Origin: an uncultured Spirochaetales bacterium | GTDB lineage: Bacteria; Spirochaetota; Spirochaetia; Sphaerochaetales; Sphaerochaetaceae | Direction of reading: 5' to 3' | NCBI GenBank assembly: GCA_949297785.1 | Contig: CASFTW010000002.1 | Span: 62,001-126,000 of the forward strand | DNA: 64,000 nucleotides | In this document: one piece after another, positions 1-64,000 of the stretch | How positions within the stretch are numbered: the first letter of the stretch is position 1 | How the letters are laid out: each line of letters opens with the position of its first letter | Translations under genes and position numbers: made by a program | The notes under the pieces: model-generated | Told to the model about the DNA's origin: nothing | Seen by the model: only the letters and a program-made list of their open reading frames with translations | Databases searched by the model: none

Positions 1-1332
1 GATTGCAAGATCTCCTGTCTTGAGGTATCCGTTTTCATCAAAGAGTGCCTTTGTGTTTTCCTCATCCTTGTAGTAGCCGGCAGTCACATTAGGTCCTTTG
101 ACCCTGATCTCGCCGATTCCTTCCTCATTCTGCTCCGCAATGATGATATCCATCATCGGAAGGGCGACGCCGATTGACTCCACCTTGAATTTTTTCACCG
201 GATTGAGTGTGAGAACAGGTGCGGTTTCAGTCAGGCCGTAACCCTGGAGGAAGTCCAGGCCCATCTGCTGGTACTGTTTGAACACATCAGGTGAAAGGGG
301 ACCTGCACCGCAGATAAGGAATTTGTTATTGTCCATTCCGATTGCAGAGAGGATTTTCTTGTTGAAAAATCCTTTCAATGGGACAATGCCGAAGTTTTTC
401 TTGAACCACCCGTTTACTGTCATGGCTGCCCTTACCACTGCATATGTCAGCTTGCCTTTTGCCTTCACCTGCTTCATGATGCCTGACAGAAGCTTGTTGT
501 AAAGAAGCGGAATGCCCATGAATATGGTCACATGCCCCTGCTTCATGTCATTTACCATGCGTGAGACGATGATACCGTGGCCGAATACGCATTCAGCGCC
601 GAACTTCACGGTCTCAAGCAGGACTGTTGTACAGGAATAGGAGTGGTGAAGGGGAAGGAGTGCGTAAAGAACGTCATTCTCTGTGACATCCATGTTCGCA
701 GCAGCCGCCCACACATCGGACACGATGTTCTTGTTGCTCATCATGGCGCCTTTCTCGTTTCCCGTGGTGCCGGAAGTGAAGAGAATGGCTGCAAGTGCCT
801 CGCAATCAGTTGATGCACAGGGATAGACTTTGCTGCTCTCGGCTTCAAGCACGTTTTCCGTTCCTTCGATGTGGCCTTTAAGAGTCATCATTCCCTTGAT
901 TCCCTTGAACCATTCATTGTCTGCCGGAATTTTTGTTATGACATCGAAGTCCGCGATTATATAGACGGCATCGGCGAACTGTGCAAGAGCGCAGACCCTT
1001 TCGGTCTTGAGCTGGTTGTCAATCGGAACCACTACGGCGCCGATATAGTTCACGGCAAGGTAGGACATGCCCCACTGCACGGAGTTCTTACCGTTGATGA
1101 CGACTTTATCGCCAGGTTTAACTCCGGCTTCTATGAGTTTTGCCGCGATTGCCTTGATGTGCTTGTCTACATCTGAATATGTATATGTCTTCCTGTTCGG
1201 CTCGAATACCGTGAAGCACGGCCTTGAAGGAAAACGGGAAAGAGAGATGGCGAACATCTGATAGATTGTCGGCCATTCCCCCTCGAAATACCTGCCTCTG
1301 TAAGCATTGAGTTCACTCTGAATGTCAGTCAT
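1..1332 (-). CDS. Long-chain acyl-CoA synthetase / AMP-dependent ligase, C-terminus cut by window edge
   Basis: Adenylate-forming enzyme that activates a carboxylic acid (probably a fatty acid) with ATP and joins it to CoA. Reading from the ATG at 1332, 444 codons are open to the window edge, so the C-terminal domain is missing. The phosphate-binding loop LFTSGTTGNEKGAMMSN lies at residues 184-200, the A5 motif QGYGLTETAP near residue 363, and GYLKTGDL is at the edge. These three motifs in order define the ANL superfamily. The exact substrate cannot be read from the sequence; fatty acid is an inference from overall resemblance to FadD-type enzymes. The gene is divergent from cysteine synthase, and an inverted repeat sits on its promoter (1382-1410), suggesting repressor control. 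Confidence 0.9.
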   Translation of the reverse strand, partial: MTDIQSELNAYRGRYFEGEWPTIYQMFAISLSRFPSRPCFTVFEPNRKTYTYSDVDKHIKAIAAKLIEAGVKPGDKVVINGKNSVQWGMSYLAVNYIGAVVVPIDNQLKTERVCALAQFADAVYIIADFDVITKIPADNEWFKGIKGMMTLKGHIEGTENVLEAESSKVYPCASTDCEALAAILFTSGTTGNEKGAMMSNKNIVSDVWAAAANMDVTENDVLYALLPLHHSYSCTTVLLETVKFGAECVFGHGIIVSRMVNDMKQGHVTIFMGIPLLYNKLLSGIMKQVKAKGKLTYAVVRAAMTVNGWFKKNFGIVPLKGFFNKKILSAIGMDNNKFLICGAGPLSPDVFKQYQQMGLDFLQGYGLTETAPVLTLNPVKKFKVESIGVALPMMDIIIAEQNEEGIGEIRVKGPNVTAGYYKDEENTKALFDENGYLKTGDLAI

Positions 1333-1381
1333 AAATGATAAACCCTCGAAATAATAGTTAGCATATTATTGCTATGGGCTT

Positions 1382-1410
1382 AATATGACAAAATAGACAT
1401 GTTTTGTCAA
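1382..1410 (-). promoter_or_regulatory. Promoter of the acyl-CoA ligase gene with overlapping operator-like inverted repeat
   Basis: On the minus strand TTGACA (1405-1410) and CATATT (1382-1387) are 17 bases apart. The perfect inverted repeat TGACAAAA / TTTTGTCA (1386-1393 and 1402-1409, 8-base centre) fills the spacer and touches both boxes, as expected for a repressor site. The regulator is unknown. Confidence 0.6.
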
Positions 1411-1479
1411 TAAAAAGTCTATTTATTATTCAATAAGGAATTAAAGAATGGCTAAAAATTACTAGTCATCAAATTTTTT

Positions 1480-1507
1480 TTGAAATTGTGTCCATTTATG
1501 ATATATT
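1480..1507 (+). promoter_or_regulatory. Promoter of cysteine synthase
   Basis: TTGAAA (1480-1485) and TATATT (1502-1507) with a 16-base spacer. The leader has GTGAGG at 1515-1520, eight bases before the ATG at 1529. Confidence 0.6.
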
Positions 1508-1528
1508 CAGATCAGTGAGGTTAATTAT

Positions 1529-2449
1529 ATGATTCATGAATCACTTCTTTCTCTGATCGGACACACTCCGCATGTCAGGATAAACAGGATAGATACGAAA
1601 AATGCCGTGATATACGCAAAATGCGAACGCTTCAATCCTCTCGGTTCAAGCAAGGACAGAGCTGCTTTGTACATGATCGAGATGGCGGAGGAGAGAGGTG
1701 TGCTGAAAAAAGGATCCGTGATAATAGAACCGACAAGCGGCAATACAGGCATAGCTCTTTCCTATATTGCTGCGATAAAGGGATATGAATGCATAATCGT
1801 CATGCCCGACACCATGAGCGCGGAGAGGGTTCGCATGATCAAGGCACTTGGAAGCCGGATCGTACTCAGTGACGGAAAGCTCGGCATGAAAGGGGCGATA
1901 GCAAAGGCAGAAGAGCTTGCTTCAACAACAGAAGGGGCTTTCATGCCGATGCAGTTCGAAAACAGTGACAATGCGCTTGCACATTACAGGACGACTGCAG
2001 TGGAAATCGAAGCTGATTTCGGCTCCTCTCTTGATAAGATCATCTTCCCTGTCGGCAGCGGAGGCAGCATTACCGGTACTGCACGGTACTTCCGTGAAAA
2101 AGGCTATAAGACGAAGTTCGTTGCGGTCGAACCTGCTTCATCTCCCGTCCTCTCCGGCGGAAAAAGCGGGCGCCATGCCATTCAGGGCATAGGTGCCGGT
2201 TTCATTCCCTCCATATATGATCCATCCCTTACAGATGAAATCGTATGTGTCAGCGATGAGGAAGCTTTTGAAATGACGGTACAGCTTGCACAGAAGGAAG
2301 GAATCTTTGCCGGAATCTCATCCGGCGCAGCACTTGCCGGAGCGGTTAAAGGCGCAAAGGAAGGAGAGAAGATACTTGTTTTCCTTCCTGATTCCGGAGA
2401 GAGGTATCTGTCAATGCCGTTCTGGGAAGAGCACGGGATCCATGACTAG
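1529..2449 (+). CDS. cysK: Cysteine synthase (O-acetylserine sulfhydrylase), PLP-dependent
   Basis: Makes L-cysteine from O-acetylserine and sulfide in the cytoplasm. The 306-residue length fits the CysK/CysM family (fold type II PLP enzymes). Visible marks are the PLP lysine in GSSKDRAA (K42), the substrate loop PTSGNTG around residues 73-79, the phosphate-binding glycines GSGGSITG and the late SSGAALAG motif. The ATG at 1529 follows a GTGAGG ribosome site and its own promoter. The family also contains cystathionine beta-synthase-like and O-phosphoserine enzymes, which cannot be excluded. Its last 39 bases overlap the convergent HAD phosphatase gene. Confidence 0.9.
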   Translation: MIHESLLSLIGHTPHVRINRIDTKNAVIYAKCERFNPLGSSKDRAALYMIEMAEERGVLKKGSVIIEPTSGNTGIALSYIAAIKGYECIIVMPDTMSAERVRMIKALGSRIVLSDGKLGMKGAIAKAEELASTTEGAFMPMQFENSDNALAHYRTTAVEIEADFGSSLDKIIFPVGSGGSITGTARYFREKGYKTKFVAVEPASSPVLSGGKSGRHAIQGIGAGFIPSIYDPSLTDEIVCVSDEEAFEMTVQLAQKEGIFAGISSGAALAGAVKGAKEGEKILVFLPDSGERYLSMPFWEEHGIHD

Positions 2450-3181
2450 CTCCCTGATGTCGTCATAAATTACGTCTGCATATTTTTCAAGAGTGTCACG
2501 TCTGCCGTAACCTGTCATTACGGCAACTATGTATCCGGCATGGGAGGCTTTCGCATATTCCATGTCGACTATTGAGTCGCCGACAATGCAGATTTCATCG
2601 CTTTTCAGGCCATATAAAGCCTCAAACTGCTTTATGGACTCTGTATGAGGCTTTCTCTTGCAGTTTGATTCCTTTGTCCGCAGGAATCTTACGTACTGGT
2701 CTGTTCTTGAAATGTCGAGAAAGGCCTTTGTGTTGCTTGTGATGTCATTTGTCACAAGACCTATGATGATACCTTTTTCCGAAAGCTCCTGAAAAAGGTC
2801 GGTAAGATATGTGAAATCCATGCTTTTCAGCTTGAATATGAGTTTTGCACTCTGCCCGTTGAGCATCGGTTTGAGTATGGTCCAAAGCTTGAACGGACTG
2901 ATTGTGTTCCTCATGCAGAAACTGAGTACGCGGAAGAAAATCCTTGCAATCTTGTCATGGTTGAACAGAAGACCGTCGGGGTAGTGGTTGCCTCTGTTGT
3001 CCACACCAATGATCTCGAATATTTCCTGTTTCGCCTTCTTCTCATTCCTGACGCTGAAGGTTTTCAGTATTGTATCGACATAATCCTTGACCACAGGTCC
3101 CCATACCTGGGAGTAGTTGTACAGCGTTCCGTCTTTGTCGAATATGACACCTTTTATATTTGGACGATAACCTTCAGTCAT
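2411..3181 (-). CDS. HAD-superfamily phosphatase (phosphoglycolate phosphatase-like)
   Basis: Predicted cytoplasmic phosphatase of the haloacid dehalogenase family, about 256 residues from the ATG at 3181. Motif I is DKDGTLYNY with the nucleophile D15 and the acid D17; motif II is in GLVTNDITS; motif III/IV is GDSIVDMEYA. The cap between motifs I and II is long and helical, as in Gph/PGMB-like members. The substrate cannot be told. A TTG 15 bases further upstream (3196) is an alternative start, but no ribosome site precedes either; a TACACT box ends seven bases before the ATG, so the message may be leaderless. Its 3' end overlaps cysK by 39 bases. Confidence 0.8.
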   Translation of the reverse strand: MTEGYRPNIKGVIFDKDGTLYNYSQVWGPVVKDYVDTILKTFSVRNEKKAKQEIFEIIGVDNRGNHYPDGLLFNHDKIARIFFRVLSFCMRNTISPFKLWTILKPMLNGQSAKLIFKLKSMDFTYLTDLFQELSEKGIIIGLVTNDITSNTKAFLDISRTDQYVRFLRTKESNCKRKPHTESIKQFEALYGLKSDEICIVGDSIVDMEYAKASHAGYIVAVMTGYGRRDTLEKYADVIYDDIRELVMDPVLFPERH

Positions 3182-3227
3182 AGGCAAAGTGTACAATCAA
3201 TACAGAACTTATGCTATAGTCTTTTAC

Positions 3228-3944
3228 ATGTATACCTCATCTATCGAAAGCCGGACAAGGAAATTCATAAGCGATGCCGGGAGCATCAGCTTCAGAACTG
3301 ACTGTTTTGTATATAACCCTCTCACATATGCCTATGATGTTTTCAGAAGATACGAGGAAATGGCGATGGGAGGGGAAAACCGCGTTATGTTCATCGGCAT
3401 GAATCCGGGCCCCGACGGCATGATGCAGCTCGGCGTTCCGTTCGGTTCTGTATCGATGGTGAGAGGATATCTCGGCCTTGACGGCATGATAGGAAAACCT
3501 GCGCAGGAACATGAAAAGAAGAAAATCCTCGGCTTTGCAGTCAGAAAGGATGAGCCCAGCGGAAGGGCTTTCTGGTCAATGGTGAGAAAGGCCTTCCCGG
3601 ACAGGAACGATTTCTTTTCATTCGCATCTGTACAGAACTTCTGTCCTCTTGCCTTTCTCAAAAATGAAAGCGGGGCAAACATAACGCCTGACAGGCTTAT
3701 GAAGGAAGACCGGGAAGCGCTTGAGGCTTTGTGCCTGGATTATCTTGGATACCTGCTTGACGCGCTGGATGTGAAAACCGTTGTTGCAATCGGAAATTAT
3801 GTTGAGAAGATGGTGAAAAAGCTTGATTTTCCCCATATTGTGAAGATCATGCATCCTTCTCCTGTCAATCCGAAGGCACATGAAGTCTGGGCAGATGAAG
3901 GGGCGAGTGTGATAGAGTATCTGAAAAAGGAGAGAGTGTTTTGA
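3228..3944 (+). CDS. SMUG1-type uracil-DNA glycosylase
   Basis: Predicted DNA repair enzyme that removes uracil and related bases such as 5-hydroxymethyluracil. The 238-residue protein carries the SMUG1 version of both active-site motifs: GMNPGPDGMMQLGVPFG (residues 57-73, with N59 in the water-activating position) and HPSPVNP (209-215). Intervening blocks GKPAQEH and QNFCPLAFL also match the animal SMUG1 layout rather than UDG family 1, 4 or 5. SMUG1 is best known from animals and occurs in scattered bacteria. The ATG at 3228 is preceded by an extended -10, TGCTATAGT (3212-3220), eight bases upstream and no Shine-Dalgarno site, so the upstream GTG at 3189 is unlikely. Its stop overlaps the ispE start. 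Confidence 0.85.
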   Translation: MYTSSIESRTRKFISDAGSISFRTDCFVYNPLTYAYDVFRRYEEMAMGGENRVMFIGMNPGPDGMMQLGVPFGSVSMVRGYLGLDGMIGKPAQEHEKKKILGFAVRKDEPSGRAFWSMVRKAFPDRNDFFSFASVQNFCPLAFLKNESGANITPDRLMKEDREALEALCLDYLGYLLDALDVKTVVAIGNYVEKMVKKLDFPHIVKIMHPSPVNPKAHEVWADEGASVIEYLKKERVF

Positions 3945-4795
3945 CTGAACTGACGAGGAATTCATATGCGAAGGTGAATATAGGGCTGAAGGTTATGGAG
4001 AAAAGACCTGACGGCTATCATGATCTTGATACTTATTTTCATCTGATCGATCTTCATGATGTGATTCATTTTTCATTTGAAAAGGCCTGTGATCTTTCAA
4101 TAGATATTGAAGGTAATGAATCATATCTGGAAAAAGGACGGACTGATCTGATGGAAAAAAGCGCCCGTCTGTTTTCCTCCCTTTCCGGCATAAGGTTCAG
4201 GCTCTGTATTGAAATAGAAAAGAATATTCCGTCGCAGGCCGGACTGGGGGGCGGATCCTCAAATGCGGCATCAGTGCTGGAGACGCTCAATGAGTTATGT
4301 CTTTCTCCTTTCAGCAGGAAGGAACTGACAGACATCTCTCTTTCCATCGGTTCGGATGTTCCCTTCTTCCTGTGCGGCAGCGCAGCCGCTCACGGGCAGG
4401 GCAGAGGTGAAATACTTTCTCCGCTCACGCCTGTCTCATATCCGCTTCTTGTCGTGCAGCGCACCTCGGACAGGGTTGATACCGCATCTGCATTCCGCCG
4501 TCTTGATGAGAGAAGCGCCGATGATGTCAGGGCTCTTCCTCCCTGGACGGACGATGTTTCGGCATGGCAGAAGCTTTATTCCAATGATTTTGACATCATC
4601 CAGCCAGTTCTGAAAAACGCTTTCTACATGGCAGAGCGTGAAAATGCGCTTTATTCAACAACTTCAGGTTCCGGTTCCAGCCAGATTCTGATCTATGATA
4701 ATAACTGTGAGTTAAACGAGGCTTACAATCGATTCAGCGCTCTGGGCAGTTGTTTTACAGTTTGGAAGACAAGGCTCAGAAATAATATTCACTAA
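3941..4795 (+). CDS. ispE: 4-diphosphocytidyl-2-C-methyl-D-erythritol kinase
   Basis: GHMP kinase of the MEP isoprenoid pathway; phosphorylates CDP-methylerythritol. The 284-residue protein opens with NSYAKVNIGLKV, the usual IspE N-terminus, has the ATP loop GLGGGSSNAA at residues 101-110, and ends with the SGSGSSQ glycine motif of the family. Start is TTG at 3941, overlapping the stop of the uracil glycosylase in a TTGA junction and preceded by GGAGAG, so translation is probably coupled. ispE directly before spoVG is an arrangement shared with Firmicutes, which supports both calls. Confidence 0.92.
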   Translation: MTELTRNSYAKVNIGLKVMEKRPDGYHDLDTYFHLIDLHDVIHFSFEKACDLSIDIEGNESYLEKGRTDLMEKSARLFSSLSGIRFRLCIEIEKNIPSQAGLGGGSSNAASVLETLNELCLSPFSRKELTDISLSIGSDVPFFLCGSAAAHGQGRGEILSPLTPVSYPLLVVQRTSDRVDTASAFRRLDERSADDVRALPPWTDDVSAWQKLYSNDFDIIQPVLKNAFYMAERENALYSTTSGSGSSQILIYDNNCELNEAYNRFSALGSCFTVWKTRLRNNIH

Positions 4796-4810
4796 AAGTT
4801 GTGTTTTTTA

Positions 4811-4839
4811 TTGAAGAATATGGCTGAGAGTAGTAAAAT
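4811..4839 (+). promoter_or_regulatory. Promoter of spoVG
   Basis: TTGAAG (4811-4816), 17-base spacer, TAAAAT (4834-4839). It begins only 16 bases after ispE stops, so spoVG can be transcribed apart from the upstream genes. Confidence 0.6.
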
Positions 4840-4868
4840 AGCATCTGAAAGAATATTTAGGTACTTAT

Positions 4869-5150
4869 ATGGAAGTTACAGACATAAAAATCCGGCTAGT
4901 ATCCGAGACAGATCAGCTTAAAGCGTTTGCCACTGTGGTTTTTGATTCTGTTCTCGTAGTACACAACATCAAGGTTATCTCGACAGGAGAGAAACTCATA
5001 ATCGCGATGCCGTCACGCCTTGTCAGCAACGGGGAATTCAAGGATGTGGTCCATCCCATTTCAAGTGAATTCAGAAACAAGCTTGCCTCTCAGGTGCTTG
5101 ATGCATATGAGAAAGCGAGAAGCGCACAGACAGCCAAAAGCGTCAGGTAA
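4869..5150 (+). CDS. spoVG: SpoVG family site-specific nucleic-acid-binding regulator
   Basis: Small protein of 93 residues, matching the family length. MEVTDIKIRLV at the start, MPSRLVSNGEFKDVVHPI in the middle and the helical C-terminal tail are the classic SpoVG blocks. In Borrelia and Gram-positive bacteria the protein binds DNA and RNA and modulates virulence, cell division or metabolism; here the targets are unknown. It has its own promoter. There are no sporulation genes nearby, so the name is historical. A strong promoter begins 5 bases beyond the stop codon and starts a non-coding transcript. Confidence 0.93.
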   Translation: MEVTDIKIRLVSETDQLKAFATVVFDSVLVVHNIKVISTGEKLIIAMPSRLVSNGEFKDVVHPISSEFRNKLASQVLDAYEKARSAQTAKSVR

Positions 5151-5154
5151 GAGC

Positions 5155-5183
5155 TTTACATACCCCTGTTCTTTTGTTATAAA
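5155..5183 (+). promoter_or_regulatory. Strong promoter for the structured RNA / tRNA-Gln transcript
   Basis: TTTACA (5155-5160), 17-base spacer, TATAAA (5178-5183). Predicted transcription start near 5190. No protein gene follows for almost 500 bases, only the RNA candidate, tRNA-Gln and a terminator. Confidence 0.6.
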
Positions 5184-5189
5184 TTCCAT

Positions 5190-5405
5190 GCTTGAAAAAC
5201 CGATATGCTTGCATAAGGGATGAAAAGCATGCTAGGTTGAAAACATAGGGAAGCTGACTGTCTTTCCTTGGCTTTGAAAAGTCAGAAGCCGGTCGCCAAT
5301 GTGTCCGCAGGGATGCCTGGCCGGCAGTTATGGTGCTCAGGGTGGCAGCCTTGGTCCCAAAGTCTGAAAATGATATACGGACGCGGTGCAAGCCTATTCA
5401 TCAGA
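5190..5405 (+). ncRNA. Candidate structured non-coding RNA, class not assigned
   Basis: Between a strong promoter and tRNA-Gln lies about 250 bases with no plausible protein. The ends can close a long-range helix: GCTTGCA (5207-5213) pairs with TGCAAGC (5387-5393), and after one mismatch 5202-5205 pairs with 5395-5398. Inside, CTGACT pairs with AGTCAG, GCCGG..CCA pairs with TGGCCGGC across a loop, and GTCTG pairs with CGGAC. It lacks the conserved core of RNase P (GAGGAAAGTCC), the GGAA-tetraloop core of SRP RNA and the tRNA-like end of tmRNA. A 6S-like or lineage-specific RNA remains possible. Short stretches resemble helix 5 of large SRP RNA, but not convincingly. Confidence 0.45.
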
Positions 5406-5448
5406 ACCCCATTTGCCTGCATGGGAGCAGTCAGTCTCACAAAAGTAT

Positions 5449-5520
5449 TGGGAAGTCGCCAAGTGGTTAAGGCTCTGGTTTTTGGTGCCGGCATCGCAGG
5501 TTCGAGTCCTGCCTTCCCAG
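5449..5520 (+). tRNA. tRNA-Gln (anticodon UUG)
   Basis: Acceptor stem TGGGAAG/CTTCCCA, D arm GCCAAGTGGTTAAGGC, anticodon stem CTGGT/GCCGG with loop TTTTGGT giving TTG, and T arm GCAGG-TTCGAGT-CCTGC. The 3' CCA is not encoded (GCTA follows). It is co-transcribed with the upstream RNA candidate and pairs with the glnS gene later in the window. Confidence 0.95.
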
Positions 5521-5535
5521 CTACTGTTTCATGAG

Positions 5536-5566
5536 CGGCATCTGCTTGCACACGGTGCCGTTTTTT
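5536..5566 (+). terminator. Rho-independent terminator after tRNA-Gln
   Basis: Stem CGGCATC (5536-5542) / GGTGCCG (5554-5560), one G-T pair, 11-base loop, followed by six Ts. Confidence 0.75.
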
Positions 5567-5579
5567 CATTTAGGGACAC

Positions 5580-5609
5580 TTGCAAAGAAGTTTTGAACTC
5601 TGATATAGT
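5580..5609 (+). promoter_or_regulatory. Promoter of the rplY-pth-tilS operon
   Basis: TTGCAA (5580-5585), 18-base spacer, TATAGT (5604-5609). The leader of about 70 bases holds two small hairpins (ACGCC/GGCGT near 5620 and GGTAA/TTACC near 5644), then AAGGAG at 5672-5677. Confidence 0.5.
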
Positions 5610-5684
5610 TATCCGGTACGCCGCAGGGCGTGCGTAAATCCATGGTAATTGGTTTTTACCAATGAGAGTACAAGGAGTAATGAT

Positions 5685-6320
5685 ATGGCTGATGAAAAGA
5701 TGAGCCTCAAGGCAAAGGCCAGGACAACAGATTTCGGCAGCGCAGGCAGCCGCCGTCTTCTCCGTGCCGGTTATATTCCTGCTGTTATCTACGGAAAGCA
5801 GGCACCGGTTCATTGTGCAGTAGGTGCAAAGGAATTCATGATGAAGATGCATACCTTCACAGGTTCCACACTTATCGCTCTGGATGTTGACGGAACAGAA
5901 CACAGAGTATTCATCAAGAGCTTCCAGGAGAATCTTCTCAAGGGTATTGTCAACCACATTGATTTCTATGAAGTCACTGCAGGTGTCAAGGTAAGGGCAA
6001 AGGTCATGATCGAACTTGTCGGTACACCGAACGGCGTAAGGAACGGCGGTGTTCTTGATCAGGTTCTTCATGAAGTTGATATCGAATGCTTCCCCAGAGA
6101 TCTTCCTTCCGTGATTCAGGCTGATGTTTCAGCTCTCGAGCTCAATGAAGGTATCCGTGTAAGTCAGCTTGTTGTTCCCGAGACAATCAAGATCCATACG
6201 CCTGGTGACGAGACTGTTGCAACAGTAAAGCCTGTAAAGGTTGAGGAAGCTCCGGCTGCAGATGATACGGCTGATGCATCCGCTGATGCAGCAACAGCAG
6301 CACCTTCAGCAAACGCCTGA
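5685..6320 (+). CDS. rplY: 50S ribosomal protein L25 (general stress protein Ctc / TL5 form)
   Basis: Binds 5S rRNA in the large subunit. The start MADEKMSLKAKARTTDFG at 5685 follows AAGGAG by seven bases; an in-frame ATG 36 bases upstream lacks a ribosome site. The N-terminal L25 domain contains RRLLRAGYIPAVIYG, and a second domain (about residues 95-180) makes this the long Ctc/TL5 type of 211 residues. The tail from about residue 185 is rich in alanine and acidic residues and probably disordered. Order rplY-pth-tilS-ftsH is close to the Bacillus order ctc-pth-...-tilS-ftsH. Confidence 0.94.
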   Translation: MADEKMSLKAKARTTDFGSAGSRRLLRAGYIPAVIYGKQAPVHCAVGAKEFMMKMHTFTGSTLIALDVDGTEHRVFIKSFQENLLKGIVNHIDFYEVTAGVKVRAKVMIELVGTPNGVRNGGVLDQVLHEVDIECFPRDLPSVIQADVSALELNEGIRVSQLVVPETIKIHTPGDETVATVKPVKVEEAPAADDTADASADAATAAPSANA

Positions 6321-6324
6321 CGAT

Positions 6325-6897
6325 ATGCTTGTGATCTTTGGACTTGGCAATCCGGGTCCGGATTATGATGGCACGCGTCATAATGCAGGTGTGGAAACAC
6401 TTGAAAAACTGGCAGCATCTTACCACGCAAAACTGGTAAGACGCTGTTTTTCTTCTTATAAGACATGTGTCATCACTTCGGAAAGCGGGAAAAAAGTGCG
6501 CCTGGTTTTTCCTCTGACTTACATGAATGAATCAGGACGCGTCGTTCCGAAGACCGTGAAGGACGGGGATGAGGTTCTGGTAATCTGTGATCAGATGGAC
6601 CTTCCTCCCGGACGGGCACGGCTGCGTTCATCAGGGTCATCTGCAGGTCACAACGGGCTTAAGTCCATGATGGCTTATCTTCCCGGGAATTTCAAAAGGC
6701 TTTATGTCGGAGTCGGCCGTCCCGGAGACGGTATCCCGGTGATTGAACATGTCCTTTCCCGTTACGGCGATGAGGACAGGAAACGCGTTGATGCGGCGCA
6801 GAGGGAGGCTGTAAGCACTCTCAGACGCTATATAGAAGGGGAAGAATTCAGCAGGATTGAACAGGCTCTGAACTCGTTCAGAGGTGATATTCAGTGA
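6325..6897 (+). CDS. pth: Peptidyl-tRNA hydrolase
   Basis: Releases peptides from prematurely dropped peptidyl-tRNA. The 190-residue protein has all family motifs: GLGNPG at residues 6-11, TRHNAG with the catalytic histidine H19, LTYMNESG, and SAGHNGLKSM. Start ATG 6325 is four bases after the rplY stop; upstream in-frame ATGs lie inside rplY and code for unrelated sequence. Its own stop overlaps the GTG start of tilS in a GTGA junction, so the three genes are translationally coupled. Confidence 0.95.
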   Translation: MLVIFGLGNPGPDYDGTRHNAGVETLEKLAASYHAKLVRRCFSSYKTCVITSESGKKVRLVFPLTYMNESGRVVPKTVKDGDEVLVICDQMDLPPGRARLRSSGSSAGHNGLKSMMAYLPGNFKRLYVGVGRPGDGIPVIEHVLSRYGDEDRKRVDAAQREAVSTLRRYIEGEEFSRIEQALNSFRGDIQ

Positions 6898-8153
6898 CGC
6901 CGCTTGAGTCTGTTTCCTCATTCTTTGACAGAAACCCTCAGTACAGTGGAAAGGCCATCACACTTGCTTTTTCCGGCGGTTATGACTCGCTGTGCCTTCT
7001 TGCAGCACTCTGTGAGCTGGGTTTTGATGTTCATCCGGTCTATGTCAATCATAATATAAGGAGCGAGAGCGAGCTCTCTGCCGAGATAAGACTCAACAGG
7101 GACAACTGCAGACGGCTGGGCCGTACGCTTGAGGTAATAACGCTGGAAAGGGGAAGCGTTGATGCCTGTGCACATGAAAAAGGTCTGACGTGCGAGGCTG
7201 CTGCCCGTTTTCTGCGCTATGAGGCACTGTCTTCCTTTCCCATTGTGGCTACGGCTCATAACAGAGATGATCAGGTTGAAAGCCTGATGATGAAACTCAT
7301 AAGCGGCGGCACTCTTCTTTCTCTTGCCGGTATAAGGGAGAAAAGGGGGAATATAATCCGTCCGCTTCTTGGCTGCACGCGCAGCGAAATCGTCTCATAT
7401 GTTGATTCACTTCATCTGCAGCCGAGCAGCGACAGTACGAATGATGAGCTTTTCTGCTTCAGGAACAAGGTCAGACAGATGGTGACACCGTATCTCGGAT
7501 CATCAGTCAAGGACAGTCTTGTCAGAATCGCGGAAAATATCCAGAAGGCTGAAGACGCAGCAGGAAATATACAGATCAATATCCATTCAGGCTATTATTC
7601 TGTTTCCCGGATGGATTTTGTCACATCTTCTTTTTTTTCAAAACTCAAGTGTGTTTATCAGGTGTATTCCTTTTTTGACTCGGACCGTCTCAGCGGGGCT
7701 GAGATAAGGAAGTTTGTAAACTGCATACATGACAGAGAAAGTTATGATTCCCGTTTTTTCCATCTGCGGTGTACGTATGATGATGTGCGTTTCTATCATC
7801 CGAAGACATGGTTCACAGTGCCTTTTGAAAAGGATGCCGCACTTGTGCATGCTCTCTCTCTTGATGAGAGTCTTGCAAGCAGTGCACTGAGAATTGACGC
7901 ATCGCTTCTGAATCCGCCTGCGCTGATAAGGCTGAGCGATGAAGATGATACCCTGCTGCTTTCTTCCCGCAGCATCAGGCTTTCTGATTTATGTGCGGCC
8001 TGGAAATGTCCTTATGCTTTTGTTCTTCAGGATCGGGATGGCATAAAGGCTGTATGGGCAGAGTGTTTCGGGGGAAGAAACAGGCTTTCAGACAGTCTCA
8101 GAAGCGATAAATGGAAAGAACTTCCCGGTCTGGAGGTTGTGAAAAAAGCATGA
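6894..8153 (+). CDS. tilS: tRNA(Ile)-lysidine synthase
   Basis: Converts cytidine 34 of the CAU-anticodon tRNA-Ile to lysidine so that it reads AUA. PP-loop motif SGGYDS is at residues 27-32, followed by the family blocks ATAHNRDDQVES and IIRPLLGCTRSEI. The 419-residue length fits the TilS form with a C-terminal tRNA-binding extension. The GTG start at 6894 overlaps the pth stop and is preceded by GAGGTG. Essential in most bacteria, hence its presence in this housekeeping operon. Confidence 0.92.
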   Translation: MTPLESVSSFFDRNPQYSGKAITLAFSGGYDSLCLLAALCELGFDVHPVYVNHNIRSESELSAEIRLNRDNCRRLGRTLEVITLERGSVDACAHEKGLTCEAAARFLRYEALSSFPIVATAHNRDDQVESLMMKLISGGTLLSLAGIREKRGNIIRPLLGCTRSEIVSYVDSLHLQPSSDSTNDELFCFRNKVRQMVTPYLGSSVKDSLVRIAENIQKAEDAAGNIQINIHSGYYSVSRMDFVTSSFFSKLKCVYQVYSFFDSDRLSGAEIRKFVNCIHDRESYDSRFFHLRCTYDDVRFYHPKTWFTVPFEKDAALVHALSLDESLASSALRIDASLLNPPALIRLSDEDDTLLLSSRSIRLSDLCAAWKCPYAFVLQDRDGIKAVWAECFGGRNRLSDSLRSDKWKELPGLEVVKKA

Positions 8154-8161
8154 GTGCCGCC

Positions 8162-8190
8162 TTGCACGTGAGGCATATAAATATTATATT
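8162..8190 (+). promoter_or_regulatory. Promoter of ftsH
   Basis: TTGCAC (8162-8167), 17-base spacer, TATATT (8185-8190), in the 88-base gap between tilS and ftsH. The message would start near 8197; the ribosome site GGATAAAAG is weak. Confidence 0.5.
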
Positions 8191-8241
8191 TAAGAACAAT
8201 TACGCATTTTCTGCGGATTAAATGTGATTTGTGGATAAAAG

Positions 8242-10275
8242 ATGGACGAATATAAAGACGAAGAAAAGAAAGACTTGAATGAAGGCGGCAGCCCTGAAGT
8301 GCAGGATAAGAAGCCTGAAGGCAGCGTGAAGCCCGATGAGAAGAAAGACGAAGGTTCCGCTGAAGGCAAAACCGGTAAAAAGGCCAGAAAGGACAACGTC
8401 TATGACCAGTACCGCTACTGGGGAAGCGACAGGAATGACAAGGATTCGAAGTTGAAGCTTAACGGGCGCAACCGGTTCACTCTGTTCATATTCCTTGCGC
8501 TCATAATTTCATTTGCATTCCTCTTTTTCAATCAGAGCTCAGGACAGAGAGCCACTGAAGTTTCCTATTCAGCTTTCAAGAGTGCGCTTGAAGCCGGTTC
8601 TGTGACCCAGGTGGATATTCAGGATGAAGCTGAGATTTCATTCATTACAGCGAACGGTTTCTACGGTGTTGCGAGAATACCGTATTACGATTCGTCTCTC
8701 ATGGATGAGCTTGAGAGCATGAATGTCGACATTGTAGGTTCCGTTGCAGATGTCTCGATCTGGGTTCTTCTGCTCAATCTCCTGCCGTGGATAATCTTCC
8801 TCGTGATAATTTTCTCAATGTACAGGCAGGTCGGAGCCGCAGGCGGTTCGAGAATGATGGGACAGTTCGGCAAAAGTCATGCGACCCAGTATTCGGCAAA
8901 GGACAACAAGGTACTTTTCAAGGATGTCGCCGGCCAGAAGGAAAGCAAGTACGAGCTGCAGGAAGTTGTCGATTTCCTCAAGAATCCGGAACGCTATGTG
9001 AAGATAGGTGCGAAGATTCCCAAAGGCGTCCTGCTTGTCGGCCCTCCTGGAACCGGAAAGACTCTTCTTGCCCGTGCCGTTGCTGGAGAGGCGGGAGTGA
9101 GTTTCTTCCATACTTCAGGCTCCGATTTCGTTGAGATGTTCGTAGGTATGGGTGCTGCCCGTGTAAGGGATCTTTTCGAGACAGGACGCAAGAATGCGCC
9201 GTGTATCATATTCATAGATGAGATTGATGCTGTTGGAAGGAGCAGAGGTTCCGGTCTCGGGGGCGGTCATGATGAAAGGGAACAGACGCTGAACCAGATC
9301 CTTGTCGAGATGGACGGTTTTTCCACTGATCCGGGTGTCATCGTCATGGCGGCGACAAACCGTCCTGACGTTCTTGATCCGGCTCTTCTCCGCCCGGGCA
9401 GATTTGACCGTCAGGTCACTGTCGATCTTCCTGATGTCCAGGAAAGACTTGATATACTGCGCATCCATTCGGCAAAAGTCAAATGCGAACCCGGTCTTGA
9501 TCTTGAACGTGTTGCCCGCGCCACACCCGGTTCTTCCGGTGCCGACCTTGCGAATCTTGTCAATGAGGCTGCTCTTTATGCGGCACGTTCAAGAAGGGAA
9601 ATGGTCAATATGGATGATTTCGAGAAAGCAAGGGACAAGATCATTCTCGGAGTCGCAAGAGAGAGCAAGTTCATGACTGCGGAGGAAAAGAAAGCCACTG
9701 CCTACCATGAAGCGGGACATACTCTGCTGCATTACTATCTCAAGCATGTCGATCCTCTTCACAAGGTTACGATCATACCGCACGGAAATGCGCTCGGTCT
9801 CACAATTTCGCTTCCTGAGAAGGATCAGTATACCCTCAGGGCAGGATACCTCAAGGACAGAATCGTCATATGCATGGGCGGTTATGTAGCTGAGGACATC
9901 GTATACGGAGAGACCACCACGGGAACTTCAAATGATATAAAGCAGGCGACGACAATCGCACGCAGAATGGTTACCGAATGGGGCATGAGCGAACTCGGCT
10001 TCATAAATCTCTCAAATGAAGGCGAGCCGCTGTTCCTCGGACGTGAGATAACCCAGCACAAGGATTTCTCTGATGCAACCGCAAAGAGAATCGATGAGGA
10101 GATCGAGAAGATTCTGGATGAATGTCTGAACACCACAAGAACGATTCTCACAGAGCACAGGGACCAGCTTGACAGGCTTACCGAGGAACTGTGTGAAAAG
10201 GAAACCCTTGATGATGCTCAGATCAGGGAGCTTCTCGGATTCGAACCGGAACATCATGTATCGGAGCTTGTCTGA
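8242..10275 (+). CDS. ftsH: ATP-dependent zinc metalloprotease FtsH
   Basis: Membrane-bound AAA+ protease that removes misassembled membrane proteins and regulatory proteins. The 677-residue protein starts with a 70-residue charged, lysine/glutamate-rich cytoplasmic stretch, unusually long for the family. TM1 lies near residues 80-97 and TM2 near 175-195 with a periplasmic domain between. Walker A GPPGTGKT, Walker [12 protein letters not shown] and the second region of homology [19 protein letters not shown] follow, and the zinc motif HEAGH is in [13 protein letters not shown]. Its last base overlaps the lepA start (TGATG). Confidence 0.96.
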
Positions 10276-12092
10276 TGGCACTCAGTACTGCTTATAAAAG
10301 AAATTTCTGTATCATTGCACATATTGACCACGGCAAGAGCACTCTTGCCGACAGGTTCATTGAAAAGGCCCGTATCGTAACTTCCCGCGGTCCGATGCAG
10401 ACCCAGCTTCTGGACAATATGGATATTGAGAGGGAAAGAGGAATCACGATCAAAAGCCAGGCCGTCACTATTCCTTATCATGCTGCCGACGGCCATGATT
10501 ATGAACTGAATCTTGTTGACACTCCGGGCCATGTCGATTTCACATATGAGGTTTCCCGTGCGATTTCCTCATGCGAGGGAGCCCTGCTGCTTATCGACGC
10601 ATCTCAGGGAGTTGAAGCCCAGACTCTGGCGAATCTGTATCTTGCCATGGAGCACAATCTTGAGATCATACCTGTCATAAATAAGATTGATCTTCCATCT
10701 GCGGATATTCCATCCTGTCTGCATCAGATTGATCATGACCTCGGTCTTGATCCGGATGCCGCATGCTTTGTGTCGGCAAAGACGGGAGAAGGTGTCGACA
10801 CTCTTTTTGAAGCGATTGTCAACCAGATACCATCTCCAGAGGGAAAGGATGAAGATCCTCTCAAGGCTCTCATCTTCGACAGCCACTATGATTCATACAG
10901 AGGCGTAATCGTTCACTGCCGTGTTTTTGACGGCATGCTCAAGACCGGTGACGAGATACGCTTCATGCACTCCGATGCCGTGTACAAGGTTGAGGACTGC
11001 GGCATATTCCAGCTGCAGCTGGTGTCAAAAGGAGAGCTTCATGCTGGAGACGTCGGCTATTTCATCGCAGGAATAAAGACCATAAGCGATATAAGGGTCG
11101 GCGATACTGTCACAGGCATAAAGAATCCTGCCGCATCTCCGCTTGAAGGATTCAAGGAAGTAAAACCTGTTGTATTCTCCTCGATATATCCGGTGGACAG
11201 CAACGACTACGAGGAACTTCAGGATGCGATTGACCGCCTTAAACTGAATGATGCAAGTCTTGTATATGAAAAGGACAGCTCCGCCGCGCTTGGTTTCGGC
11301 TTCAGATGCGGCTTTCTCGGCTTGCTTCATCTTGAGGTCATTCAGGAGAGAATCGAAAGGGAATTTGATCTTTCCATTGTCTTCACATCACCATCCGTAC
11401 GGTATATCGTGCATATGAAGAACGGCGAGACTCTCAATATCGACAATCCTCTTGAGTATCCCGATGTGATGAGGATTGAAAGCGTTGAGGAGCCTTACAT
11501 AAGAGCCAACATAATAACGCCGACGACATATGTCGGTCCCATCATCTCTCTGTGCCTTGAGAAACGGGGCTATCAGACAAACATGAATTATCTTGATGAG
11601 AAGAGAGTCGAGCTTATCTATGAAATGCCTCTGGCTGAAGTCCTGTTCGATTTCTATGACAGGCTCAAGAGCATTTCCAGAGGATACGCTTCCTTTGATT
11701 ATGAGGTCATTGAGTATAAGAAGACGGACCTTGTGAGACTTGATATTCTTGTCAACGGTGAACCTGTCGATGCTCTTTCCCAGCTTGTTTTCAAGGATAA
11801 TGCACAGGCCCGCGGCAGACAGGTATGCGAGCGCCTCAAGGATGAGATTCCCCGTCAGCAGTTCAAGATCGCAATTCAGGGCGCAATCGGAGGAACGATT
11901 ATTTCAAGGGAGACAATATCTGCCTATAGAAAGGATGTGACCGCCAAGTGCTACGGTGGCGATATCTCAAGAAAGAGAAAGCTGCTTGAAAAACAGAAAG
12001 AAGGTAAGAAACGCATGAAGATGGTCGGCAATGTTGAGATTCCGCAGAGTGCTTTCCTTGCTGTTCTCAAGACGGAGGATGATAAGAACTGA
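10275..12092 (+). CDS. lepA: Elongation factor 4 (back-translocating GTPase LepA)
   Basis: Ribosome-associated GTPase that affects translation elongation and 30S biogenesis. The 605-residue protein has the GTPase motifs AHIDHGKST, RERGITIKSQ and DTPGHVDF, plus NKIDLP, and the LepA-specific C-terminal domain ending in KRMKMVGNVEIPQSAFLAVL. The ATG at 10275 overlaps the ftsH stop by one base, indicating coupling. Confidence 0.96.
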   Translation: MALSTAYKRNFCIIAHIDHGKSTLADRFIEKARIVTSRGPMQTQLLDNMDIERERGITIKSQAVTIPYHAADGHDYELNLVDTPGHVDFTYEVSRAISSCEGALLLIDASQGVEAQTLANLYLAMEHNLEIIPVINKIDLPSADIPSCLHQIDHDLGLDPDAACFVSAKTGEGVDTLFEAIVNQIPSPEGKDEDPLKALIFDSHYDSYRGVIVHCRVFDGMLKTGDEIRFMHSDAVYKVEDCGIFQLQLVSKGELHAGDVGYFIAGIKTISDIRVGDTVTGIKNPAASPLEGFKEVKPVVFSSIYPVDSNDYEELQDAIDRLKLNDASLVYEKDSSAALGFGFRCGFLGLLHLEVIQERIEREFDLSIVFTSPSVRYIVHMKNGETLNIDNPLEYPDVMRIESVEEPYIRANIITPTTYVGPIISLCLEKRGYQTNMNYLDEKRVELIYEMPLAEVLFDFYDRLKSISRGYASFDYEVIEYKKTDLVRLDILVNGEPVDALSQLVFKDNAQARGRQVCERLKDEIPRQQFKIAIQGAIGGTIISRETISAYRKDVTAKCYGGDISRKRKLLEKQKEGKKRMKMVGNVEIPQSAFLAVLKTEDDKN

Positions 12093-12093
12093 C

Positions 12094-12963
12094 ATGTCCT
12101 CCGTTTCTTCCTTTCAGATACTGGCACTTATCAAGGAGAATCCTTCACTGACAGCTGTCTCTGAAAAGATTGGTGTCTCCCTCCAGAGTGTGAGGAAAAC
12201 ACTGGAAGCATTGGACAAGGAATACGGCTGTCAGCTCTTCAGGAGTATTACGGCAGAAATTGCCGAGCTTTCCGATGCCGGTCTTGTATATGCATCGGCA
12301 GCCGTGAAGATCTGCAATATACTTTCTGATGCGGACAGGAAGGCAGAAAAGATAATAAGAGAACGCCAGGATGCCGTGATTGCCGGTTCTGTTTCAAAAG
12401 GTCTGGATAAAAGGCTCAGAAAGCTTGGCAGCTTCAGATTCAAGAATATCTTCCTTGATACATCACAGCGGAATTGTGAGGATGTGCTGCGCAATCTCGG
12501 TAAGGATGCTGATATTGTGATCGGTTTTTATGATGATGCACTGCTGAAAAGATTCAGAATCGAGGCTGTGGAATTTTCATCCGAAATGGCTGTGGCGGTC
12601 TCATCCTCAACCCCGCTTGCAAAAAAGAAGTGCCTTGATATCGAAGATCTTTATGAGCACAGACTTTATGTACCGCGCAAAGGATTTTCCCGCCGTATAG
12701 ACAATTTTGTGCATGACATGCATGATTTCCATCCGCGCATTGAGATCGTGAATGCAGATTCCTATTCGCCTGAACTTTTTAAGACAGTAAGTGATAATGG
12801 CGATTTCATTCTCTCATCCTCTGCCATGGACCTTTCCGGATACAGTCTGAAAAGCATTTGTGTGGACTGGATCTACAAAATGAACTATGGCTTGCTTTAC
12901 AGCAGTAAAAGTGAAAAGGCGGCAGAAGTCGTAAAGGCTCTTAGTGCAGAGTGCCCAAAATAA
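12094..12963 (+). CDS. LysR-type transcriptional regulator-like protein
   Basis: Predicted DNA-binding regulator of 289 residues. The N-terminus (about residues 1-60) is a winged helix-turn-helix with SLTAVSEKIGVSLQSVRKT, as in LysR proteins; the rest resembles a two-lobed effector-binding domain but conserved residues are weak. The ATG at 12094 is one base after the lepA stop with GGAGG at 12074-12078 inside lepA; longer starts lie within lepA. Target genes and effector cannot be inferred. LysR members usually control a divergent neighbour, but none is present here, so it may act elsewhere. Confidence 0.65.
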   Translation: MSSVSSFQILALIKENPSLTAVSEKIGVSLQSVRKTLEALDKEYGCQLFRSITAEIAELSDAGLVYASAAVKICNILSDADRKAEKIIRERQDAVIAGSVSKGLDKRLRKLGSFRFKNIFLDTSQRNCEDVLRNLGKDADIVIGFYDDALLKRFRIEAVEFSSEMAVAVSSSTPLAKKKCLDIEDLYEHRLYVPRKGFSRRIDNFVHDMHDFHPRIEIVNADSYSPELFKTVSDNGDFILSSSAMDLSGYSLKSICVDWIYKMNYGLLYSSKSEKAAEVVKALSAECPK

Positions 12964-13163
12964 ATGCGTTTATCATACCAGTTGCTTTACTATGGCAACA
13001 GACTTTGATTGATGTTATATTTAATATACAGATAAATATACCTATAACGGTATTTTTAATATTTGCTAATTGAATTTTCTCATTGAGTTCAGGTACTGTA
13101 TTTATGCATAAAAAGCGGTTTGAATAGTTTATGTTTTGGCTTTCACGGCATTCTTTTTTGGTT
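12964..13163. other. Non-coding AT-rich gap between lysR-like gene and galM
   Basis: Holds two weak hairpins, GTTGC/GCAAC near 12982-13002 and ATACC/GGTAT (13038-13053) followed by a T run, which may terminate the upstream transcript. No convincing small gene was seen. Confidence 0.4.
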
Positions 13164-13169
13164 TATAAT
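13164..13169 (+). promoter_or_regulatory. -10 box of galM; message probably leaderless
   Basis: Perfect TATAAT ending seven bases before the galM ATG at 13176, so the predicted start of transcription is the A of the start codon. The -35 region is weak. Confidence 0.5.
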
Positions 13170-13175
13170 TCCAAC

Positions 13176-14162
13176 ATGGCTATAAACACAACAATATTCG
13201 GAAAGCTTGCCGACGGGCAGGAAGTAAAAAAAATCACAATAAGGGAAGAGAACGGCACTCAGGTTTCCATTCTCACTTTCGGAGCAATAATTCAGGAATT
13301 TCTTGTTCCATGCAGAGGTGAAGTGAGGAACATTGTTTTTTCATCGCCGTCTCTTGAAGATTACATATCGGACGGGTCATATAAAGGACAGATTGTCGCT
13401 CCATATGCAAACAGAATTGCAAATGCACGGTTTTCTCTGGATGAGCATGAATATGTTCTTGAAAAGAATAACGGAGAGAACAATCTGCACAGCGGAAGCG
13501 CGAACCTGGGCCAGAGAATATGGAATGTCATTTTCCAGACTGAGAATTCGGTTGTGCTCAACTGTGAACATAGGGACGGAGATGGTGGCTTTCCCGGGAA
13601 TATCGGGGTGACGGTGGCTTATCTTCTGGAAAATGGACGGCTTACAATATCCTATACGATGTCATCTGACAGGAAATGTGCAGTCAATCCTACAAATCAC
13701 TCATATTTCAATTTAAAGGGCGACGGGTCCTCTATTCTTGATCATAAGGTGATGATTGCCGCCGATAAGGTCGTTATGGTTGATGACACTCTTATTCCGA
13801 CAGATGCTGTACCTGTTGCCGGTACGGATTTTGACTTCACATCATTCCATGAAGTAGGCGAGAGAAGAGGAGGCAGATATGACCACTGCTTTGTCTTCAA
13901 TGCGGCACAGAAGGCAGAGGTAGTCTGTGACGGTCTTTCCATTACAGTTGACACTGACCGCCCGGCCATGCAGCTTTATACAGGGGAATTCAATCCATCC
14001 TGTAATTGTCTCTGGCCTTCATCAGGGCCGTTCTGCGCACTTGCTCTTGAGACAAGCGAATACCCTGATGCAGTCAACAGAAAGGATTTTCCGTCCGCAG
14101 TACTTGATGCCGGACAGGTTTTCAAGACGAGAACTTCATATACTGTCAGAGAGGTTGAGTGA
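13176..14162 (+). CDS. galM: Aldose 1-epimerase (galactose mutarotase)
   Basis: Interconverts the alpha and beta anomers of galactose/glucose for the Leloir pathway. The 328-residue protein has the family residues: ANRIANARF near residue 85, the catalytic histidine in NPTNHSYFNL, DFDF around residue 220, and the C-terminal ALETSEYPDAVN glutamate motif. The ATG at 13176 follows a TATAAT box and no ribosome site; an upstream in-frame ATG at 13131 precedes the -10 box and is rejected. It overlaps udk by one base. A UDP-glucose 4-epimerase lies at 51658, so galactose use is plausible. Confidence 0.92.
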   Translation: MAINTTIFGKLADGQEVKKITIREENGTQVSILTFGAIIQEFLVPCRGEVRNIVFSSPSLEDYISDGSYKGQIVAPYANRIANARFSLDEHEYVLEKNNGENNLHSGSANLGQRIWNVIFQTENSVVLNCEHRDGDGGFPGNIGVTVAYLLENGRLTISYTMSSDRKCAVNPTNHSYFNLKGDGSSILDHKVMIAADKVVMVDDTLIPTDAVPVAGTDFDFTSFHEVGERRGGRYDHCFVFNAAQKAEVVCDGLSITVDTDRPAMQLYTGEFNPSCNCLWPSSGPFCALALETSEYPDAVNRKDFPSAVLDAGQVFKTRTSYTVREVE

Positions 14163-14776
14163 TGAATGTCAGACTGATCGGAATTACAGGCGGTTCCGGT
14201 TCCGGCAAAAGCACGGTTGTCAGAAAAATCTATGAGGCGCATCATGATGCCGTATGTATTGAGCAGGATAATTATTATAAAAGTGCATCATACATAAACA
14301 ATGACAATATCACGGCATACAATTTCGACCATCCGGACGCATTCGATATGGATCTCATGATGCAGAACCTGATGGATCTGAAGAGCGGAAAGGCGATTGA
14401 AATGCCTCAGTATGACTTCGTCCATCATCAGCGAAAGAGCGAGACCGTGCATATTGAGCCCAAGAAGATAATTATCGTGGACGGGTTGATGGTGCTTTAT
14501 GACAAGAGAATACGTGATCTGCTTGATCTGAAGCTTTATGTTGACACACCGGCTGACATCCGTTTTGTCAGAAGGCTCATGAGGGATATCAGCGAAAGGG
14601 GAAGAACCGTGGAATCCGTTGTAGAGCAGTATGTGAATGTTGTACGCCCCGGGCACATGAACTTCATTGAACCCTGCAAGGAATATGCGGATCTGATCAT
14701 CCCTGAAGGAGGGTACAACCAGAATGCTCTTGATGTACTCATAAACTATGTGCAGATGCTGGCCGGAAGAGATTAG
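14162..14776 (+). CDS. udk: Uridine kinase
   Basis: Phosphorylates uridine or cytidine to the monophosphate in pyrimidine salvage. The 204-residue protein shows the P-loop GGSGSGKST at residues 9-17, EQDNYYK, FDHPDAFD and the base-binding region RRLMRDISERGRT. Start ATG 14162 overlaps the galM stop (TGATG) and follows GAGAGG; a GTG one codon earlier is less likely. A strong terminator follows 30 bases after the stop. Confidence 0.93.
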   Translation: MNVRLIGITGGSGSGKSTVVRKIYEAHHDAVCIEQDNYYKSASYINNDNITAYNFDHPDAFDMDLMMQNLMDLKSGKAIEMPQYDFVHHQRKSETVHIEPKKIIIVDGLMVLYDKRIRDLLDLKLYVDTPADIRFVRRLMRDISERGRTVESVVEQYVNVVRPGHMNFIEPCKEYADLIIPEGGYNQNALDVLINYVQMLAGRD

Positions 14777-14804
14777 TTAATACTGCTTACTAAAATAACC
14801 ATTT

Positions 14805-14834
14805 ATAAAGACAGGAGTTAAATCCTGTCTTTAT
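14805..14834. terminator. Bidirectional terminator between udk and yidD
   Basis: Perfect 12-bp stem ATAAAGACAGGA (14805-14816) / TCCTGTCTTTAT (14823-14834) with a 6-base loop. It lies between convergent genes; the T-rich arm favours the plus strand. Confidence 0.8.
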
Positions 14835-14874
14835 TTGTGCTTTCATGAAATTGTCAGCCAGGCTTATTTAGCTT

Positions 14875-15186
14875 TCAGCCTGTCTTTTTCTTACGGAAAA
14901 TGGTATATCCTTTCTTTATTTCTCCAAAGCTCCATTCACAAGGAACCTCGTCCGGACCTCCGAGAAAGAAGTGTGTACAGCGCAGTATCCTGGCCGTTCC
15001 CATTATGCTCCCCCTTATGATTCCGAAGCGCAGTACAGCTGTTTCAAAGTATGAAGAACAGGAAGGTGTGTATCTGCATTTGCAGGGCCCCAGCATGGGT
15101 GAAATGCAGTATTTGTAGATATAGAGCGGGAAAAGAAAGACCTTCCTTATGAGATGCTTCATAACAGAAGAGTACAATAATGACAT
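14875..15186 (-). CDS. yidD: YidD membrane-protein insertion efficiency factor
   Basis: Small inner-membrane-associated protein that aids YidC-dependent insertion. The 103-residue sequence contains the family core ISPMLGPCKCRYTPSCSSY, then RILRC and FFLGGPDEVP with the conserved cysteines. The ATG at 15186 overlaps the response-regulator stop (TGATG), suggesting coupling; an internal ATG at 15162 would give a more typical N-terminus, MKHLIRKV. YidD is usually next to rnpA/yidC, so its place behind a two-component system is unusual. Confidence 0.88.
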   Translation of the reverse strand: MSLLYSSVMKHLIRKVFLFPLYIYKYCISPMLGPCKCRYTPSCSSYFETAVLRFGIIRGSIMGTARILRCTHFFLGGPDEVPCEWSFGEIKKGYTIFRKKKTG

Positions 15187-15857
15187 CAGGATGAAAAGAG
15201 ATGTCCAAGTCCGAGTTCTCTTATTTTTGATACTATCTCGCTTGTGCGTGACAGCCCGAGTTTTCCCAGCAGGGTTCTTATCTGTGATTTCACGGTTACC
15301 GGTTCAACAAAACGTCTCTGGGCAATTTCCCTGATCTTCATTCCGTCAAGAAAGCAGCCTATGAGTTCTCTTTCAGCCTTTGTCAGCGAACTGAGGTGCT
15401 GGATGAAATACAGCAGACTCTGCTCGCTGTGGGTCAGTCTTCTGTATTCATTCATTATGAGGTCTTGAACCCTTTTGTCCAGAATGGTTTCGCCGTTTAT
15501 GACTGCTGTAAGATGGGATTCAATCTCACTCCTGCTGCAGCCTTTGACAAGGAAATCCTTTGCACCGCTTGCCATTGCGGTGATAACGATCTCATCATCG
15601 TCGTGACTTGTCAGAAACACTATCCTTGCCTGCGGATCTTTTTCAATTATGCTTCTTGCCGCATCTATGCCGGCAAGGGCTGTCTCCATTTCTATATCCA
15701 TGAGGACAACAGAGAAACTTCCGGATAAGTAGGAAAGTACAGCTTCTTTTCCGCTTGAACATTCACATGTGACGGAAAAGCCGTTTATGGAATTCACTGT
15801 TTCAGTTATGTCTTCTCTTATTATCTCATTGTCTTCCACAACCATTACCCTGTTCAT
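15186..15857 (-). CDS. LuxR/NarL-type response regulator
   Basis: Cytoplasmic transcription factor of 223 residues. The receiver domain begins MVVEDNE, has the phosphorylated aspartate in VVLMDIEM near residue 53, the threonine in VFLTSHDD, and the lysine in DFLVKGCSR. The C-terminal LuxR-type helix-turn-helix includes LTKAERELIGCFLDGMKIREIAQ and VTVKSQIRTLLGKLGL. The ATG at 15857 follows AAGGAGA by eight bases; a longer in-frame start at 15878 lacks a ribosome site. It is 17 bases downstream of a histidine kinase, its probable partner. Confidence 0.9.
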   Translation of the reverse strand: MNRVMVVEDNEIIREDITETVNSINGFSVTCECSSGKEAVLSYLSGSFSVVLMDIEMETALAGIDAARSIIEKDPQARIVFLTSHDDDEIVITAMASGAKDFLVKGCSRSEIESHLTAVINGETILDKRVQDLIMNEYRRLTHSEQSLLYFIQHLSSLTKAERELIGCFLDGMKIREIAQRRFVEPVTVKSQIRTLLGKLGLSRTSEIVSKIRELGLGHLFSS

Positions 15858-15874
15858 TGAAGCACTCTCCTTAA

Positions 15875-17338
15875 TCACGGTTTCGGAAGCAGTACAATGA
15901 AACGGCTGCCTCCGGTTTCCCTCTGTTCATATCGTATTGAGCCGAGATGTTTTTTTATGACACTGCGTGTGTAGTACATACCCATACCCCAGTTCTGGCT
16001 GCTGTTCTTGTTTGAATAGAACGGCTGATATATCTGCCTGAGCTGTTTCCTGTCAAGGCCTTTTCCCGCATCGCTTATCCTGATTGACACCCAGAGACGT
16101 TCAATGGTGCATTCAACTGAAACCGGAGCAGCGCAGCCGTTTTCCATCTGTGCCTCCACAGCATTCATCAATATGTTTCCAAGTGCTTCTGAAAGACTTT
16201 CCACATCTGCAAGGATCTGGATGTCTCCGTCTCTGAAATAAGTCTCAAAAGAAGAGTCCGCATAACGTGAAAGTACTTTATCCCGGGCTTTCTGCATCAC
16301 ATCTTCAAGGGAAGCGACTGAAAGTACGCTTATATCTGTCTTGGATGCTCTGTGCAGGCTCTGAAGCCTTCTGTTCAGTTCTCCGTTGAGCCGTAAAAGC
16401 CTTTTAACGTCTTCATCATCTTCATATCTCTTTGAAATACGGCGAAGAAGTATTTCCATGGCAAGAAGCTCGTTCTTCGTACCGTGGAAGAACATTGCTA
16501 TTCCCCTGCTGGCTGTTTTTGCATCCCGCTTCAGTATGATTTCCTCTTTCTGCGCATCAAAGTTTATGCTCATGTATCTCAGGAGGAATATGAAACCGAT
16601 TATGGAGAACACGATACTCCCTATGATGGAGAGAATATACAGCATCGGCGACATGGCGGGAGAAAGATACCACAGCCCCAGCAGGAACATGTAATCATTC
16701 TTATAGAAAAGGTATATCTGGGCAGGATCCTGAAGACAGTATATGGTGAAGATGATTTCAAGCGACAGGAGAATTGCTGTTTTGGAGAGAAATCTTCTCC
16801 TGAAAAAAGGAAGCGTTATGGAAATATACTCACAAATAATGCACATAAGTGTTATAAGAGCGTATCCATACACATATACACGTGAGAAATTCACAAGGAA
16901 ATGAAGCATCGTATCGCTGCCGCTGACAAGTACTTCAAACACCTGCGGGATATAGCAGATGAGGCATATGGACGGAATTATGAACATCAGAAAGATATGC
17001 TTCTTGATTTTAACCGCAAAATTGAAATAAACCATGTCCAGCGCAGTCAGCAGAAGGAGAAGGGGGAAAGTATACCGGCCGATCGCTGTTATGAAACCCA
17101 GTTGCCGCAATGTGAGGACAAGATACTGGAACCATAATCTAATATCTTTGGTTCCATAGAAAATAAAGCTTATCTCTTTTCCGATCCCGCCTTTCTTTGC
17201 TATGTATGCAAGGATTGAGAAAATGAATATGAAGAGGGAGAGGCATGTTGAAAAGATGAGCACTGAGCGTCTGTCATGCCTTATAACTACTATTATGAAT
17301 GAAATGATGAGTATTGAACTCGTAAGAGCCAAAAGCAA
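15875..17338 (-). CDS. Membrane sensor histidine kinase with about seven TM helices
   Basis: Sensor partner of the downstream LuxR regulator. The N-terminal half holds about seven hydrophobic segments with no large outside domain, implying a membrane-borne or small-ligand signal. The phosphorylated histidine is probably in AMFFHGTKNELLAMEILL. The ATPase domain has LGNILMNAVEAQ (N box), SDAGKGLD (G1) and WGMGMYYTRSVI (G2). The start was placed at TTG 17338 because AGGAGG (complement of 17347-17352) lies eight bases before it and a promoter at 17364-17391 gives a start site near 17357. A TTG at 17377 would lie inside that promoter. Length is then 487 residues. Confidence 0.85.
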   Translation of the reverse strand: MLLALTSSILIISFIIVVIRHDRRSVLIFSTCLSLFIFIFSILAYIAKKGGIGKEISFIFYGTKDIRLWFQYLVLTLRQLGFITAIGRYTFPLLLLLTALDMVYFNFAVKIKKHIFLMFIIPSICLICYIPQVFEVLVSGSDTMLHFLVNFSRVYVYGYALITLMCIICEYISITLPFFRRRFLSKTAILLSLEIIFTIYCLQDPAQIYLFYKNDYMFLLGLWYLSPAMSPMLYILSIIGSIVFSIIGFIFLLRYMSINFDAQKEEIILKRDAKTASRGIAMFFHGTKNELLAMEILLRRISKRYEDDEDVKRLLRLNGELNRRLQSLHRASKTDISVLSVASLEDVMQKARDKVLSRYADSSFETYFRDGDIQILADVESLSEALGNILMNAVEAQMENGCAAPVSVECTIERLWVSIRISDAGKGLDRKQLRQIYQPFYSNKNSSQNWGMGMYYTRSVIKKHLGSIRYEQRETGGSRFIVLLPKP

Positions 17339-17363
17339 AACTGCTCCCTCCTGTCTTTCTTGA

Positions 17364-17391
17364 ATTTTACCATGCAAGGATGCAAATGCAA
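17364..17391 (-). promoter_or_regulatory. Promoter of the histidine kinase-regulator-yidD operon
   Basis: On the minus strand TTGCAT (17386-17391), 16-base spacer, TAAAAT (17364-17369). This placement decides the kinase start codon. Confidence 0.55.
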
Positions 17392-17397
17392 GAAAAA

Positions 17398-17420
17398 AGC
17401 CGGAAGCAAAACTCCCGGCT
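17398..17420 (-). terminator. Terminator of the ABC transporter operon
   Basis: Minus-strand stem AGCCGG/CCGGCT with an 11-base loop followed by TTTTTTC, 22 bases after the binding-protein stop codon. Confidence 0.75.
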
Positions 17421-17442
17421 TTCAGCTTAAGATGCCTGAAAA

Positions 17443-18429
17443 TTATTCAGCAGCTTCAAGCATGATGTCGAACATGACATAGTCGCTTACAGGTGTGGAC
17501 GGATCAACTTCGCTTCCGAAGCTGAGCTTCTGCACTTCATACATTGCTTCAATTGTTCCGTCTTCAATCTGTGCGATCATCTCATCACTTGTGAGCCATT
17601 CTGCATCGCCGCGCTGTGCATATACTGTGTCATAGGATGTTCCGAGAACTTCTGCGACCCATTCTGCTGTCTGTTCGATGTTTTCTGCTCTGTAATCCAT
17701 ACCGTCATAGAGAGCACGGGTGAAGCGGACGAGGAGGTCTCTGTTTTCAGTTGCCCACTTGTCCATTACGATCCATGATGCGACTGATGCGCTTCTGTCT
17801 GAGAATGTCACATTGTCTGCAAGAACAAATGCATCATCTCCGATGGCATCAAGAATAGTGAATGTGGCAGGTGACCAGTTTGCACATGCATCGAGAGCAC
17901 CTGATGTCATTGCCGATGTGATTGCGGCAGCATCCATTTCATACGCTGTCACATCATCCATCGTCAGACCTGCACTTTCAAGAGTCCACTTGAGAATCTG
18001 TTCACTTGATGTGCCTGATGCATAACCAATGTTCTTGCCTTTGAGGGATGCCGGATCTTCTGTGACCCCGTGGCTTCTGAGACCGATGACGGCGTCTCCG
18101 TTGCCGACGTGGCTGAATGCGAAGATCTTTGCCCTGCCGTTGACACAGAGCTTATGTGCACCGTGTCCGATATAACCGATGTCTATGGAACCGCTTTCCA
18201 TTGCTGCGATAATCGTGGGACCGTCTGCGAATTCAACAAGCTCGACTTCAATTCCCTGTTCTGCAAATGCACCTGTCTGCATGCCTGCAACAAGTGAACA
18301 GAGAGATGCATAGTTTGTCATATATGCGACTCTTACGGTATCAAGGTCCGAACTTTCGCTTCCGCCCTGGGCGAACACACTTGTCAGAGCGAGGGCTGCG
18401 ATGAGCAGCATGGCAATGATTTTCTTCAT
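17443..18429 (-). CDS. ABC transporter periplasmic substrate-binding protein, SsuA/TauA (NMT1-like) type
   Basis: Binds a small organic solute in the periplasm and delivers it to the adjacent permease. The 328-residue protein has a signal peptide, MKKIIAMLLIAALALTSVFA, with cleavage probably before QGG; there is no lipobox cysteine. The mature part shows the NMT1/SsuA pattern: LCSLVAGMQTGAFAEQGIEVEL, AAMESGSIDIGYIG, LKGKNIGYASGTSSEQ. The family carries sulfonates, taurine, nitrate or thiamine precursors; the sequence does not discriminate. It is the last gene of a three-gene operon and likely the most abundant product. Confidence 0.88.
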   Translation of the reverse strand: MKKIIAMLLIAALALTSVFAQGGSESSDLDTVRVAYMTNYASLCSLVAGMQTGAFAEQGIEVELVEFADGPTIIAAMESGSIDIGYIGHGAHKLCVNGRAKIFAFSHVGNGDAVIGLRSHGVTEDPASLKGKNIGYASGTSSEQILKWTLESAGLTMDDVTAYEMDAAAITSAMTSGALDACANWSPATFTILDAIGDDAFVLADNVTFSDRSASVASWIVMDKWATENRDLLVRFTRALYDGMDYRAENIEQTAEWVAEVLGTSYDTVYAQRGDAEWLTSDEMIAQIEDGTIEAMYEVQKLSFGSEVDPSTPVSDYVMFDIMLEAAE

Positions 18430-18449
18430 AAATTTATCTCCTTTTAAAT

Positions 18450-19241
18450 TTATTTCCTTACTTCAAGGTATTCCTGGTATACCTGTGACCATATGCGGTT
18501 TTTGAGCTCCAGGAAACGAGGTGACATCTTTGTTTCCTGATTTCTGGGGTAGGGTATGTCGATATCGACAATATCCTTGATTCTTCCGGGTCTGGCAGAC
18601 ATTATGACGACTCTCTGGCCGAGAATGATAGCCTCATCGACATCATGGGTGATGAAGAAGCAGGTCTTCTGTTCTTTTTCCCATGTGTCAAGCAGCTCCT
18701 GCTGAAGCTGGGTTCTTGTCTGTGCATCCAGTGCTCCGAACGGCTCGTCCATCAGCAGGATTTCCGGCTCTGCGGCGTAGGCACGTGCAATGGCAACCCT
18801 CTGCTTCATGCCTCCGGAAAGTTCCTTCGGATAATGGTCGGCGAATTTCTCAAGATCAACCATCCTGATATACTTCATCGCCGTTTCCTCTGCTTCCTTT
18901 CCCTTTATTCCTTTCATGTTGAGAGGAAACATTACATTTTTCATGACTGTAAGCCATGGGAAAAGCGCATACTGCTGGAAAACGACACCTCTGTCCATGC
19001 CGGTTCCGTGCACTTCTTTGCCGTTGCAGATAACCCTCCCGCTTGTCGGTTCAAGCAATCCTGCGATTATGTTCAGCAATGTCGATTTGCCACATCCTGA
19101 AGGACCGACGACAGTCACGAACTCATTGTGGGCGATTTCAAGGTTGACACCGTTGAGTGCCACAACCTCTCCGTTTCTGCCCATGTATGTCTTTTTGACG
19201 TCTTCTATGACGACTTTTATATTTCTCTCTTTTCCTGCCAT
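18450..19241 (-). CDS. ABC transporter ATP-binding protein, SsuB/TauB type
   Basis: Cytoplasmic ATPase that powers uptake with the permease upstream. In 263 residues it has Walker A GPSGCGKST, Q-loop VVFQQYALFPW, signature LSGGMKQR, Walker B ILLMDEPFGALD and the switch histidine in FFITHDVDEA. These spacings match the nitrate/sulfonate/taurine subfamily. The ATG at 19241 lies 25 bases inside the permease gene, implying coupled translation. Confidence 0.92.
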   Translation of the reverse strand: MAGKERNIKVVIEDVKKTYMGRNGEVVALNGVNLEIAHNEFVTVVGPSGCGKSTLLNIIAGLLEPTSGRVICNGKEVHGTGMDRGVVFQQYALFPWLTVMKNVMFPLNMKGIKGKEAEETAMKYIRMVDLEKFADHYPKELSGGMKQRVAIARAYAAEPEILLMDEPFGALDAQTRTQLQQELLDTWEKEQKTCFFITHDVDEAIILGQRVVIMSARPGRIKDIVDIDIPYPRNQETKMSPRFLELKNRIWSQVYQEYLEVRK

Positions 19242-20011
19242 CCTGTAAGCTTCCTTTCAAGTAGTTTGATCAGCTTTTCTATCGTTATTCCGATAATGCC
19301 TATGATTATTATGTAAAGCAGCATCGGGGCTGTTTCGAAGTTGTTGTTGAGACTTCGTATTCTCATTCCAAGCCCTGCGAATGCTCCCGTTGATTCAGCC
19401 GCGATAAGTGTTGTGAGCGCAACTGAAGCTCCGAGCCGGACCGCGGTCAGTATGAACGGAAGACTTGCCGGAGCCAGCACCCTGATGAAGATATCCTTGT
19501 CCTTTGCGCCCAGAACACGTGCTGCCTTTATGAGTGTCTCATCAATGTTTATGATTCCCTGATAAATGGTGATGCACATTATCAGGAAGGTGGCGATTGT
19601 GATGACGATGACCTGAGGTTTGCGCCCGACACCTGCTGCGATGACAATAAGCGGTACGTAGGCAAGGGGAGGAATGTTCCTTATGAACTGGATCCAGGGT
19701 TCGATGATTCTTCTGAACGGATTGTACCATGCCATCAGGATGGCAACAGGAAGTGCAATCACAAAACCGAGAAGGTAGCCCAGCCCCACGCTGATGAGTG
19801 ATGATGAGATATCCTTGAACAGAACGTTTCTCTCAATCATCACCGGTATCTGCTGGAAAACCACTATCACATTGGGAAACGATCTGGACGTGGAGGGAAG
19901 TATCGACAGTATCGTCCACACAATCAGCGCCGCTGCAAGTGAAAGAGCCAGCCAGAGCCAGTTCTTTTTCCTTTCGCTGATTCCTCCTTTCTTTTTTGTT
20001 TCATTGGCCAT
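19217..20011 (-). CDS. ABC transporter permease, SsuC/TauC type
   Basis: Inner-membrane channel of the same importer. It has 264 residues and about six TM helices; the EAA loop that docks with the ATPase is in the stretch KAARVLGAKDKDIFIRVLAP. The first TM is near residues 17-36. Start ATG 20011 follows AAGGAGG by seven bases. It heads the operon permease-ATPase-binding protein, and an inverted repeat (20034-20051) just upstream may be an operator. Confidence 0.92.
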   Translation of the reverse strand: MANETKKKGGISERKKNWLWLALSLAAALIVWTILSILPSTSRSFPNVIVVFQQIPVMIERNVLFKDISSSLISVGLGYLLGFVIALPVAILMAWYNPFRRIIEPWIQFIRNIPPLAYVPLIVIAAGVGRKPQVIVITIATFLIMCITIYQGIINIDETLIKAARVLGAKDKDIFIRVLAPASLPFILTAVRLGASVALTTLIAAESTGAFAGLGMRIRSLNNNFETAPMLLYIIIIGIIGITIEKLIKLLERKLTGWQEKREI

Positions 20012-20033
20012 TGTCAGCCTCCTTTTTTGTTCA

Positions 20034-20051
20034 CATGTTCAGACTAACATG
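20034..20051 (-). promoter_or_regulatory. Operator-like inverted repeat upstream of the ABC operon
   Basis: Perfect CATGTT / AACATG halves with a 6-base centre, 23 bases before the permease start. On the minus strand TAGTCT within the repeat could be part of a -10 box, so binding would block transcription. Regulator unknown. Confidence 0.45.
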
Positions 20052-20134
20052 AGAGCACAGGTTGAAAAGGCTGAATTTTTTTACGCCCTTTTTGCACTTG
20101 CCGGCATTTTACAAGACGATGGGGCAAATACAAG

Positions 20135-20171
20135 AGACAGTTCTCCATTTATCTTTTCTGAAGAACTGTCT
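20135..20171. repeat. 10-bp inverted repeat after the catabolic operon
   Basis: AGACAGTTCT (20135-20144) and AGAACTGTCT (20162-20171) with a 17-base centre. It lies 45 bases past the last gene of the LarA-like operon and upstream of the ABC operon, so it could end one transcript or regulate the next. No T run follows. Confidence 0.45.
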
Positions 20172-20215
20172 GATGTCCTTTGCAGATGTATCATGCAGTA
20201 AATCTGCTGAATGAT

Positions 20216-21658
20216 TCACTGATCTTCCTTCATACAGAGGTGAACGCTTGCTGTTTTGAACGTGAGGGGAAGTGCGAGAATATTCGGCCTGTCACCTGTA
20301 TATTTTCTCATTGCGTCTTCCAGTGCCTCCTCGATGGTCGCCCTTGTCTTGAGGCCCATCGCCCTCGCATAACCCGGATCTTTGGCACCTGTTATGTAAA
20401 TCGCAGAGGTGTTCATTTCGGCAATATGAGCACAGGAAATCATACTGAAGCCATGGAAGGGGTGGAAAGCATTCGCATAGCGGTATCTGCGCACATATTC
20501 TTCATTTGTCGCATAGTATTCACCGAGTCTGTTCATATCAGGCAGTATGTTCATCTCATCATGCTTGAATGTTTCGAACATTTCTCTGGTATATGGCCAG
20601 AGACTTTCGTTGAAGAAACCGTTGCACAGGCTCTGGCATATGATCACGCATTTTTCGCTCATGATCCTCTTGAATCTGATCACCTGGGCGGACAGAGCCT
20701 GCATCAGCATTATCGGATTTGTTCCCATGCCGTCCCCGTAGTGGAAGAACTGCGGCATTCCGAAAACAAGTATGTCATACTTTTTCTCAGCCCAGTGCAC
20801 GTATGTCCTCCTGTCAGCATCAATCCAGGAAAGCGGCATCATCTGTGCGGCATATCCGGAATGAATGCTTATCTGACGGCTTTTTGAGTCAAGCACGGCA
20901 TCACAGCAGAAGAACTTCTTGTTCATGCATTTTTCCATATGCATGCCTATTTCATTGAATTTGGTTCTCATCAGGGAAGTTCCCGAAACCGGAGTGAAGT
21001 CGGCGCGGTGCATGACGGAAGGAACATGGTGGCTTGCGATGCTTTTCCAGTGGGTGATTCCTGTTGCGCAGTGTTTGTAACCTCCTGAATATCCTCCATA
21101 CGGATTGCCCTGAACATGCCCGATGAGGACAGCCACATCGGCTTCATAAACATATCTGTTCATGATCACAGGATCTCCTCTGTCAGTAACACCGAGGTCA
21201 ACAAGATGGTCCCAGTCCTCACTGTCGTGGTTGATTATCTGATGGGATGGCCAGAATTCATTGAAAAGACTGGTACCGAGAACCCCTCTTATTTCCTTTT
21301 CCGTGTTCTTGCGGTGCAGCCCGTTCGAGCATATGAGGAGTATGTCTTTCTTTTCAACGCCCGCGCTGTAAAGTTCATTCAATATCAGGGGAATGGATAT
21401 CTTCCTGTGGCTTGTAGCCTGTTCTCCGCCTTTCACCCTGTCCGGAAAGACTATCACGACTTTGCTCCCTTTTTTCGCAAGTTCGCTTAAAGGCGGCATG
21501 CCGACAGGATTTCTCAGACTCTTCAGTGTTTCTTCCTCAAGCCTGTCTTCACTTATGCACGGCGGATCCGGGACTGTCACACCGGGTATGAAAACATCTG
21601 TCCATTCAGGAAGGTTTGCGCTTACAGTTCCCTGTCCGTACTCAAAATCAAGTTTCAT
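20216..21658 (-). CDS. LarA-family (DUF2088) nickel-pincer racemase/epimerase-like protein
   Basis: The 480-residue protein resembles lactate racemase LarA, which uses a nickel-pincer nucleotide cofactor to racemise or epimerise 2-hydroxyacids. Visible marks are VIVFPDRVKGG, the HR pair in SNGLHRKN, GHVQGNPYGG, and the lysine-containing GGYSGGYKHCATGITHW, in the position of the LarA lysine that carries the cofactor. Substrate specificity varies widely in this family, so lactate is not assured. It is the last gene of the pfk-nagB-nagA-fba-TIM-like operon and overlaps the TIM-like gene by 11 bases. The cofactor genes larB, larC and larE are not in the window. Confidence 0.75.
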   Translation of the reverse strand: MKLDFEYGQGTVSANLPEWTDVFIPGVTVPDPPCISEDRLEEETLKSLRNPVGMPPLSELAKKGSKVVIVFPDRVKGGEQATSHRKISIPLILNELYSAGVEKKDILLICSNGLHRKNTEKEIRGVLGTSLFNEFWPSHQIINHDSEDWDHLVDLGVTDRGDPVIMNRYVYEADVAVLIGHVQGNPYGGYSGGYKHCATGITHWKSIASHHVPSVMHRADFTPVSGTSLMRTKFNEIGMHMEKCMNKKFFCCDAVLDSKSRQISIHSGYAAQMMPLSWIDADRRTYVHWAEKKYDILVFGMPQFFHYGDGMGTNPIMLMQALSAQVIRFKRIMSEKCVIICQSLCNGFFNESLWPYTREMFETFKHDEMNILPDMNRLGEYYATNEEYVRRYRYANAFHPFHGFSMISCAHIAEMNTSAIYITGAKDPGYARAMGLKTRATIEEALEDAMRKYTGDRPNILALPLTFKTASVHLCMKEDQ

Positions 21659-22514
21659 TTAATTCACCTCTCTTTTCATTCATGTATGTGCTGACTATAT
21701 TCAGATACTCTTCAGGATAGAAGCCTATTTCTCCCCTGAAGCGTGTTAGGGCAATGAGTCCGCCGTCGATTTCATCAATGCCGGCCAGCATGGCGGCATT
21801 GTCTTCCTTTAACCCTCCGCCGTACACTACAGGCACATCACCGACGGTGTCTTTTACCAGACGGGCGACTTTGGTTATGTATTCCTTTCCTGCAGGAGTC
21901 TTTCCCGGTCCTATTGACCATACCGGTTCGTATCCTATCACGATCCTGCTCAGATCAGCTCCTCTGAGTCCGTCCCTGAGTTGCTTTTTTATCACACTGT
22001 CCCATATATCAGTTTCTTCTTCTCTTTCTCCTATGCAGTACAGGACGGAAAGATTTCTTTCTTGGGCACGCAGGATCTCCTCGTTCAGAACATGATTGAT
22101 GACCGTAAAATCGCTGCAGCCCGCAGTGGTGAGCAGATCTCTTTTCTCGTTTCTCTCCTCGCAGTGGCCTATGATTGTGGTGCTGCATCCCATTGCGGAA
22201 ACGATGCTGGCAGGTCGCAAGGTGGTGAAGGCTCCGAAATTTCCGCCATCCTTCACATCATATCTGTATACACCCTGACTGCCGATCTCAAGAGCCCGGC
22301 TTTTTCCTTTTGCCCTGACTGCGCTGATTATCTGGCTTTCAGGAAAGTACATCGCAAAGCGGACCTCATCCGGACTGTATGATTCAAGTTCCGCAATCAC
22401 TTTTCCTATTATATCTTCTGCCCAGTGCTCAATGCTGTCTGTCCGGTTCACACCTCCCATTGAGACCGGAACATCGAAGCGTTTGAAGTTTACGAAAATG
22501 TGCTGTTTATTCAT
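21648..22514 (-). CDS. Triose-phosphate isomerase family protein, divergent paralogue
   Basis: TIM-barrel isomerase of 288 residues. Catalytic positions are kept: N9 and K11 in VNFKRFD, histidine in IIGHCEER (usually GHSERR), and glutamate in IGYEPVWSIGPGKTP. The phosphate loop is VVYGGGLKED. The segment before the histidine reads GAFTTLRPAS instead of the usual GAFTGE, and the protein is about 35 residues longer than standard TIM. It may be a second TIM, or an isomerase for another short sugar phosphate such as an erythrulose phosphate, as known for TIM relatives in polyol operons. It overlaps fba by four bases (ATGA). Confidence 0.8.
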   Translation of the reverse strand: MNKQHIFVNFKRFDVPVSMGGVNRTDSIEHWAEDIIGKVIAELESYSPDEVRFAMYFPESQIISAVRAKGKSRALEIGSQGVYRYDVKDGGNFGAFTTLRPASIVSAMGCSTTIIGHCEERNEKRDLLTTAGCSDFTVINHVLNEEILRAQERNLSVLYCIGEREEETDIWDSVIKKQLRDGLRGADLSRIVIGYEPVWSIGPGKTPAGKEYITKVARLVKDTVGDVPVVYGGGLKEDNAAMLAGIDEIDGGLIALTRFRGEIGFYPEEYLNIVSTYMNEKRGELNET

Positions 22515-23665
22515 TTCTCCTCTTCCTTATAGAATTCCTTCATCTCATCAAATGTTCTTGCTTCCACGAATCTTGCCATACCAATCTGCCTGAATTCCAC
22601 AAGAAGCCTTCCGATTCCTTCCATCACGCCGTCTTTCACTGCATTTACAAACAGCTGGACACTTTCTGAAGGAATGAAATTGTACATTACTGTATCCATT
22701 ACGGCTGCAAGATAAACCCTCGGGTCAAAAGCGGACGGATTGGCCTCCATCAGCTCCCATACGCCTTTGAGATGTTCATCATTTCTGAGTGACGGTATAT
22801 TGCTGAAGAGAAGGCGTACGTTTCGCGTTACGGCAAGCCTTATATCGGTATCGACATTTATCTTGGCAATTCCCATTCTTGATACTTCTTTCAGCTGTTC
22901 CAGCGAGATTCCATATGAATTCTCCAGCTTTCCGCCAAGATCATTGATCTCGTCCACAATATACTTTGGAACAGTGGAGGACCCGTGTGACACCAGAAAT
23001 CCATTTATACCTTCATGTCTCAGCAGTTCTTTGACGGCAATTGCGATCTCTTTCCTGAGAACTGCATTCTTTCCTTTGTTGGCACCGTGCATTGTACCGT
23101 AGCTGATGGCAAGAGCATCGACACGGGTTTCCTTGAAGAAACGGAGCGCATCCAGAGGTTTTGTATATGTGGATGAAAGCGAGAACACATGATCCTCCAC
23201 TCCTGCAAGCACTCCCAGTTCGCCTTCAACGGTCACGCCTCTCGCATGAGCATATTTCACGACTTCCCTTGTCAGTTCGATGTTGTCATCAAGCGGGAGG
23301 GAAGATCCGTCTATCATGACTGATGTATAGCCTGCGTCAATTGCTGCCTTCACTGAATCAAAATCTCTGCCGTGATCCAGATGAAGTGCAACAGGAACAG
23401 ATGAGGATTCTGCAATCTTCCTGACTGCCGATGCTATGTTCTCGGCTCCCTTCCTTTTGTCTTCAAGGCTTGCATTCATGAAGTCTGTACGTCCTCCCAT
23501 GAAACCGTTGGCAAGATCTGCCCCCTGAATGACGGCAGGGGCATGGAATATTTCATGAATCTTTATTGCAGCCTCGGCCTGACAGACGGCATTCACATTG
23601 AATGCACCGACTGCATAGTTGTATTTCTCCGTTGTCTCTAGAATGCATCTTAGTGGTACAAGCAT
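22511..23665 (-). CDS. Class II (zinc) fructose/tagatose-bisphosphate aldolase family
   Basis: Cleaves a ketohexose 1,6-bisphosphate into two triose phosphates using zinc. The 384-residue protein has the start YAVGAFNVNAV, zinc ligands in ALHLDHGRD, the glutamate in VEGELGVLAG, ISYGTMHG, and LVSHGSSTVP. Class II family membership is firm; whether the natural substrate is fructose or tagatose bisphosphate is not readable. The neighbouring phosphofructokinase and glucosamine-6-phosphate deaminase favour fructose bisphosphate. The ATG follows GAGGAGG, two bases after the nagA stop. Confidence 0.85.
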   Translation of the reverse strand: MLVPLRCILETTEKYNYAVGAFNVNAVCQAEAAIKIHEIFHAPAVIQGADLANGFMGGRTDFMNASLEDKRKGAENIASAVRKIAESSSVPVALHLDHGRDFDSVKAAIDAGYTSVMIDGSSLPLDDNIELTREVVKYAHARGVTVEGELGVLAGVEDHVFSLSSTYTKPLDALRFFKETRVDALAISYGTMHGANKGKNAVLRKEIAIAVKELLRHEGINGFLVSHGSSTVPKYIVDEINDLGGKLENSYGISLEQLKEVSRMGIAKINVDTDIRLAVTRNVRLLFSNIPSLRNDEHLKGVWELMEANPSAFDPRVYLAAVMDTVMYNFIPSESVQLFVNAVKDGVMEGIGRLLVEFRQIGMARFVEARTFDEMKEFYKEEEK

Positions 23666-23667
23666 TG

Positions 23668-24798
23668 TTATCTTCCTCCTCTTTCATAAACAGTGCGTCC
23701 GCGGACCACTGTTCTCACAACTTCATTATTTTCATCCAGCAGAACATAATCTGCTCTTTTTCCCTGTTCTATGGAGCCTCTGTCATCCATGTGCAGAAGC
23801 CTGCACTGGTTCTCAGACATGACTTTTGACAACTCGTAGGGGGAGAGGGAGGCGAACTTGATGAGATTGCGGTATGCCTTGTCCATTGTTAGTGTGCTTC
23901 CTGCTCTCACTCCGTCCGGAAGCTTGGCATCTCCGTCTTCTCCTACGATCACATCGTTGACACCCAGCTTGTAGCATCCGGCTGGCAGTCCTGCTGCCAT
24001 GATCGAATCAGTGACGGCAACAACTTTGTCCACACCCTTTGTCTTCAGTATCAGGCGCACTGTTGCGGGGTGCAGATGAAAACCGTCGCAGATTACTTCG
24101 CAGTACACCTCATCTCTTTCCAGGCTTGCTCCGCTGATTGCCGGCCGGTGCATATGGAACAGTTTCATTGCATTGAACAGGTGTGTTGCGGCGCTTACTC
24201 CGCACTCAACGGCCTTTACCGCAGTCTCATACTCTGCGGCGGAATGTCCCATTGCGACAACCACATCGGTTTCCTGTCTGATTTTCTTTATGAAGTCATA
24301 CATTCCTTCCGATTCCGGTGCCACAGTGATATATTTCACTGCTCCTCCTGAAGCATCGTAGAACTTCGAGAACAGATTCCAGTCCGCTTTCCTTATCAGC
24401 CTTTCCGGCATGGCCCCTTTGTATTCCCGGCAGAGAAACGGACCTTCCAGATGTATGCCGGCAAATGAGGCACCGTCACAGCCTTTCTTGTATGCAGAGG
24501 CAAGAGTACTTATTATTTTCAGCATCTTTTCCTCTTCATCCGTCATTACGGAGAGAAGAAAGCTTGTAACACCGCAGGATGCGTATATACGGCTCAGCTG
24601 ATTGACTTCTTCATATGATGTGATATGGTTCACATCGATTCTCCCCGCTCCGTGGGTGTGGATGTCAACAAAGCCGCTGTGCATGAGGAATCTTCCGGTT
24701 TCATCAGTTTCCTCAATGGATGAAAAAACACCGTCTTCAATCAGAATTTTCACATTTCTCAGGCCGGATGGAACGGCAATCCTTGCTGTTTCCGTCAT
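23668..24798 (-). CDS. nagA: N-acetylglucosamine-6-phosphate deacetylase
   Basis: Removes acetate from N-acetylglucosamine 6-phosphate, giving the substrate of NagB. The 376-residue amidohydrolase shows FVDIHTHGAGR, the metal glutamate in GIHLEGPF, VAMGHSAAEYE, ATHLFNAM and VTDSIMAAG, all expected of NagA. Activity on the galactosamine isomer (AgaA) cannot be excluded. Its ATG overlaps the nagB stop (ATGA). Confidence 0.92.
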   Translation of the reverse strand: MTETARIAVPSGLRNVKILIEDGVFSSIEETDETGRFLMHSGFVDIHTHGAGRIDVNHITSYEEVNQLSRIYASCGVTSFLLSVMTDEEEKMLKIISTLASAYKKGCDGASFAGIHLEGPFLCREYKGAMPERLIRKADWNLFSKFYDASGGAVKYITVAPESEGMYDFIKKIRQETDVVVAMGHSAAEYETAVKAVECGVSAATHLFNAMKLFHMHRPAISGASLERDEVYCEVICDGFHLHPATVRLILKTKGVDKVVAVTDSIMAAGLPAGCYKLGVNDVIVGEDGDAKLPDGVRAGSTLTMDKAYRNLIKFASLSPYELSKVMSENQCRLLHMDDRGSIEQGKRADYVLLDENNEVVRTVVRGRTVYERGGR

Positions 24799-25613
24799 CA
24801 GAATGCCGCCTTTGCCGCGATGTCATTGACGTAGATGAGACTGTCCGGATGATTCTGCACAAGAGTGACGGGGAAGTGTCCGGAGGGATCATCGAACAAG
24901 GCCTGCCGTATGACGGCTCTGTGCCACGAGCGGAATACGCCGAGCCTTATCTTGCGCGCGGAAAGTATTTCCTTCATACCGACTGTCACAGCATAACGCG
25001 GCATTGCGTCTATCGCTCCGTTAAGATCCCCGATGGCGTTGGCGACACGTGTCTCCCTGCTTATTTCTATGATGCGGGTTTCCCTGCCTGCGAACTCTGC
25101 GGCACTGATTTCTTCTGCTTCATTGAAGGCCAGATGTCCATTTATTCCGATTCCACCGAAACAAATATCAACCTTGCCGAGCTCTTCGATAAGCTGCGGG
25201 ACAGCTTGCGGCCTGGCGGGGTCGGGGAATATCCTCTGGTGTTCTGGAATATTCAGGCTTTCGGGAAGCTGGCTGTATACTGTCCTTTCCATGAATCCTC
25301 TGAATGAGAGTCTGTCGTCCATGCTTATGTAGGACAGATCGTCATTCAGGTATTCATCCATGTTTATGAACCAGACGTTTTTCAGCTGTATGTTTTCTTT
25401 TCTCACTTTATCAACGAAATACGGATACTGACCGACAGGACCTACAGGAACAATGAAAACACTCTTTTCTCCTTTTGCGTTGTTTTTCTTTATCTGGTCA
25501 GTCATTTCGTCAGCAATGGCTTTGAAAACTTCTTCGCTTGAGGAAAGGCATACAGTCCTTATCTTGCCTTCCTTCAGCCTGTCTTCCGGATATGAGTAGT
25601 ACTTTCTATCCAC
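24798..25613 (-). CDS. nagB: Glucosamine-6-phosphate deaminase family protein
   Basis: Converts glucosamine 6-phosphate to fructose 6-phosphate and ammonia. In 271 residues the family marks are NVWFINMDEYL, FGGIGINGHLAFNE with the catalytic histidine and the glutamate after it, and ITVGMKEIL-type sequence (here VTVGMKEIL). The C-terminal half is more divergent than in E. coli NagB, so an AgaI-like role on galactosamine 6-phosphate is an alternative. It sits between the phosphofructokinase and nagA genes of one operon. Confidence 0.87.
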   Translation of the reverse strand: MDRKYYSYPEDRLKEGKIRTVCLSSSEEVFKAIADEMTDQIKKNNAKGEKSVFIVPVGPVGQYPYFVDKVRKENIQLKNVWFINMDEYLNDDLSYISMDDRLSFRGFMERTVYSQLPESLNIPEHQRIFPDPARPQAVPQLIEELGKVDICFGGIGINGHLAFNEAEEISAAEFAGRETRIIEISRETRVANAIGDLNGAIDAMPRYAVTVGMKEILSARKIRLGVFRSWHRAVIRQALFDDPSGHFPVTLVQNHPDSLIYVNDIAAKAAF

Positions 25614-25628
25614 GGTATTTCTCCTTTT

Positions 25629-26780
25629 TCAAACAAAAGTCTTGAAACTGCCCAGCTTTTCAGCGTCGAACAGCGGATTCATGTAATTCAAGAAATCATC
25701 GGTCATGCAGAAATCTTCTCTGCTGATGTAAGATGCGGGCAGTGTTCTTTCGTTGAGGATGTCTCTGCTGATCGGCTTCATTTCCACATGCGCGGCATAC
25801 GGCTTTTCCCCTTCGCGGATGATTATGCTCATCTCTCCGTTCCTTCCGCTGCATGCAGCCATGGCGCTGATCCTGCCGCACTGGAATGCTTCCTCCGCGT
25901 CTCTTCTGCTCTGCCAGGCAATGGAGGCACGCGAAAGCAGTCCGGGCTTCTCGCTTCTTGATTTTATATTCAGCTTCTGTGTGACAAGCTGTGAAAGCTT
26001 TGCCGATACATCTCCGAAATATACGGAGCGGTCAGTCCTGAATACGGGTTCCACAACCGGCTTTCCGTCCCCGTATTTCAGCCCTTCGCTGGCAACGACG
26101 CATACTCCGCCTTTTCTGCTGTAAGCTTCGTCGACTCTGCTGAGGAAAGCATCCTCGTCAAACGGGACTTCAGGCGGAAGTATCAGGTCCGGACCTTTTA
26201 CATTGTCATCACCTGCAAGGGCGGAGGATGCGGTGATCCAGCCGGCATTGCGCCCGAAAGTCTCGATCACGACGACATGGATGGGCAGACTGTGTATGTC
26301 GTATAAGACTTCCCTTACGCTTGCAGCCATGTAGAGAGCCGCACTGAGAAAGCCCGGACTGTGGTCTGTTATGCTGAGGTCGTTATCCATTGTCTTGGGA
26401 ATTCCGGTCACTGCGATGCCGTATCTGCTGCAGGCCTCTGAAAGTTTCTGCACGGTATCCATAGTACCGTTGCCGCCGGCACCTGATACAGCGGAAAAAC
26501 CGAGGGAGGCAAGCTTTTGCGCAAGTCGGATGTAATCCTCATCTTCCAGATGATCCCTTCCGCTTCCTATCGCGCTGCCGGGACTGCGGACAATCATCTG
26601 GATCTCATTCCTGCCGAGAATCGGAATGAGCACCGGATCATGATCAAGCAGCTTTGCAATTCCGAACGGGCTTGCATATACCTGCCAGCCTTTTTCCTGG
26701 AATGTGCTTATTGCTCCTGCAAGTGAGGCATTCAAGACCGCTGTCGGTCCACCACCATGGAAAAGCAGTACTTTAGGCAT
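25629..26780 (-). CDS. 6-phosphofructokinase family, donor signature mixed (PPi or ATP)
   Basis: Phosphorylates fructose 6-phosphate at carbon 1, linking NagB to the aldolase encoded downstream. The ATG at 26780 follows AAAGGAGG and gives 383 residues, MPKVLLFHGGGPTAVLNAS. The phosphoryl-donor loop reads GGNGTMDT (glycine at the ATP-type position 104) but the next loop is GIPKTMDNDL, with the lysine at position 124 typical of pyrophosphate-dependent enzymes. FGRNAGWI and the C-terminal region agree with the family. The start lies eight bases inside the lacI-like gene, so the regulator and operon are translationally linked. Confidence 0.86.
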   Translation of the reverse strand: MPKVLLFHGGGPTAVLNASLAGAISTFQEKGWQVYASPFGIAKLLDHDPVLIPILGRNEIQMIVRSPGSAIGSGRDHLEDEDYIRLAQKLASLGFSAVSGAGGNGTMDTVQKLSEACSRYGIAVTGIPKTMDNDLSITDHSPGFLSAALYMAASVREVLYDIHSLPIHVVVIETFGRNAGWITASSALAGDDNVKGPDLILPPEVPFDEDAFLSRVDEAYSRKGGVCVVASEGLKYGDGKPVVEPVFRTDRSVYFGDVSAKLSQLVTQKLNIKSRSEKPGLLSRASIAWQSRRDAEEAFQCGRISAMAACSGRNGEMSIIIREGEKPYAAHVEMKPISRDILNERTLPASYISREDFCMTDDFLNYMNPLFDAEKLGSFKTFV

Positions 26781-27789
26781 CTGAGGCCTCCTTTGTGGAT
26801 TCCCTTTCAACAAGAGTGAAGGGCAGTACCAGTTTTACATTGTATTTTCTTCCGCTTTGTCTCCTTTCCAGAGCGAGGCGGAGTGCAAAACGTCCGAGTT
26901 CCTTTTTGGGCACGTCAATTGTCGACAGGGAAGGTTTCAGGTATGCTGCCTCCTCAATGTTGTCAAATCCGGTGACGGAAACATCCTTTGGAATACTCAA
27001 GCCTTTGTCCTGAAGGAATTTCATGACTCCGATTGCAAGATTGTCATTCGCGCAGATGACTGCCTCCGGTGTTTTTCTGCTGAAAAGGTTTCCGGCTTTT
27101 TCGTAACCGTCTTCAGCACTGAGGTATGAATCTTCGACAAGTCCGGGGTCAAAAGAAAGGCCGCACCGGTCAAGACCTGACAGATACCCGTCAAAACGGA
27201 ATTCGTTCTTCAGATCCTCCTGCCGGACAGGTCCGATGAATGCAATTTCCCTGTGTCCGAGAGAATGCAGATGTTCAACCGCAGTTTTAATGCCTTCTCT
27301 TGCATCGCAGATGACTTCATCCATGTCCTCAATGCTGTTGAGCCCTGTGTAGATCAGCTGTGTTTTTGCACACTTCACCCTGTCAAGCACATCTTTCCTC
27401 ACACGGCCAAGGATGATGGCTACATCGTATTTACCTTCGGAAAAACGGGAGAAGAAATGCGAATCATAAAGGCTCAGGACGGACAGATCAACATCTGCTG
27501 TTTCATTCCTTTCCGCTTCTTCCTTTATCCCATCTATGATTTGCGAGAAGAACGGGCTCATCAGGCTTTCGTGATCGGACAGGAAGAGTACCGCAGCCCT
27601 GATACTGCTGGCGGCGTTGAGCCGTCTGATGTGTTCCTTGAAATAGCCTAGCTCCTCGGCTTTTTTGAGCACGAGAGATCGGGTCTCATTCCTGATCCTG
27701 CGGGAACTGTCTCCTGAAATGACCCTGGAGACGGTTGAGACACTTAGAGAACATTCTTTTGCTATTGTGCTGAGCAGTACCTTCTTCAT
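26773..27789 (-). CDS. LacI-family transcriptional regulator of the amino-sugar operon
   Basis: DNA-binding repressor-type protein of 338 residues. The helix-turn-helix is at the N-terminus (STIAKECSLSVSTVSRVISG) and hinge/effector lobes follow: AVLFLSDHES, EVICDAREGIKTAVEHL, GHREIAFIG, PEAVICANDNLAIGVM and VSVTGFDN, the usual periplasmic-binding-protein fold. It is first in the operon and overlaps the phosphofructokinase gene, so it most likely controls its own transcript in response to a sugar phosphate. A LacI-style palindrome lies at 27867-27882. No clear ribosome site precedes the ATG. Confidence 0.9.
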   Translation of the reverse strand: MKKVLLSTIAKECSLSVSTVSRVISGDSSRRIRNETRSLVLKKAEELGYFKEHIRRLNAASSIRAAVLFLSDHESLMSPFFSQIIDGIKEEAERNETADVDLSVLSLYDSHFFSRFSEGKYDVAIILGRVRKDVLDRVKCAKTQLIYTGLNSIEDMDEVICDAREGIKTAVEHLHSLGHREIAFIGPVRQEDLKNEFRFDGYLSGLDRCGLSFDPGLVEDSYLSAEDGYEKAGNLFSRKTPEAVICANDNLAIGVMKFLQDKGLSIPKDVSVTGFDNIEEAAYLKPSLSTIDVPKKELGRFALRLALERRQSGRKYNVKLVLPFTLVERESTKEASDA

Positions 27790-27866
27790 AAGCCAAAAAT
27801 TTGAATTACCTATCCTTCACAGGGATAGCGTAACATGGAAAATCCAACTTGTAAAAGAAAATATTT

Positions 27867-27882
27867 ATCCAATTTTTTGGAT
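27867..27882. promoter_or_regulatory. Operator-like palindrome upstream of the lacI-like gene
   Basis: ATCCAA-TTTT-TTGGAT, perfect halves with a 4-base centre, 78 bases before the regulator start. A second repeat, CTATCC/GGATAG, lies nearer the gene at about 27812-27830. Both are candidates for LacI-family binding. The 218-base gap holds no gene. Confidence 0.45.
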
Positions 27883-27972
27883 TGCCATCTCCTGACCGCA
27901 GTATATGATATGCAGTGCGGTTATGACGCCTGCCGGTGAATTTGTAATTTAGGTGAAGAGTAATTGTTTCTG

Positions 27973-28001
27973 TTGATTTTTCCTCACCTCAGATTTATAT
28001 C
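27973..28001 (+). promoter_or_regulatory. Promoter of the OmpR-type two-component operon
   Basis: TTGATT (27973-27978), 17-base spacer, TATATC (27996-28001). The expected transcription start is 28008, which is the A of an ATG, so the message may be leaderless. Confidence 0.6.
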
Positions 28002-28007
28002 ATGGAT

Positions 28008-28718
28008 ATGAAGTTGATATATGTTGTTGAAGACCATGATGTGATAAGGGACGGTGTGGTTCAGTATCTTTCAATCAACGGGTATGAGGCGAAAGGTTTC
28101 GCTGATCTTTCATCCGTCAGGGAAGGGCTGAGAACAAAACTGCCCGATCTTATCATACAGGATGTGATGCTTCCCGACGGCGACGGGTTCATGTTCATAA
28201 AGGAAATCAAGCAGAAATATCCGGCACTGCCTGTGATCTTCATGACAGCCCGTACGGAAGAATCGGACAGGATACTTGGTTTTGAGATCGGTGCGGATGA
28301 CTATATATCAAAGCCGTTCAGCCCGAAAGAACTTGTCCTGAGGGTCAATGCGCTTTTCAGGCGTGTCGGTAGCTCTTCTTCCGTCCCTGATAACGGCAGC
28401 AGGCTTACATTCAGGGACAAAGACAACATTCTTTGCATAGACACGGATGAGCACAGGCTCACAATCAACGGCAGTGAGGTGAACCTCACCGCTGCTGAGT
28501 GGAAGATTGTCACCTATCTTGCACACAATGAAGGCCGCCTGATTTCAAGAGCCCTAATACTTGAGAAATGCTTTGACTATTCCTTCGAAAGCTATGAAAG
28601 AGTTGTGGATACCCATATCAAGAACATAAGGGCGAAACTGAGGCCGGGCAGCTGGATCGAAACGGTGAGGGGCTACGGCTACAGGTTTTCATCTCCTTCC
28701 GACGGGGCAGCGAAGTGA
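28008..28718 (+). CDS. OmpR/PhoB-type response regulator
   Basis: Cytoplasmic transcription factor of about 236 residues. The receiver begins MKLIYVVEDHDVIRDG, has the phosphorylated aspartate in DLIIQDVMLPDGDG, threonine in IFMTARTEE and lysine in DYISKPFSPKEL. The C-terminal winged helix ends with RVVDTHIKNIRAKL and VRGYGYRF, the OmpR pattern. ATGs occur at 28002 and 28008; the second is preferred because the promoter places transcription there. No Shine-Dalgarno site exists. Its stop overlaps the kinase start (GTGA). Confidence 0.92.
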   Translation: MKLIYVVEDHDVIRDGVVQYLSINGYEAKGFADLSSVREGLRTKLPDLIIQDVMLPDGDGFMFIKEIKQKYPALPVIFMTARTEESDRILGFEIGADDYISKPFSPKELVLRVNALFRRVGSSSSVPDNGSRLTFRDKDNILCIDTDEHRLTINGSEVNLTAAEWKIVTYLAHNEGRLISRALILEKCFDYSFESYERVVDTHIKNIRAKLRPGSWIETVRGYGYRFSSPSDGAAK

Positions 28719-30202
28719 AGCGCAGAACCAGAAGGCTTTTTTTCAGGATATTCTTCACGGTGCTTGGCATTTCCGTCCTGATCATTCTGTGCGAACTTGC
28801 GGTTCTTTTCTCATCGATAATGAAAATGGGAAAAAGCTGGGAAGATTTCATAGCCCGCGATTATGTGCAGTCCCTCATCTCCGGACTTGAGGGTGAGGAC
28901 AGTCTTACGGATGATGCCGTATATGAATCGATTGCATCTGCATCTGATGACAGCATATCGGGATTGCTGATCCATACCTTTGCCGATGGTGCCCATTATA
29001 TGTACGGAAGTACTCCTGAAAGTTCTTCTGCCGGCAGAGAGAAGTTTTTCACTGAGATCGTCGATACAGGATGGCACAGTTTCTCAAAAAACAATCCTGT
29101 ATATGTCATCTCGGCTGAAAATCAGGAGGAAGGAGGTTTTTCATATATGCTTTCGGTTCTGGGCACCGGTAACGGCGGGCGGACATCGGTAACATATAAT
29201 GTTCCTTCATTCATTGATGAGAATGACATTGCCGCAACGGTTTTCATCGACCGGGACGGAGAACCGATGATCAGTCTGGATCTCCTTATTTTCGATATGT
29301 ATTCATTCGGCCCGACCAGTTTTGTTCTTGCCACGATCCTGCTTACAACCCTCTGGCTTGTCCCGCTGGGGCTCATAATTGCCGCAGTTGCGTCATTTGC
29401 ATTTTCCAGACGAACCTCAGATTCCGTAGACGACATTCTCAGTGCACTGCGCCGTATGGCAGAGGGGGATTTTGATGTCAGGATAAAAAAACAGAAGACA
29501 TACGAGCTGAATGAAATCGGAAAATCGATAGTTGAACTGTCACGTCAGCTGGAGAAGAACAGGAGAAGCAGGGATGAGTGGATCCGCTCGATAGCCCATG
29601 ACCTGAACACACCGCTTACCAGTATCAATATGATAATCCAGGCAATACAGGACGGCGTCTATAAAGCCGACGAGAGAACAATCGCCTCACTCAAAAAAGA
29701 AGTCGGTATTCTTACAGAACGTGTGTCTTCCGTAAAATATTATGCAGCACTGCTGAATCATGAAGGGGATGTGAAGAAGGAAATGCTTTCCGCTGCAGAG
29801 TGCATATCATGTGTGACAGGACATTTTTCATCTCCTGAGCGATTTGTCATTGAAATGCAGGATGATGAGAAACTTTATGCTGATTATGCTCTTTTCTCCC
29901 GTGCGCTGGATGAAGTTGTGAAGAATGCCCTGGAGTACGGAGAGAAGGAAGAGAAGATAAAGATAAAAGCTTCGCACAACACTGTCACTGTCGTCAGCAG
30001 AGGACGTCTTGGATATTCCGATTCCCTCAGTATCTTTGAACCATGGGCCAGGGGGGATAAATCAAGGCATGAGGGAGGCTCCGGGCTCGGCCTGCCCATT
30101 GCAGGTCAGATCACTGCCCTGCACGGAGGTTCGGCCTCAATCAGGCAGGAAGGCGATTACGTCGTTGTCACTCTCAACTTTGGTCCTTCAGTGCAAAGCT
30201 GA
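28715..30202 (+). CDS. Sensor histidine kinase (HAMP-HisKA-HATPase)
   Basis: Inner-membrane sensor for the preceding regulator. In 495 residues: TM1 near 10-32, a periplasmic domain to about residue 190, TM2 near 205-235, a HAMP linker, the H box IRSIAHDLNTPLTSIN, the N box VVKNALEYG, and the G box GGSGLGLPIA. The periplasmic part shows no recognised fold, so the signal is unknown. GTG start at 28715 overlaps the regulator stop. The last 29 bases overlap the convergent phosphodiesterase gene. Confidence 0.91.
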   Translation: MKRRTRRLFFRIFFTVLGISVLIILCELAVLFSSIMKMGKSWEDFIARDYVQSLISGLEGEDSLTDDAVYESIASASDDSISGLLIHTFADGAHYMYGSTPESSSAGREKFFTEIVDTGWHSFSKNNPVYVISAENQEEGGFSYMLSVLGTGNGGRTSVTYNVPSFIDENDIAATVFIDRDGEPMISLDLLIFDMYSFGPTSFVLATILLTTLWLVPLGLIIAAVASFAFSRRTSDSVDDILSALRRMAEGDFDVRIKKQKTYELNEIGKSIVELSRQLEKNRRSRDEWIRSIAHDLNTPLTSINMIIQAIQDGVYKADERTIASLKKEVGILTERVSSVKYYAALLNHEGDVKKEMLSAAECISCVTGHFSSPERFVIEMQDDEKLYADYALFSRALDEVVKNALEYGEKEEKIKIKASHNTVTVVSRGRLGYSDSLSIFEPWARGDKSRHEGGSGLGLPIAGQITALHGGSASIRQEGDYVVVTLNFGPSVQS

Positions 30203-30728
30203 AAATTTCACTGCCGTCTTCCAGCGAAAGTACTTTCAGACATCCCTTGTCATATTCTCCGTAGCTTGCAGGATAGCCTCCTTTCGGTATGCTGACTGAA
30301 CCCGGGTTGAATATTACAATACCGTTCTCTTCTTTGATCACGGGGATGTGTGTATGTCCGTAGAGAAAGACTGAACCATCTGCCATGGGCGGAAGGTTTT
30401 CCTCATTGTATATATGCCCGTGGGACATTATGAATGTCCTCTCCTCACTCTGGATGAGGGCTGTGGTGCTCATGATGGGAAATGAGAGAACCATCTGGTC
30501 AACCTCTGCATCGCAGTTACCCCTTACCGCTACGATTTTGTTCCTCAGACTGTTGAGAAGAGGTATCACCGCTTTGGGATTGTAAGAAGAGGGCAGGTCG
30601 TTTCTCGGACCGTGGTAAAGCGCGTCACCGAGCATGATGACATATCTGTAGGAAGGAGCAAGCTCAGCTATCTTCTGTGCAGCTGAAAGCGCTCCATGAA
30701 TGTCTGAAACGATAAGAAATTCTTTCAT
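30174..30728 (-). CDS. YfcE/MJ0936-type metallophosphoesterase
   Basis: Small calcineurin-like phosphodiesterase of 184 residues. Metal-binding motifs in order are SDIHG, LGDALYHG, RGNCDAE, MSHGHIYN and GHTHIP, the YfcE/MJ0936 arrangement. Family members hydrolyse phosphodiesters such as bis-p-nitrophenyl phosphate in vitro; the natural substrate is uncertain. The ATG follows GAGAGG and lies 15 bases after the trmL stop, so the two form an operon. The 3' end overlaps the histidine kinase gene by 29 bases. Confidence 0.9.
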   Translation of the reverse strand: MKEFLIVSDIHGALSAAQKIAELAPSYRYVIMLGDALYHGPRNDLPSSYNPKAVIPLLNSLRNKIVAVRGNCDAEVDQMVLSFPIMSTTALIQSEERTFIMSHGHIYNEENLPPMADGSVFLYGHTHIPVIKEENGIVIFNPGSVSIPKGGYPASYGEYDKGCLKVLSLEDGSEIFSFALKDQS

Positions 30729-30743
30729 TTTTGAAACCTCTCT

Positions 30744-31214
30744 TTATTCGGAAAAGGGGAAGCCGAGCTGCCTGTAGTACTCATAAACGGCAACTGCCGC
30801 CGAGTTTGAAAGGTTGAGACACCTTGCACCTTTTCTCATCGGAATCTTCCAGCATGAATCCCTGTACCTGCTTATTATGTCACAGCCCAGACCGCATGAC
30901 TCCCTGCCGAATATGAAATAGGTGTCACGTTTTTCATCTGCTTTGAATGAATAGAAATTCCTTTCGCCATGGGATGTGAAGAAAACAAGCTCATCGCTTT
31001 CCTTTCTATCCTCTATGAATGCGGAAAACGACGGGTATTCCCTTATGCTGACATCTTTCCAGTAATCAAGACCCGCACGTTTCAGGCTTCTATCGTCAGT
31101 CTTGAATCCCAGAGGATGTATCAGGATGAGGTCACTTGATGTCACGGCGCAGGTTCTTGCGACATTTCCCGTATTCTGCGGGATTTCAGGTTCTACAAGT
31201 ACAATCGACAACAT
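30744..31214 (-). CDS. trmL: tRNA (cytidine/uridine-34-2'-O)-methyltransferase
   Basis: SPOUT-fold enzyme that methylates the wobble ribose of tRNA-Leu. The 156-residue protein has VEPEIPQNTGNVARTC, the motif LGFKTDD, and the trefoil-knot segments FGRESCGL and IPMRKGARCLNLSNSAA. Length and all three blocks match TrmL. It is upstream of the phosphodiesterase gene in the same direction and divergent from uppP. Confidence 0.93.
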   Translation of the reverse strand: MLSIVLVEPEIPQNTGNVARTCAVTSSDLILIHPLGFKTDDRSLKRAGLDYWKDVSIREYPSFSAFIEDRKESDELVFFTSHGERNFYSFKADEKRDTYFIFGRESCGLGCDIISRYRDSCWKIPMRKGARCLNLSNSAAVAVYEYYRQLGFPFSE

Positions 31215-31267
31215 ACCGGGTTAAGATTCTAGTCTATTTTCTCTCTTGATGATAGTATTTGCCTGCT

Positions 31268-32080
31268 ATGAATCTGATTGAAACGATAAAAGTAATAATC
31301 CTCGGAATAATTCAGGGTATCACAGAGTGGCTGCCGGTCTCTTCAACCGGACATATGCTGCTTTTTGACCAGATCATGCCGCTGAATCTGAGCGACGAGT
31401 TCATCTCTGTCTTCATGGTCGTTGTCCAGCTCGGCTCAATCCTTGCGGTCATCGTCCTTTATTTCAATGAACTGTGGCCTTTCAAAAGGGAAAAAAGCGA
31501 AAGCGTGAGAACACTGAAGCTGTGGGGCAAAGTGCTGATCGCGACGGTGCCGGCCGGTATCGCAGGCCTGCTGCTGGATGACATCATCGACGAGAAGCTC
31601 TCCACCTGGCCTGTGATCGCAGGGGCGCTTTTCATTTACGGCGTGCTGTATCTCTTCCTTGAAAAGAGAATTGGCGTCAACGTAAGAGTGAACAGCGTGG
31701 ATGACCTCACCATAAAAGACAGTATATTCATGGGGCTTTTCCAGATGCTTGCCCTCATCCCGGGAACATCACGCTCCGGTTCCACGATACTCGGCGGACT
31801 GATCGGCGGAATAAGCCGTCCTGCCGCCGCAAAATTCAGCTTCTTCATGGCAATCCCCGTGATGGCAGGTGCATCCCTGCTGAGGCTCCTGAAGTCCGGT
31901 TTTGCGTTCACTGCAGCAGAGTGGGGATATCTTGCACTTGGATCTCTTGTGGCATTTCTCGTATCTCTTGCCTCAATCAAGGGGCTCATGAGCTATGTAA
32001 GGAATCACGATTTCTCAGTATTCGGAGTATACCGGATAATCCTTGCAGCCGTGGTTGTGATTTATTTCACTGCTTTCTGA
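31268..32080 (+). CDS. uppP: Undecaprenyl-diphosphatase (bacitracin resistance protein)
   Basis: Integral membrane enzyme that recycles undecaprenyl diphosphate to the lipid carrier for peptidoglycan. Motifs are GIIQGITEWLPVSSTGH at residues 13-29 and the second catalytic region ALIPGTSRSGSTI; about seven TM helices follow the family pattern in 270 residues. ATG 31268 is chosen; a TTG nine bases earlier is in frame. No ribosome site is visible and a GATAGT box lies a few bases upstream, so the leader is very short. Its last 14 bases overlap dinB. Confidence 0.93.
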   Translation: MNLIETIKVIILGIIQGITEWLPVSSTGHMLLFDQIMPLNLSDEFISVFMVVVQLGSILAVIVLYFNELWPFKREKSESVRTLKLWGKVLIATVPAGIAGLLLDDIIDEKLSTWPVIAGALFIYGVLYLFLEKRIGVNVRVNSVDDLTIKDSIFMGLFQMLALIPGTSRSGSTILGGLIGGISRPAAAKFSFFMAIPVMAGASLLRLLKSGFAFTAAEWGYLALGSLVAFLVSLASIKGLMSYVRNHDFSVFGVYRIILAAVVVIYFTAF

Positions 32081-33236
32081 TGTCTATAAGTGAGCTCGCC
32101 TTCGTTATGCGGGCTCCTTTTTTGTTCATTGACATTATTGTTCTTTCAAGCTGCCTTTTTTTCTGCGAGACTTCATTGAATAGCTCTCCCTGTTCTATCT
32201 CATCTCCCTCGTACATCTGGTAGAGCCCTACGCCGATAAGCCGCACGCCTCCTCCTTTGTATTTTGACAGAAACAGCTTTCTTGCCATGATGAAAATATC
32301 TTCAGAGTTGTATATGCCTTCCTGCGGGGTTGTCTGGACATTCACCGTGGTGAAATCCCCGTATCTTATTTTTATTCCGACAGTACGGCCTACGAAATGC
32401 TCGTCAAGGGAACGGAAGCTCACTTCCTGGCTCAGCTCCATAAGCACGGCGTCAATGGCATCCTGGCTTATGAGATCAGGATAGAAAGTCCTCTCGCTTG
32501 AAATTGAGTGGGATTTGCTGTCTGATGAATATATTCCCGGGTCTATGCCTCTTGCGACTTTGTAAAGATAGCTGCCGCCTTTGAGCCCGAAAAGCTCCTG
32601 CAGCCTTTCTTCTGACAAGTCCCGCATCTCGTTTACCGTTCTTATATTGTACCTGACAAGCCGGTCGTAGGTCACTTTCCCGATTCCCCATAGTTTCCTG
32701 AGTCCGACCGCATCCACGAAACGGCATTCCATTCCCGGTGGGACGATGGTAAGACCGTCGGGCTTCCTGTAGTCTGAGGCAAGCTTTGCGATGAACCTGG
32801 ATGAGCCGACACCGACCGAGATGGTGAGGCCGCATTCATTCCTGACCCTGTCTTTCAGCAGCAGGGCAGCTTCCTTCGGGCTTGAATAAAGCCTTTCGGT
32901 CCCGCTCATGTCAAGATAGGCTTCATCAATTGATGCCTGTATGAAGGAGGGTGCTATGTCCTTTATTATCGCCATGACTTCCTTCGATTTCTCGCTGTAG
33001 CGCTTCATTCGTCCGTGAATCACGACAGCCTGCGGGCACAGCTTCATTGCCACTGTCATGGGCATGGCGGAATGGACGCCGAATTTTCTCGCTTCGTATG
33101 AACATGTGGATACAACGCTGCGCGGTCCCTCGTGTCCTATGATAAGTGGTTTCCCCTTGAGTGAAGGATTGTCAAGCACTTCGACTGCAGCGAAGAATGC
33201 GTCAAGATCGACATGGAAGAAAAGCCCGTCAACCAT
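32067..33236 (-). CDS. dinB: DNA polymerase IV (Y family)
   Basis: Error-prone lesion-bypass polymerase of 389 residues. The start FFHVDLDAFFAAVE carries the first metal aspartate; QASIDEAYLDMSG holds the second acidic pair; LTISVGVGSSRFIAKLASDYRKP and the helix-hairpin-helix region LWGIGKVT follow. A C-terminal little-finger domain is present, but no obvious beta-clamp motif was identified at the end. The ATG at 33236 follows AGGAGA; a longer reading from 33287 lies inside ddl. It is third in murE-ddl-dinB and has no visible SOS box of its own. Confidence 0.93.
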   Translation of the reverse strand: MVDGLFFHVDLDAFFAAVEVLDNPSLKGKPLIIGHEGPRSVVSTCSYEARKFGVHSAMPMTVAMKLCPQAVVIHGRMKRYSEKSKEVMAIIKDIAPSFIQASIDEAYLDMSGTERLYSSPKEAALLLKDRVRNECGLTISVGVGSSRFIAKLASDYRKPDGLTIVPPGMECRFVDAVGLRKLWGIGKVTYDRLVRYNIRTVNEMRDLSEERLQELFGLKGGSYLYKVARGIDPGIYSSDSKSHSISSERTFYPDLISQDAIDAVLMELSQEVSFRSLDEHFVGRTVGIKIRYGDFTTVNVQTTPQEGIYNSEDIFIMARKLFLSKYKGGGVRLIGVGLYQMYEGDEIEQGELFNEVSQKKRQLERTIMSMNKKGARITKASSLIDIRKQ

Positions 33237-34206
33237 AAAGTCTCCTGAGGCTTTTTTCTCTTTCGTGTCTTGCGAGTGCGCTTTCAAGCATTATGTCCAG
33301 CACTGCAGCAAAGCCTCCCAGTTCCCGGGCGAGAATATTGAAATGACTTGTGGGGGTGCTGCCGGGGATTGTGTTCACTTCATTGAGATAAATCCTGCCG
33401 TCCCCGTCCATGAAGAAATCAACACGCATGTACAGACTGCCGTCAAGAGCAATGAAGGCTCTGGCTGCAAGAGAGTGAAGGGTACGCACGGTTTCATGAG
33501 AGAGGTTTTTATTGTCTTTTGCTTCAATTATATGTGTGACTGCACTTGAATATTTGTTGCTGTAGTCTGTATATGGCTTGTCTGCTATTACTTCCAGGGG
33601 CCCTGCTGTGAGAATACATCCGTCCTTGTCTTTCACAACAAGACATTCCAGTTCTCTCAGCGGGGTGATTTTTTTCTGCACAAGCACTGTATCGTCATAA
33701 GTGAAAGCTTCTTCGATTGCGTCTTCCAGAGAGTCCCTGTCGCAGCTGAAAACGCCGATTGAGGAACCGCCTCCGTTTATCTTCACGATGAATTCGCTGT
33801 ACTGCTTTGTGAAATCTTCAAGCAGCATTCTCTCATCCTCGCCCCTGTCGCGTTTCAGTCCTATTGTCGGCACAAGCGGGATGTCGTTGCAATGAAGGAT
33901 TTCGTGCTGCTTAAGCTTGTTCATGCCTATGCTGCTGGTGAAGACCTTCTCGCTGACATAAGGCTTTCCGATGAGCTCGAGAAGTCCCTGAATGCATCCG
34001 TCTTCGCCGAGCCTGCCGTGCATGACAGGGTAGGCTATATCATAATCACCCTGAAAGAGGGAGAGGGGAATCTCTCCGGAAGGAGGAAGAAGCAGATCTG
34101 TCACTTCATGCCCCATGTCTTCAAGTGTTTCCCTGACAGTCTGCGCACTTTTCAGGCTTATGTTGTGTTCAAGGCTTCTTCCGCCTTTTATGAGCAGGAT
34201 TTTCAT
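33229..34206 (-). CDS. ddl: D-alanine--D-alanine ligase
   Basis: ATP-grasp enzyme that makes the D-Ala-D-Ala end of the peptidoglycan stem peptide. In 325 residues: KGGRSLEHNISLKSA, VMHGRLGEDGCIQGLLE, FIVKINGGGSSIGV, and the metal-binding tail YLNEVNTIPGSTPTSHF. The ATG at 34206 follows AGGAGGTG and overlaps the murE stop by four bases. It also overlaps the dinB start by eight bases. Confidence 0.94.
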   Translation of the reverse strand: MKILLIKGGRSLEHNISLKSAQTVRETLEDMGHEVTDLLLPPSGEIPLSLFQGDYDIAYPVMHGRLGEDGCIQGLLELIGKPYVSEKVFTSSIGMNKLKQHEILHCNDIPLVPTIGLKRDRGEDERMLLEDFTKQYSEFIVKINGGGSSIGVFSCDRDSLEDAIEEAFTYDDTVLVQKKITPLRELECLVVKDKDGCILTAGPLEVIADKPYTDYSNKYSSAVTHIIEAKDNKNLSHETVRTLHSLAARAFIALDGSLYMRVDFFMDGDGRIYLNEVNTIPGSTPTSHFNILARELGGFAAVLDIMLESALARHEREKSLRRLYG

Positions 34207-35651
34207 CCCAGCACCTCCTTTGCAGCATTCATTATTTCTTCTCTTTCGCTCCATGGCCTTCTGTGAGTATGGTAGTCGATGCTTTTCTGGGCTCCGAGCC
34301 CGAGCGAGAAGATTATGTCATTCTCACCTGAGATCTGAAAGGCCTTTCTGAGGGCGTCTTCCCTTTTCTCAATGATGAAGACCTCTGCCTGTGCATCTTT
34401 TATTCCGCTGAGTATGTCACTGCTTATTTTTCCAAAGCCTTCTTCCCTCGGATCATCCTCGCTTATTATCACGGCACGGGAAGCTTTTGCCGCCTCATAT
34501 CCCATAAGCGGGCGTTTTGATGCATCACGGCACCCTGAGGCTCCGAAAACTGTTATGAAGCCTTTTGAGGGGTAAATCTTCCTGAAAGAAGAGAAGAGTG
34601 AAGAAAAGGCATCAGGTGTGTGGGCGAAATCTATCACGATGATTCTGCTGTCGATCATCATCGTTTCGCATCTGCCTTCCGGATTCTCAAGTCCCTTCAT
34701 GAGAGGAAGGATTTCATCATCACTGAGCCCTGTTGCATCCATCACTGCGGCTGCGGCAAGAAAGGCATTGTCAAGTGCGAAATCTTCCGGATGGGGAAAG
34801 ACATATACCTTTCCTCCTTTTTTGAAGAACAGCTTGTCTTCCTCCGGCTTTACAATTACAGGATGATCCAGGAATACAGTGTTTTTCTTTTCCATGACGG
34901 AGGCAAGAGCGTTGTCCCGGTATATGAGAGTCCTGCCGGTACAGCGCCGTGCAAGGTTGAGTTTTGCATTGTAGTAATTTTCCAGCGTTTTGTGGAATTC
35001 AAGATGCTCGCTTGAGACCTTGGTATATACACAGGAGGCATATCGTATTGAATTGAGACGGTCGAAGCGGGAACTCAGCGCATGGCTCGTAGCCTCGATG
35101 ATGAAATAATCGACATTGTTCTCATAGGCCCTGCTGAGTATGGAGTGTATGTGAAAGGCTTCCGGAGTGGTGTTCGGATACGGGCTTCTGACAAGACCGC
35201 TGCCGTCATCGATATAGACAGTCGTAATGAGACCGGTCCTGAAGCCTGCGGCTCTGAGAAGCTGGTAGATATAAAAACAGGTGGATGTCTTTCCATCTGT
35301 ACCGGTGACTCCTATTATCCTGAGTCTGTCACTGACCCTGCCGAAAAAAAGATATGATGAAAAAGCATACAGGGAGCGTATGTTTTCATCCGTTATTATG
35401 TAATCTGCTCCTGTATTGCCGCATTCCCTGTCCGTTATGACAAGCTTTGCGCCGCGTTCAACCGCATCGTCTATATAAGTTCTGCCGCTGTCATGATTCC
35501 CGCTGAAAGTGAAGAAGGCACAGCCCGGGATACAGTCTCTTGAATCATAGCACAGTGCTGTGACAGGACTGTCATCCACATTTTTTATGAATCGCCCTCC
35601 TATGGCTGAAAATAATGCTTCATGGCCGAACATGTTTCTCATGATACTCAT
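34203..35651 (-). CDS. murE: UDP-N-acetylmuramoyl-tripeptide synthetase (MurE)
   Basis: Adds the third amino acid to UDP-MurNAc-dipeptide. The protein has up to 482 residues with ATP loop GVTGTDGKTST, the substrate block TTPEAFHIHS, and IIEATSHALSSRFD. The amino-acid selectivity motif reads EDDPREEG; the arginine after DP is the feature linked to diaminopimelate enzymes, but spirochaetes such as Treponema use ornithine, so specificity is open. Starts at 35651, 35642 or 35633 are all possible, and none has a good ribosome site. The gene is divergent from an outer-membrane-like gene only 40 bases away. Confidence 0.9.
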   Translation of the reverse strand: MSIMRNMFGHEALFSAIGGRFIKNVDDSPVTALCYDSRDCIPGCAFFTFSGNHDSGRTYIDDAVERGAKLVITDRECGNTGADYIITDENIRSLYAFSSYLFFGRVSDRLRIIGVTGTDGKTSTCFYIYQLLRAAGFRTGLITTVYIDDGSGLVRSPYPNTTPEAFHIHSILSRAYENNVDYFIIEATSHALSSRFDRLNSIRYASCVYTKVSSEHLEFHKTLENYYNAKLNLARRCTGRTLIYRDNALASVMEKKNTVFLDHPVIVKPEEDKLFFKKGGKVYVFPHPEDFALDNAFLAAAAVMDATGLSDDEILPLMKGLENPEGRCETMMIDSRIIVIDFAHTPDAFSSLFSSFRKIYPSKGFITVFGASGCRDASKRPLMGYEAAKASRAVIISEDDPREEGFGKISSDILSGIKDAQAEVFIIEKREDALRKAFQISGENDIIFSLGLGAQKSIDYHTHRRPWSEREEIMNAAKEVLG

Positions 35652-35656
35652 TTTGC

Positions 35657-35685
35657 TTGTTAATTGCCATCTGATCTTTTATATT
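35657..35685 (+). promoter_or_regulatory. Promoter of the outer-membrane-like gene
   Basis: TTGTTA (35657-35662), 17-base spacer, TATATT (35680-35685). Transcription is predicted at 35692, exactly the A of the ATG, making the message leaderless. It fills the whole gap to the divergent murE. Confidence 0.6.
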
Positions 35686-35691
35686 ATGCGC

Positions 35692-36714
35692 ATGAAGAAG
35701 TTTCTCAGTGCAGTTCTTTTCATGCTTTTTTCAGCAGGAATACTGGCAGCAGATGCCGGTTCCGTGGTGATGCCCGGCCGCTACAGCAGCTTTGCGGCGA
35801 TGGCAGGGCGTTATGTGAACAGTTTCGCAAATCCTGCTGCGCTTCCTTTCATCAAGGAGAGTGACGGATCACTGATGGTGAGCCTGAATTATTCCGATGA
35901 ACAGGATCTTTCCCTTTATGAAAACAATGAGAAGCTCGGTTTCTTCAATACCGCCGATTCGTCTCTTACTCTTTCATTCGGAGGCCGCAACGTGCAGCTT
36001 ACCGCGGCGCTGGGTTTTGATCTTGAGAACAGGAATCATGAAAACGGAAATCTCACATTTGACATGCTTTATAAAATGCATTTTCAGCTTGATGCCGCAT
36101 ACAGTATCGGGCCGGTGTCTGGGGGAGTGAGGCTGCAGGGGGGAAGTGCACTCATCAGGGATGAAAGGATAATAGATTCCGCCTGGGATATCTTCACAAA
36201 TTTCTTCTTCTCGGAATTCGAGAACATGAACGGAAGCGAATATTTCTCAATAGGCGCGGGTCTTATGTGGCATGAGGAATATTTCACGCTCGGCCTTTAT
36301 GTGGACAAACTGATAAGCACCAGCGGAGGGGAGATCAACGTGGGCTGGAAACAGATCAGCGACACAATGGATATTGCGCTTTCCGTGTATATGCCGCGTT
36401 TCAACAGCAGGGGAGATCTTCATGCGGTAAGGCCGTATCTGATGCTGCAGGCCGGAGATATATCATCAAGTAACAGCTATATATTCCTTGGCGGCGAGCT
36501 CTGTTTCCAGATGCTGCCGGATGTGAACCTGAGCATCGGAACAAGCCTTACAAGCTACAGGAATGCACACCGTGTTCATGATTATTCGCTTGAACTGGAG
36601 ATATCCTCTTTCGCAGTGAGCTTCAAGGCATCCCTCCCGGTTGAATACTACAGCGGAGACACATCTGAACCGATGAGCTTCACGGTCTCCATGCGGTACA
36701 ATCCCCAGGTCTGA
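35692..36714 (+). CDS. Predicted outer-membrane beta-barrel protein, unknown function
   Basis: No family was recognised. The 340-residue protein starts with a clear signal peptide, MKKFLSAVLFMLFSAGILA, with cleavage probably after AADA. The mature part has alternating polar and hydrophobic strands with many aromatic residues and turns, for example FFNTADSSLTLSFGG, YFSIGAGLMW and MSFTVSMRYNPQV at the very end, which is typical of beta-barrels inserted in the outer membrane. The region YVNSFANPAALPF near residue 45 resembles the PorV/FadL-like start seen in several spirochaete outer-membrane proteins. Start chosen at the signal peptide and predicted transcription start. Confidence 0.6.
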   Translation: MKKFLSAVLFMLFSAGILAADAGSVVMPGRYSSFAAMAGRYVNSFANPAALPFIKESDGSLMVSLNYSDEQDLSLYENNEKLGFFNTADSSLTLSFGGRNVQLTAALGFDLENRNHENGNLTFDMLYKMHFQLDAAYSIGPVSGGVRLQGGSALIRDERIIDSAWDIFTNFFFSEFENMNGSEYFSIGAGLMWHEEYFTLGLYVDKLISTSGGEINVGWKQISDTMDIALSVYMPRFNSRGDLHAVRPYLMLQAGDISSSNSYIFLGGELCFQMLPDVNLSIGTSLTSYRNAHRVHDYSLELEISSFAVSFKASLPVEYYSGDTSEPMSFTVSMRYNPQV

Positions 36715-36723
36715 TGAGGCATG

Positions 36724-36750
36724 AAAAAAGGAGGCCGATGCTCAGCCTCC
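36724..36750 (-). terminator. Terminator of the repeat membrane protein gene
   Basis: Stem GGAGGC (36730-36735) / GCCTCC (36745-36750) followed on the minus strand by TTTTTT (36724-36729). It also lies ten bases after the outer-membrane gene. Confidence 0.75.
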
Positions 36751-36771
36751 CTGAATTCTGTTTCCCTGCTG

Positions 36772-37947
36772 TCAGAATCCTGCTTCTGCCATCCTGACAA
36801 GATTTGCGGCATCAGCCTGACTTCCGCTCAGGGTCGCAGTTGAGAACTCGATTTCACCGAGCCTGCTTTCCTTCGCGCTGATCAGGGATGCAGTCTCCTC
36901 TTCGTTTGCAAAGGAGAAGATAAGCGCAAAGTCGTCAGCCCTTTCAAAAATGAAAGCATTGCTACCAAATACTGGCTCAAGCACATCCTCGCTGAGGCTG
37001 TCTTTCTTTTTGATCAGAACCAGTGTGATATCATTACCGCATTCATTGGCTTCACTGCACTCTTCCTCAAGCACTTCAATGAAGCCGAGCATTCTTGTCT
37101 CTTCTTCAGCATGTACAGCAGATGCCGAGGGAACTTCCTTCTCGACAATCTTCTCGACCGGAATTTCCTTTTCAACAATCTTCTCGACGACTTTCTCAAC
37201 CGGAACTTCGATCGGGACTTCCTTTATGATCTCGATTGGAATTTCCTTGACAATTTCCTTGATCTGGGCACCTGAGGCCGCTGTGCTTTCATCAGTTCTG
37301 GCCGGAACTTCCCTGATGACTTCCTTTATGACCTCAACCGGTACTTCGACAACTTTCTCGACTTCCTTCACAACCTCGACAGGAACTTCCCTGATGACTT
37401 CAACGGGAACCTCGATCTTCTCAGGCTGCACATCTGAAGCGGATGCGGAAGGAACCTGCACTTCCTTTATGACTTCGCGTACTACAGGCACCTCTTTCTC
37501 GATTTCCCTGACAACCTCAACAGGAACTTCCTTTATCACTTCCTTGACAACAGGAACTTCCCTGATCACTTCACGCACTCTGGCTTCTGCCGCACTCTGT
37601 CTCTGCTGCACCTGGTCATAAGCCTTCGCAGCATCGATGCTGATGTTTATCGGATCGTCCTTTGCAGGGGATTCAAACGGCTTTGTATAGGCATTCGGCG
37701 GAAGCTTGTCCACCTGATCCTTGAACTCATCTTCATTTCTCTTGGCAATCATGACACCTATCTGGATGAGAATGAGACCGACAAGAATCGGGAACAGCTT
37801 GATCAGTACTGAATAAATCTGTTCTTCAGTCACCTGATAGGTCGGCACGATGTAGTTAAGGAAAATCAGTGCAAAAATTGCAATTACAGCAAAAGAAATG
37901 ACAACACTTGTTATAACAAGTTTTGCCGTACTCTTCGGTTTCGGCAT
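36772..37947 (-). CDS. Membrane protein with long V/K/E-P repeats and a degenerate GGDEF-like domain
   Basis: A 391-residue protein of unknown role. Two TM helices (about 10-34 and 44-68) form an N-terminal hairpin. Residues 123-273 are a charged low-complexity region built from short units such as EVIKEVPVEV, broken by two PSASA segments; it should form an extended or coiled rod. The C-terminus (about 287-391) resembles the second half of a GGDEF fold: ITLVLIKKK, then ERADDFALIFSFANEEETASL where RYGGDEFALIL would be, and a last helix ANLVRMAEAG. The GGDEF signature is lost, so cyclase activity is not expected; binding or scaffolding is more likely. AAGCCGGAGG before the ATG is a good ribosome site. 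Confidence 0.7.
   Translation of the reverse strand: MPKPKSTAKLVITSVVISFAVIAIFALIFLNYIVPTYQVTEEQIYSVLIKLFPILVGLILIQIGVMIAKRNEDEFKDQVDKLPPNAYTKPFESPAKDDPINISIDAAKAYDQVQQRQSAAEARVREVIREVPVVKEVIKEVPVEVVREIEKEVPVVREVIKEVQVPSASASDVQPEKIEVPVEVIREVPVEVVKEVEKVVEVPVEVIKEVIREVPARTDESTAASGAQIKEIVKEIPIEIIKEVPIEVPVEKVVEKIVEKEIPVEKIVEKEVPSASAVHAEEETRMLGFIEVLEEECSEANECGNDITLVLIKKKDSLSEDVLEPVFGSNAFIFERADDFALIFSFANEEETASLISAKESRLGEIEFSTATLSGSQADAANLVRMAEAGF
37129..37581 (-). repeat. Imperfect codon repeats encoding VxKEVPV units
   Basis: About 20 short units of 8-12 codons within the preceding gene, coding for alternating valine/isoleucine, lysine/arginine, glutamate and proline. Such tracts can expand or contract by recombination. 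Confidence 0.8.
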
Positions 37948-37998
37948 AACGTATTCACCTCCGGCTTAACATATATACATTAAGTCACACATATTGAT

Positions 37999-38027
37999 AT
38001 TATACAAGTCAAGATTAGATATGACAA
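37999..38027 (-). promoter_or_regulatory. Promoter of the repeat membrane protein gene
   Basis: Minus strand TTGTCA (38022-38027), 17-base spacer, TATAAT (37999-38004). Its -35 box overlaps the start codon of the divergent FtsB-like gene at 38021, so the two promoters are interlocked. Confidence 0.6.
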
Positions 38028-38503
38028 CAAAAAAACTGTTTTTATCCATTTTGATGTTTCTGGTGCTGTTCTGCCTGCTTTTCTCCATTTTCGGAAAGAG
38101 CGGCTACCTTGTGAACAGAAGTCTTGAGAATTATCTTGAAAGTCTTCTCAGGGAGGAAGAGGAAAGGAAGCTGCGGCTTGAGGCGCTTGAGGAGAGAAGG
38201 GCCAGCCTTTCCTCACCGGAAGCTCTCAATGACATAGCCCTGTCACTCGGCTACAACAATGACGGTGATGTTGTTTATTACTTTGAGACACCTGATGTGA
38301 TTGAAGAGGTTCCGCCTCAGGAGGATGAAGAGGAAGACTTGCTTTTTGAAGGTCTTGATACCTGGGTGATAGCACTGATCTCACTTGCATCGGCATTTGT
38401 GATTTCGGTAATTGCCGCATTGATACAGCACGGCAGACATGACAGAGACAATGACGCCGTGGCCGGAAAGCAGGACAGACGTTACAGTGATTTTGACTGG
38501 TAG
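38021..38503 (+). CDS. FtsB/DivIC-like septum protein with an extra C-terminal TM helix
   Basis: 160-residue membrane protein. TM1 (about 5-24) is followed by GKSGYLVNRSLENYLESLL and a coiled coil, EEEERKLRLEALEERRASL, then a conserved-looking NDIALSLGYNNDGDVVYYF. This order matches FtsB/DivIC, which stabilise the divisome. Unlike those proteins it continues through an acidic linker to a second TM helix (about 116-138) and a short basic tail. The ATG at 38021 was chosen; a TTG at 37994 is in frame but lies within the divergent promoter. It is upstream of tsaC by 14 bases. Confidence 0.65.
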   Translation: MTTKKLFLSILMFLVLFCLLFSIFGKSGYLVNRSLENYLESLLREEEERKLRLEALEERRASLSSPEALNDIALSLGYNNDGDVVYYFETPDVIEEVPPQEDEEEDLLFEGLDTWVIALISLASAFVISVIAALIQHGRHDRDNDAVAGKQDRRYSDFDW

Positions 38504-38517
38504 GGAGGTTTTCAGCA

Positions 38518-39081
38518 ATGCAGATTTTCTATAATGACAGCTCATCGCTTGAGGAGGTTGCTTCTCTTGTGCAAAAAGGCTGTGTCGGTGTCATTCCCGC
38601 TGACACGATATACGGCATTTCCGCTCTTGCGGATGATAAGACGGCAGAGAGAATCTACGAGATAAAGAAGCGGCCCGCAAACAAGAGTTTCATCATGCTT
38701 GCTGATGTTGATTATCTGAGGAACGGCGGTTTTTATGATGTGCCTGACAGGCTTTATGAGCTCTGGCCGTGCAGCCTGACCGCAATTCTCATGGGAAGGG
38801 ACGGAAGGACACAGGCTGTCAGGGTCCCGTCCGATGAGTACATTCTCTCTCTTGTGAAGAAAACGGGACCGATATGGTCCACAAGCGTGAATATCTCAGG
38901 TATGGCGAATCTGAATCATGCTGATGACATAATTGCACGCTTCCATGCGGACCTTGACTTCATCGTGAGAAAAAAAGCGGAAGGGGAGAATTCTCTTCCT
39001 TCCACTCTTGTTGACTGTACGCAAAAGCCTTACAGGGTACTCAGGCAGGGAGCCTTTGACGCATCAGTCCTGTCTGATTGA
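38518..39081 (+). CDS. Threonylcarbamoyl-AMP synthase (Sua5/YciO/TsaC family)
   Basis: First enzyme of the universal t6A37 tRNA modification. The 187-residue single-domain protein has GVIPADTIYGISALA, the KKRPANKSFIML region (usually KxR), and the end TLVDCTQKPYRVLRQGAF, typical of the family. Some YciO paralogues lack the t6A role, so the symbol is left open. A ribosome site AGGGAGG precedes the ATG. The 3' end overlaps the convergent DUF1015 gene by 18 bases. Confidence 0.88.
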   Translation: MQIFYNDSSSLEEVASLVQKGCVGVIPADTIYGISALADDKTAERIYEIKKRPANKSFIMLADVDYLRNGGFYDVPDRLYELWPCSLTAILMGRDGRTQAVRVPSDEYILSLVKKTGPIWSTSVNISGMANLNHADDIIARFHADLDFIVRKKAEGENSLPSTLVDCTQKPYRVLRQGAFDASVLSD

Positions 39082-40374
39082 GCGTGCTTCCATGTAATAG
39101 CGCTTTTCCTCCGCATGCCCTATGGAGAAAGTCTTGCGGGGGAATGCACCGTCCCTGATGATCGCATCGAAGAAAGTCTCTTTCGATATGTCAGGCAGTA
39201 TGATTCCGATGTTTCCTTCTTTCTTCGCGATTTCTTCCGTGACTTCAGCGCCGTGGATGTAGTCGACGGAAATTCCTTCGGGAAGGTTGTCTATGCATTC
39301 CTGGATGAGACTGGCACTGAGTGCCTGCTTTGCCTTTTTCATCCTGTATACATAGCAGTCATTTCCGCAGATCACGGCGAATTTCAGACAGCCGCTGTCC
39401 TTTTCAATCTCGTCAGCAGCTTCTTTCAGAGAGGATACCCTGTCTTTCGTTATGGACCCGCCTTTGCGGCTGAGGAGAGAGTCGAAGGCCGGCAGCTTTA
39501 TGTTGAAGAACACTCTGTGAATCGCTTCGAACTGCAGTGCTGGGTCGAAAATATTCTCGATTTCGACAAGGGCATAGCGGCACGGACTGTCAAGAGCTTC
39601 TTTCCCTTTTTCCTTTTTCAGGTCTTCATAAATGCTCTTCGCCGTTGCAAGAGAGTGATTGCCGTCTCCCATCGCATAAAGCAGCGGGTTTGTCTGGTCA
39701 AGTGACTTGTACAGCATGCTGATGCCGTCGGCAACCGTTTTTATATCCTCGTCCCTGTTGACAAGATAGCCTTTTACATGTCCGCCGCCTTTCATCAGAT
39801 CAGTATCATAGATGCATTCAAGTTCGGCTCTTCTGGCAACCAGAGGCTCAATGACAAGACGCCTTGCATCATTGATGAGCACCATTATGTGGGGAAGCTC
39901 CAGGCTTGCATGTTTCCTTATTTCCTTCCTTGGCGGTATGCGTGAGAGAATGGTCCCTTCAGTTGCCCTTATGAGGGACCTGCTGCCTTCTGCATAGGAA
40001 TATTTCTCAAGATCCAGAGATGCGACAAGACCGTAGCGGGTTCCGCTTACCGTGGTGCGTTCGACAAGAATGAACGAGTCGGGATAGCAGTCAAACACTC
40101 CGATCTTTATATAGTTATCCATTGTCTCATTGATGTTTTTTATTCTCTGCTGCTTGTCATCATCTTCAAGATAGCATTCGGGAAAGATGAGTTTTGATGT
40201 TGACGGGACATCGGACGTGATGACATCAACATCATTCCAGTAGTCCTTCTGGCTTGTGAACTGATCGCAGGCCACAACCGCCCATTTGTAGTAGTCGACG
40301 TTCTTCTTCGGCAGCAGGATGTCGCTTGTGCTGATACCGCAGCCTCTGAGCTGCTGTTTAAGGCTTTCTCGCAT
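39064..40374 (-). CDS. DUF1015 family protein
   Basis: 436-residue cytoplasmic protein of a widespread, uncharacterised family. The signature block YAMGDGNHSLATAK near residue 225 and the N-terminal WAVVACDQFTSQKDYWND are typical of DUF1015, as is HIMVLINDAR. In other genomes members lie near serine/amino-acid metabolism genes, but nothing here fixes a function. It has a strong ribosome site, GGAGGT, and no operon partner. The gene is convergent with the Sua5-family gene and overlaps it. Confidence 0.88.
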   Translation of the reverse strand: MRESLKQQLRGCGISTSDILLPKKNVDYYKWAVVACDQFTSQKDYWNDVDVITSDVPSTSKLIFPECYLEDDDKQQRIKNINETMDNYIKIGVFDCYPDSFILVERTTVSGTRYGLVASLDLEKYSYAEGSRSLIRATEGTILSRIPPRKEIRKHASLELPHIMVLINDARRLVIEPLVARRAELECIYDTDLMKGGGHVKGYLVNRDEDIKTVADGISMLYKSLDQTNPLLYAMGDGNHSLATAKSIYEDLKKEKGKEALDSPCRYALVEIENIFDPALQFEAIHRVFFNIKLPAFDSLLSRKGGSITKDRVSSLKEAADEIEKDSGCLKFAVICGNDCYVYRMKKAKQALSASLIQECIDNLPEGISVDYIHGAEVTEEIAKKEGNIGIILPDISKETFFDAIIRDGAFPRKTFSIGHAEEKRYYMEARSIRQD

Positions 40375-40449
40375 AATTACCTCCGCTCCTTAAATGTTAA
40401 TGTAGCTTTGAGGATGGTACAAGAATAAAATTGAATGTAGAATTGGCGC

Positions 40450-41100
40450 ATGAATGAGAAGTGCAGTCTTGTATTCACGGGAGGAGAGGGGCCTCTTGAA
40501 AAGCCTCTGATATTTGAGAAATATCCCTACAGCCGCATAATCGCCGCTGACAGCGGTTATGATACGGCCAGAAAGCTTTCAATGAAAGTCGACGATGCCG
40601 TGGGTGACTTCGATTCAAGCCTGTACCGGGATGAACTCATCGCAGAAGGCTTTGAGCCATGTCCGAGGGACAAGGATTATTCGGACAGCGAGCTTGCGCT
40701 GATGCGTCTTGACTCTCCGTGCTATGACCTTGCCGGCGGAGGTGGTGCAAGACTTGACCATCTGCTGTCACTGGCCGGACTTTTCCCGAAGTACGGCTAT
40801 CCGCGTTTCTGGTTCACACGCACTGACCTGATAATCACAATCAACAACGCAGACGTTACTTTTTCCCTTCCGCCTGGAAGCGACATAAGCTTCATGACAC
40901 TGGAAGAAAAGGCATCGGTTTCATGCCTTCAGCTTGTCTGGCCTCTGGATTCATTTGCGCTCTCGCGCACATCAATGAGCCTTTCAAACAGGAACAGTGA
41001 AAAGGCTCTTGATATCAGAGCCTGCGGTATCGTGCTGTGCAGACTTGACATAAGCAATGCCGATTGTGTGACTGAGAGCTTTAAAATACACGATAAGTAG
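40450..41100 (+). CDS. Thiamine pyrophosphokinase
   Basis: Transfers pyrophosphate from ATP to thiamine. The 216-residue protein shows IIAADSGYDTA, the aspartate cluster DDAVGDFDS, DKDYSDSELAL and GGGGARLDHLL, which together define the TPK fold. The ATG at 40450 has no Shine-Dalgarno site; TAGAAT (40438-40443) ends seven bases upstream, so the message is probably leaderless. Confidence 0.9.
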   Translation: MNEKCSLVFTGGEGPLEKPLIFEKYPYSRIIAADSGYDTARKLSMKVDDAVGDFDSSLYRDELIAEGFEPCPRDKDYSDSELALMRLDSPCYDLAGGGGARLDHLLSLAGLFPKYGYPRFWFTRTDLIITINNADVTFSLPPGSDISFMTLEEKASVSCLQLVWPLDSFALSRTSMSLSNRNSEKALDIRACGIVLCRLDISNADCVTESFKIHDK

Positions 41101-41115
41101 GCTATTATATATCAT

Positions 41116-41454
41116 ATGCTGCAATTCAGAAGGATACTGGCATTCTCATCAAGGATACACACCTATTTGATGGTGCTGTATCTGTTTTTCGCGCTTCTCT
41201 TCGCTCTTACTTTCTTCATAAGCGTGAGTGCGGATCTCATAAGCCTCCTGTCTCTTCTGATGACGGTGACATCATGGCTCATCATCTTCGAGGGAGTCTG
41301 GATAGCCCTTGCAAGTGTATACCAGCTTTTTTATACAAGGGTTTTTGCATTCTCGCCGGTAATCCTCACGCTGGTGAGGTGTCTGGTCACAATTGCATGC
41401 GCAGCCCTCATGGACAGCATAAATGTGGCTGTGACACAGGGAGTTGCAATATAA
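41116..41454 (+). CDS. Small membrane protein, unknown function
   Basis: No family was recognised. The 112-residue protein is almost wholly hydrophobic with about three TM helices (near 15-38, 42-65 and 85-108). TTTAAA (41080-41085) and TATTAT (41103-41108) with a 17-base spacer place transcription next to the ATG at 41116, so it too may lack a leader. It lies 15 bases after the thiamine pyrophosphokinase gene and 14 before aroH; a role with either is speculative. Confidence 0.6.
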   Translation: MLQFRRILAFSSRIHTYLMVLYLFFALLFALTFFISVSADLISLLSLLMTVTSWLIIFEGVWIALASVYQLFYTRVFAFSPVILTLVRCLVTIACAALMDSINVAVTQGVAI

Positions 41455-41468
41455 ACAGGAGGTTTGTT

Positions 41469-41837
41469 ATGAAGAACAGTTACGCGCTGCGCGGTGCCAC
41501 AACAGTCGAGATGGACAGTCCGGCGGCAATGGATGAGGCTGTGTGCGAGCTTTTTGATGAGATCCTCAGACGCAATGAACTTGATCCTGATGATATTGTA
41601 TATATAATCGCATCGCAGACTTCGGATCTCAAAAGCAAGAATACCGCAACCTGCCTGAGAAAGACCGGCAGATGCGATGATATCCCTCTTTTCTGTGTTC
41701 AGGAAGCCGAGATAAACGGAATGATGCCGCGTGTCATACGTCTCATGGTGGTTGTGGGGCATGAGAAAGAGGGGGAGGCAAGGATGGTGTACCTCAGGAG
41801 AGCCGCCGCTCTGAGGCCTGATCTGAAGATGGAATAG
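41469..41837 (+). CDS. aroH: Chorismate mutase, AroH (monofunctional Bacillus type)
   Basis: Converts chorismate to prephenate for phenylalanine and tyrosine synthesis. The 122-residue length and blocks LRGATTVEMDSP (with the active-site arginine), DIVYIIASQTSDL, LFCVQEAEINGM (active-site glutamate) and RVIRLMVVV (second arginine) match the trimeric AroH class, less common than the AroQ class. The ATG at 41469 follows AGGAGG at 41458 by a normal distance. Confidence 0.93.
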   Translation: MKNSYALRGATTVEMDSPAAMDEAVCELFDEILRRNELDPDDIVYIIASQTSDLKSKNTATCLRKTGRCDDIPLFCVQEAEINGMMPRVIRLMVVVGHEKEGEARMVYLRRAAALRPDLKME

Positions 41838-41881
41838 AAAAGGAAAACAGAAAAAAATTTAAAATTTTTGGGCAAACACTA

Positions 41882-41910
41882 TTGCCAAGATAAAAAAGAT
41901 TGTGTATGTT
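41882..41910 (+). promoter_or_regulatory. Promoter of tRNA-Thr
   Basis: TTGCCA (41882-41887), 17-base spacer, TATGTT (41905-41910); transcription near 41917. Confidence 0.5.
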
Positions 41911-41930
41911 AATCCTCGTTGCTGAGAAAT

Positions 41931-42003
41931 GCCGACTTAGCTCAGCTGGCAGAGCAGCTGATTTGTAATCAGCCGGTCGTTGGTTCAAATCCGACAGTCG
42001 GCT
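41931..42003 (+). tRNA. tRNA-Thr (anticodon UGU)
   Basis: Acceptor stem GCCGACT/AGTCGGC, D arm with GCTCAGCTGGCAGAGC, anticodon stem GCTGA/TCAGC with loop TTTGTAA giving TGT, and T arm with GGTTCAAATCC. CCA is not encoded. Confidence 0.95.
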
Positions 42004-42009
42004 TAATCG

Positions 42010-42043
42010 AAGGGTTGTTACAGCGATGTAGCAGCCCTTTTTT
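42010..42043 (+). terminator. Terminator of tRNA-Thr
   Basis: 12-bp stem AAGGGTTGTTAC (42010-42021) / GTAGCAGCCCTT (42028-42039) with two G-T pairs, 6-base loop and a run of six Ts. Confidence 0.85.
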
Positions 42044-42075
42044 GATGCAACAACACTAACTATCCTGCTGTTTCG

Positions 42076-42104
42076 TTGACATGCACCGTGCTAGTTAGTA
42101 TTAT
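42076..42104 (+). promoter_or_regulatory. Strong promoter of the 56-residue protein gene
   Basis: Perfect TTGACA (42076-42081), 17-base spacer, TATTAT (42099-42104). One of the best promoters in the window. Confidence 0.7.
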
Positions 42105-42140
42105 AGTTTCAGTTTTGAGAATTCTGGAGGACGAAGAGAT

Positions 42141-42311
42141 ATGGCAGGTAATGTTTCTAAGAACGCTCACCGTGAAGGTGCCAAGATCTTAATGAGCAGA
42201 TGGGGTGGTGTTATCAAGATGAAGAGTGTTTTCGAAAACGGAAAGCTCCGCCACTATGCCGTATGCGAGAAGAGCGGCAACACTGCTCGCAAGGCAAAGG
42301 ATCTGATGTAA
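42141..42311 (+). CDS. Small basic protein of 56 residues, unknown, probably highly expressed
   Basis: Not recognised. The protein, starting MAGNVSKNAHREGAKILMSR and ending CEKSGNTARKAKDLM, is rich in lysine and arginine with two short hydrophobic strands (GGVIKMKSVFE and RHYAVCE), as in small ribosomal or nucleic-acid-binding proteins. It does not match L28, L31, L32, L33 or S21. It has a near-ideal promoter, an ATTCTGGAGG ribosome site nine or so bases before the ATG, and its own strong terminator, and so is a compact single-gene unit beside tRNA-Thr. These features argue that it is real and abundant. Confidence 0.7.
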   Translation: MAGNVSKNAHREGAKILMSRWGGVIKMKSVFENGKLRHYAVCEKSGNTARKAKDLM

Positions 42312-42335
42312 TCGGTTCAGATTCTTCATATGATG

Positions 42336-42360
42336 CCCCGGTTCTGGTCCGGGGTTTTTT
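42336..42360 (+). terminator. Terminator of the 56-residue protein gene
   Basis: GC-only stem CCCCGG (42336-42341) / CCGGGG (42349-42354) with a 7-base loop, then TTTTTT. Confidence 0.85.
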
Positions 42361-42457
42361 ATTTTCTGGTGTTGTATCTGTATTTTGTGTGTATTGACTA
42401 AAACATATATGTATTGAGAGCCATGCTGCGGTGTAGAATGCCGACTCTGGAGGATGT

Positions 42458-42910
42458 ATGAGAAATTTTCTTGAATTGCTTATGTGTGTATTGCTTGCGT
42501 TTGTCCTGCTTTCCAGCTGTCAGAGCAGTGAAAGCGCCGTTGATATGCAGCCGGATGAAGCCATGACCGCTGAATCAGTTCCTGCTGGGAATGCTGAGCC
42601 TGTACTGCCGGTAATTGAAGGTACAGTTACTGCAAATGGAATGACGCTCAGTTATGAGGCGTCAAACGGAAAAGCGGTGGTGTATTATCCTGAAGACGTT
42701 CCAGCAGCAGTCGTGAACGCATTCTTTGCATATTCATTCAGCAAGAGTCCGGCTCTTCTTGCCCAGACCTTCTTCACAATAAAGGAGCCCGGGGTGGTGG
42801 AGCTGACATTCTCATCTGCGGTTCCCGCTGCAACTTCACAGGCGCTTGTCAATGTTCTGGCATTGAATCTCGATGATTTTTCACAGAATTTCCTTCCATA
42901 CTATATGTGA
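42458..42910 (+). CDS. Lipoprotein with one divergent copy of the GYTLSYEA domain
   Basis: 150-residue predicted lipoprotein. Signal peptide with lipobox LLSSC, cysteine at position 21. After a short acidic linker, residues 55-150 form one copy of a domain shared with the next two genes: GMTLSYEASNGKAVVYYP, AVVNAFFAYSF, then a VVELTFSSAVPAATSQALVN helix. This copy is the most divergent. No known family was recognised. GGAGG precedes the ATG by five bases, and a TAGAAT box lies at 42434-42439. Confidence 0.75.
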   Translation: MRNFLELLMCVLLAFVLLSSCQSSESAVDMQPDEAMTAESVPAGNAEPVLPVIEGTVTANGMTLSYEASNGKAVVYYPEDVPAAVVNAFFAYSFSKSPALLAQTFFTIKEPGVVELTFSSAVPAATSQALVNVLALNLDDFSQNFLPYYM

Positions 42911-42960
42911 TGACACATCTGTGTATTCAGTAAAGAAAAACACGAGATGCATGCATGTGG

Positions 42961-42995
42961 AAAAGCGGAAAAAATGTGTCTTCTGACGCTTTTTT
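42961..42995 (+). terminator. Possible terminator after the first lipoprotein gene
   Basis: AAAAGCG (42961-42967) / CGCTTTT (42987-42993) with a long 19-base loop, then more Ts. The large loop lowers confidence. Confidence 0.45.
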
Positions 42996-43018
42996 CATTA
43001 TCTATTTGCTGCAAGTTG

Positions 43019-43027
43019 TGCTATGAT
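43019..43027 (+). promoter_or_regulatory. Extended -10 promoter of the second lipoprotein gene
   Basis: TGCTATGAT, an extended -10 element with no clear -35. The leader then holds AGATT/AATCT and AGGAGGAATAACAA before the GTG start. Confidence 0.45.
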
Positions 43028-43084
43028 TGATTCAATAGATTTTAAGAATCTGGCTTGTTCTTGAAAAATTAGGAGGAATAACAA

Positions 43085-43564
43085 GTGAAGAATTTAACTA
43101 AGTCGGTTTCCATCGTCTTAATGGCAGCTGTGCTTTCACTGGCTCTTATCGGATGTCAGAGCACTGCTCCTGTTGATTCGGTTCCGGAGATTGTAGTGCC
43201 GGTACCTGCTCCTGCAGCAGAAGCCCCTGCTCCTGCACCGGTAGTTGAGGAGGAGGTCGCAGCTCCTGAAGTTGCAAAAGAGACAGGCACTCTCTCATTC
43301 TATGGTTATACACTCAGCTATGAGGCTGTACCAGGTGAGGCAAAGGTGACATATCCTGCAATCATCACTGAAGCTGATGTTGATGCATTCTTTGCATATG
43401 CATTCGGCAACCACAGTGATATTCTCTCCGGTGTCTACTATGATGTGACAGGTCCCGGTGAAATGGTTGTGACATTCCCTGAGTCTGTTACAGTAGCCGA
43501 TGCTGCAGCTGTTGTCGATCTTCTTGCAGGCGATCTTGAAACTTTCGCAGCTCCGTATCTTTAA
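43085..43564 (+). CDS. Lipoprotein with one GYTLSYEA domain
   Basis: 159-residue predicted lipoprotein, GTG start at 43085 behind AGGAGG. The signal peptide ends in ALIGC with the lipid cysteine at 24. An Ala-Pro-Glu linker (residues 30-65) leads to the domain (67-159): FYGYTLSYEAVPGEAKVTYP, DVDAFFAYAFGNHSDILSG, VYYDVTGPGEMVVTFP, and a final helix ADAAAVVDLLAGDLETF. The first 60 residues and the ribosome site are nearly identical to the next gene, showing a recent tandem duplication. Function unknown; probably anchored in the outer or inner membrane facing the periplasm. Confidence 0.8.
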   Translation: MKNLTKSVSIVLMAAVLSLALIGCQSTAPVDSVPEIVVPVPAPAAEAPAPAPVVEEEVAAPEVAKETGTLSFYGYTLSYEAVPGEAKVTYPAIITEADVDAFFAYAFGNHSDILSGVYYDVTGPGEMVVTFPESVTVADAAAVVDLLAGDLETFAAPYL

Positions 43565-43613
43565 TCTGATACAATGAATATCCTGGAAAACAGGATCTAT
43601 AGAAGAGTAAATG

Positions 43614-43640
43614 CCCCGTTCATCTGAGACGGGGTTTCTT
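43614..43640 (+). terminator. Terminator of the second lipoprotein gene
   Basis: CCCCGT (43614-43619) / ACGGGG (43629-43634), 9-base loop, then TTTCTTATTTTT. A second hairpin, ATCCTG/CAGGAT, sits just upstream near 43580-43596. Confidence 0.75.
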
Positions 43641-43877
43641 ATTTTTGCAGATTTTTTCACCTTTGATGTTGCAGCAGCCGGCCGGCTGTGAGAAACACTG
43701 ATAATGCATAATTACTCATCCGGATATCCTGAAAGCATGGTTTTTGAAACAATTTTGTAAAAATTTGAAAAAATATGGTTTTTGTGCTCCTTTTTTTGTT
43801 ACCTGTTTGATATAAGGCATGTTATTATTAGCACGACGGATTTTTAATCTGCGTCTGAAAAAAGAGGAGGATAACAA
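43641..43877 (+). promoter_or_regulatory. Gap before the third lipoprotein gene with extended -10 promoter
   Basis: The 313 bases between the two genes hold the terminator above, an AT-rich stretch, and TGTTATTAT (43820-43828), an extended -10 like that of the preceding paralogue. AGGAGGATAACAA precedes the GTG. No other gene is seen. Confidence 0.45.
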
Positions 43878-46298
43878 GTGAAGCGTTTTATTAACTCACT
43901 TTCCATCATTTTAATGGCAGCCGTGCTTTCACTGGCACTTGTCGGATGTCAGAGCACCGCTCCTGTTGATTCTGTTCCACAGATAGAAGTACCGGTACCC
44001 GCTCCTGCAGCAGAAGCTCCGGCCCCGGCTCCGGAAGTGGAGGAAGAAGCGGAAACACCGGCTGCTGTTGCACAAGAGAGTACACCTGTTGTCATGAAGG
44101 AAGCAGGTTCCCTCTCATTCTACGGCTATACACTCAGCTATGAGGCTGTTCCCGGCAAGGCTGAAATCACATACCCTTCATTCATCACGGAAGATGAGGT
44201 TAATGCTTTCTTTGCTTATGCCGCAAAGAATCATGGAAACCTGCTTTCAGGTGTTTACTATGATGTGACAGGCGCTGGCAGCATGAGTGTGACTTTCCCG
44301 GAGAATGTCACGGTTGCAGATGCAAGTGCGGTTGTGGATATTCTTTCTGCCGATCTTGCCGCTTTTGTGGCTGATTATCTCGGTATTGAGGAAGAAGAAG
44401 TTGTCATGACTGTCGAGAACCAGGTTGTTTCCATTCCTGCAAAGGAGACAGGTTCTCTCTCATATTACGGTTATACGCTCAGCTATGAAGCCGTACCCGG
44501 CAAGGCAGTGGTCTCGTATCCTTCATTCATTACGGAAGATGAGATTGATGCATTCTTCTCATATGCTGCTGAAAACCATGGTGATCTGCTTTCAGGAGTC
44601 TATTATGATGTGACCGGTGAGGGACAGATGACCATCACATTCCCCGAGGATGTAACGGTCGCTGATGCAGGAGCAGTCGTCAATGTTCTCTCAGCGGATC
44701 TGTCAGCTTTCATCTCTGATTACCTTGCGCCTGAAGAAGAACCTGTTGCTGCTGTTGAACTTCCAGCCCGGAAACCGATGCCGGCAGGTAAAGAGTATCC
44801 ATATGGAGTCACAGGTATCGTGAAGTCCGAGGGTGATGATACATTCAACCTTTACGTCGTTCATACAAATGATGTCCATGCAAGAATTACGGAAGGCGAG
44901 GACGGTTCGATGGGGTATGCAAAGCTCTCGACACTTCTCAAAATGGGCCGCTCCGTGACGGACAACATTCTTGTTCTTGATGCCGGTGACGTCCTTCATG
45001 GAACAAATCTTGCAAACGTGTTTGAAGGCGAGTCTGTCGGTATTCTTCTTACAATGCTCGGCTATGATGCCGTAAGTCCCGGCAACCATGACTTCAATTA
45101 CGGAGCCGCACAGCTTGAGGAACTTGCTGCACTCAGCGATGCTATGGGAGGTCCCAAGGTTCTTGCAGCCAACATTGTTGACGGGAAGGGAAATTTCGTC
45201 TTCCAGCCTTATCAGGTGTATGAGTTCAACGGTTTTGACGTAGTGGTCATCGGACTCTCCACACCGGATACAAAGACAAAGTCGCATCCGAAGAATACTG
45301 AAGGTCTCACATTCTGGGATGATTCCTATCTCCAGTATGCCCAGAGCGCAATTGATCTTGCTCATGAGATCGGCGATTACGTTATAGTCCTTGGCCATAT
45401 GGGTCTCGGTGAGGACGGAACGGTAGGAATGACTTCCGAAGATATCTGCACATACATTGACGGCATCGACCTTTTTGTCGACGGTCACAGTCATACTGTT
45501 CTTGAGAACGGTCTTGAAGTCAATGATTCCCTCATTGTTTCAACCGGTCAGTACCTCAACAACGTAGGTGTTGTTGAAATCCAGGTTGCTGACGGTCAGG
45601 CTGAAGGAGAGACAGCTATTCTCATTCCTGCATCTGCCGTAATCGATCCTTCGACAAGCCAGCTTGCAAAGAGTCTCGGCATCACGAAGGTTGCTGATGA
45701 TCCTGAAGTCACGGCATATGTTGACAAGCTCAATGCGGAACTTGATGAGAGATTCAGCGAAGTCGTGGCAAATGTCCCGGTATTCCTTGACGGAGAGAGG
45801 GCAAACGTCAGAACAAAGCAGACAAATCTTTCACGTCTTATCTGTGAGGCTCTGACTGCTGAAACCGGTTCTGATTTCACCATCATCAACGGAGGCGGAA
45901 TCAGGGCTTCCATTGAAGCCGGAGATGTCACTCTCGGTGATATCAACAATGTTCTTCCGTTCACGAATACCATTGCCGTATGTGAAATGACAGGCGAGCA
46001 GGTTCTGGAAGCTCTTGAATTCGGCTATTCGCTTATTCCGGAGCAGAACGGAGGTTTTGCACAGAGTGATCTCAAAGTTGTTTACAGCCGCTTTGCAGAA
46101 CCGGGAAGCAGAATACGCCGTGTCCTTCTTCCGGACGGTACTCCGCTTGACACTTCTGCAACATACCTTGTGACAACCAACGACTTCATGGCAGCCGGCG
46201 GTGACGGTTTCACGATGTTCGGTGATGTTGTCCAGGAAGGAGGTCTTCTCAACGAAGCTTTCGCAGATTACCTTGCACAGGTATATCCTGCAGAATAA
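43878..46298 (+). CDS. Lipoprotein: two GYTLSYEA domains fused to a UshA-type 5'-nucleotidase
   Basis: 806-residue surface or periplasmic enzyme, GTG start behind AGGAGG. Lipobox ALVGC, cysteine 24; Ala/Pro/Glu linker; domain copies at about 76-168 and 191-283; then a metallophosphatase from about 325. That part has LYVVHTNDVHAR (metal DxH), VLDAGDVLHG, SPGNHDFNYG, VILGHMG and VDGHSHT, and the C-terminal nucleotide-binding domain has INGGGIRASIEAG and LPFTNTIAV. UshA relatives hydrolyse extracellular nucleotides to nucleosides for uptake. The extra domains are absent from standard UshA, suggesting binding to cell wall, surface or ligand. It ends in its own terminator. Confidence 0.88.
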   Translation: MKRFINSLSIILMAAVLSLALVGCQSTAPVDSVPQIEVPVPAPAAEAPAPAPEVEEEAETPAAVAQESTPVVMKEAGSLSFYGYTLSYEAVPGKAEITYPSFITEDEVNAFFAYAAKNHGNLLSGVYYDVTGAGSMSVTFPENVTVADASAVVDILSADLAAFVADYLGIEEEEVVMTVENQVVSIPAKETGSLSYYGYTLSYEAVPGKAVVSYPSFITEDEIDAFFSYAAENHGDLLSGVYYDVTGEGQMTITFPEDVTVADAGAVVNVLSADLSAFISDYLAPEEEPVAAVELPARKPMPAGKEYPYGVTGIVKSEGDDTFNLYVVHTNDVHARITEGEDGSMGYAKLSTLLKMGRSVTDNILVLDAGDVLHGTNLANVFEGESVGILLTMLGYDAVSPGNHDFNYGAAQLEELAALSDAMGGPKVLAANIVDGKGNFVFQPYQVYEFNGFDVVVIGLSTPDTKTKSHPKNTEGLTFWDDSYLQYAQSAIDLAHEIGDYVIVLGHMGLGEDGTVGMTSEDICTYIDGIDLFVDGHSHTVLENGLEVNDSLIVSTGQYLNNVGVVEIQVADGQAEGETAILIPASAVIDPSTSQLAKSLGITKVADDPEVTAYVDKLNAELDERFSEVVANVPVFLDGERANVRTKQTNLSRLICEALTAETGSDFTIINGGGIRASIEAGDVTLGDINNVLPFTNTIAVCEMTGEQVLEALEFGYSLIPEQNGGFAQSDLKVVYSRFAEPGSRIRRVLLPDGTPLDTSATYLVTTNDFMAAGGDGFTMFGDVVQEGGLLNEAFADYLAQVYPAE
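44103..44726 (+). repeat. Tandem domain repeat inside the nucleotidase gene
   Basis: Two copies of about 279 bases at 44103-44381 and 44448-44726, clearly similar at DNA level (for example around ATACACTCAGCTATGA and its partner). Single related copies lie at 43283-43561 and, weaker, at 42620-42907. Confidence 0.8.
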
Positions 46299-46319
46299 CT
46301 GATACATCATTGCATGATG

Positions 46320-46350
46320 AGCTCCTGCCGTGAAAAGCGGGAGCTTTTGT
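46320..46350 (+). terminator. Terminator of the nucleotidase gene
   Basis: AGCTCCTGC (46320-46328) / GCGGGAGCT (46337-46345), one G-T pair, 8-base loop, then a T-rich tract. Confidence 0.8.
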
Positions 46351-46500
46351 TTTATTTTCTTCAAAAACAAGAATCCGTCTGATAAATACGTGAAACTTTT
46401 GTATCTGCAGCTTCTGAAATATGTTCAAATACTTTTTCGGCAGGGGGGTGTTATGTTTCCGTTGACAAAGATTGTGATTTGAATTTATTTTAAATTATCT

Positions 46501-46518
46501 ATTAAGCATATGTTTAAT
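46501..46518. promoter_or_regulatory. Palindrome upstream of the copper ATPase promoter
   Basis: ATTAAGCATATGTTTAAT, palindromic at 16 of 18 positions, 26 bases before the -35 box. A candidate site for a metal-responsive regulator; it does not match the CopY TACANNTGTA box. Confidence 0.35.
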
Positions 46519-46543
46519 AAATGTGGCAGGAAGAAAGTTAGCA

Positions 46544-46572
46544 TTGACTAAAAAATTCGCCTTCTCTATATT
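46544..46572 (+). promoter_or_regulatory. Promoter of the copper ATPase gene
   Basis: TTGACT (46544-46549), 17-base spacer, TATATT (46567-46572). Confidence 0.65.
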
Positions 46573-46592
46573 CTCAGTTGGGGAGATAAACA

Positions 46593-49154
46593 TTGAAAGA
46601 AGAAAAATTCAAAATAACGGGAATGAGCTGTGCAAGCTGCCAGACTCATATTCAGAAAGGTGTCGGCGACATGTCCGGCATGCAGGAGTGCACTGTCTCG
46701 CTGATGAACAACGAGATGGTATGCCGCTATGATGAGAGCAGGATTTCCGCATCCGATATCGAGAAAAAGGTAAGTGATATCGGATACGGTGCCAGCAGCA
46801 TGGAGAAGGGAAGCGGAGGAAGTGAAAAGGCCGGTTATAAAAGCGAATGGGAAGAAAGACGCAGAAGCGTTGAGGAAGAACAGCGCGGAATGAGGAAAAG
46901 GCTTGTCTGGTCAGTCATCATACTGATTCCCCTTCTGTATCTTGCCATGGGACATATGGCCGGCCTTCCCGTTCCTTCTGTCATCTCTGGTCTGGAAAGA
47001 AGTCCTGCATTTGCCTTCACGCAGCTGCTTCTGACAATCCCCGTGCTGATAATAAACAGGAAATTCTTCATCGGAGGACTGAAGGCTCTTTTCAAAAAGA
47101 ATCCGAACATGGACTCTCTTGTCGCCATCGGTTCCGGTTCTGCCTTCCTTTATGGAATATATGTGATATATGAAATGCTTTTCGCCCTTGCAGAAGGTGA
47201 TATGGCCTCGCTCCAGCATTTTTCGCATCTGCTCTACTTCGAGTCGTCAGCAACAATTCTGACCCTCGTCACGGTCGGAAAGTACATGGAGGCAAAGTCG
47301 AAAGCAAGAACCAGCAGTGCGCTTTCAAAGCTTGTCGATCTGACACCGGGCAAGGCGAGAATTCTGAAGGACGGTGTTGAAGTCGAGGTGAACAGCGAGG
47401 ATATCAAGGTTGGAGACATTGTCATCATCCGTCCAGGCGAGACTATTCCCGTCGACGGTCATGTAGTCAGCGGAAATGGATATGTGGATCAGAGTTCCAT
47501 TACCGGTGAAAGCATTCCCGTTGAAGTGAGCGAGGGCTCTCAGGTCATATCAGCAACGATAAACAGGAACGGAAGCTTCAATTTCAGGGCAGAGAGAGTG
47601 GGTGAGGACACTACGATCAGCCAGATCATCCATCTTGTGGATGATGCCTCAAACACAAAGGCTCCGATTGCAAGGCTTGCAGACAAGGTCGCCTATTATT
47701 TTGTTCCGTCTGTAATACTGATCGCGCTTGTCACTCTTGCTTCCTGGCTTATTGCCGGATACGGATTTGAGTTTGCATTCAATACCGCCATTTCCGTACT
47801 TGTTATTTCATGCCCGTGTGCGCTCGGCCTTGCAACGCCGGTTGCAATAATGGTTGCCACAGGCAAGGGCGCTGAAAGCGGTGTGCTCATCAAAAGCGCT
47901 GAGGCTCTTGAACATCTCAGGTCATGTGACACTGTCGTGATGGACAAGACAGGAACCATCACAACAGGACACATGAGTGTTGCGTCTGTGGTATCGCTTG
48001 ATCCTTTGCTGAGTGAGGATGATGTGCTGATGCTGCTTGCCAGTCTTGAGAAAGGCAGCGAACATCCTTTAGGCCGCGCAGTGGTCGAAAGCGCTCTGGA
48101 CAGAGGTATCATCCTTAAAAACGCTGATGATTTCCTTTCTGTATTCGGCCGCGGCGTTGAAGGTGTGCTGGATGGACGGAAGCTTTATGCGGGAAATATC
48201 AGATTCCTCAGGGAAAACGGTTATGAAGAGAAGGGAGATGAGATGAACCATGTAAGAAAAGCATGTACACCGATCTTCCTTTCCGACGGCAGAAGTCTTC
48301 TCGGTGCGGTAAGCATTTCCGACACTGTGAGAAGTGACAGCAGGCGTGCAATCGCAATGCTGAAGGATATGGGGCTTGACGTCATCATGCTGACAGGAGA
48401 CGGAAGGAGAAGTGCTGAAAGCGTTGCCGCGGATGTAGGTGTCACCTCCGTGATCTCCGATGTCCTTCCTCAGAACAAGGACAGTGTCATCTCAGATCTC
48501 AAGGCAAAGGGAAAGAAGGTGATCATGGTCGGTGACGGAATAAATGATGCCCCCTCCCTTGCCCGTGCGGATGTCGGCATAGCAATAGGTGCCGGTACCG
48601 ACATTGCAATTGAAGAAAGTGATATAGTGCTTGTAAAGAGTTCTCTTGTGGATGTCGTGAATGCAATCAGGCTCAGCCGCATGACAGTCAGGAACATACA
48701 CGAGAATCTCTTCTGGGCATTCATCTACAACTGTATCGGAATCCCTCTTGCAGCAGGTGTGCTCTATCCTGCATTCGGACTTCTTCTCTCTCCGATGATA
48801 GGATCTCTTGCAATGAGTCTGTCATCCGTGTGCGTTGTCTCAAATGCACTCAGACTGAATTTTTTCAGGCCGGAGAAAGCTGATGCAGAAGTAAAGGAAG
48901 AAAAGAAAACCGAAAAGAAAATAGAAGGAGAAAACAAGATGAAGAAAGAACTTTCGATTGAAGGAATGATGTGCGGCAACTGTGTGAAGCATGTTGACAA
49001 GGCACTCAGAGGTGTTGATGGTGTTGCTGATGCTGCAGTCTCGCTGGAAGGAAAGAATGCAGTCGTGACACTTGACAAGGATGTGTCTGATGAAGTCCTA
49101 AAGGCGGCTGTCACTGAGGAAGGTTATGAGGTCACTTCAGTGAAAACGCTTTAA
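46593..49154 (+). CDS. copA: Copper-exporting P1B-type ATPase with N- and C-terminal HMA domains
   Basis: Pumps monovalent copper out of the cytoplasm. The 853-residue protein starts at TTG 46593 behind GGGGAG. Order: HMA domain with GMSCASCQ (residues 10-17), membrane helices, actuator loop SSITGES, the CPC copper motif VISCPCALGLATP, phosphorylation site VMDKTGTITTG, SEHPLGRAV and GDGINDAPSLA. After the last helix a Lys/Glu linker joins a second HMA domain with GMMCGNC (residues about 791-797). A C-terminal HMA is unusual; it looks like a CopZ chaperone fused to the pump. CPC indicates Cu+ (or Ag+) rather than Zn/Cd. Confidence 0.94.
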   Translation: MKEEKFKITGMSCASCQTHIQKGVGDMSGMQECTVSLMNNEMVCRYDESRISASDIEKKVSDIGYGASSMEKGSGGSEKAGYKSEWEERRRSVEEEQRGMRKRLVWSVIILIPLLYLAMGHMAGLPVPSVISGLERSPAFAFTQLLLTIPVLIINRKFFIGGLKALFKKNPNMDSLVAIGSGSAFLYGIYVIYEMLFALAEGDMASLQHFSHLLYFESSATILTLVTVGKYMEAKSKARTSSALSKLVDLTPGKARILKDGVEVEVNSEDIKVGDIVIIRPGETIPVDGHVVSGNGYVDQSSITGESIPVEVSEGSQVISATINRNGSFNFRAERVGEDTTISQIIHLVDDASNTKAPIARLADKVAYYFVPSVILIALVTLASWLIAGYGFEFAFNTAISVLVISCPCALGLATPVAIMVATGKGAESGVLIKSAEALEHLRSCDTVVMDKTGTITTGHMSVASVVSLDPLLSEDDVLMLLASLEKGSEHPLGRAVVESALDRGIILKNADDFLSVFGRGVEGVLDGRKLYAGNIRFLRENGYEEKGDEMNHVRKACTPIFLSDGRSLLGAVSISDTVRSDSRRAIAMLKDMGLDVIMLTGDGRRSAESVAADVGVTSVISDVLPQNKDSVISDLKAKGKKVIMVGDGINDAPSLARADVGIAIGAGTDIAIEESDIVLVKSSLVDVVNAIRLSRMTVRNIHENLFWAFIYNCIGIPLAAGVLYPAFGLLLSPMIGSLAMSLSSVCVVSNALRLNFFRPEKADAEVKEEKKTEKKIEGENKMKKELSIEGMMCGNCVKHVDKALRGVDGVADAAVSLEGKNAVVTLDKDVSDEVLKAAVTEEGYEVTSVKTL
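48939..49154 (+). CDS. Possible stand-alone CopZ-like copper chaperone from an internal start
   Basis: Within copA, in frame, AAGGAG (48925-48930) lies eight bases before ATG 48939. Initiation there would release exactly 71 residues, MKKELSIEGMMCGNCVK onward, which is the size and motif layout of CopZ chaperones. The preceding 20 codons are a Lys/Glu linker, consistent with a former gene boundary. E. coli gets a free chaperone from copA by frameshifting, so a dual product has precedent, but here it is inference. Confidence 0.45.
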   Translation: MKKELSIEGMMCGNCVKHVDKALRGVDGVADAAVSLEGKNAVVTLDKDVSDEVLKAAVTEEGYEVTSVKTL

Positions 49155-49206
49155 TGTTTACAGCGCAACGAGATGATAAAAAGTTGAAAAAATACTCTGA
49201 AAACTA

Positions 49207-49235
49207 TTGAATAAAATTCCGTTTTCGCTTAGTAT
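49207..49235 (+). promoter_or_regulatory. Promoter of tRNA-Asn
   Basis: TTGAAT (49207-49212), 17-base spacer, TAGTAT (49230-49235). Confidence 0.5.
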
Positions 49236-49255
49236 TTTCATCGTTGCGTTAAGCA

Positions 49256-49329
49256 TTCCCCTTTAGCTCAGTCGGTAGAGCAGCGGACTGTTAATCCGCC
49301 TGTCGCAAGTTCAAATCTTGCAGGGGGAG
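49256..49329 (+). tRNA. tRNA-Asn (anticodon GUU)
   Basis: Acceptor stem TTCCCCT/AGGGGGA with one G-T pair, D arm GCTCAGTCGGTAGAGC, anticodon stem CGGA/TCCG with loop containing GTT, T arm GCAAG-TTCAAAT-CTTGC. CCA is not encoded. Confidence 0.95.
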
Positions 49330-49335
49330 CGATCG

Positions 49336-49366
49336 AAAGGCATTCTGGAAACAGGATGCCTTTCCT
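49336..49366 (+). terminator. Terminator of tRNA-Asn
   Basis: AAAGGCAT-t-CTG (49336-49347) pairs with CAG-g-ATGCCTTT (49352-49363) around a GAAA tetraloop; the T run is short. Confidence 0.65.
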
Positions 49367-49393
49367 GTTTTCAGGAGGAATGGAGGGTTTAAC

Positions 49394-49771
49394 GTGAAAA
49401 GGAACCTTGGAATCGCCAGATGCGGTCTTGCCTGCTGTCTGTGTTCTGAAAATGCCACATGCCGCGGCTGTAATTCAGGTGATTGTCCTGACAAAGACTG
49501 GTGCGAAAACAGAAAATGCTCATTGGAAAAAAGTGTTGATCACTGTTTCAGCTGCCATGAAACAGAGTGCAGAAAGGGAATGCTTTCCAAAATTAAACCG
49601 TATGGCTTTTCTCTGTTTGCACATAGATACGGAGATGAAAAGCTTCTTGACTGTCTTGAACGTAATGAGAAATATGGTGTGGTGTATCACCGGGAAGGTA
49701 TCACAGGGGACTATGATGATTTCACTGACGCGGAAGAACTTGTTTCATTCATATTGAATGGCAGAAAATGA
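49394..49771 (+). CDS. DUF3795 cysteine-rich protein
   Basis: 125-residue protein starting at GTG 49394 behind GGAGGG. The N-terminal half has ten or so cysteines in the DUF3795 pattern: ARCGLACCLCSE, CRGCNSGDC, KDWCENRKC and HCFSCHETEC. These probably bind zinc or an iron-sulfur cluster. The C-terminal half is helical and charged. Function of the family is unknown. It overlaps the long reading of the acetyltransferase gene, so the two likely form a small operon after tRNA-Asn. Confidence 0.85.
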   Translation: MKRNLGIARCGLACCLCSENATCRGCNSGDCPDKDWCENRKCSLEKSVDHCFSCHETECRKGMLSKIKPYGFSLFAHRYGDEKLLDCLERNEKYGVVYHREGITGDYDDFTDAEELVSFILNGRK

Positions 49772-49797
49772 TCCGTCTTGTATCTCAGGAGAGAATA

Positions 49798-50202
49798 ATG
49801 AGAGAGAATATAGCAAGAAGCAATGAAGATGAGTGCCGCCTCATTCATGAATGTCTTCAGGATTACAACAGGAAATACATGGACAATGGAAAGGATTATT
49901 CCTTTCATATTGAGCTTGATGGCGTAATCGCGGCAGGCATTGTGGCAGAGAGTGTTGAGGATACTCTTGAAATTTCCTATCTGTTTGTCAGAAGTGAATA
50001 CAGGGGAAGCGGACTGGGAACCACGCTGGTCTGTCATGTCGAGAGTCTTGCAAGGGAAAACGGAATAAAGCGAATTCTTCTTAATACATACAGCTTTCAG
50101 GCTCCAGATTTCTACCGTCATCTCGGATATAGGGAGATTCTGTGCGTTGATCCTGTATTCAGTGTTCACAGTCAGCACTATTTTGTAAAAGAACTGCAAT
50201 AA
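49798..50202 (+). CDS. GNAT-family N-acetyltransferase
   Basis: 134-residue acetyltransferase. The acetyl-CoA site (motif A) is LFVRSEYRGSGLGTTLVCHVESLA, shown here as SEYRGSGLGTTL; motif B contains NTYSFQAPDFYRHLGY. Substrate unknown. The start at ATG 49798 was chosen because AGGAGA lies five bases upstream; an ATG at 49768 that overlaps the DUF3795 stop is an alternative adding ten residues. A bidirectional terminator follows. Confidence 0.85.
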   Translation: MRENIARSNEDECRLIHECLQDYNRKYMDNGKDYSFHIELDGVIAAGIVAESVEDTLEISYLFVRSEYRGSGLGTTLVCHVESLARENGIKRILLNTYSFQAPDFYRHLGYREILCVDPVFSVHSQHYFVKELQ

Positions 50203-50227
50203 AAAGCGGCCTGTGAAAAGCCGCTTT
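50203..50227. terminator. Bidirectional terminator between GNAT and ammonia-lyase genes
   Basis: AAAGCGGC (50203-50210) / GCCGCTTT (50220-50227), 9-base loop, with A and T runs on the two sides; it lies between convergent genes. Confidence 0.75.
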
Positions 50228-50253
50228 CCAAATAATATGAGAGAGGAGATGGA

Positions 50254-51501
50254 TCAGCGTTCTGTCCAGTAGTCCTGAGGCACCTGATCACAACCGTCCC
50301 ACAGGATCTGACGGAAGTGTACAGGATCAGTATTTCCTTCACTGTTGATGAAAAGAATCCTGCTGTTTGAGTCAATTCCGAGATGCTTTATAAGTTCACC
50401 GCAGGCTTCTTTCTCATTCATCATTGAGTAGAAGGCACCAAGTCCTACAGCTCCGGATTCCCCGCTGATCACGAACGGATCTCCCTTGAGAGGGGTGGCA
50501 AGGATTCTCATTCCGCGTGCTGCGATGTAGTCAGGTACTTTGATGAAGGCATCAACAAGCGGCCAGAGAACATCCCATGCAATACCGGAAGGTTCTCCGC
50601 AGGCAAGACCTGCCATGATTGTGTCAAGATCGCCTGTGACATTGTGAGGCTGTCCGTCTCCGACTTCCGCAGAGAGGTAAAGACATGCGGCCTTGTCCGG
50701 TTCCACAACGACGAATTTCGGCAGATCATTCTTGAAAAGGGAAGCATAGAAACCTATTACAGATGCTGCAAGTGCACCGACACCGGCCTGTACGAATATG
50801 TGGGTAGGTCTTTCAATTCCCATTCCTGCAAACTGTTCCTGGGCTTCAAGCAGCATTGTGGTGTATCCCTGCATGATCCATGTGGGAACCTCCGTGTATC
50901 CGGCCCATGAGGTGTCTGAGATTATTATCCAGCCGTTGTCGCGGGCATCTTCGGCAACCTGACGTACCGCATCATCATAATTGCCGTCAACGACAGTCAC
51001 ATTCGCACCGAACATCCTGATTGCGTCAATGCGGGCCTGGCTTGTTTCCTTATGGACATAGATGTTGCACTTGTGACCCAGCATCCTGCTTGCCCATGCG
51101 ATACCCTTGCCGTGATTGCCGTCGGTTGCGCTTGCAAAGGTGAGTGTTCCGGTCATATCATGGCATTCCTTGCTGATGAGGAATTTGTAAGTCATCTCTT
51201 CGTCGCTGAGGCCCAGTCTTTTCTGCAGATACCGGAAGATTGCAAATGAACCTCCCATAGCCTTGAAGCTGTTGAGTTCAAGACGTTGTGATTCGTCTTT
51301 CACATAGATTCCCTCAACACCGAGCATCTGTGCAAGCTCGGCAAGAGAGCACAGCGGTGTCTGGCGGAAGGATGGAAGCTGTCTGTGGAAATGTCTGGCT
51401 TTTCTTGCTGTTTCTACATTGAAAAGATTGTCCGCATGCCATATCTCATGGCTGGGGTTTCTGAGTATCCAGCTGAAATCAGGGGAAAGTATTCTGCTCA
51501 T
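50254..51501 (-). CDS. dpaL: Diaminopropionate ammonia-lyase
   Basis: PLP enzyme that breaks 2,3-diaminopropionate into pyruvate and two ammonia. About 415 residues, starting MSRILSPDFSWILRNP; an ATG two codons earlier is also possible but too close to the AAGGA ribosome site. The PLP lysine is in RLELNSFKAMGGSFA; the glycine loop is ATDGNHGKGIAW; the C-terminal half has FVQAGVGALAAS and SGESGAVGLGAF. These match E. coli YgeX. In other bacteria it works with carbamoyltransferase or amidohydrolase genes, none of which is adjacent here. Confidence 0.91.
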   Translation of the reverse strand: MSRILSPDFSWILRNPSHEIWHADNLFNVETARKARHFHRQLPSFRQTPLCSLAELAQMLGVEGIYVKDESQRLELNSFKAMGGSFAIFRYLQKRLGLSDEEMTYKFLISKECHDMTGTLTFASATDGNHGKGIAWASRMLGHKCNIYVHKETSQARIDAIRMFGANVTVVDGNYDDAVRQVAEDARDNGWIIISDTSWAGYTEVPTWIMQGYTTMLLEAQEQFAGMGIERPTHIFVQAGVGALAASVIGFYASLFKNDLPKFVVVEPDKAACLYLSAEVGDGQPHNVTGDLDTIMAGLACGEPSGIAWDVLWPLVDAFIKVPDYIAARGMRILATPLKGDPFVISGESGAVGLGAFYSMMNEKEACGELIKHLGIDSNSRILFINSEGNTDPVHFRQILWDGCDQVPQDYWTER

Positions 51502-51604
51502 AATCATGTTCCTTGTATTTGATTCTCTATGTTTTCACTATATGGCCTTTTGCAACAAAAGACAACAGATTGTTTCGTTGTGTCTGCATTTTGCAGTCTG
51601 ATAT

Positions 51605-51632
51605 GAAAAAGCCTCCGCATTTTTGCGGAGGC
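51605..51632 (-). terminator. Terminator of galE
   Basis: Stem GCCTCCGC (51611-51618) / GCGGAGGC (51625-51632), 6-base loop, followed on the minus strand by a T run (51605-51610). Confidence 0.8.
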
Positions 51633-51657
51633 CATGCACAGCATTATCACTTCTGTC

Positions 51658-52650
51658 TTATACTTCCTTTCCCTGTGCCTGGAGATTTGCCTTGTAGACA
51701 TTCCATGTGGAGGAGATGATCGTGTCAAGGTCGGAGTAATGAGCTTTCCAGCCGAGAAGATCATAGGCCATCTTGCTGGATGCGACGAGCTTTGCGGGAT
51801 CGCCCGGACGGCGTGCGACGATTTCAGCCGGGATAGGCTTTCCTGTGATTCTTCTGGAAGCTTCTACGATCTGCTTTACGGAAAGACCTGTCTCGGAACC
51901 GAGTCCTACGATGAGATCCTTGTTCTGCTTCATGATGTAGTCAGCAGCTCTTACATGTGCGTCAGCAAGGTCAGTCACATGTACATAGTCTCTGACGCCT
52001 GTACCGTCGATTGTGTCATAGTCGTCACCGAAGATGAGGACGTTCGGTCTCATACCGGCGGCAGCTTCCATTACGACAGGAATGAGGTTTGCGGGATTCT
52101 TCTCAAGGCCGAGCATTCTTCCGTTTACATCATAACCTGCTGCATTGAAGTAACGCAGTGCGGCAAAGCGGAGGTTCTTGAGCTTTGAATACCACTTCAG
52201 GTTCTCTTCGATGCAGAGTTTTGTATAGCCGTAATAGTTCTCCGGATTTGTCGGATGCTTCTCATCAATCGGCAGATACTGCGGCTCACCGAAAGTCGCG
52301 GCAGAGGATGAGAGAATGAAGTTCATGCAGCCGGCGGCAACACATTCCGTGATCACGATGAGAGCACCTGTGATGTTGTTCTCGCTGTATTTTTCAGGCT
52401 TGATCATGCTTTCGCCTGCTGCCTTGAAAGCTGCAAGGAACACCGCACAGTCCCAGCCTTTGGAGAGAACTTCTCTGACTCTCTGTCTGTCAAGAATGTC
52501 GCCTTCGAAGAATTCAGCATCCTTTGAGACATTTGACCTCAGTCCTGATGAAAGGTTGTCGTAGATACCGACATGGTCTCCTCTGTCCATGAATGCCATT
52601 GCAACGTGTGTACCGATATAGCCGGCACCGCCAAATAAAAGTACTTTCAT
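51658..52650 (-). CDS. galE: UDP-glucose 4-epimerase
   Basis: Interconverts UDP-glucose and UDP-galactose with bound NAD. The 330-residue short-chain reductase has the NAD loop FGGAGYIGTHV, the catalytic serine/threonine region LSSSAATFGEP and YGYTKLCIEE with the YxxxK pair. C-terminal RRPGDPAKLVASS is typical of GalE. It is 15 bases downstream of the phosphomannomutase gene in one operon, suggesting sugar-nucleotide supply for surface glycans; galM at 13176 offers a link to galactose use. Confidence 0.93.
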   Translation of the reverse strand: MKVLLFGGAGYIGTHVAMAFMDRGDHVGIYDNLSSGLRSNVSKDAEFFEGDILDRQRVREVLSKGWDCAVFLAAFKAAGESMIKPEKYSENNITGALIVITECVAAGCMNFILSSSAATFGEPQYLPIDEKHPTNPENYYGYTKLCIEENLKWYSKLKNLRFAALRYFNAAGYDVNGRMLGLEKNPANLIPVVMEAAAGMRPNVLIFGDDYDTIDGTGVRDYVHVTDLADAHVRAADYIMKQNKDLIVGLGSETGLSVKQIVEASRRITGKPIPAEIVARRPGDPAKLVASSKMAYDLLGWKAHYSDLDTIISSTWNVYKANLQAQGKEV

Positions 52651-52665
52651 TTTTCCTTCTCCTCT

Positions 52666-54015
52666 TTAGTTGAATCTATGTATGATTGATGATATCTCAT
52701 CCATCTTTTCTTTTAACAGTATAGCATCTTTTGCTTCACATACTATTCTCAGATACGGCTCTGTGTTGCTTTTCCTCACATTGAACCACCAGGAAGGGAA
52801 CTCTATGCGCCAGCCGTCAAAGTCGAGAATCTTTTCAGGTTTCTCCTCTGATGTGAAGAAGGAGACAAGCGCATTGATCGCGCCGTCTTTGTCATCAAGA
52901 GGGAAATTCACCTCTCCGCTGTTTGCGTATGACACGATTTCCTTCATGAATGAGCTGATCGTTTTTCCCTCTTTCTTGAGGTCTGATGCAACAGAGAGAA
53001 CGAACAGGGATGCCAGAATGCCGGAGTCGCAGTTTCCGAAGTCGCGGAAGTAGTAATGTCCGGCAAGCTCGCCTCCGAAGAGGCCGTCAATTTCCCTTAT
53101 CTTGAGCTTCGCATATGCATGTCCGACCTTCCATGTGGTGACGTGAAAGCCGAGTTTTTCAAGATACCGGGAGGTTGAGCGGCTTGTCCTTATGTCGACC
53201 AGGGCATTGCCCGTTACTCCTTTCTTCCTGTAATAGTATCCTATGAGTGCCGTGACATAGTCGGGCTGGATGAAATTTCCTTCCTCATCGATGAACATGA
53301 CCCTGTCGGCATCACCGTCGTATATCACGCCGATATCGCTTCTGTTCTGTTTTACAGCCGCCATGATCTGTGCACAGTTCCTCACTTCAAGTGGATTGGG
53401 TTCGTGGGCGGGAAATGAACCGTCAAGAGTATCGTTGATGTATTTTATGTCCTTCCAGTCTGAGAGTATGTCCTTTATGACAAGTGCGCTCATTCCGTTT
53501 GAGGTGTCGATTGTTATCTTCAGATCTGAAAGATCGGGCACGAACTGTCTCTGGTAATCCACATATATTTTTCTGAATGAGGAGTAATCCTCAACTTTTC
53601 CCTTGTTCTGTACCGGGACGGTTTTTTCCTCATTCACCAGTTTCTCAAGATCCCTGAGACCAGTTTCCCCTCCCACCGGAAGAGCATCCTTCCTGCTGAT
53701 TTTCAACCCGTTGTATTGCGGCGGATTGTGGCTTGCTGTTATCTGGACGGATGCATCTGCATCGTAATACTTTGTCGCATAGTAGACCATAGGTGTTGTG
53801 CACAGCCCGAGATCATGCACATCGCATCCGGCATCCGTGATGCCGCTGATGAGCGCATCGTGGATCTCGGGACTGGAAAGCCTGACATCGCGTCCGACAA
53901 GAACTGTGCTGCAGTTCAGAAGACGTGGAAGGAAAAATCCGATTTTATATACGGTAGCTCTGTCAAAATCGACATTGTATATTCCTCTGATATCGTAGGC
54001 CTTAAATGCTCCCAT
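52666..54015 (-). CDS. Phosphomannomutase/phosphoglucomutase
   Basis: Moves phosphate between C6 and C1 of mannose or glucose. The 449-residue alpha-D-phosphohexomutase has the phosphoserine loop ITASHNPPQYNGLK, metal loop IYDGDADRVMF, sugar loop GGELAGHYYFRDF and the phosphate-binding end RKSNTEPYLRIVCEA. Similarity to ManB/AlgC is clear; substrate preference cannot be read. It overlaps the upstream unknown gene by 14 bases and precedes galE. Confidence 0.92.
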   Translation of the reverse strand: MGAFKAYDIRGIYNVDFDRATVYKIGFFLPRLLNCSTVLVGRDVRLSSPEIHDALISGITDAGCDVHDLGLCTTPMVYYATKYYDADASVQITASHNPPQYNGLKISRKDALPVGGETGLRDLEKLVNEEKTVPVQNKGKVEDYSSFRKIYVDYQRQFVPDLSDLKITIDTSNGMSALVIKDILSDWKDIKYINDTLDGSFPAHEPNPLEVRNCAQIMAAVKQNRSDIGVIYDGDADRVMFIDEEGNFIQPDYVTALIGYYYRKKGVTGNALVDIRTSRSTSRYLEKLGFHVTTWKVGHAYAKLKIREIDGLFGGELAGHYYFRDFGNCDSGILASLFVLSVASDLKKEGKTISSFMKEIVSYANSGEVNFPLDDKDGAINALVSFFTSEEKPEKILDFDGWRIEFPSWWFNVRKSNTEPYLRIVCEAKDAILLKEKMDEISSIIHRFN

Positions 54016-54487
54016 TCACGTCTCCTCCGGCTTTTGAAAGTGCTGCCATGAATTCCCTGTGGCTTATCAATTCAAAATAGTAGCACTCCTTTGAATTTAA
54101 TTCTATCTGTGTGACGATCGGGGAGAGTGCCTTTGCAATGCTACCCGCTTCCGTCAGCGGGATTCTGGATGCCGCACTGCAGGTATCCGCAGCCTGTTTC
54201 TTCTTCACTCTGCTTATTGTTTTTATCTCTTTAATTTCAATTGCCTTCGAGTATTTTTCGTACTTCACCGGGTTTCTGGGCTTTAGCGTGTAGCCCAGTA
54301 TCTGGGGAAGGCGTTCGAAATCCTCGAAGTAAAGCCTGCTGTCATCCGTAAGGCAGAGGAAAACCCCGTATTCCCTTATTATTCCGCTGTTGTCGGCATA
54401 CCACGGGGCAAATGTCCTCCAGCCGATCCGTGCTCCGAGAGAGGCTTCAATACCCTTAATGAATTCAACTGCTTCCTGACTTTCCAA
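54002..54487 (-). CDS. Uncharacterised protein upstream of phosphomannomutase
   Basis: Not recognised. 161 residues, soluble, mixed alpha/beta. The first 90 residues include aromatic-rich GWRTFAPWYADNSGI and FLCLTDDSRLYFEDFERLP; a basic patch EIKEIKTISRVKKKQ follows, and the C-terminus is helical. It overlaps the phosphomannomutase gene by 14 bases, so it is co-translated with the sugar-nucleotide genes. Coding is supported by this tight packing and normal composition. Confidence 0.65.
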   Translation of the reverse strand: MESQEAVEFIKGIEASLGARIGWRTFAPWYADNSGIIREYGVFLCLTDDSRLYFEDFERLPQILGYTLKPRNPVKYEKYSKAIEIKEIKTISRVKKKQAADTCSAASRIPLTEAGSIAKALSPIVTQIELNSKECYYFELISHREFMAALSKAGGDVNGSI

Positions 54488-54534
54488 GTTATCTACTATC
54501 CTTACATCTCTTTTTCCTATAATATTAGCGGGAA

Positions 54535-56052
54535 ATGAAAGAATATCAAAGGAAAGATTTTTCGAAATTGTTGAAAAAAGGTGCTCTGGAAGGCAGGCGC
54601 TATCTGAATTCCAGCGGCAGCACTGCAGTAAGGATATATGACAGGAATATTGATGACATTCCCGTCACGGTCGAGCTTTACGGACCGTATGCCAAGATTG
54701 TGGATTATTCTGCCGACGGACTTTCTCCTGAAGATGAGGAAACTGTCATTGATCTGGTAAACCGCATGGTCTATGTGGAAAGAACCAGGATAATCTACCA
54801 GAAAAGGCACAAGAGGGAAGGGCTTGAGCAGCATACCAGGCAGAGCGATGAGTCCCTTGAACTGACAGTGAATGAAGGCGGGCTTTCCTTCCTTGTCGAT
54901 CTTGTCAGCCATATAGATACGGGGCTGTTTCTTGATCAGGCCCTCACACGGGATATGGTGCGCACCCTTTCCTTCGGCCTGAGAGTCCTGAATCTCTTCA
55001 GCTATACGGGAAGTTTTTCCGTGTATGCCGCAGCAGGCGGAGCTGAAAGCGTCACGAGTGTGGACCTTTCAAATACATACTGCGCCGTTGCAAGACGCAA
55101 TCTTCAGGCAAACGGCTTTCTTGACGAGGACAAGTACCGCGTCATAAGAGAAGACTGTCTTTCATTCATTGAAGGGGAGATTGCAGGAAAGAAAGCATAC
55201 GATCTTATAATCTTTGATCCGCCAAGCTTTTCGAACTCCCACAACATGAAGAAGAAATTCGATGTGAAAAAGGATTATCTTGAATGGATCTGCATGCTCA
55301 GCAAGATCATGAGTGATCATGCACTATTGATTTTTTCCTGCAATTTAGGTAATTTCGCCCTTGATAAACAGACATTGAAGCAGGCTTTCAAGATAAGAGT
55401 GCTCACCGATGAGGTGAAGGCACCCGGATTCACCAGATCCGGAAGTGGAACGGCGCAGGTGTGGCTGCTTGAGAAGACCGCACCTATGAAGGAAGCCAGG
55501 AAAAAGACAAATACCCATGCTAAAGGCGGTTTCAGAAAAGATATGAAAAAAATTGACGACAGTGACTTTGATGTTCTCATAAACAGTCTCGCAAGTGAAT
55601 CAAGAGACGATGAGAAAGACAGACAGGAGAGAAGACCTTATACGGGAAAGCCTTCATACGGCAGAGGAAGAGAAGAAGGAAGAGACGGCACTCGTTATGG
55701 CAGCAGCCGGAGAGATGACAGAACTCCCGGCAGATACCGTGACCGCAGTGAAGAGCGTTATGGTCATGACCGCTATTCATCACGTGATGGCGGCTTTTCT
55801 TACCGCAGCGGGAGGAATGAGAGGCCGTACCGTGATGACAGGACGGGCCGCTACGGCAGAAGAGACGACAGGGATGGCTTCAGAGGCAGGGAAGGCCGTG
55901 ATGATGACTATGCGCGCCGCAGAAGCTATGAAGGCGAAGAAAGAAAGCCTTACCGTGAAAAAAGACAGGACTCTTACAGATCACGTCCCAAGGCATACGG
56001 CTATGACAATATCAAGAGAAGCCGCAGCCGCAGGGATGAGGATGATGAATGA
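54535..56052 (+). CDS. RlmK-like 23S rRNA methyltransferase with a long Arg/Asp/Tyr/Gly tail
   Basis: Class I SAM-dependent methyltransferase. Residues about 1-315 match the C-terminal half of E. coli RlmKL (m7G2069 methyltransferase): VSHIDTGLFLDQALTRDMV, motif I LNLFSYTGSFSVYAA (residues 152-166), motif II TSVDLSNTY and the active-site IFDPPSFSNSHNM. The RlmL half is absent. Residues about 355-505 are a low-complexity tail of R, D, G, Y, S and E with many RGR, RDD and YGR units, likely disordered and RNA-binding. The message has a very short leader: TATAAT (54518-54523), then GGAAATG. Confidence 0.82.
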   Translation: MKEYQRKDFSKLLKKGALEGRRYLNSSGSTAVRIYDRNIDDIPVTVELYGPYAKIVDYSADGLSPEDEETVIDLVNRMVYVERTRIIYQKRHKREGLEQHTRQSDESLELTVNEGGLSFLVDLVSHIDTGLFLDQALTRDMVRTLSFGLRVLNLFSYTGSFSVYAAAGGAESVTSVDLSNTYCAVARRNLQANGFLDEDKYRVIREDCLSFIEGEIAGKKAYDLIIFDPPSFSNSHNMKKKFDVKKDYLEWICMLSKIMSDHALLIFSCNLGNFALDKQTLKQAFKIRVLTDEVKAPGFTRSGSGTAQVWLLEKTAPMKEARKKTNTHAKGGFRKDMKKIDDSDFDVLINSLASESRDDEKDRQERRPYTGKPSYGRGREEGRDGTRYGSSRRDDRTPGRYRDRSEERYGHDRYSSRDGGFSYRSGRNERPYRDDRTGRYGRRDDRDGFRGREGRDDDYARRRSYEGEERKPYREKRQDSYRSRPKAYGYDNIKRSRSRRDEDDE

Positions 56053-56060
56053 ACAGGAGG

Positions 56061-56088
56061 GCATGCCGGAAGGCATGCTTTCTTATTT
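56061..56088 (+). terminator. Terminator of the methyltransferase gene
   Basis: Perfect GCATGCC (56061-56067) / GGCATGC (56072-56078) around GGAA, followed by TTTCTTATTTT that runs into the end of the convergent MFS gene. Confidence 0.8.
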
Positions 56089-57255
56089 TCCGCACTTTCT
56101 GTTCTTCATTGTTATGACAAAAAAATGCAGTGCGACGAGTATGAAAAGATATGCCGGAAGCAGATCCTGCCTGCCTGTGAGGGAGCTGATCACCCCGTAA
56201 AGCGGCGGCAGTGTCATTCCTCCGATATACCCGAAGCTCATCTGAAGCCCTATGATGCCGACACTGTATGAGGGGTGGAAATAGCTGACAGTCTGCTTCA
56301 CCATTATCGGGAAGATAGGACCGAAACTGAAACCCAGGATGAATACAAGTACATATATCAGTGCCTCAATGCGTGTGAAGTAAAGCAGGACAACTGTCAT
56401 GAGTATCATGATCTGGCTTATTGTTATCAGTTTTTTCGGCTGTATCCTGTCAACAATGAATGCCGATGCTATCCTTCCCGCTGTGATGCCGAGATATATC
56501 ATTGAGCTGACTGAAGCGGCGAGGGATGCATTCATTCCTTTTCCGTATACCAGATAACTTGCCATCCACAGCATGCTGACGCTTTCAAATGAATAGAAAA
56601 GAAAGCCCAGGCAGGAATAGGCGGCTCCTTTTACTTTCAGAAGCTGTCCGATTGAATATACTTTCCTGTCCTCGTCCAGCATATCATCAACCTGATTTTT
56701 TTCGCTTTCCCCGTTTTCCCACAGCCGTTTCGAAAACAGCACGATGAAGAATATTGCTATCTGTATTGCCGCCAGCACATGGTAACCGTCCCTCCATGTC
56801 TTTCCTGTGTCAAAATAAATGGAAAGCAGGAAAGGTGCGATGATGGTTCCGATTCCCCAGAAGGCATGCAGGAAATTCATCTGCATCGCGCTGTAGTGTT
56901 TCGCGACATAGTTGTTCAGGGCAGTGTCTATTGCGCCGCCTCCGAGTCCCAGCGGCAGGGAAAATAGCACAAGGAAGAGAAAACTCTGTGTTGCTGATAT
57001 AAGCAGAAGACCGGTTATTGTCAGGAGAATCGAGAATGATGTGACGGCATAAGTGCCGAATTTTCTGATTACTCTCTGTGACGAGACTGATGCAATCACT
57101 GTGCAGACGCATACTGCCATGTTGATCACTCCCGCAACGTTGACAGGAGCGTTGATGTCGATGTGCATCATGGGCCATGCGGTGCCCAGTACGGAGTCCG
57201 GAAGGCCTAATGATATGAATGCCATGTAGATTACAATGAGAAGAACTGTTGCCAT
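56083..57255 (-). CDS. Major facilitator superfamily transporter
   Basis: 390-residue inner-membrane carrier with about 12 TM helices in two halves. Family marks are GLPDSVLGTAWPMM in TM1, RKFGTYAVT after TM2, LPLGLGGGAIDTALNNYV in TM4, and GLQMSFGYIGGMTLPPLYG near the end. The pattern is close to the FucP/sugar-porter-like MFS branch, but the substrate is unknown. It is divergent from an AraC regulator, which probably controls it. An extended -10 (TGTTATCAT on the minus strand) lies close to the ATG. Confidence 0.87.
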   Translation of the reverse strand: MATVLLIVIYMAFISLGLPDSVLGTAWPMMHIDINAPVNVAGVINMAVCVCTVIASVSSQRVIRKFGTYAVTSFSILLTITGLLLISATQSFLFLVLFSLPLGLGGGAIDTALNNYVAKHYSAMQMNFLHAFWGIGTIIAPFLLSIYFDTGKTWRDGYHVLAAIQIAIFFIVLFSKRLWENGESEKNQVDDMLDEDRKVYSIGQLLKVKGAAYSCLGFLFYSFESVSMLWMASYLVYGKGMNASLAASVSSMIYLGITAGRIASAFIVDRIQPKKLITISQIMILMTVVLLYFTRIEALIYVLVFILGFSFGPIFPIMVKQTVSYFHPSYSVGIIGLQMSFGYIGGMTLPPLYGVISSLTGRQDLLPAYLFILVALHFFVITMKNRKCGK

Positions 57256-57273
57256 ACTGAGCGTGATGATAAC

Positions 57274-57286
57274 AGAATGTCATTCT
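57274..57286. promoter_or_regulatory. Palindrome between the MFS and AraC genes
   Basis: AGAATG-T-CATTCT, perfect 6-base halves, beside the minus-strand promoter of the MFS gene. A natural candidate for the AraC-family or another regulator. Confidence 0.4.
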
Positions 57287-57371
57287 TTTTTTCTATCAGA
57301 TAAGTGCCATTTCCTTTTCTTCCGCTGCCATTCTCTTGACTATTGTTTTTCACCCCTGCAAGATTTCCTGT

Positions 57372-58181
57372 ATGAAAGAGACGATGCTTTTCGATTCCGC
57401 CTTGTTCCCGCTCACTCTCGTGCGCTGCAGCCTTGAAAAAGAAGAGAGGCTTGAAGAAGGAAACGGCAGCAGCCTGTCATTCTATCTGTGTGAGGAAGGA
57501 GACATGAGTTTTTTCTTTCCCGAAACTGTCATACCGCTTGTCTCCGGCGGTGCCGTATATGTGAACAGGGCAGGACAGCTTGAGCTGAAGGCAAACAGCG
57601 ATTCCACCTATACCCGGCTTTCTTTCCAGCGTTCCCTTGCCGATGAGAATTCCTTTACAAAGGAGAAATACCTTGAGCCTCTTTTTTCATCGCAGCTTGA
57701 ATTCGCCGTGCTTTCAAAACAGAGTGCGCTTCCTCTCAGACGTGCATTCGACACAATTGAAAGAGGGGCCTTCGGTTATGAGCTTTCCGTCCTTTCATCC
57801 CTTTATGAAATATTCGGCATCATAGCATATGAGAAGCAGGATATGCTGAAGGTGAAAAAGGAAAAGGATGAAAGACTTGAAAGAATGCTTTCATTCATGC
57901 AGTCACATCTTGATGAGAAGCTGACTCTTCCTGATATTGCCGGTGCAGGCTATGTTTCGCTGAGGGAGGCTTCCCGTCTCTTCGAGCGGCATCTGGGCAC
58001 ATCTCCCATGAAGTATTTCCTCACTCTCCGTCTTGAGAAGGCGAAGGAACTCCTGGAAGACAGATCAATGACCATAGGGGAGGCGGCTTACCGTCTCGGA
58101 TTTGAGTCTGTCAGCCATTTTTCCACGTGCTTCAGGAAGCTTTACGCTATTTCGCCGAGCGAGTGGCGGGATCGTTTCTGA
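57372..58181 (+). CDS. AraC-family transcriptional regulator
   Basis: 269-residue regulator. The N-terminal 150 residues form a cupin-like sensing domain without clear relatives; the C-terminal 100 hold the two helix-turn-helices of the AraC family: LTLPDIAGAGYVSLREASRLF and MTIGEAAYRLGFESVSHFSTCF, ending YAISPSEWRDRF. TTGACT (57336-57341) and CAAGAT (57359-57364) with a 17-base spacer place transcription at the ATG, so no leader is expected. It is flanked by MFS and amidohydrolase genes, its probable targets. The 3' end overlaps the amidohydrolase gene by 35 bases. Confidence 0.88.
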   Translation: MKETMLFDSALFPLTLVRCSLEKEERLEEGNGSSLSFYLCEEGDMSFFFPETVIPLVSGGAVYVNRAGQLELKANSDSTYTRLSFQRSLADENSFTKEKYLEPLFSSQLEFAVLSKQSALPLRRAFDTIERGAFGYELSVLSSLYEIFGIIAYEKQDMLKVKKEKDERLERMLSFMQSHLDEKLTLPDIAGAGYVSLREASRLFERHLGTSPMKYFLTLRLEKAKELLEDRSMTIGEAAYRLGFESVSHFSTCFRKLYAISPSEWRDRF

Positions 58182-59484
58182 AAAACGGGAGCCGGAATCT
58201 TTTTTCCGCGCTTTCCACAGATTGTGCACTCTTCAGGTTCAGAAATCTCATCGGGTTCTCTGTGACCATCCTTTCTTTGACTTCATCTGACAGAGGTGAG
58301 TCTTCAAATACCTTGAAATAGGCGCTGTATGACTCGACCTTCAGCAGATTGATGGAAAAATCGGAGCCGAACATGAGCCTGCTTTCTATATTCTTTCTCT
58401 CACTTTCGCCGACACCTTCAAGATACCTCACGAGCTGTGCGTAGAATTCTGGATAGCAGCCTGTGAATGATATATCCGAATAGACGGAAGGAAATTCATT
58501 CATCAGCTTCATGATTGTGTAGAACCAGTCGTCCGCAGGCTGACCTTTCAGTTTCGCATTTATTGTCTCCAGCAGGCTGCCTCTCATGTTGAGCAGTCCG
58601 TACTGCTTGCCGACATGGGCGAAATCGAGGATGAGGCGGGGATAGTTCTCAAGTACGCTTCTGTAAGAGGAAGGATCCGTAAATTTCCATGCATCCTTTG
58701 CATCTATTGTCCTGAAGCCCTGATCATCGCAGTGGGTTATGACAGGAATGCCGTTCTTCTCGCAGAATGCGTATATGGTTCTCATTTTTCTCAGTTCTGT
58801 CTCGTCAGCCGGCCACGGGCAGGTTCCAAGCGGCGGATACAGCTTGATGCCGAAAAATGCCTTTGAGCAATCCCCGTCACTTCTTCTGCTGAATTCCCTG
58901 TTCAGGCAAAGATACTGATGCAGGAATTCCTCCACATATTCCTGACTGTGGGCAGGCGGATTGATCCCTGCAAAAGGACAGAACGAAATTATGGAGCTGC
59001 TGTTCTTTCTGTAGAAGAGCGACATGGCTTCCATCGTATCTTTCAGGAACGGAATTATCTTGTCATCATTCCTCACGTCGTAGTACGTTCTTTTCGCACT
59101 TGTGCTCTTGTGCGTGAAATCGATGAGCATCGGACAGATTATCATCCTGTCATAGCTGCTGTTCCCGAAATGAAGCATTCCGTCTCTCAGATACGGAAGA
59201 TCCGGATAACTTGCAGCATTGCCGCTGCTTCTGTAGCGGCCTTTCAGATCTTCTTCCATCAGCTCCATTGTTTCGCTTATCGATTCCGTGAAAGTGATGA
59301 GCGTATTCTCTACTGCGGCAGCAGGAGAGACTTTTCCGTCGTACAGGGATGTGAAGATGTAGTCTTTTGAAAGAGAGCCGGAGATGAATGACGCAGGATT
59401 CTCTATGATGGGGGAGATGAAAGCCGCGAAATCGGGCTCCTTCAGCGTCATCAGGTGAGTATGTACATCGATGAACGGGTGCAT
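58147..59484 (-). CDS. Amidohydrolase-related metal-dependent hydrolase
   Basis: 445-residue TIM-barrel hydrolase. It opens with the metal motif FIDVHTHLM, then has ICPMLIDFTH, FFGIKLYPPLG, VITHCDDQGF, ILDFAHVGKQYG and LMFGSDFSINL, the usual spacing of the amidohydrolase-2 group with the last aspartate. Substrate unknown. Its place behind AraC and an MFS carrier suggests a small catabolic set for one imported compound. The 3' end reaches 35 bases into the araC-like gene. Confidence 0.8.
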   Translation of the reverse strand: MHPFIDVHTHLMTLKEPDFAAFISPIIENPASFISGSLSKDYIFTSLYDGKVSPAAAVENTLITFTESISETMELMEEDLKGRYRSSGNAASYPDLPYLRDGMLHFGNSSYDRMIICPMLIDFTHKSTSAKRTYYDVRNDDKIIPFLKDTMEAMSLFYRKNSSSIISFCPFAGINPPAHSQEYVEEFLHQYLCLNREFSRRSDGDCSKAFFGIKLYPPLGTCPWPADETELRKMRTIYAFCEKNGIPVITHCDDQGFRTIDAKDAWKFTDPSSYRSVLENYPRLILDFAHVGKQYGLLNMRGSLLETINAKLKGQPADDWFYTIMKLMNEFPSVYSDISFTGCYPEFYAQLVRYLEGVGESERKNIESRLMFGSDFSINLLKVESYSAYFKVFEDSPLSDEVKERMVTENPMRFLNLKSAQSVESAEKRFRLPFFRNDPATRSAK

Positions 59485-59521
59485 ATGATAACTTTAGAAT
59501 AAATCCGGCTTGCAGACAATA

Positions 59522-59557
59522 AAGAAACGGGAAAACCGTATGAAAAAGGTTTTCCCG
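59522..59557 (-). terminator. Terminator of glnS
   Basis: Perfect 10-bp stem CGGGAAAACC (59528-59537) / GGTTTTCCCG (59548-59557), then TTTCTTT on the minus strand. Confidence 0.85.
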
Positions 59558-59582
59558 CCGCATATTGCCTTACCGGCATGTT

Positions 59583-61274
59583 TCAAAGGCCCATCTTCGC
59601 TTTCTGCTTTGCCCATGAATCCTTAAGGGTGCAGGTCCTGTTGAATACCATGTGATCCGGCCTGCTGTCTTTGCTGTCAACACAGTAATAGCCGTTTCTG
59701 ATGAACTGGAGGTATTCTCCTGCCTGAGCTTTTTCCCCTTCTTTCTCTATGCGGGCATTATCAAGAATGATGAGGGAATCAGGGTTGAGGTCGTCAAGAT
59801 AGTTTCCTGTCGCCTCTCCCGGATTCTCGGCCTTGAAGAGCTTGTCATACTGGCGTACTTCCGCCTTGATTGAATGTTCCTTGCTGACCCAGTGGCTTGT
59901 TCCCTTGACCTTGCGTCCGTCAGGGGCCTCACCGCCGCGGCTGAGCGGGTCGTATTCAGCATGGATGAGGGTGATGTTTCCCTCTTCATCCTTCTCAAAA
60001 CCCGTTGCCGTGATGTAGTAGGCATATTTGAGACGTATCTCATTGCCGACATACAGACGGTGATAGCCTTTGACCGGATTCTCCATGAAGTCTTCCCTTT
60101 CAATGTAGATGTGCTTTGAGAAGGCAATCTGATGTGTTCCGCTTTCAGGGTCTTCCGGATTGTTTCCGGCTTCAAAATATTCAACCTTGTCATCCGGATA
60201 GTTGTCGATGACCACTTCAACAGGATCAAGGACCGCCATCAGGCGTTTTGCCCTCTTGTTGAGGTCTTCCCTGACACAGAATTCCATGAGAGCGTAGTCC
60301 ACAACGCCTTCAACTTTCGCAACGCCGACACGGTTCACGAAATCCTTCATGGCTTCAGGGGAATAGCCTCTTCTTCTTATTCCTGCGATGGTCGGCATTC
60401 TCGGATCATCCCAGCCTGATACGAAGTTGTTGTTCACGAGGTAGAGAAGCTTTCTCTTGCTCATGAGAAGATAGTTTATGTTGAGACGGGCAAACTCATA
60501 CTGATGAGGAGTATGTTCTATGCCGTCAATGCTTGTCGCCCAGTCATATGCCGGCCTGTGATCTTCGAATTCAAGCGTGCAGATCGAGTGTGTTATTCCT
60601 TCGATTGCATCGCTGATGGGATGGGTGAAGTCATACATGGGGTAGATGCACCACTTGTCCCCGGTACGCGGGTGATGTGCGAACTTGATCCTGTACAGCG
60701 CAGGATCCCTCATGTTGATATTCGGGCTTGCCATATCGATCTTCGCACGCAGCGTATAGGAACCTTCGGGATGCTTTCCCTGTCTCATCTCTTCGAAGAG
60801 ACGGAGATTCTCCTCGATGCTGCGGTCCCTGTCCGGACTGTTCTTTCCCGGAGTGGTGAGGGTTCCCCTGTATTCCTTCATCTCTTCAGCGGAAAGGGAA
60901 TCGACATAAGCCTTTCCCTCCCTGATGAGCCTTACTGCGATTTCGTAAAGCTGATCATAGTAGTCGGAAGCATAATACTCATGCTCGCCCCAGTCGAAAC
61001 CGAGCCAGCGGATGTCTTCCTTTATGGCGTCGATGTATTCATTCTCTTCTTTTGCGGGGTTTGTGTCATCAAGACGCAGGTGACAGCGGCCGCCGTATTT
61101 CTGTGCAAGCGAGAAATTGAGACAGATGCTTTTGATGTGACCTATATGCAGGTAGCCGTTCGGTTCAGGCGGGAAGCGGGTGACGATTTTTCCGTCGGGA
61201 ACTCTTCCTTCCCTCAGATCATCTTCAATGATCTTCTCGATGAAATTCAGCGGGCGTTCAGTTGTTTCAGCCAT
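59583..61274 (-). CDS. glnS: Glutaminyl-tRNA synthetase
   Basis: Charges tRNA-Gln with glutamine. The 563-residue class I synthetase has FPPEPNGYLHIGHIKSI with the HIGH motif, the tRNA acceptor region LRLDDTNPAKE, LLMSKRKL as the KMSKS counterpart, and the GlnRS-specific C-terminal anticodon-binding beta-barrels. Its presence suggests direct charging rather than the GatCAB route for glutamine. The ATG follows GGAGGAG. tRNA-Gln is at 5449. Confidence 0.96.
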   Translation of the reverse strand: MAETTERPLNFIEKIIEDDLREGRVPDGKIVTRFPPEPNGYLHIGHIKSICLNFSLAQKYGGRCHLRLDDTNPAKEENEYIDAIKEDIRWLGFDWGEHEYYASDYYDQLYEIAVRLIREGKAYVDSLSAEEMKEYRGTLTTPGKNSPDRDRSIEENLRLFEEMRQGKHPEGSYTLRAKIDMASPNINMRDPALYRIKFAHHPRTGDKWCIYPMYDFTHPISDAIEGITHSICTLEFEDHRPAYDWATSIDGIEHTPHQYEFARLNINYLLMSKRKLLYLVNNNFVSGWDDPRMPTIAGIRRRGYSPEAMKDFVNRVGVAKVEGVVDYALMEFCVREDLNKRAKRLMAVLDPVEVVIDNYPDDKVEYFEAGNNPEDPESGTHQIAFSKHIYIEREDFMENPVKGYHRLYVGNEIRLKYAYYITATGFEKDEEGNITLIHAEYDPLSRGGEAPDGRKVKGTSHWVSKEHSIKAEVRQYDKLFKAENPGEATGNYLDDLNPDSLIILDNARIEKEGEKAQAGEYLQFIRNGYYCVDSKDSRPDHMVFNRTCTLKDSWAKQKAKMGL

Positions 61275-61341
61275 TGTATAACTCCTCCTGTCCTTTCAGA
61301 GGGACTATTGGTTTTCTAAGAATAGTAGCGTAAAGACTGTT

Positions 61342-61782
61342 TTATGAAAAGGTGAATGTCGTCTGTCCGCTTCCTTTTGAATAGAAGGAAATTGAGACGC
61401 TTGCACCGATGGAGGCAAAGGAGAACGAGGTGAAAGGCCTGTCTTCTGCGAAGAATGAGAGAGTGTCGCCTTTTTTCTCGACTGTCAGTGTCCTCACTTC
61501 TTCGTCCGTCTTCCATGCACAGGTGCTTTTGATACCGAGAAAATCCATTTCACCGATTATGTTTCTGCCCTGCGGATGCAGCCTGAAGCCCTGATCAATG
61601 CTGAATATTACCGCAATGCCGCATTCACACGGACCTGAGAATGTGAATGTTATTTTCTCATCCTGATCCGTTGTATGGACGAAATGATGCTCACTGCAGC
61701 TGAGGAATGTGATTGATCTGGATGTGAGAATCCTTGATTTCTGCGGACGGTTTATCCACTGGCACTTTTTAAGTTTTATCAC
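61342..61782 (-). CDS. Uncharacterised beta-rich protein
   Basis: Not firmly recognised. 146 residues from a GTG at 61782, mostly beta strands: ITFLSCSEHHFVHTTDQ, KITFTFSGPCECGIAVIF, VRTLTVEKKGDTLSFFA and VSISFYSKGSGQTTFTFS. The layout resembles DUF1349/concanavalin-like sandwich proteins, but the match is weak. It is divergent from the PfkB-like gene, and a TATAAC box lies five bases before its GTG, so its leader is minimal. Confidence 0.55.
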   Translation of the reverse strand: MIKLKKCQWINRPQKSRILTSRSITFLSCSEHHFVHTTDQDEKITFTFSGPCECGIAVIFSIDQGFRLHPQGRNIIGEMDFLGIKSTCAWKTDEEVRTLTVEKKGDTLSFFAEDRPFTSFSFASIGASVSISFYSKGSGQTTFTFS

Positions 61783-61830
61783 GCCTGTTATATTTAAGGA
61801 AAAACGGTATTTTGTAAAGGGAGACGTGTT

Positions 61831-62538
61831 ATGGTTTATCTTGCGGGAATCATCGAAGCGGATATCTCGATAGAGGGAAACATCGCCTGTATTTCACCCG
61901 GCGGCTATGTATACGGACTTGCAAGGCGCATCAGGAGCGAAGTTGATCCGAAGGTGGGGCTGCTGTGTCCTCTCAGCAACGACGGACCCGGCCGCGTGAT
62001 ACTTGAATCGCTTGTGCATGAAAAGCTTTTCTTCGATCCGGCTCTGGTGTCATCATCACTTACATCGTTCATCCGCATTTCAGACAAGGGCGGACGCACC
62101 ACGGTATATTCAACGGGCAGTGCACCGGTGAGTGTCCAGAGTCAGGAACTTCTTGACTCCCTGCGCGGCAACAGTGATGTTGATGTCATCGTTCTGACTT
62201 CCTCCGCGCTGTATTACCAGCCGTTGTACTCCTCTGTGCTTGATGCGGCAACCTTTCTTGAGCCTCGTCCGCGTCTTGTTGTCGATGTGGCATCTTCCAG
62301 CTTCGAGCATGCAGATGAAAAACGCTATGTAAAACAGCTGAGGGAGGCTGCGGGCTATGCCAGTCTTCTGATCCTCGAAGAGGAGGATGTTCCTCTTTTC
62401 GGTCAGGATGATGTCTTTTCCCTTGCTCCCGACACTGCGCTTGTGAGAAAGGACGGCAGTGCGATACTCTCCCATAACGGAGAGAAGAGCGAAATCAGAG
62501 GCGGAAAGCTTGAGATATACAGGAAGCTTTTCCCTTAA
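61831..62538 (+). CDS. PfkB-family (ribokinase-like) protein lacking the ATP-site C-terminus
   Basis: 235 residues; ordinary PfkB kinases have about 300. The N-terminal lid and substrate part is present (ACISPGGYVYGLARRI, LCPLSNDGPGRVIL) and the core runs to TALVRKDGSAIL, but the chain stops before the GAGD motif that holds the catalytic aspartate and anion hole. No continuation was found downstream in any frame. It may be a non-catalytic binder or a decaying gene. Ribosome site GGGAGA precedes the ATG; an extended -10, TGTTATATT, lies near 61790. Confidence 0.65.
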   Translation: MVYLAGIIEADISIEGNIACISPGGYVYGLARRIRSEVDPKVGLLCPLSNDGPGRVILESLVHEKLFFDPALVSSSLTSFIRISDKGGRTTVYSTGSAPVSVQSQELLDSLRGNSDVDVIVLTSSALYYQPLYSSVLDAATFLEPRPRLVVDVASSSFEHADEKRYVKQLREAAGYASLLILEEEDVPLFGQDDVFSLAPDTALVRKDGSAILSHNGEKSEIRGGKLEIYRKLFP

Positions 62539-62556
62539 GGTTCGAGAATGCCTGAG

Positions 62557-64000
62557 TCATGTTTCAGACTGGGGGGGGGTAAATGAATCCTCCCTTTCCT
62601 TCCTGTTCTGTATCTTCTCGTAGTACATTCTGTTGTCGGCTTCCCTCAGCTTTGCCAGTATCCCGTTTTTTCCCCCGCTGCTGTACAGTGCCCATCCGAC
62701 AGAGAAGTCATCATATTTCCTGACAGGCTGATACTCTGTGAAATATTTCCTCACATCGCTTATGAACTTTTTCGGCCTGAAGCCTTTTTCCTGCTGTATC
62801 ATGATGAGGAATTCATCGCCGCCGTAGCGGAAAATATACTTGTTGAGTTCCTTTGACGCATCCTTCAGGCTTTTTGCAAAAGCAATCAGAACCCTGTCTC
62901 CCATGAGATGACCGAAAGTGTCATTGCATTCCTTCATCCCGTCGATATCGAAAATGAAAAGCCAGAACTGCTGCTCTCCGCTGTGATCCATATGTTCGAT
63001 TCTGTTGGAAAGCGCCTTTCTGTTGAGAAGACCGGTGAGCGTATCGGTATACGCTATTCTCATCGCGTTTTTCCTGTCTTTTCTGTTTTTCGATATGTGT
63101 ATGCCTTCCCTGACCGATTTGAAAAGGAAAAGAATCAGGGCCGCATACATCGGCGCATAGAGCGATAGCTGTCTGTTGACGGATGATGAGCCGGCATCCA
63201 GCAGAGAGTTTTCAATCACTATGGATATCAGATACAGGAAAAGGCCGGCAATCAGGAAGACTCCTCCCTCAAACTTCATTTTCCCGTATTTCACGCCTGA
63301 CCAGATGATGAGGAGTGCGAAATATATGATCAGGGCGGCAACCATGAATGGAAGGCTGCTGTCGATTGCCGTATTGAAGAAGGCGTATCCTGTATATATT
63401 GCGGTATAGACCGCAAGGTAGATATAGCTGAATACCTCAAATGCTCTTGCACTGCTTCCGGCAAGCTCCCTGTAGTTCTTCACCACATAATTGTATACGG
63501 TGAGCGGAAGGACTGCCATTGAGAACATCGACAGATCTATTGCGGCCGTGACGTTCGCTATGATGAACTGCTTCGAGCGGTTCTGCAGGACAATCCAGAA
63601 ACCTGTGACAAACAGCAGCATGACCGTTGCAGCCAGGCTCTGCCTTGTTTTCCTGTTGTCGATTGCGAGGCAGAGCATGCTGAGGATGAATGCGGCAATG
63701 AGCACGGAAAGCCCGACACACAGGCTTATGAAGTTGTTTGCAGCCTCGTTTATTATGAGAGTTGTCTTGTTTCCGATGTAGACAGGATGTATTTCATAAG
63801 GACCGTTCTGAGTGTAGCGTGTGCTGTAGCGGATTTCGATTTCCGATCCGGCATAATCATCTGCCAGACTTGCGAAATTGTAGCGTCCGCCGCTGAATGA
63901 TGCGCTTTCTCCTATCGGGTTCTGATCGGCAAGAGAGAATATCTTCCTTCCGTCCTGATACACATCAACCGCGCTTGAGTAGGAACGGAAGCACAGTATC
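62557..64000 (-). CDS. Diguanylate cyclase with 7TM-DISM-like sensor, N-terminus cut by window edge
   Basis: Membrane protein that should make cyclic di-GMP. The reading frame is open to the right edge (63964-64000 continues CFRSSYSSAVDVYQDG), so the N-terminal outside domain is incomplete; that sequence resembles a DISM extracellular domain. About seven TM helices follow, then a GGDEF domain with LTGLLNRKAL, IFDIDGMKECNDTFGH and an intact IFRYGGDEFLIMIQQ. No inhibitory RxxD was looked for with certainty. A run of nine Cs in the coding strand lies eight codons from the stop. Confidence 0.9.
   Translation of the reverse strand, partial: ILCFRSYSSAVDVYQDGRKIFSLADQNPIGESASFSGGRYNFASLADDYAGSEIEIRYSTRYTQNGPYEIHPVYIGNKTTLIINEAANNFISLCVGLSVLIAAFILSMLCLAIDNRKTRQSLAATVMLLFVTGFWIVLQNRSKQFIIANVTAAIDLSMFSMAVLPLTVYNYVVKNYRELAGSSARAFEVFSYIYLAVYTAIYTGYAFFNTAIDSSLPFMVAALIIYFALLIIWSGVKYGKMKFEGGVFLIAGLFLYLISIVIENSLLDAGSSSVNRQLSLYAPMYAALILFLFKSVREGIHISKNRKDRKNAMRIAYTDTLTGLLNRKALSNRIEHMDHSGEQQFWLFIFDIDGMKECNDTFGHLMGDRVLIAFAKSLKDASKELNKYIFRYGGDEFLIMIQQEKGFRPKKFISDVRKYFTEYQPVRKYDDFSVGWALYSSGGKNGILAKLREADNRMYYEKIQNRKEREDSFTPPQSET
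62571..62579. repeat. Homopolymer tract of nine G (C on coding strand)
   Basis: G9 at 62571-62579 falls inside the last codons of the diguanylate cyclase gene (the TPP of the C-terminal tail). Such tracts are prone to slippage. Confidence 0.85.

Follow-up and report, generated by a model that had tools for sequence, protein, structure and literature searches.

The 64-kb stretch of DNA analysed here (the window), from an uncultured Spirochaetales bacterium of the family Sphaerochaetaceae, holds three consecutive lipoprotein genes that share a domain of ~90 residues, the last of them fused to a 5'-nucleotidase. The arrangement raises the question of what this domain is, where else it occurs and what it might do for the proteins that carry it.

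The lipoprotein array and its nucleotidase

ORFs, lipoboxes and profile matches agree on three tandem lipoprotein genes with the domain in 1, 1 and 2 copies (Table 1), as the preliminary description had read them. Each protein starts with a signal peptide and a lipobox, read from the sequence as LLSSC, ALIGC and ALVGC for genes 1–3. Because terminator-like hairpins follow genes 2 and 3 (and a weak one gene 1), the genes form a tandem array that is not clearly one operon.

Table 1. Features of the lipoprotein array, in window coordinates
Feature	Position	Strand	Evidence
Lipoprotein 1 (150 aa): signal peptide and short linker ahead of a single, diverged domain copy	42458..42910	+	ORF; own-genome search
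Domain copy, lipoprotein 1	42614..42895	+	Profile match and alignment
Weak terminator-like hairpin 3' of gene 1	42976..42989	+	Consensus scan
Lipoprotein 2 (159 aa, starting at GTG): signal peptide, linker rich in Pro, Ala and Glu, single domain copy	43085..43564	+	ORF; own-genome search
Domain copy, lipoprotein 2	43280..43561	+	Profile match and alignment
Terminator-like hairpin with T-rich tail 3' of gene 2	43613..43635	+	Consensus scan
UshA-type 5'-nucleotidase lipoprotein with two N-terminal domain copies (806 aa)	43878..46298	+	ORF; Pfam; predicted structure
First domain copy, nucleotidase protein	44100..44384	+	Profile match; bbbabba in full-length model
Second domain copy, nucleotidase protein (copy modelled alone)	44445..44729	+	Profile match; model pLDDT 86.5
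Metallophosphoesterase domain PF00149 (NDVH, DAGD, GNHD, GHSH motifs)	44856..45497	+	Pfam E 2.6e-10; motifs read from sequence
5'-nucleotidase C-terminal domain PF02872	45765..46223	+	Pfam E 8.8e-39
Terminator-like hairpin with T-rich tail 3' of gene 3	46319..46346	+	Consensus scan

With protein 2 as query, a search of the same genome recovered all array copies at E 5e-15 or better (the lipoprotein 1 copy at E 5e-15), together with a further domain protein on contig 8, unlinked to the array. Growth of the array by duplication, already proposed in the preliminary description, is well supported, since genes 2 and 3 show a mean column identity of 83% over their 5' regions (ribosome-binding site, start, signal peptide and linker) and their domains are 67–71% identical in protein sequence. 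A diverged copy, gene 1 has counterparts in the closest relatives only. The number of lipoproteins upstream of the nucleotidase is 0, 1 or 2 in related genomes, and the lipoprotein-nucleotidase neighbourhood is seen again in two genera. The seemingly broken lipoprotein 2 and nucleotidase of one relative (L009) appear to be near-identical copies collapsed in assembly.

Both nucleotidase domains score above their cut-offs (PF00149, 41.5 bits against 21.5; PF02872, 133.6 bits against 23.6), bearing out the fusion to a UshA-type enzyme. The metal-binding motifs are present with key residues invariant in 20 homologues, and the C-terminal NGGGIR region is intact, as in UshA and CD73-type enzymes, so the gene 3 product is apparently an intact UshA-type 5'-nucleotidase, here on a lipoprotein signal peptide. 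UshA itself differs in lacking the two unrelated acidic N-terminal domain copies, which number up to 10 in relatives.

Fold, distribution and partners of the domain

Searched with isolated copies and with lipoproteins 1 and 2, neither Pfam nor NCBIfam gave anything above curated cut-offs, and a PDB sequence search returned no clear relative, only a partial match to the adhesin 6vs7; the domain thus belongs to no named family, as had been suspected, and literature searches found no description of it. AlphaFold confidently predicts a β-β-β-α-β-β-α fold, with compact copies and disordered linkers. Among 190 copies the conserved positions (Y25, P26, F38, Y57, G63 and similar) include no catalytic-type residue pattern, and the mean net charge is -11 per copy; judged by sequence, conservation is structural, not catalytic.

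The domain model found no Foldseek match at E ≤ 0.001, and its best VIA-align matches are spread over a range of unrelated folds with Z of 6.5–8.5, against a background of Z 7–8 for so common an arrangement. The best of these is the KipI-type (CT_C_D, PF02682) match to the urea amidolyase 5i8i (Z 8.5 against that background, rmsd 2.7 over 87 residues), while 2phc (PH0987) gives Z 6.9; the aligned regions of both are KipI-like. However, these KipI-type proteins are cytoplasmic enzymes with 14% identity to the domain, no domain copy has a PF02682 sequence match, and no PF02682 member was found in 61 family genomes.

The domain is carried by 76 of 139 Sphaerochaetaceae genomes, among them Bullifex porci (L033); nearly half of the family's genomes, including Sphaerochaeta, are without it, and there was no convincing occurrence outside the family among 393 sampled Spirochaetota genomes. 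As judged from the genomes sampled, it is a previously unnamed module limited to Sphaerochaetaceae, which are mostly spherical gut spirochaetes. This restriction to one family, together with many unrelated partners, is of the kind that the preliminary description had said would speak for its reading, a spirochaete-only family fused to varied enzymes.

Nucleotidases are the commonest partner (82 of 190 copies in the loci fetched), accompanied by stand-alone lipoproteins, large barrel proteins ending in F, small barrels with an fn3-like N-terminus (a weak Pfam match), a coiled-coil protein anchored N-terminally in the membrane, an FKBP isomerase with one C-terminal copy (E 8e-19) and a DctM TRAP permease with two (E 1e-109). 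Proteins carry 1–10 copies, the number varying between relatives, and several architectures from both membranes can occur together in one genome. Where the partner is a barrel, the copies come before it in the chain, a position that puts them on the periplasmic side. The array is one of several settings for the domain, and a nucleotidase-centred reading is too narrow.

Copies can also move between loci, with one clear recent transfer, between nucleotidase and barrel-protein copies that are 96% identical in DNA within one genome. The idea that all copies of a genome generally evolve in concert was rejected, as only 16 of 164 are more similar to copies in a different architecture of that genome.

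Possible roles in the envelope

Since these unrelated partners have only envelope location in common, and since the modelled copies are compact on disordered linkers and show no catalytic pattern, we tentatively propose that the domain is a non-catalytic envelope tether that holds on to a periplasmic ligand common to its carriers, the likeliest candidate being the unusual peptidoglycan of these bacteria. Ligand binding as such, the choice of peptidoglycan and the periplasmic position of the lipoproteins are all inferences here. A ~90-residue acidic extracytoplasmic module would have been copied onto many envelope proteins within the family, and a single copy or a set of copies, carried on a flexible linker rich in Pro, Ala and Glu, would grip the common ligand and so retain the host protein, whether barrel, enzyme or lipoprotein, within the periplasm. 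The likeliest ligand would be a cell wall with Orn-Gly stem peptides, as in the cultured relative B. porci, and the window's 5'-nucleotidase would be held in position in the periplasm by the module. Cells of B. porci are spherical, their muropeptides contain Orn-Gly, and they lack the penicillin-binding proteins (PBPs) 1a, 2 and C; the same PBPs are missing in Sphaerochaeta (PMC7738495).

The OmpA C-terminal domain (PF00691), SPOR and LysM are likewise small, repeated and mobile among lipoproteins, barrels and membrane proteins, but the domain has no sequence match to them, its copies giving no PF00691 hit, and for it wall binding is a proposal. The lack of sequence matches to known wall-binding families speaks against a tether to the wall. 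In favour of such a tether, the genome analysed here has one transpeptidase match and no OmpA-type anchor (PF00691), an anchor that is absent from 137 of 138 family genomes. Against it, presence of the domain does not track wall chemistry, because the domain-free genomes, Sphaerochaeta included, also have no OmpA-type anchors, and Sphaerochaeta lacks the same PBPs. Replacement of OmpA by the domain, argued from a complementary distribution, was rejected, since carriers and non-carriers throughout the family are alike in lacking OmpA. The acidity of the copies is untypical of wall binders and counts against a peptidoglycan ligand.

Several of these features could be read otherwise. The repeats might simply form a stalk, their acidic linkers setting the distance to the membrane with no specific binding, and the free variation of copy number (1–10) between relatives, the predicted long, low-complexity, disordered linkers and the absent catalytic pattern all suit such a spacer; we nevertheless consider it rather unlikely, as many proteins have single copies, some of them C-terminal with nothing to space (DctM, FKBP), and the polar or aromatic residues Y9, Y46, E42 and D90 appear conserved beyond what a spacer needs. 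Domains that bind one another, cross-linking barrels, lipoproteins and inner-membrane proteins, would fit the several architectures from both membranes found in one genome and the movement of copies between loci seen in the near-identical nucleotidase and barrel-protein pair. Such mutual binding seems doubtful, however, as most copies have evolved together with the protein that carries them, the few exceptions given above leaving genome-wide co-adaptation unseen, and as the strong acidity of all copies disfavours like-with-like contact without cations.

The preliminary description had tied the domain to nucleotide scavenging, and a module that binds a nucleotide or other substrate, or displays the enzyme extracellularly, would agree with the predominance of nucleotidases among the partners and with the neighbourhood recurring in two genera. 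That role is not upheld by the wider set: most architectures (barrels, FKBP, TRAP permease, coiled-coil protein, lipoproteins) have no nucleotide enzyme, and the nucleotidases of Sphaerochaeta and homologues from Clostridia lack the domain, making service to the nucleotidase very improbable. The other part of that proposal, a domain that would anchor or present whichever protein bears it, agrees with the architectures seen. By analogy with the Rib and atypical Rib repeats of Gram-positive adhesins, the domain might instead be a rapidly diversifying surface antigen or adhesin module, in keeping with its repeat expansion. The likeness consists of a short helix and a 'GTVTITYP' strand, expressed in a weak profile match to the streptococcal adhesin 6vs7 (E 5.9e-6 for the whole sequence, a sum over short stretches) and an aRib match (PF18938) of 17.9 bits over 20 residues, below the Pfam cut-off of 27. 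Yet the 6vs7 match spans 49 residues, about half of the domain, with an i-Evalue of 0.043 for its best stretch, Rib repeats belong to another lineage and envelope, and the topology of the barrel proteins implies a periplasmic location for the copies, so that an adhesin is hardly to be expected.

A candidate frameshift in a FecR-barrel gene

Following the domain led to a gene encoding a FecR-like part plus a barrel, single-copy in the genome analysed here. In 21 genomes the barrel lies in the -1 frame, and all 21 have a slip site (exactly A9 in 16, C_CCT_TTC in five), in the correct phase and inside the overlap of the 0 and -1 frames. The first 60 codons of the barrel ORF contain no ATG, GTG or TTG in most split genomes, those present being internal, and no signal-peptide-like stretch was seen in this ORF by eye. 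A barrel in the -1 frame, mostly startless and behind A9 or C_CCT_TTC in 21 genomes, indicates programmed frameshifting or slippage, as read from the sequence. Separate initiation of the barrel ORF is unlikely given the missing starts and unseen signal peptides; phase variation at A9 was rejected, exactly nine A standing in the same frame in 16 of 16 A9-type split genes, as was a pseudogene, ~800 codons staying open in 21 genomes. That the FecR-barrel protein was the ancestral home of the domain is unsupported, Sphaerochaeta and one subclade having the protein without a recognisable copy.

Frameshifting or slippage of the dnaX type likewise uses in-phase X_XXY_YYZ heptamers or A9 at a 0/-1 overlap, and Thermus dnaX resembles one relative with A9 in which the long product is in frame and slipped products would be truncated. 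Unlike dnaX, the host gene encodes an outer-membrane barrel protein, and no consistent downstream stimulator was found, folding z-scores being near 0 in most genomes and strong only in a few (e.g. L131, L133). Literature searches found no description of this putative frameshift. It is conceivable, though we judge it unlikely, that the two observations belong together: the domain would be a new class of Orn-Gly-peptidoglycan anchor working through acidic contacts, evolved in spherical spirochaetes without OmpA-type anchors and most PBPs, and in part of the family the -1 frameshift would set the ratio of soluble periplasmic to barrel-anchored forms of a FecR-like carrier.

If confirmed, the frameshift would place an outer-membrane protein among the few cellular genes of bacteria known to use this mechanism, with natural controls at hand in the in-frame relatives and two slip-site types. 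A profile of the domain could annotate many hypothetical proteins of gut spirochaetes. These spirochaetes are no longer helical and have given up much of the customary machinery for building a wall; a family-specific module on barrels, lipoproteins, transporters and enzymes offers a concrete handle, open to expression and testing, on the question of how their envelope coheres.

The lipoprotein array and its shared domain

The three tandem genes lie at the positions read in the preliminary description, and each product begins, as had been claimed, with a lipoprotein signal peptide. Profile matching and alignment recovered the proposed one, one and two domain copies, and growth of the array by duplication is borne out by the ribosome-binding site, start, signal peptide and linker shared by genes 2 and 3 (83% mean column identity). 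The arrays of relatives stand at several stages (nucleotidase alone, with one lipoprotein, or with two). A consensus scan places a terminator-like hairpin behind gene 2 and another behind gene 3; the one behind gene 1 is weak. Pfam identifies the gene 3 enzyme as a UshA-type 5'-nucleotidase (C-terminal domain E 9e-39), and its metal-site motifs are intact. At one fetched locus (L009:6560-7830) lipoprotein 2 and the nucleotidase are each interrupted in the same region of the domain, where their sequence is identical; the assembly probably collapsed nearly identical copies into one.

Neither isolated copies nor the two small lipoproteins reached the cut-off of any Pfam-A or NCBIfam family, in agreement with the preliminary description, which knew of no named family with these motifs. 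A profile built from 68 copies (A1) found only a partial match in the PDB, to a streptococcal adhesin (best-stretch i-Evalue 0.043). The AlphaFold model from the same alignment (mean pLDDT 86.5) has the order β-β-β-α-β-β-α, and both copies adopt it again when the mature nucleotidase protein is modelled in full; the N-terminal 49 residues of that protein are disordered, as is the linker preceding the enzyme. Foldseek returned no match to the domain model at E 0.001, and the best VIA-align match, barely over the tool's quoted background, was a part of urea amidolyase (Z 8.5, 87 residues) that is presumably KipI-like.

Distribution and partner proteins

With the extended profile (A2, E <= 0.01) the domain was detected in 76 of 139 genomes and 10 of 22 genera of the window's family. 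In a phylum-wide sample 21 of 393 genomes matched, all within the family except two borderline cases (E about 5e-4 to 8e-4). For the wider genome collection the only query was the entire nucleotidase protein, and the restriction applies within the sampled Spirochaetota. Named relatives are Spirochaetales MAGs from gut and rumen, together with the cultured species Bullifex porci. Since its authors assigned B. porci to Sphaerochaetaceae via GTDB-Tk (PMC7738495), this is probably the window's family.

Features of the array, domain architectures and FecR-barrel loci
Feature	Locus	Detail
Lipoprotein 1	window 42458-42910 (+)	
Lipoprotein 2	window 43085-43564 (+)	
Lipoprotein-nucleotidase (gene 3)	window 43878-46298 (+)	
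(a) Stand-alone lipoproteins with domain		
(b) Nucleotidase	L120 (10 copies)	1-5 copies in most, 10 in one genome
(c) Large barrel protein, FecR-like N-terminal domain	L098	up to five copies
(d) Small barrels, fn3-like start	L107; L112, L126	fn3 just under cut-off (L107); OMP_b-brl sub-threshold (L112, L126)
(e) Coiled-coil protein	L105, L113, L117	N-terminal anchor
(f) FKBP isomerase	L114, L115	domain at C-terminus
(g) DctM TRAP permease	L058	C-terminal pair of copies
(h) FecR-like protein, own genome	L007:3458-5206	582 aa, three divergent copies
FecR-like + barrel, own genome, contig 8	L007:3446-7656	0 and -1 frames, conserved slip site
A9 class	L007, L131, L133, L137, L149, L156, L158-L167	
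C_CCT_TTC class	L129, L146, L147, L148, L150	

Fusion to varied proteins was found, a kind of result that the preliminary description had named as support; its nucleotidase-centred reading looks too narrow, the nucleotidase being one partner among many. The N-terminal domain of the large barrel protein, which we take to be FecR-like, receives no FecR call from Pfam. The factor common to all architectures is extracytoplasmic location (putative for the DctM C-terminus); in the barrel proteins the copies precede the barrel and should therefore be periplasmic. Copies mostly evolve with their host protein, with 16 of 164 closer to another architecture of the same genome, and in one genome the nucleotidase and the barrel protein have recently exchanged domain sequence (96% DNA identity).

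Several variants were also seen. A lipoprotein in G023 (L135:1867-3018) joins one domain copy to the 5'-nucleotidase C-terminal domain without the metallophosphoesterase part. A membrane-anchored ORF in G049 (L132:2224-3444) becomes, by eye, TnpB-type transposon protein-like after 35 domain residues, a probable insertion. Sphaerochaeta-type nucleotidases (L029, L031, L032) carry, in place of the domain, an N-terminal nucleotidase-like half whose metal ligands, by eye, are seemingly lost.

The split FecR-barrel gene

By profile search, the FecR-like domain is present once per genome in 120 of the 139 family genomes. In the own genome, the last codons of the FecR-like ORF (KKN-stop) fall on a run of nine A. 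An 821-codon barrel ORF lies 3' of this ORF in the -1 frame; codons 1-60 include no start, and the barrel is homologous to that of in-frame proteins in another genus (E 2e-33, 24% over 747 residues; profile E 9e-62). Among the loci fetched, 21 are split: the frame of the barrel is -1 every time, and usable starts for it are almost absent. In other relatives the gene is an in-frame fusion. An exact A9 run lies just 5' of the 0-frame stop in 16 of the 21; the remaining five have a single slippery heptamer, C_CCT_TTC, in phase within the overlap. These loci, 479 kb in total, contain 20 runs of at least nine A or T; by our count 17 of them are the FecR-barrel slip site, and the 64-kb window has no such run. 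A9 is present in two deeply separated genera of the barrel tree. Folding revealed no consistent downstream structure at the split loci. At eleven loci (L142-L145, L155, L157, L168-L172) a mutL-like ORF directly follows the FecR-like one with no barrel between, and we propose that the barrel was lost or moved.

The split is thus a candidate for programmed frameshifting or transcriptional slippage. The heptamer of the C_CCT_TTC class favours ribosomal frameshifting; C_CC.U_UU.C gives high-level shifting in E. coli (PMC4066793). For the A9 class, judged from sequence, transcriptional slippage would be as likely as ribosomal frameshifting; A_AA.A_AA.A and A_AA.A_AA.C are among the motifs for genome searches in the same study, which terms the latter inefficient. 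The in-frame gene of G065 (L180) keeps A9 at the junction, near codon 393, where slippage either way would end translation 4 or 8 codons later; an in-frame long product with stops in the slipped frames resembles Thermus dnaX as described in PMC5009743.

A possible role in the envelope

The domain copies carry a mean net charge of -11 per 91 residues (n=190, range -19 to -3) and are thus acidic. Their best-conserved positions, F38, Y57, P26, Y25, P70, G19, G63 and D90, look structural in kind. Together these features argue against an enzyme and for a non-enzymatic binding or tethering module; a plain spacer and self-association of the domain are both live alternatives. For a binding module the cell wall would be the favoured ligand, since the partners include proteins of both membranes and the lineage has an unusual wall chemistry: the cells of B. 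porci are spherical, with Orn-Gly muropeptides and without PBP 1a, 2 and C (PMC7738495). A single transpeptidase (PF00905) match was obtained in the own genome (G000, 95% complete), where the search for an OmpA-type anchor (PF00691) gave none. OmpA is absent family-wide, in domain carriers and non-carriers alike, so the distribution is no proof of replacement by the domain, and we reject that argument.

The domain is a new family-restricted envelope module, real and under-described, with the nucleotidase among its many partners and a function that we infer. Of what came from following it, the linked frameshift candidate surprises most and merits separate study.
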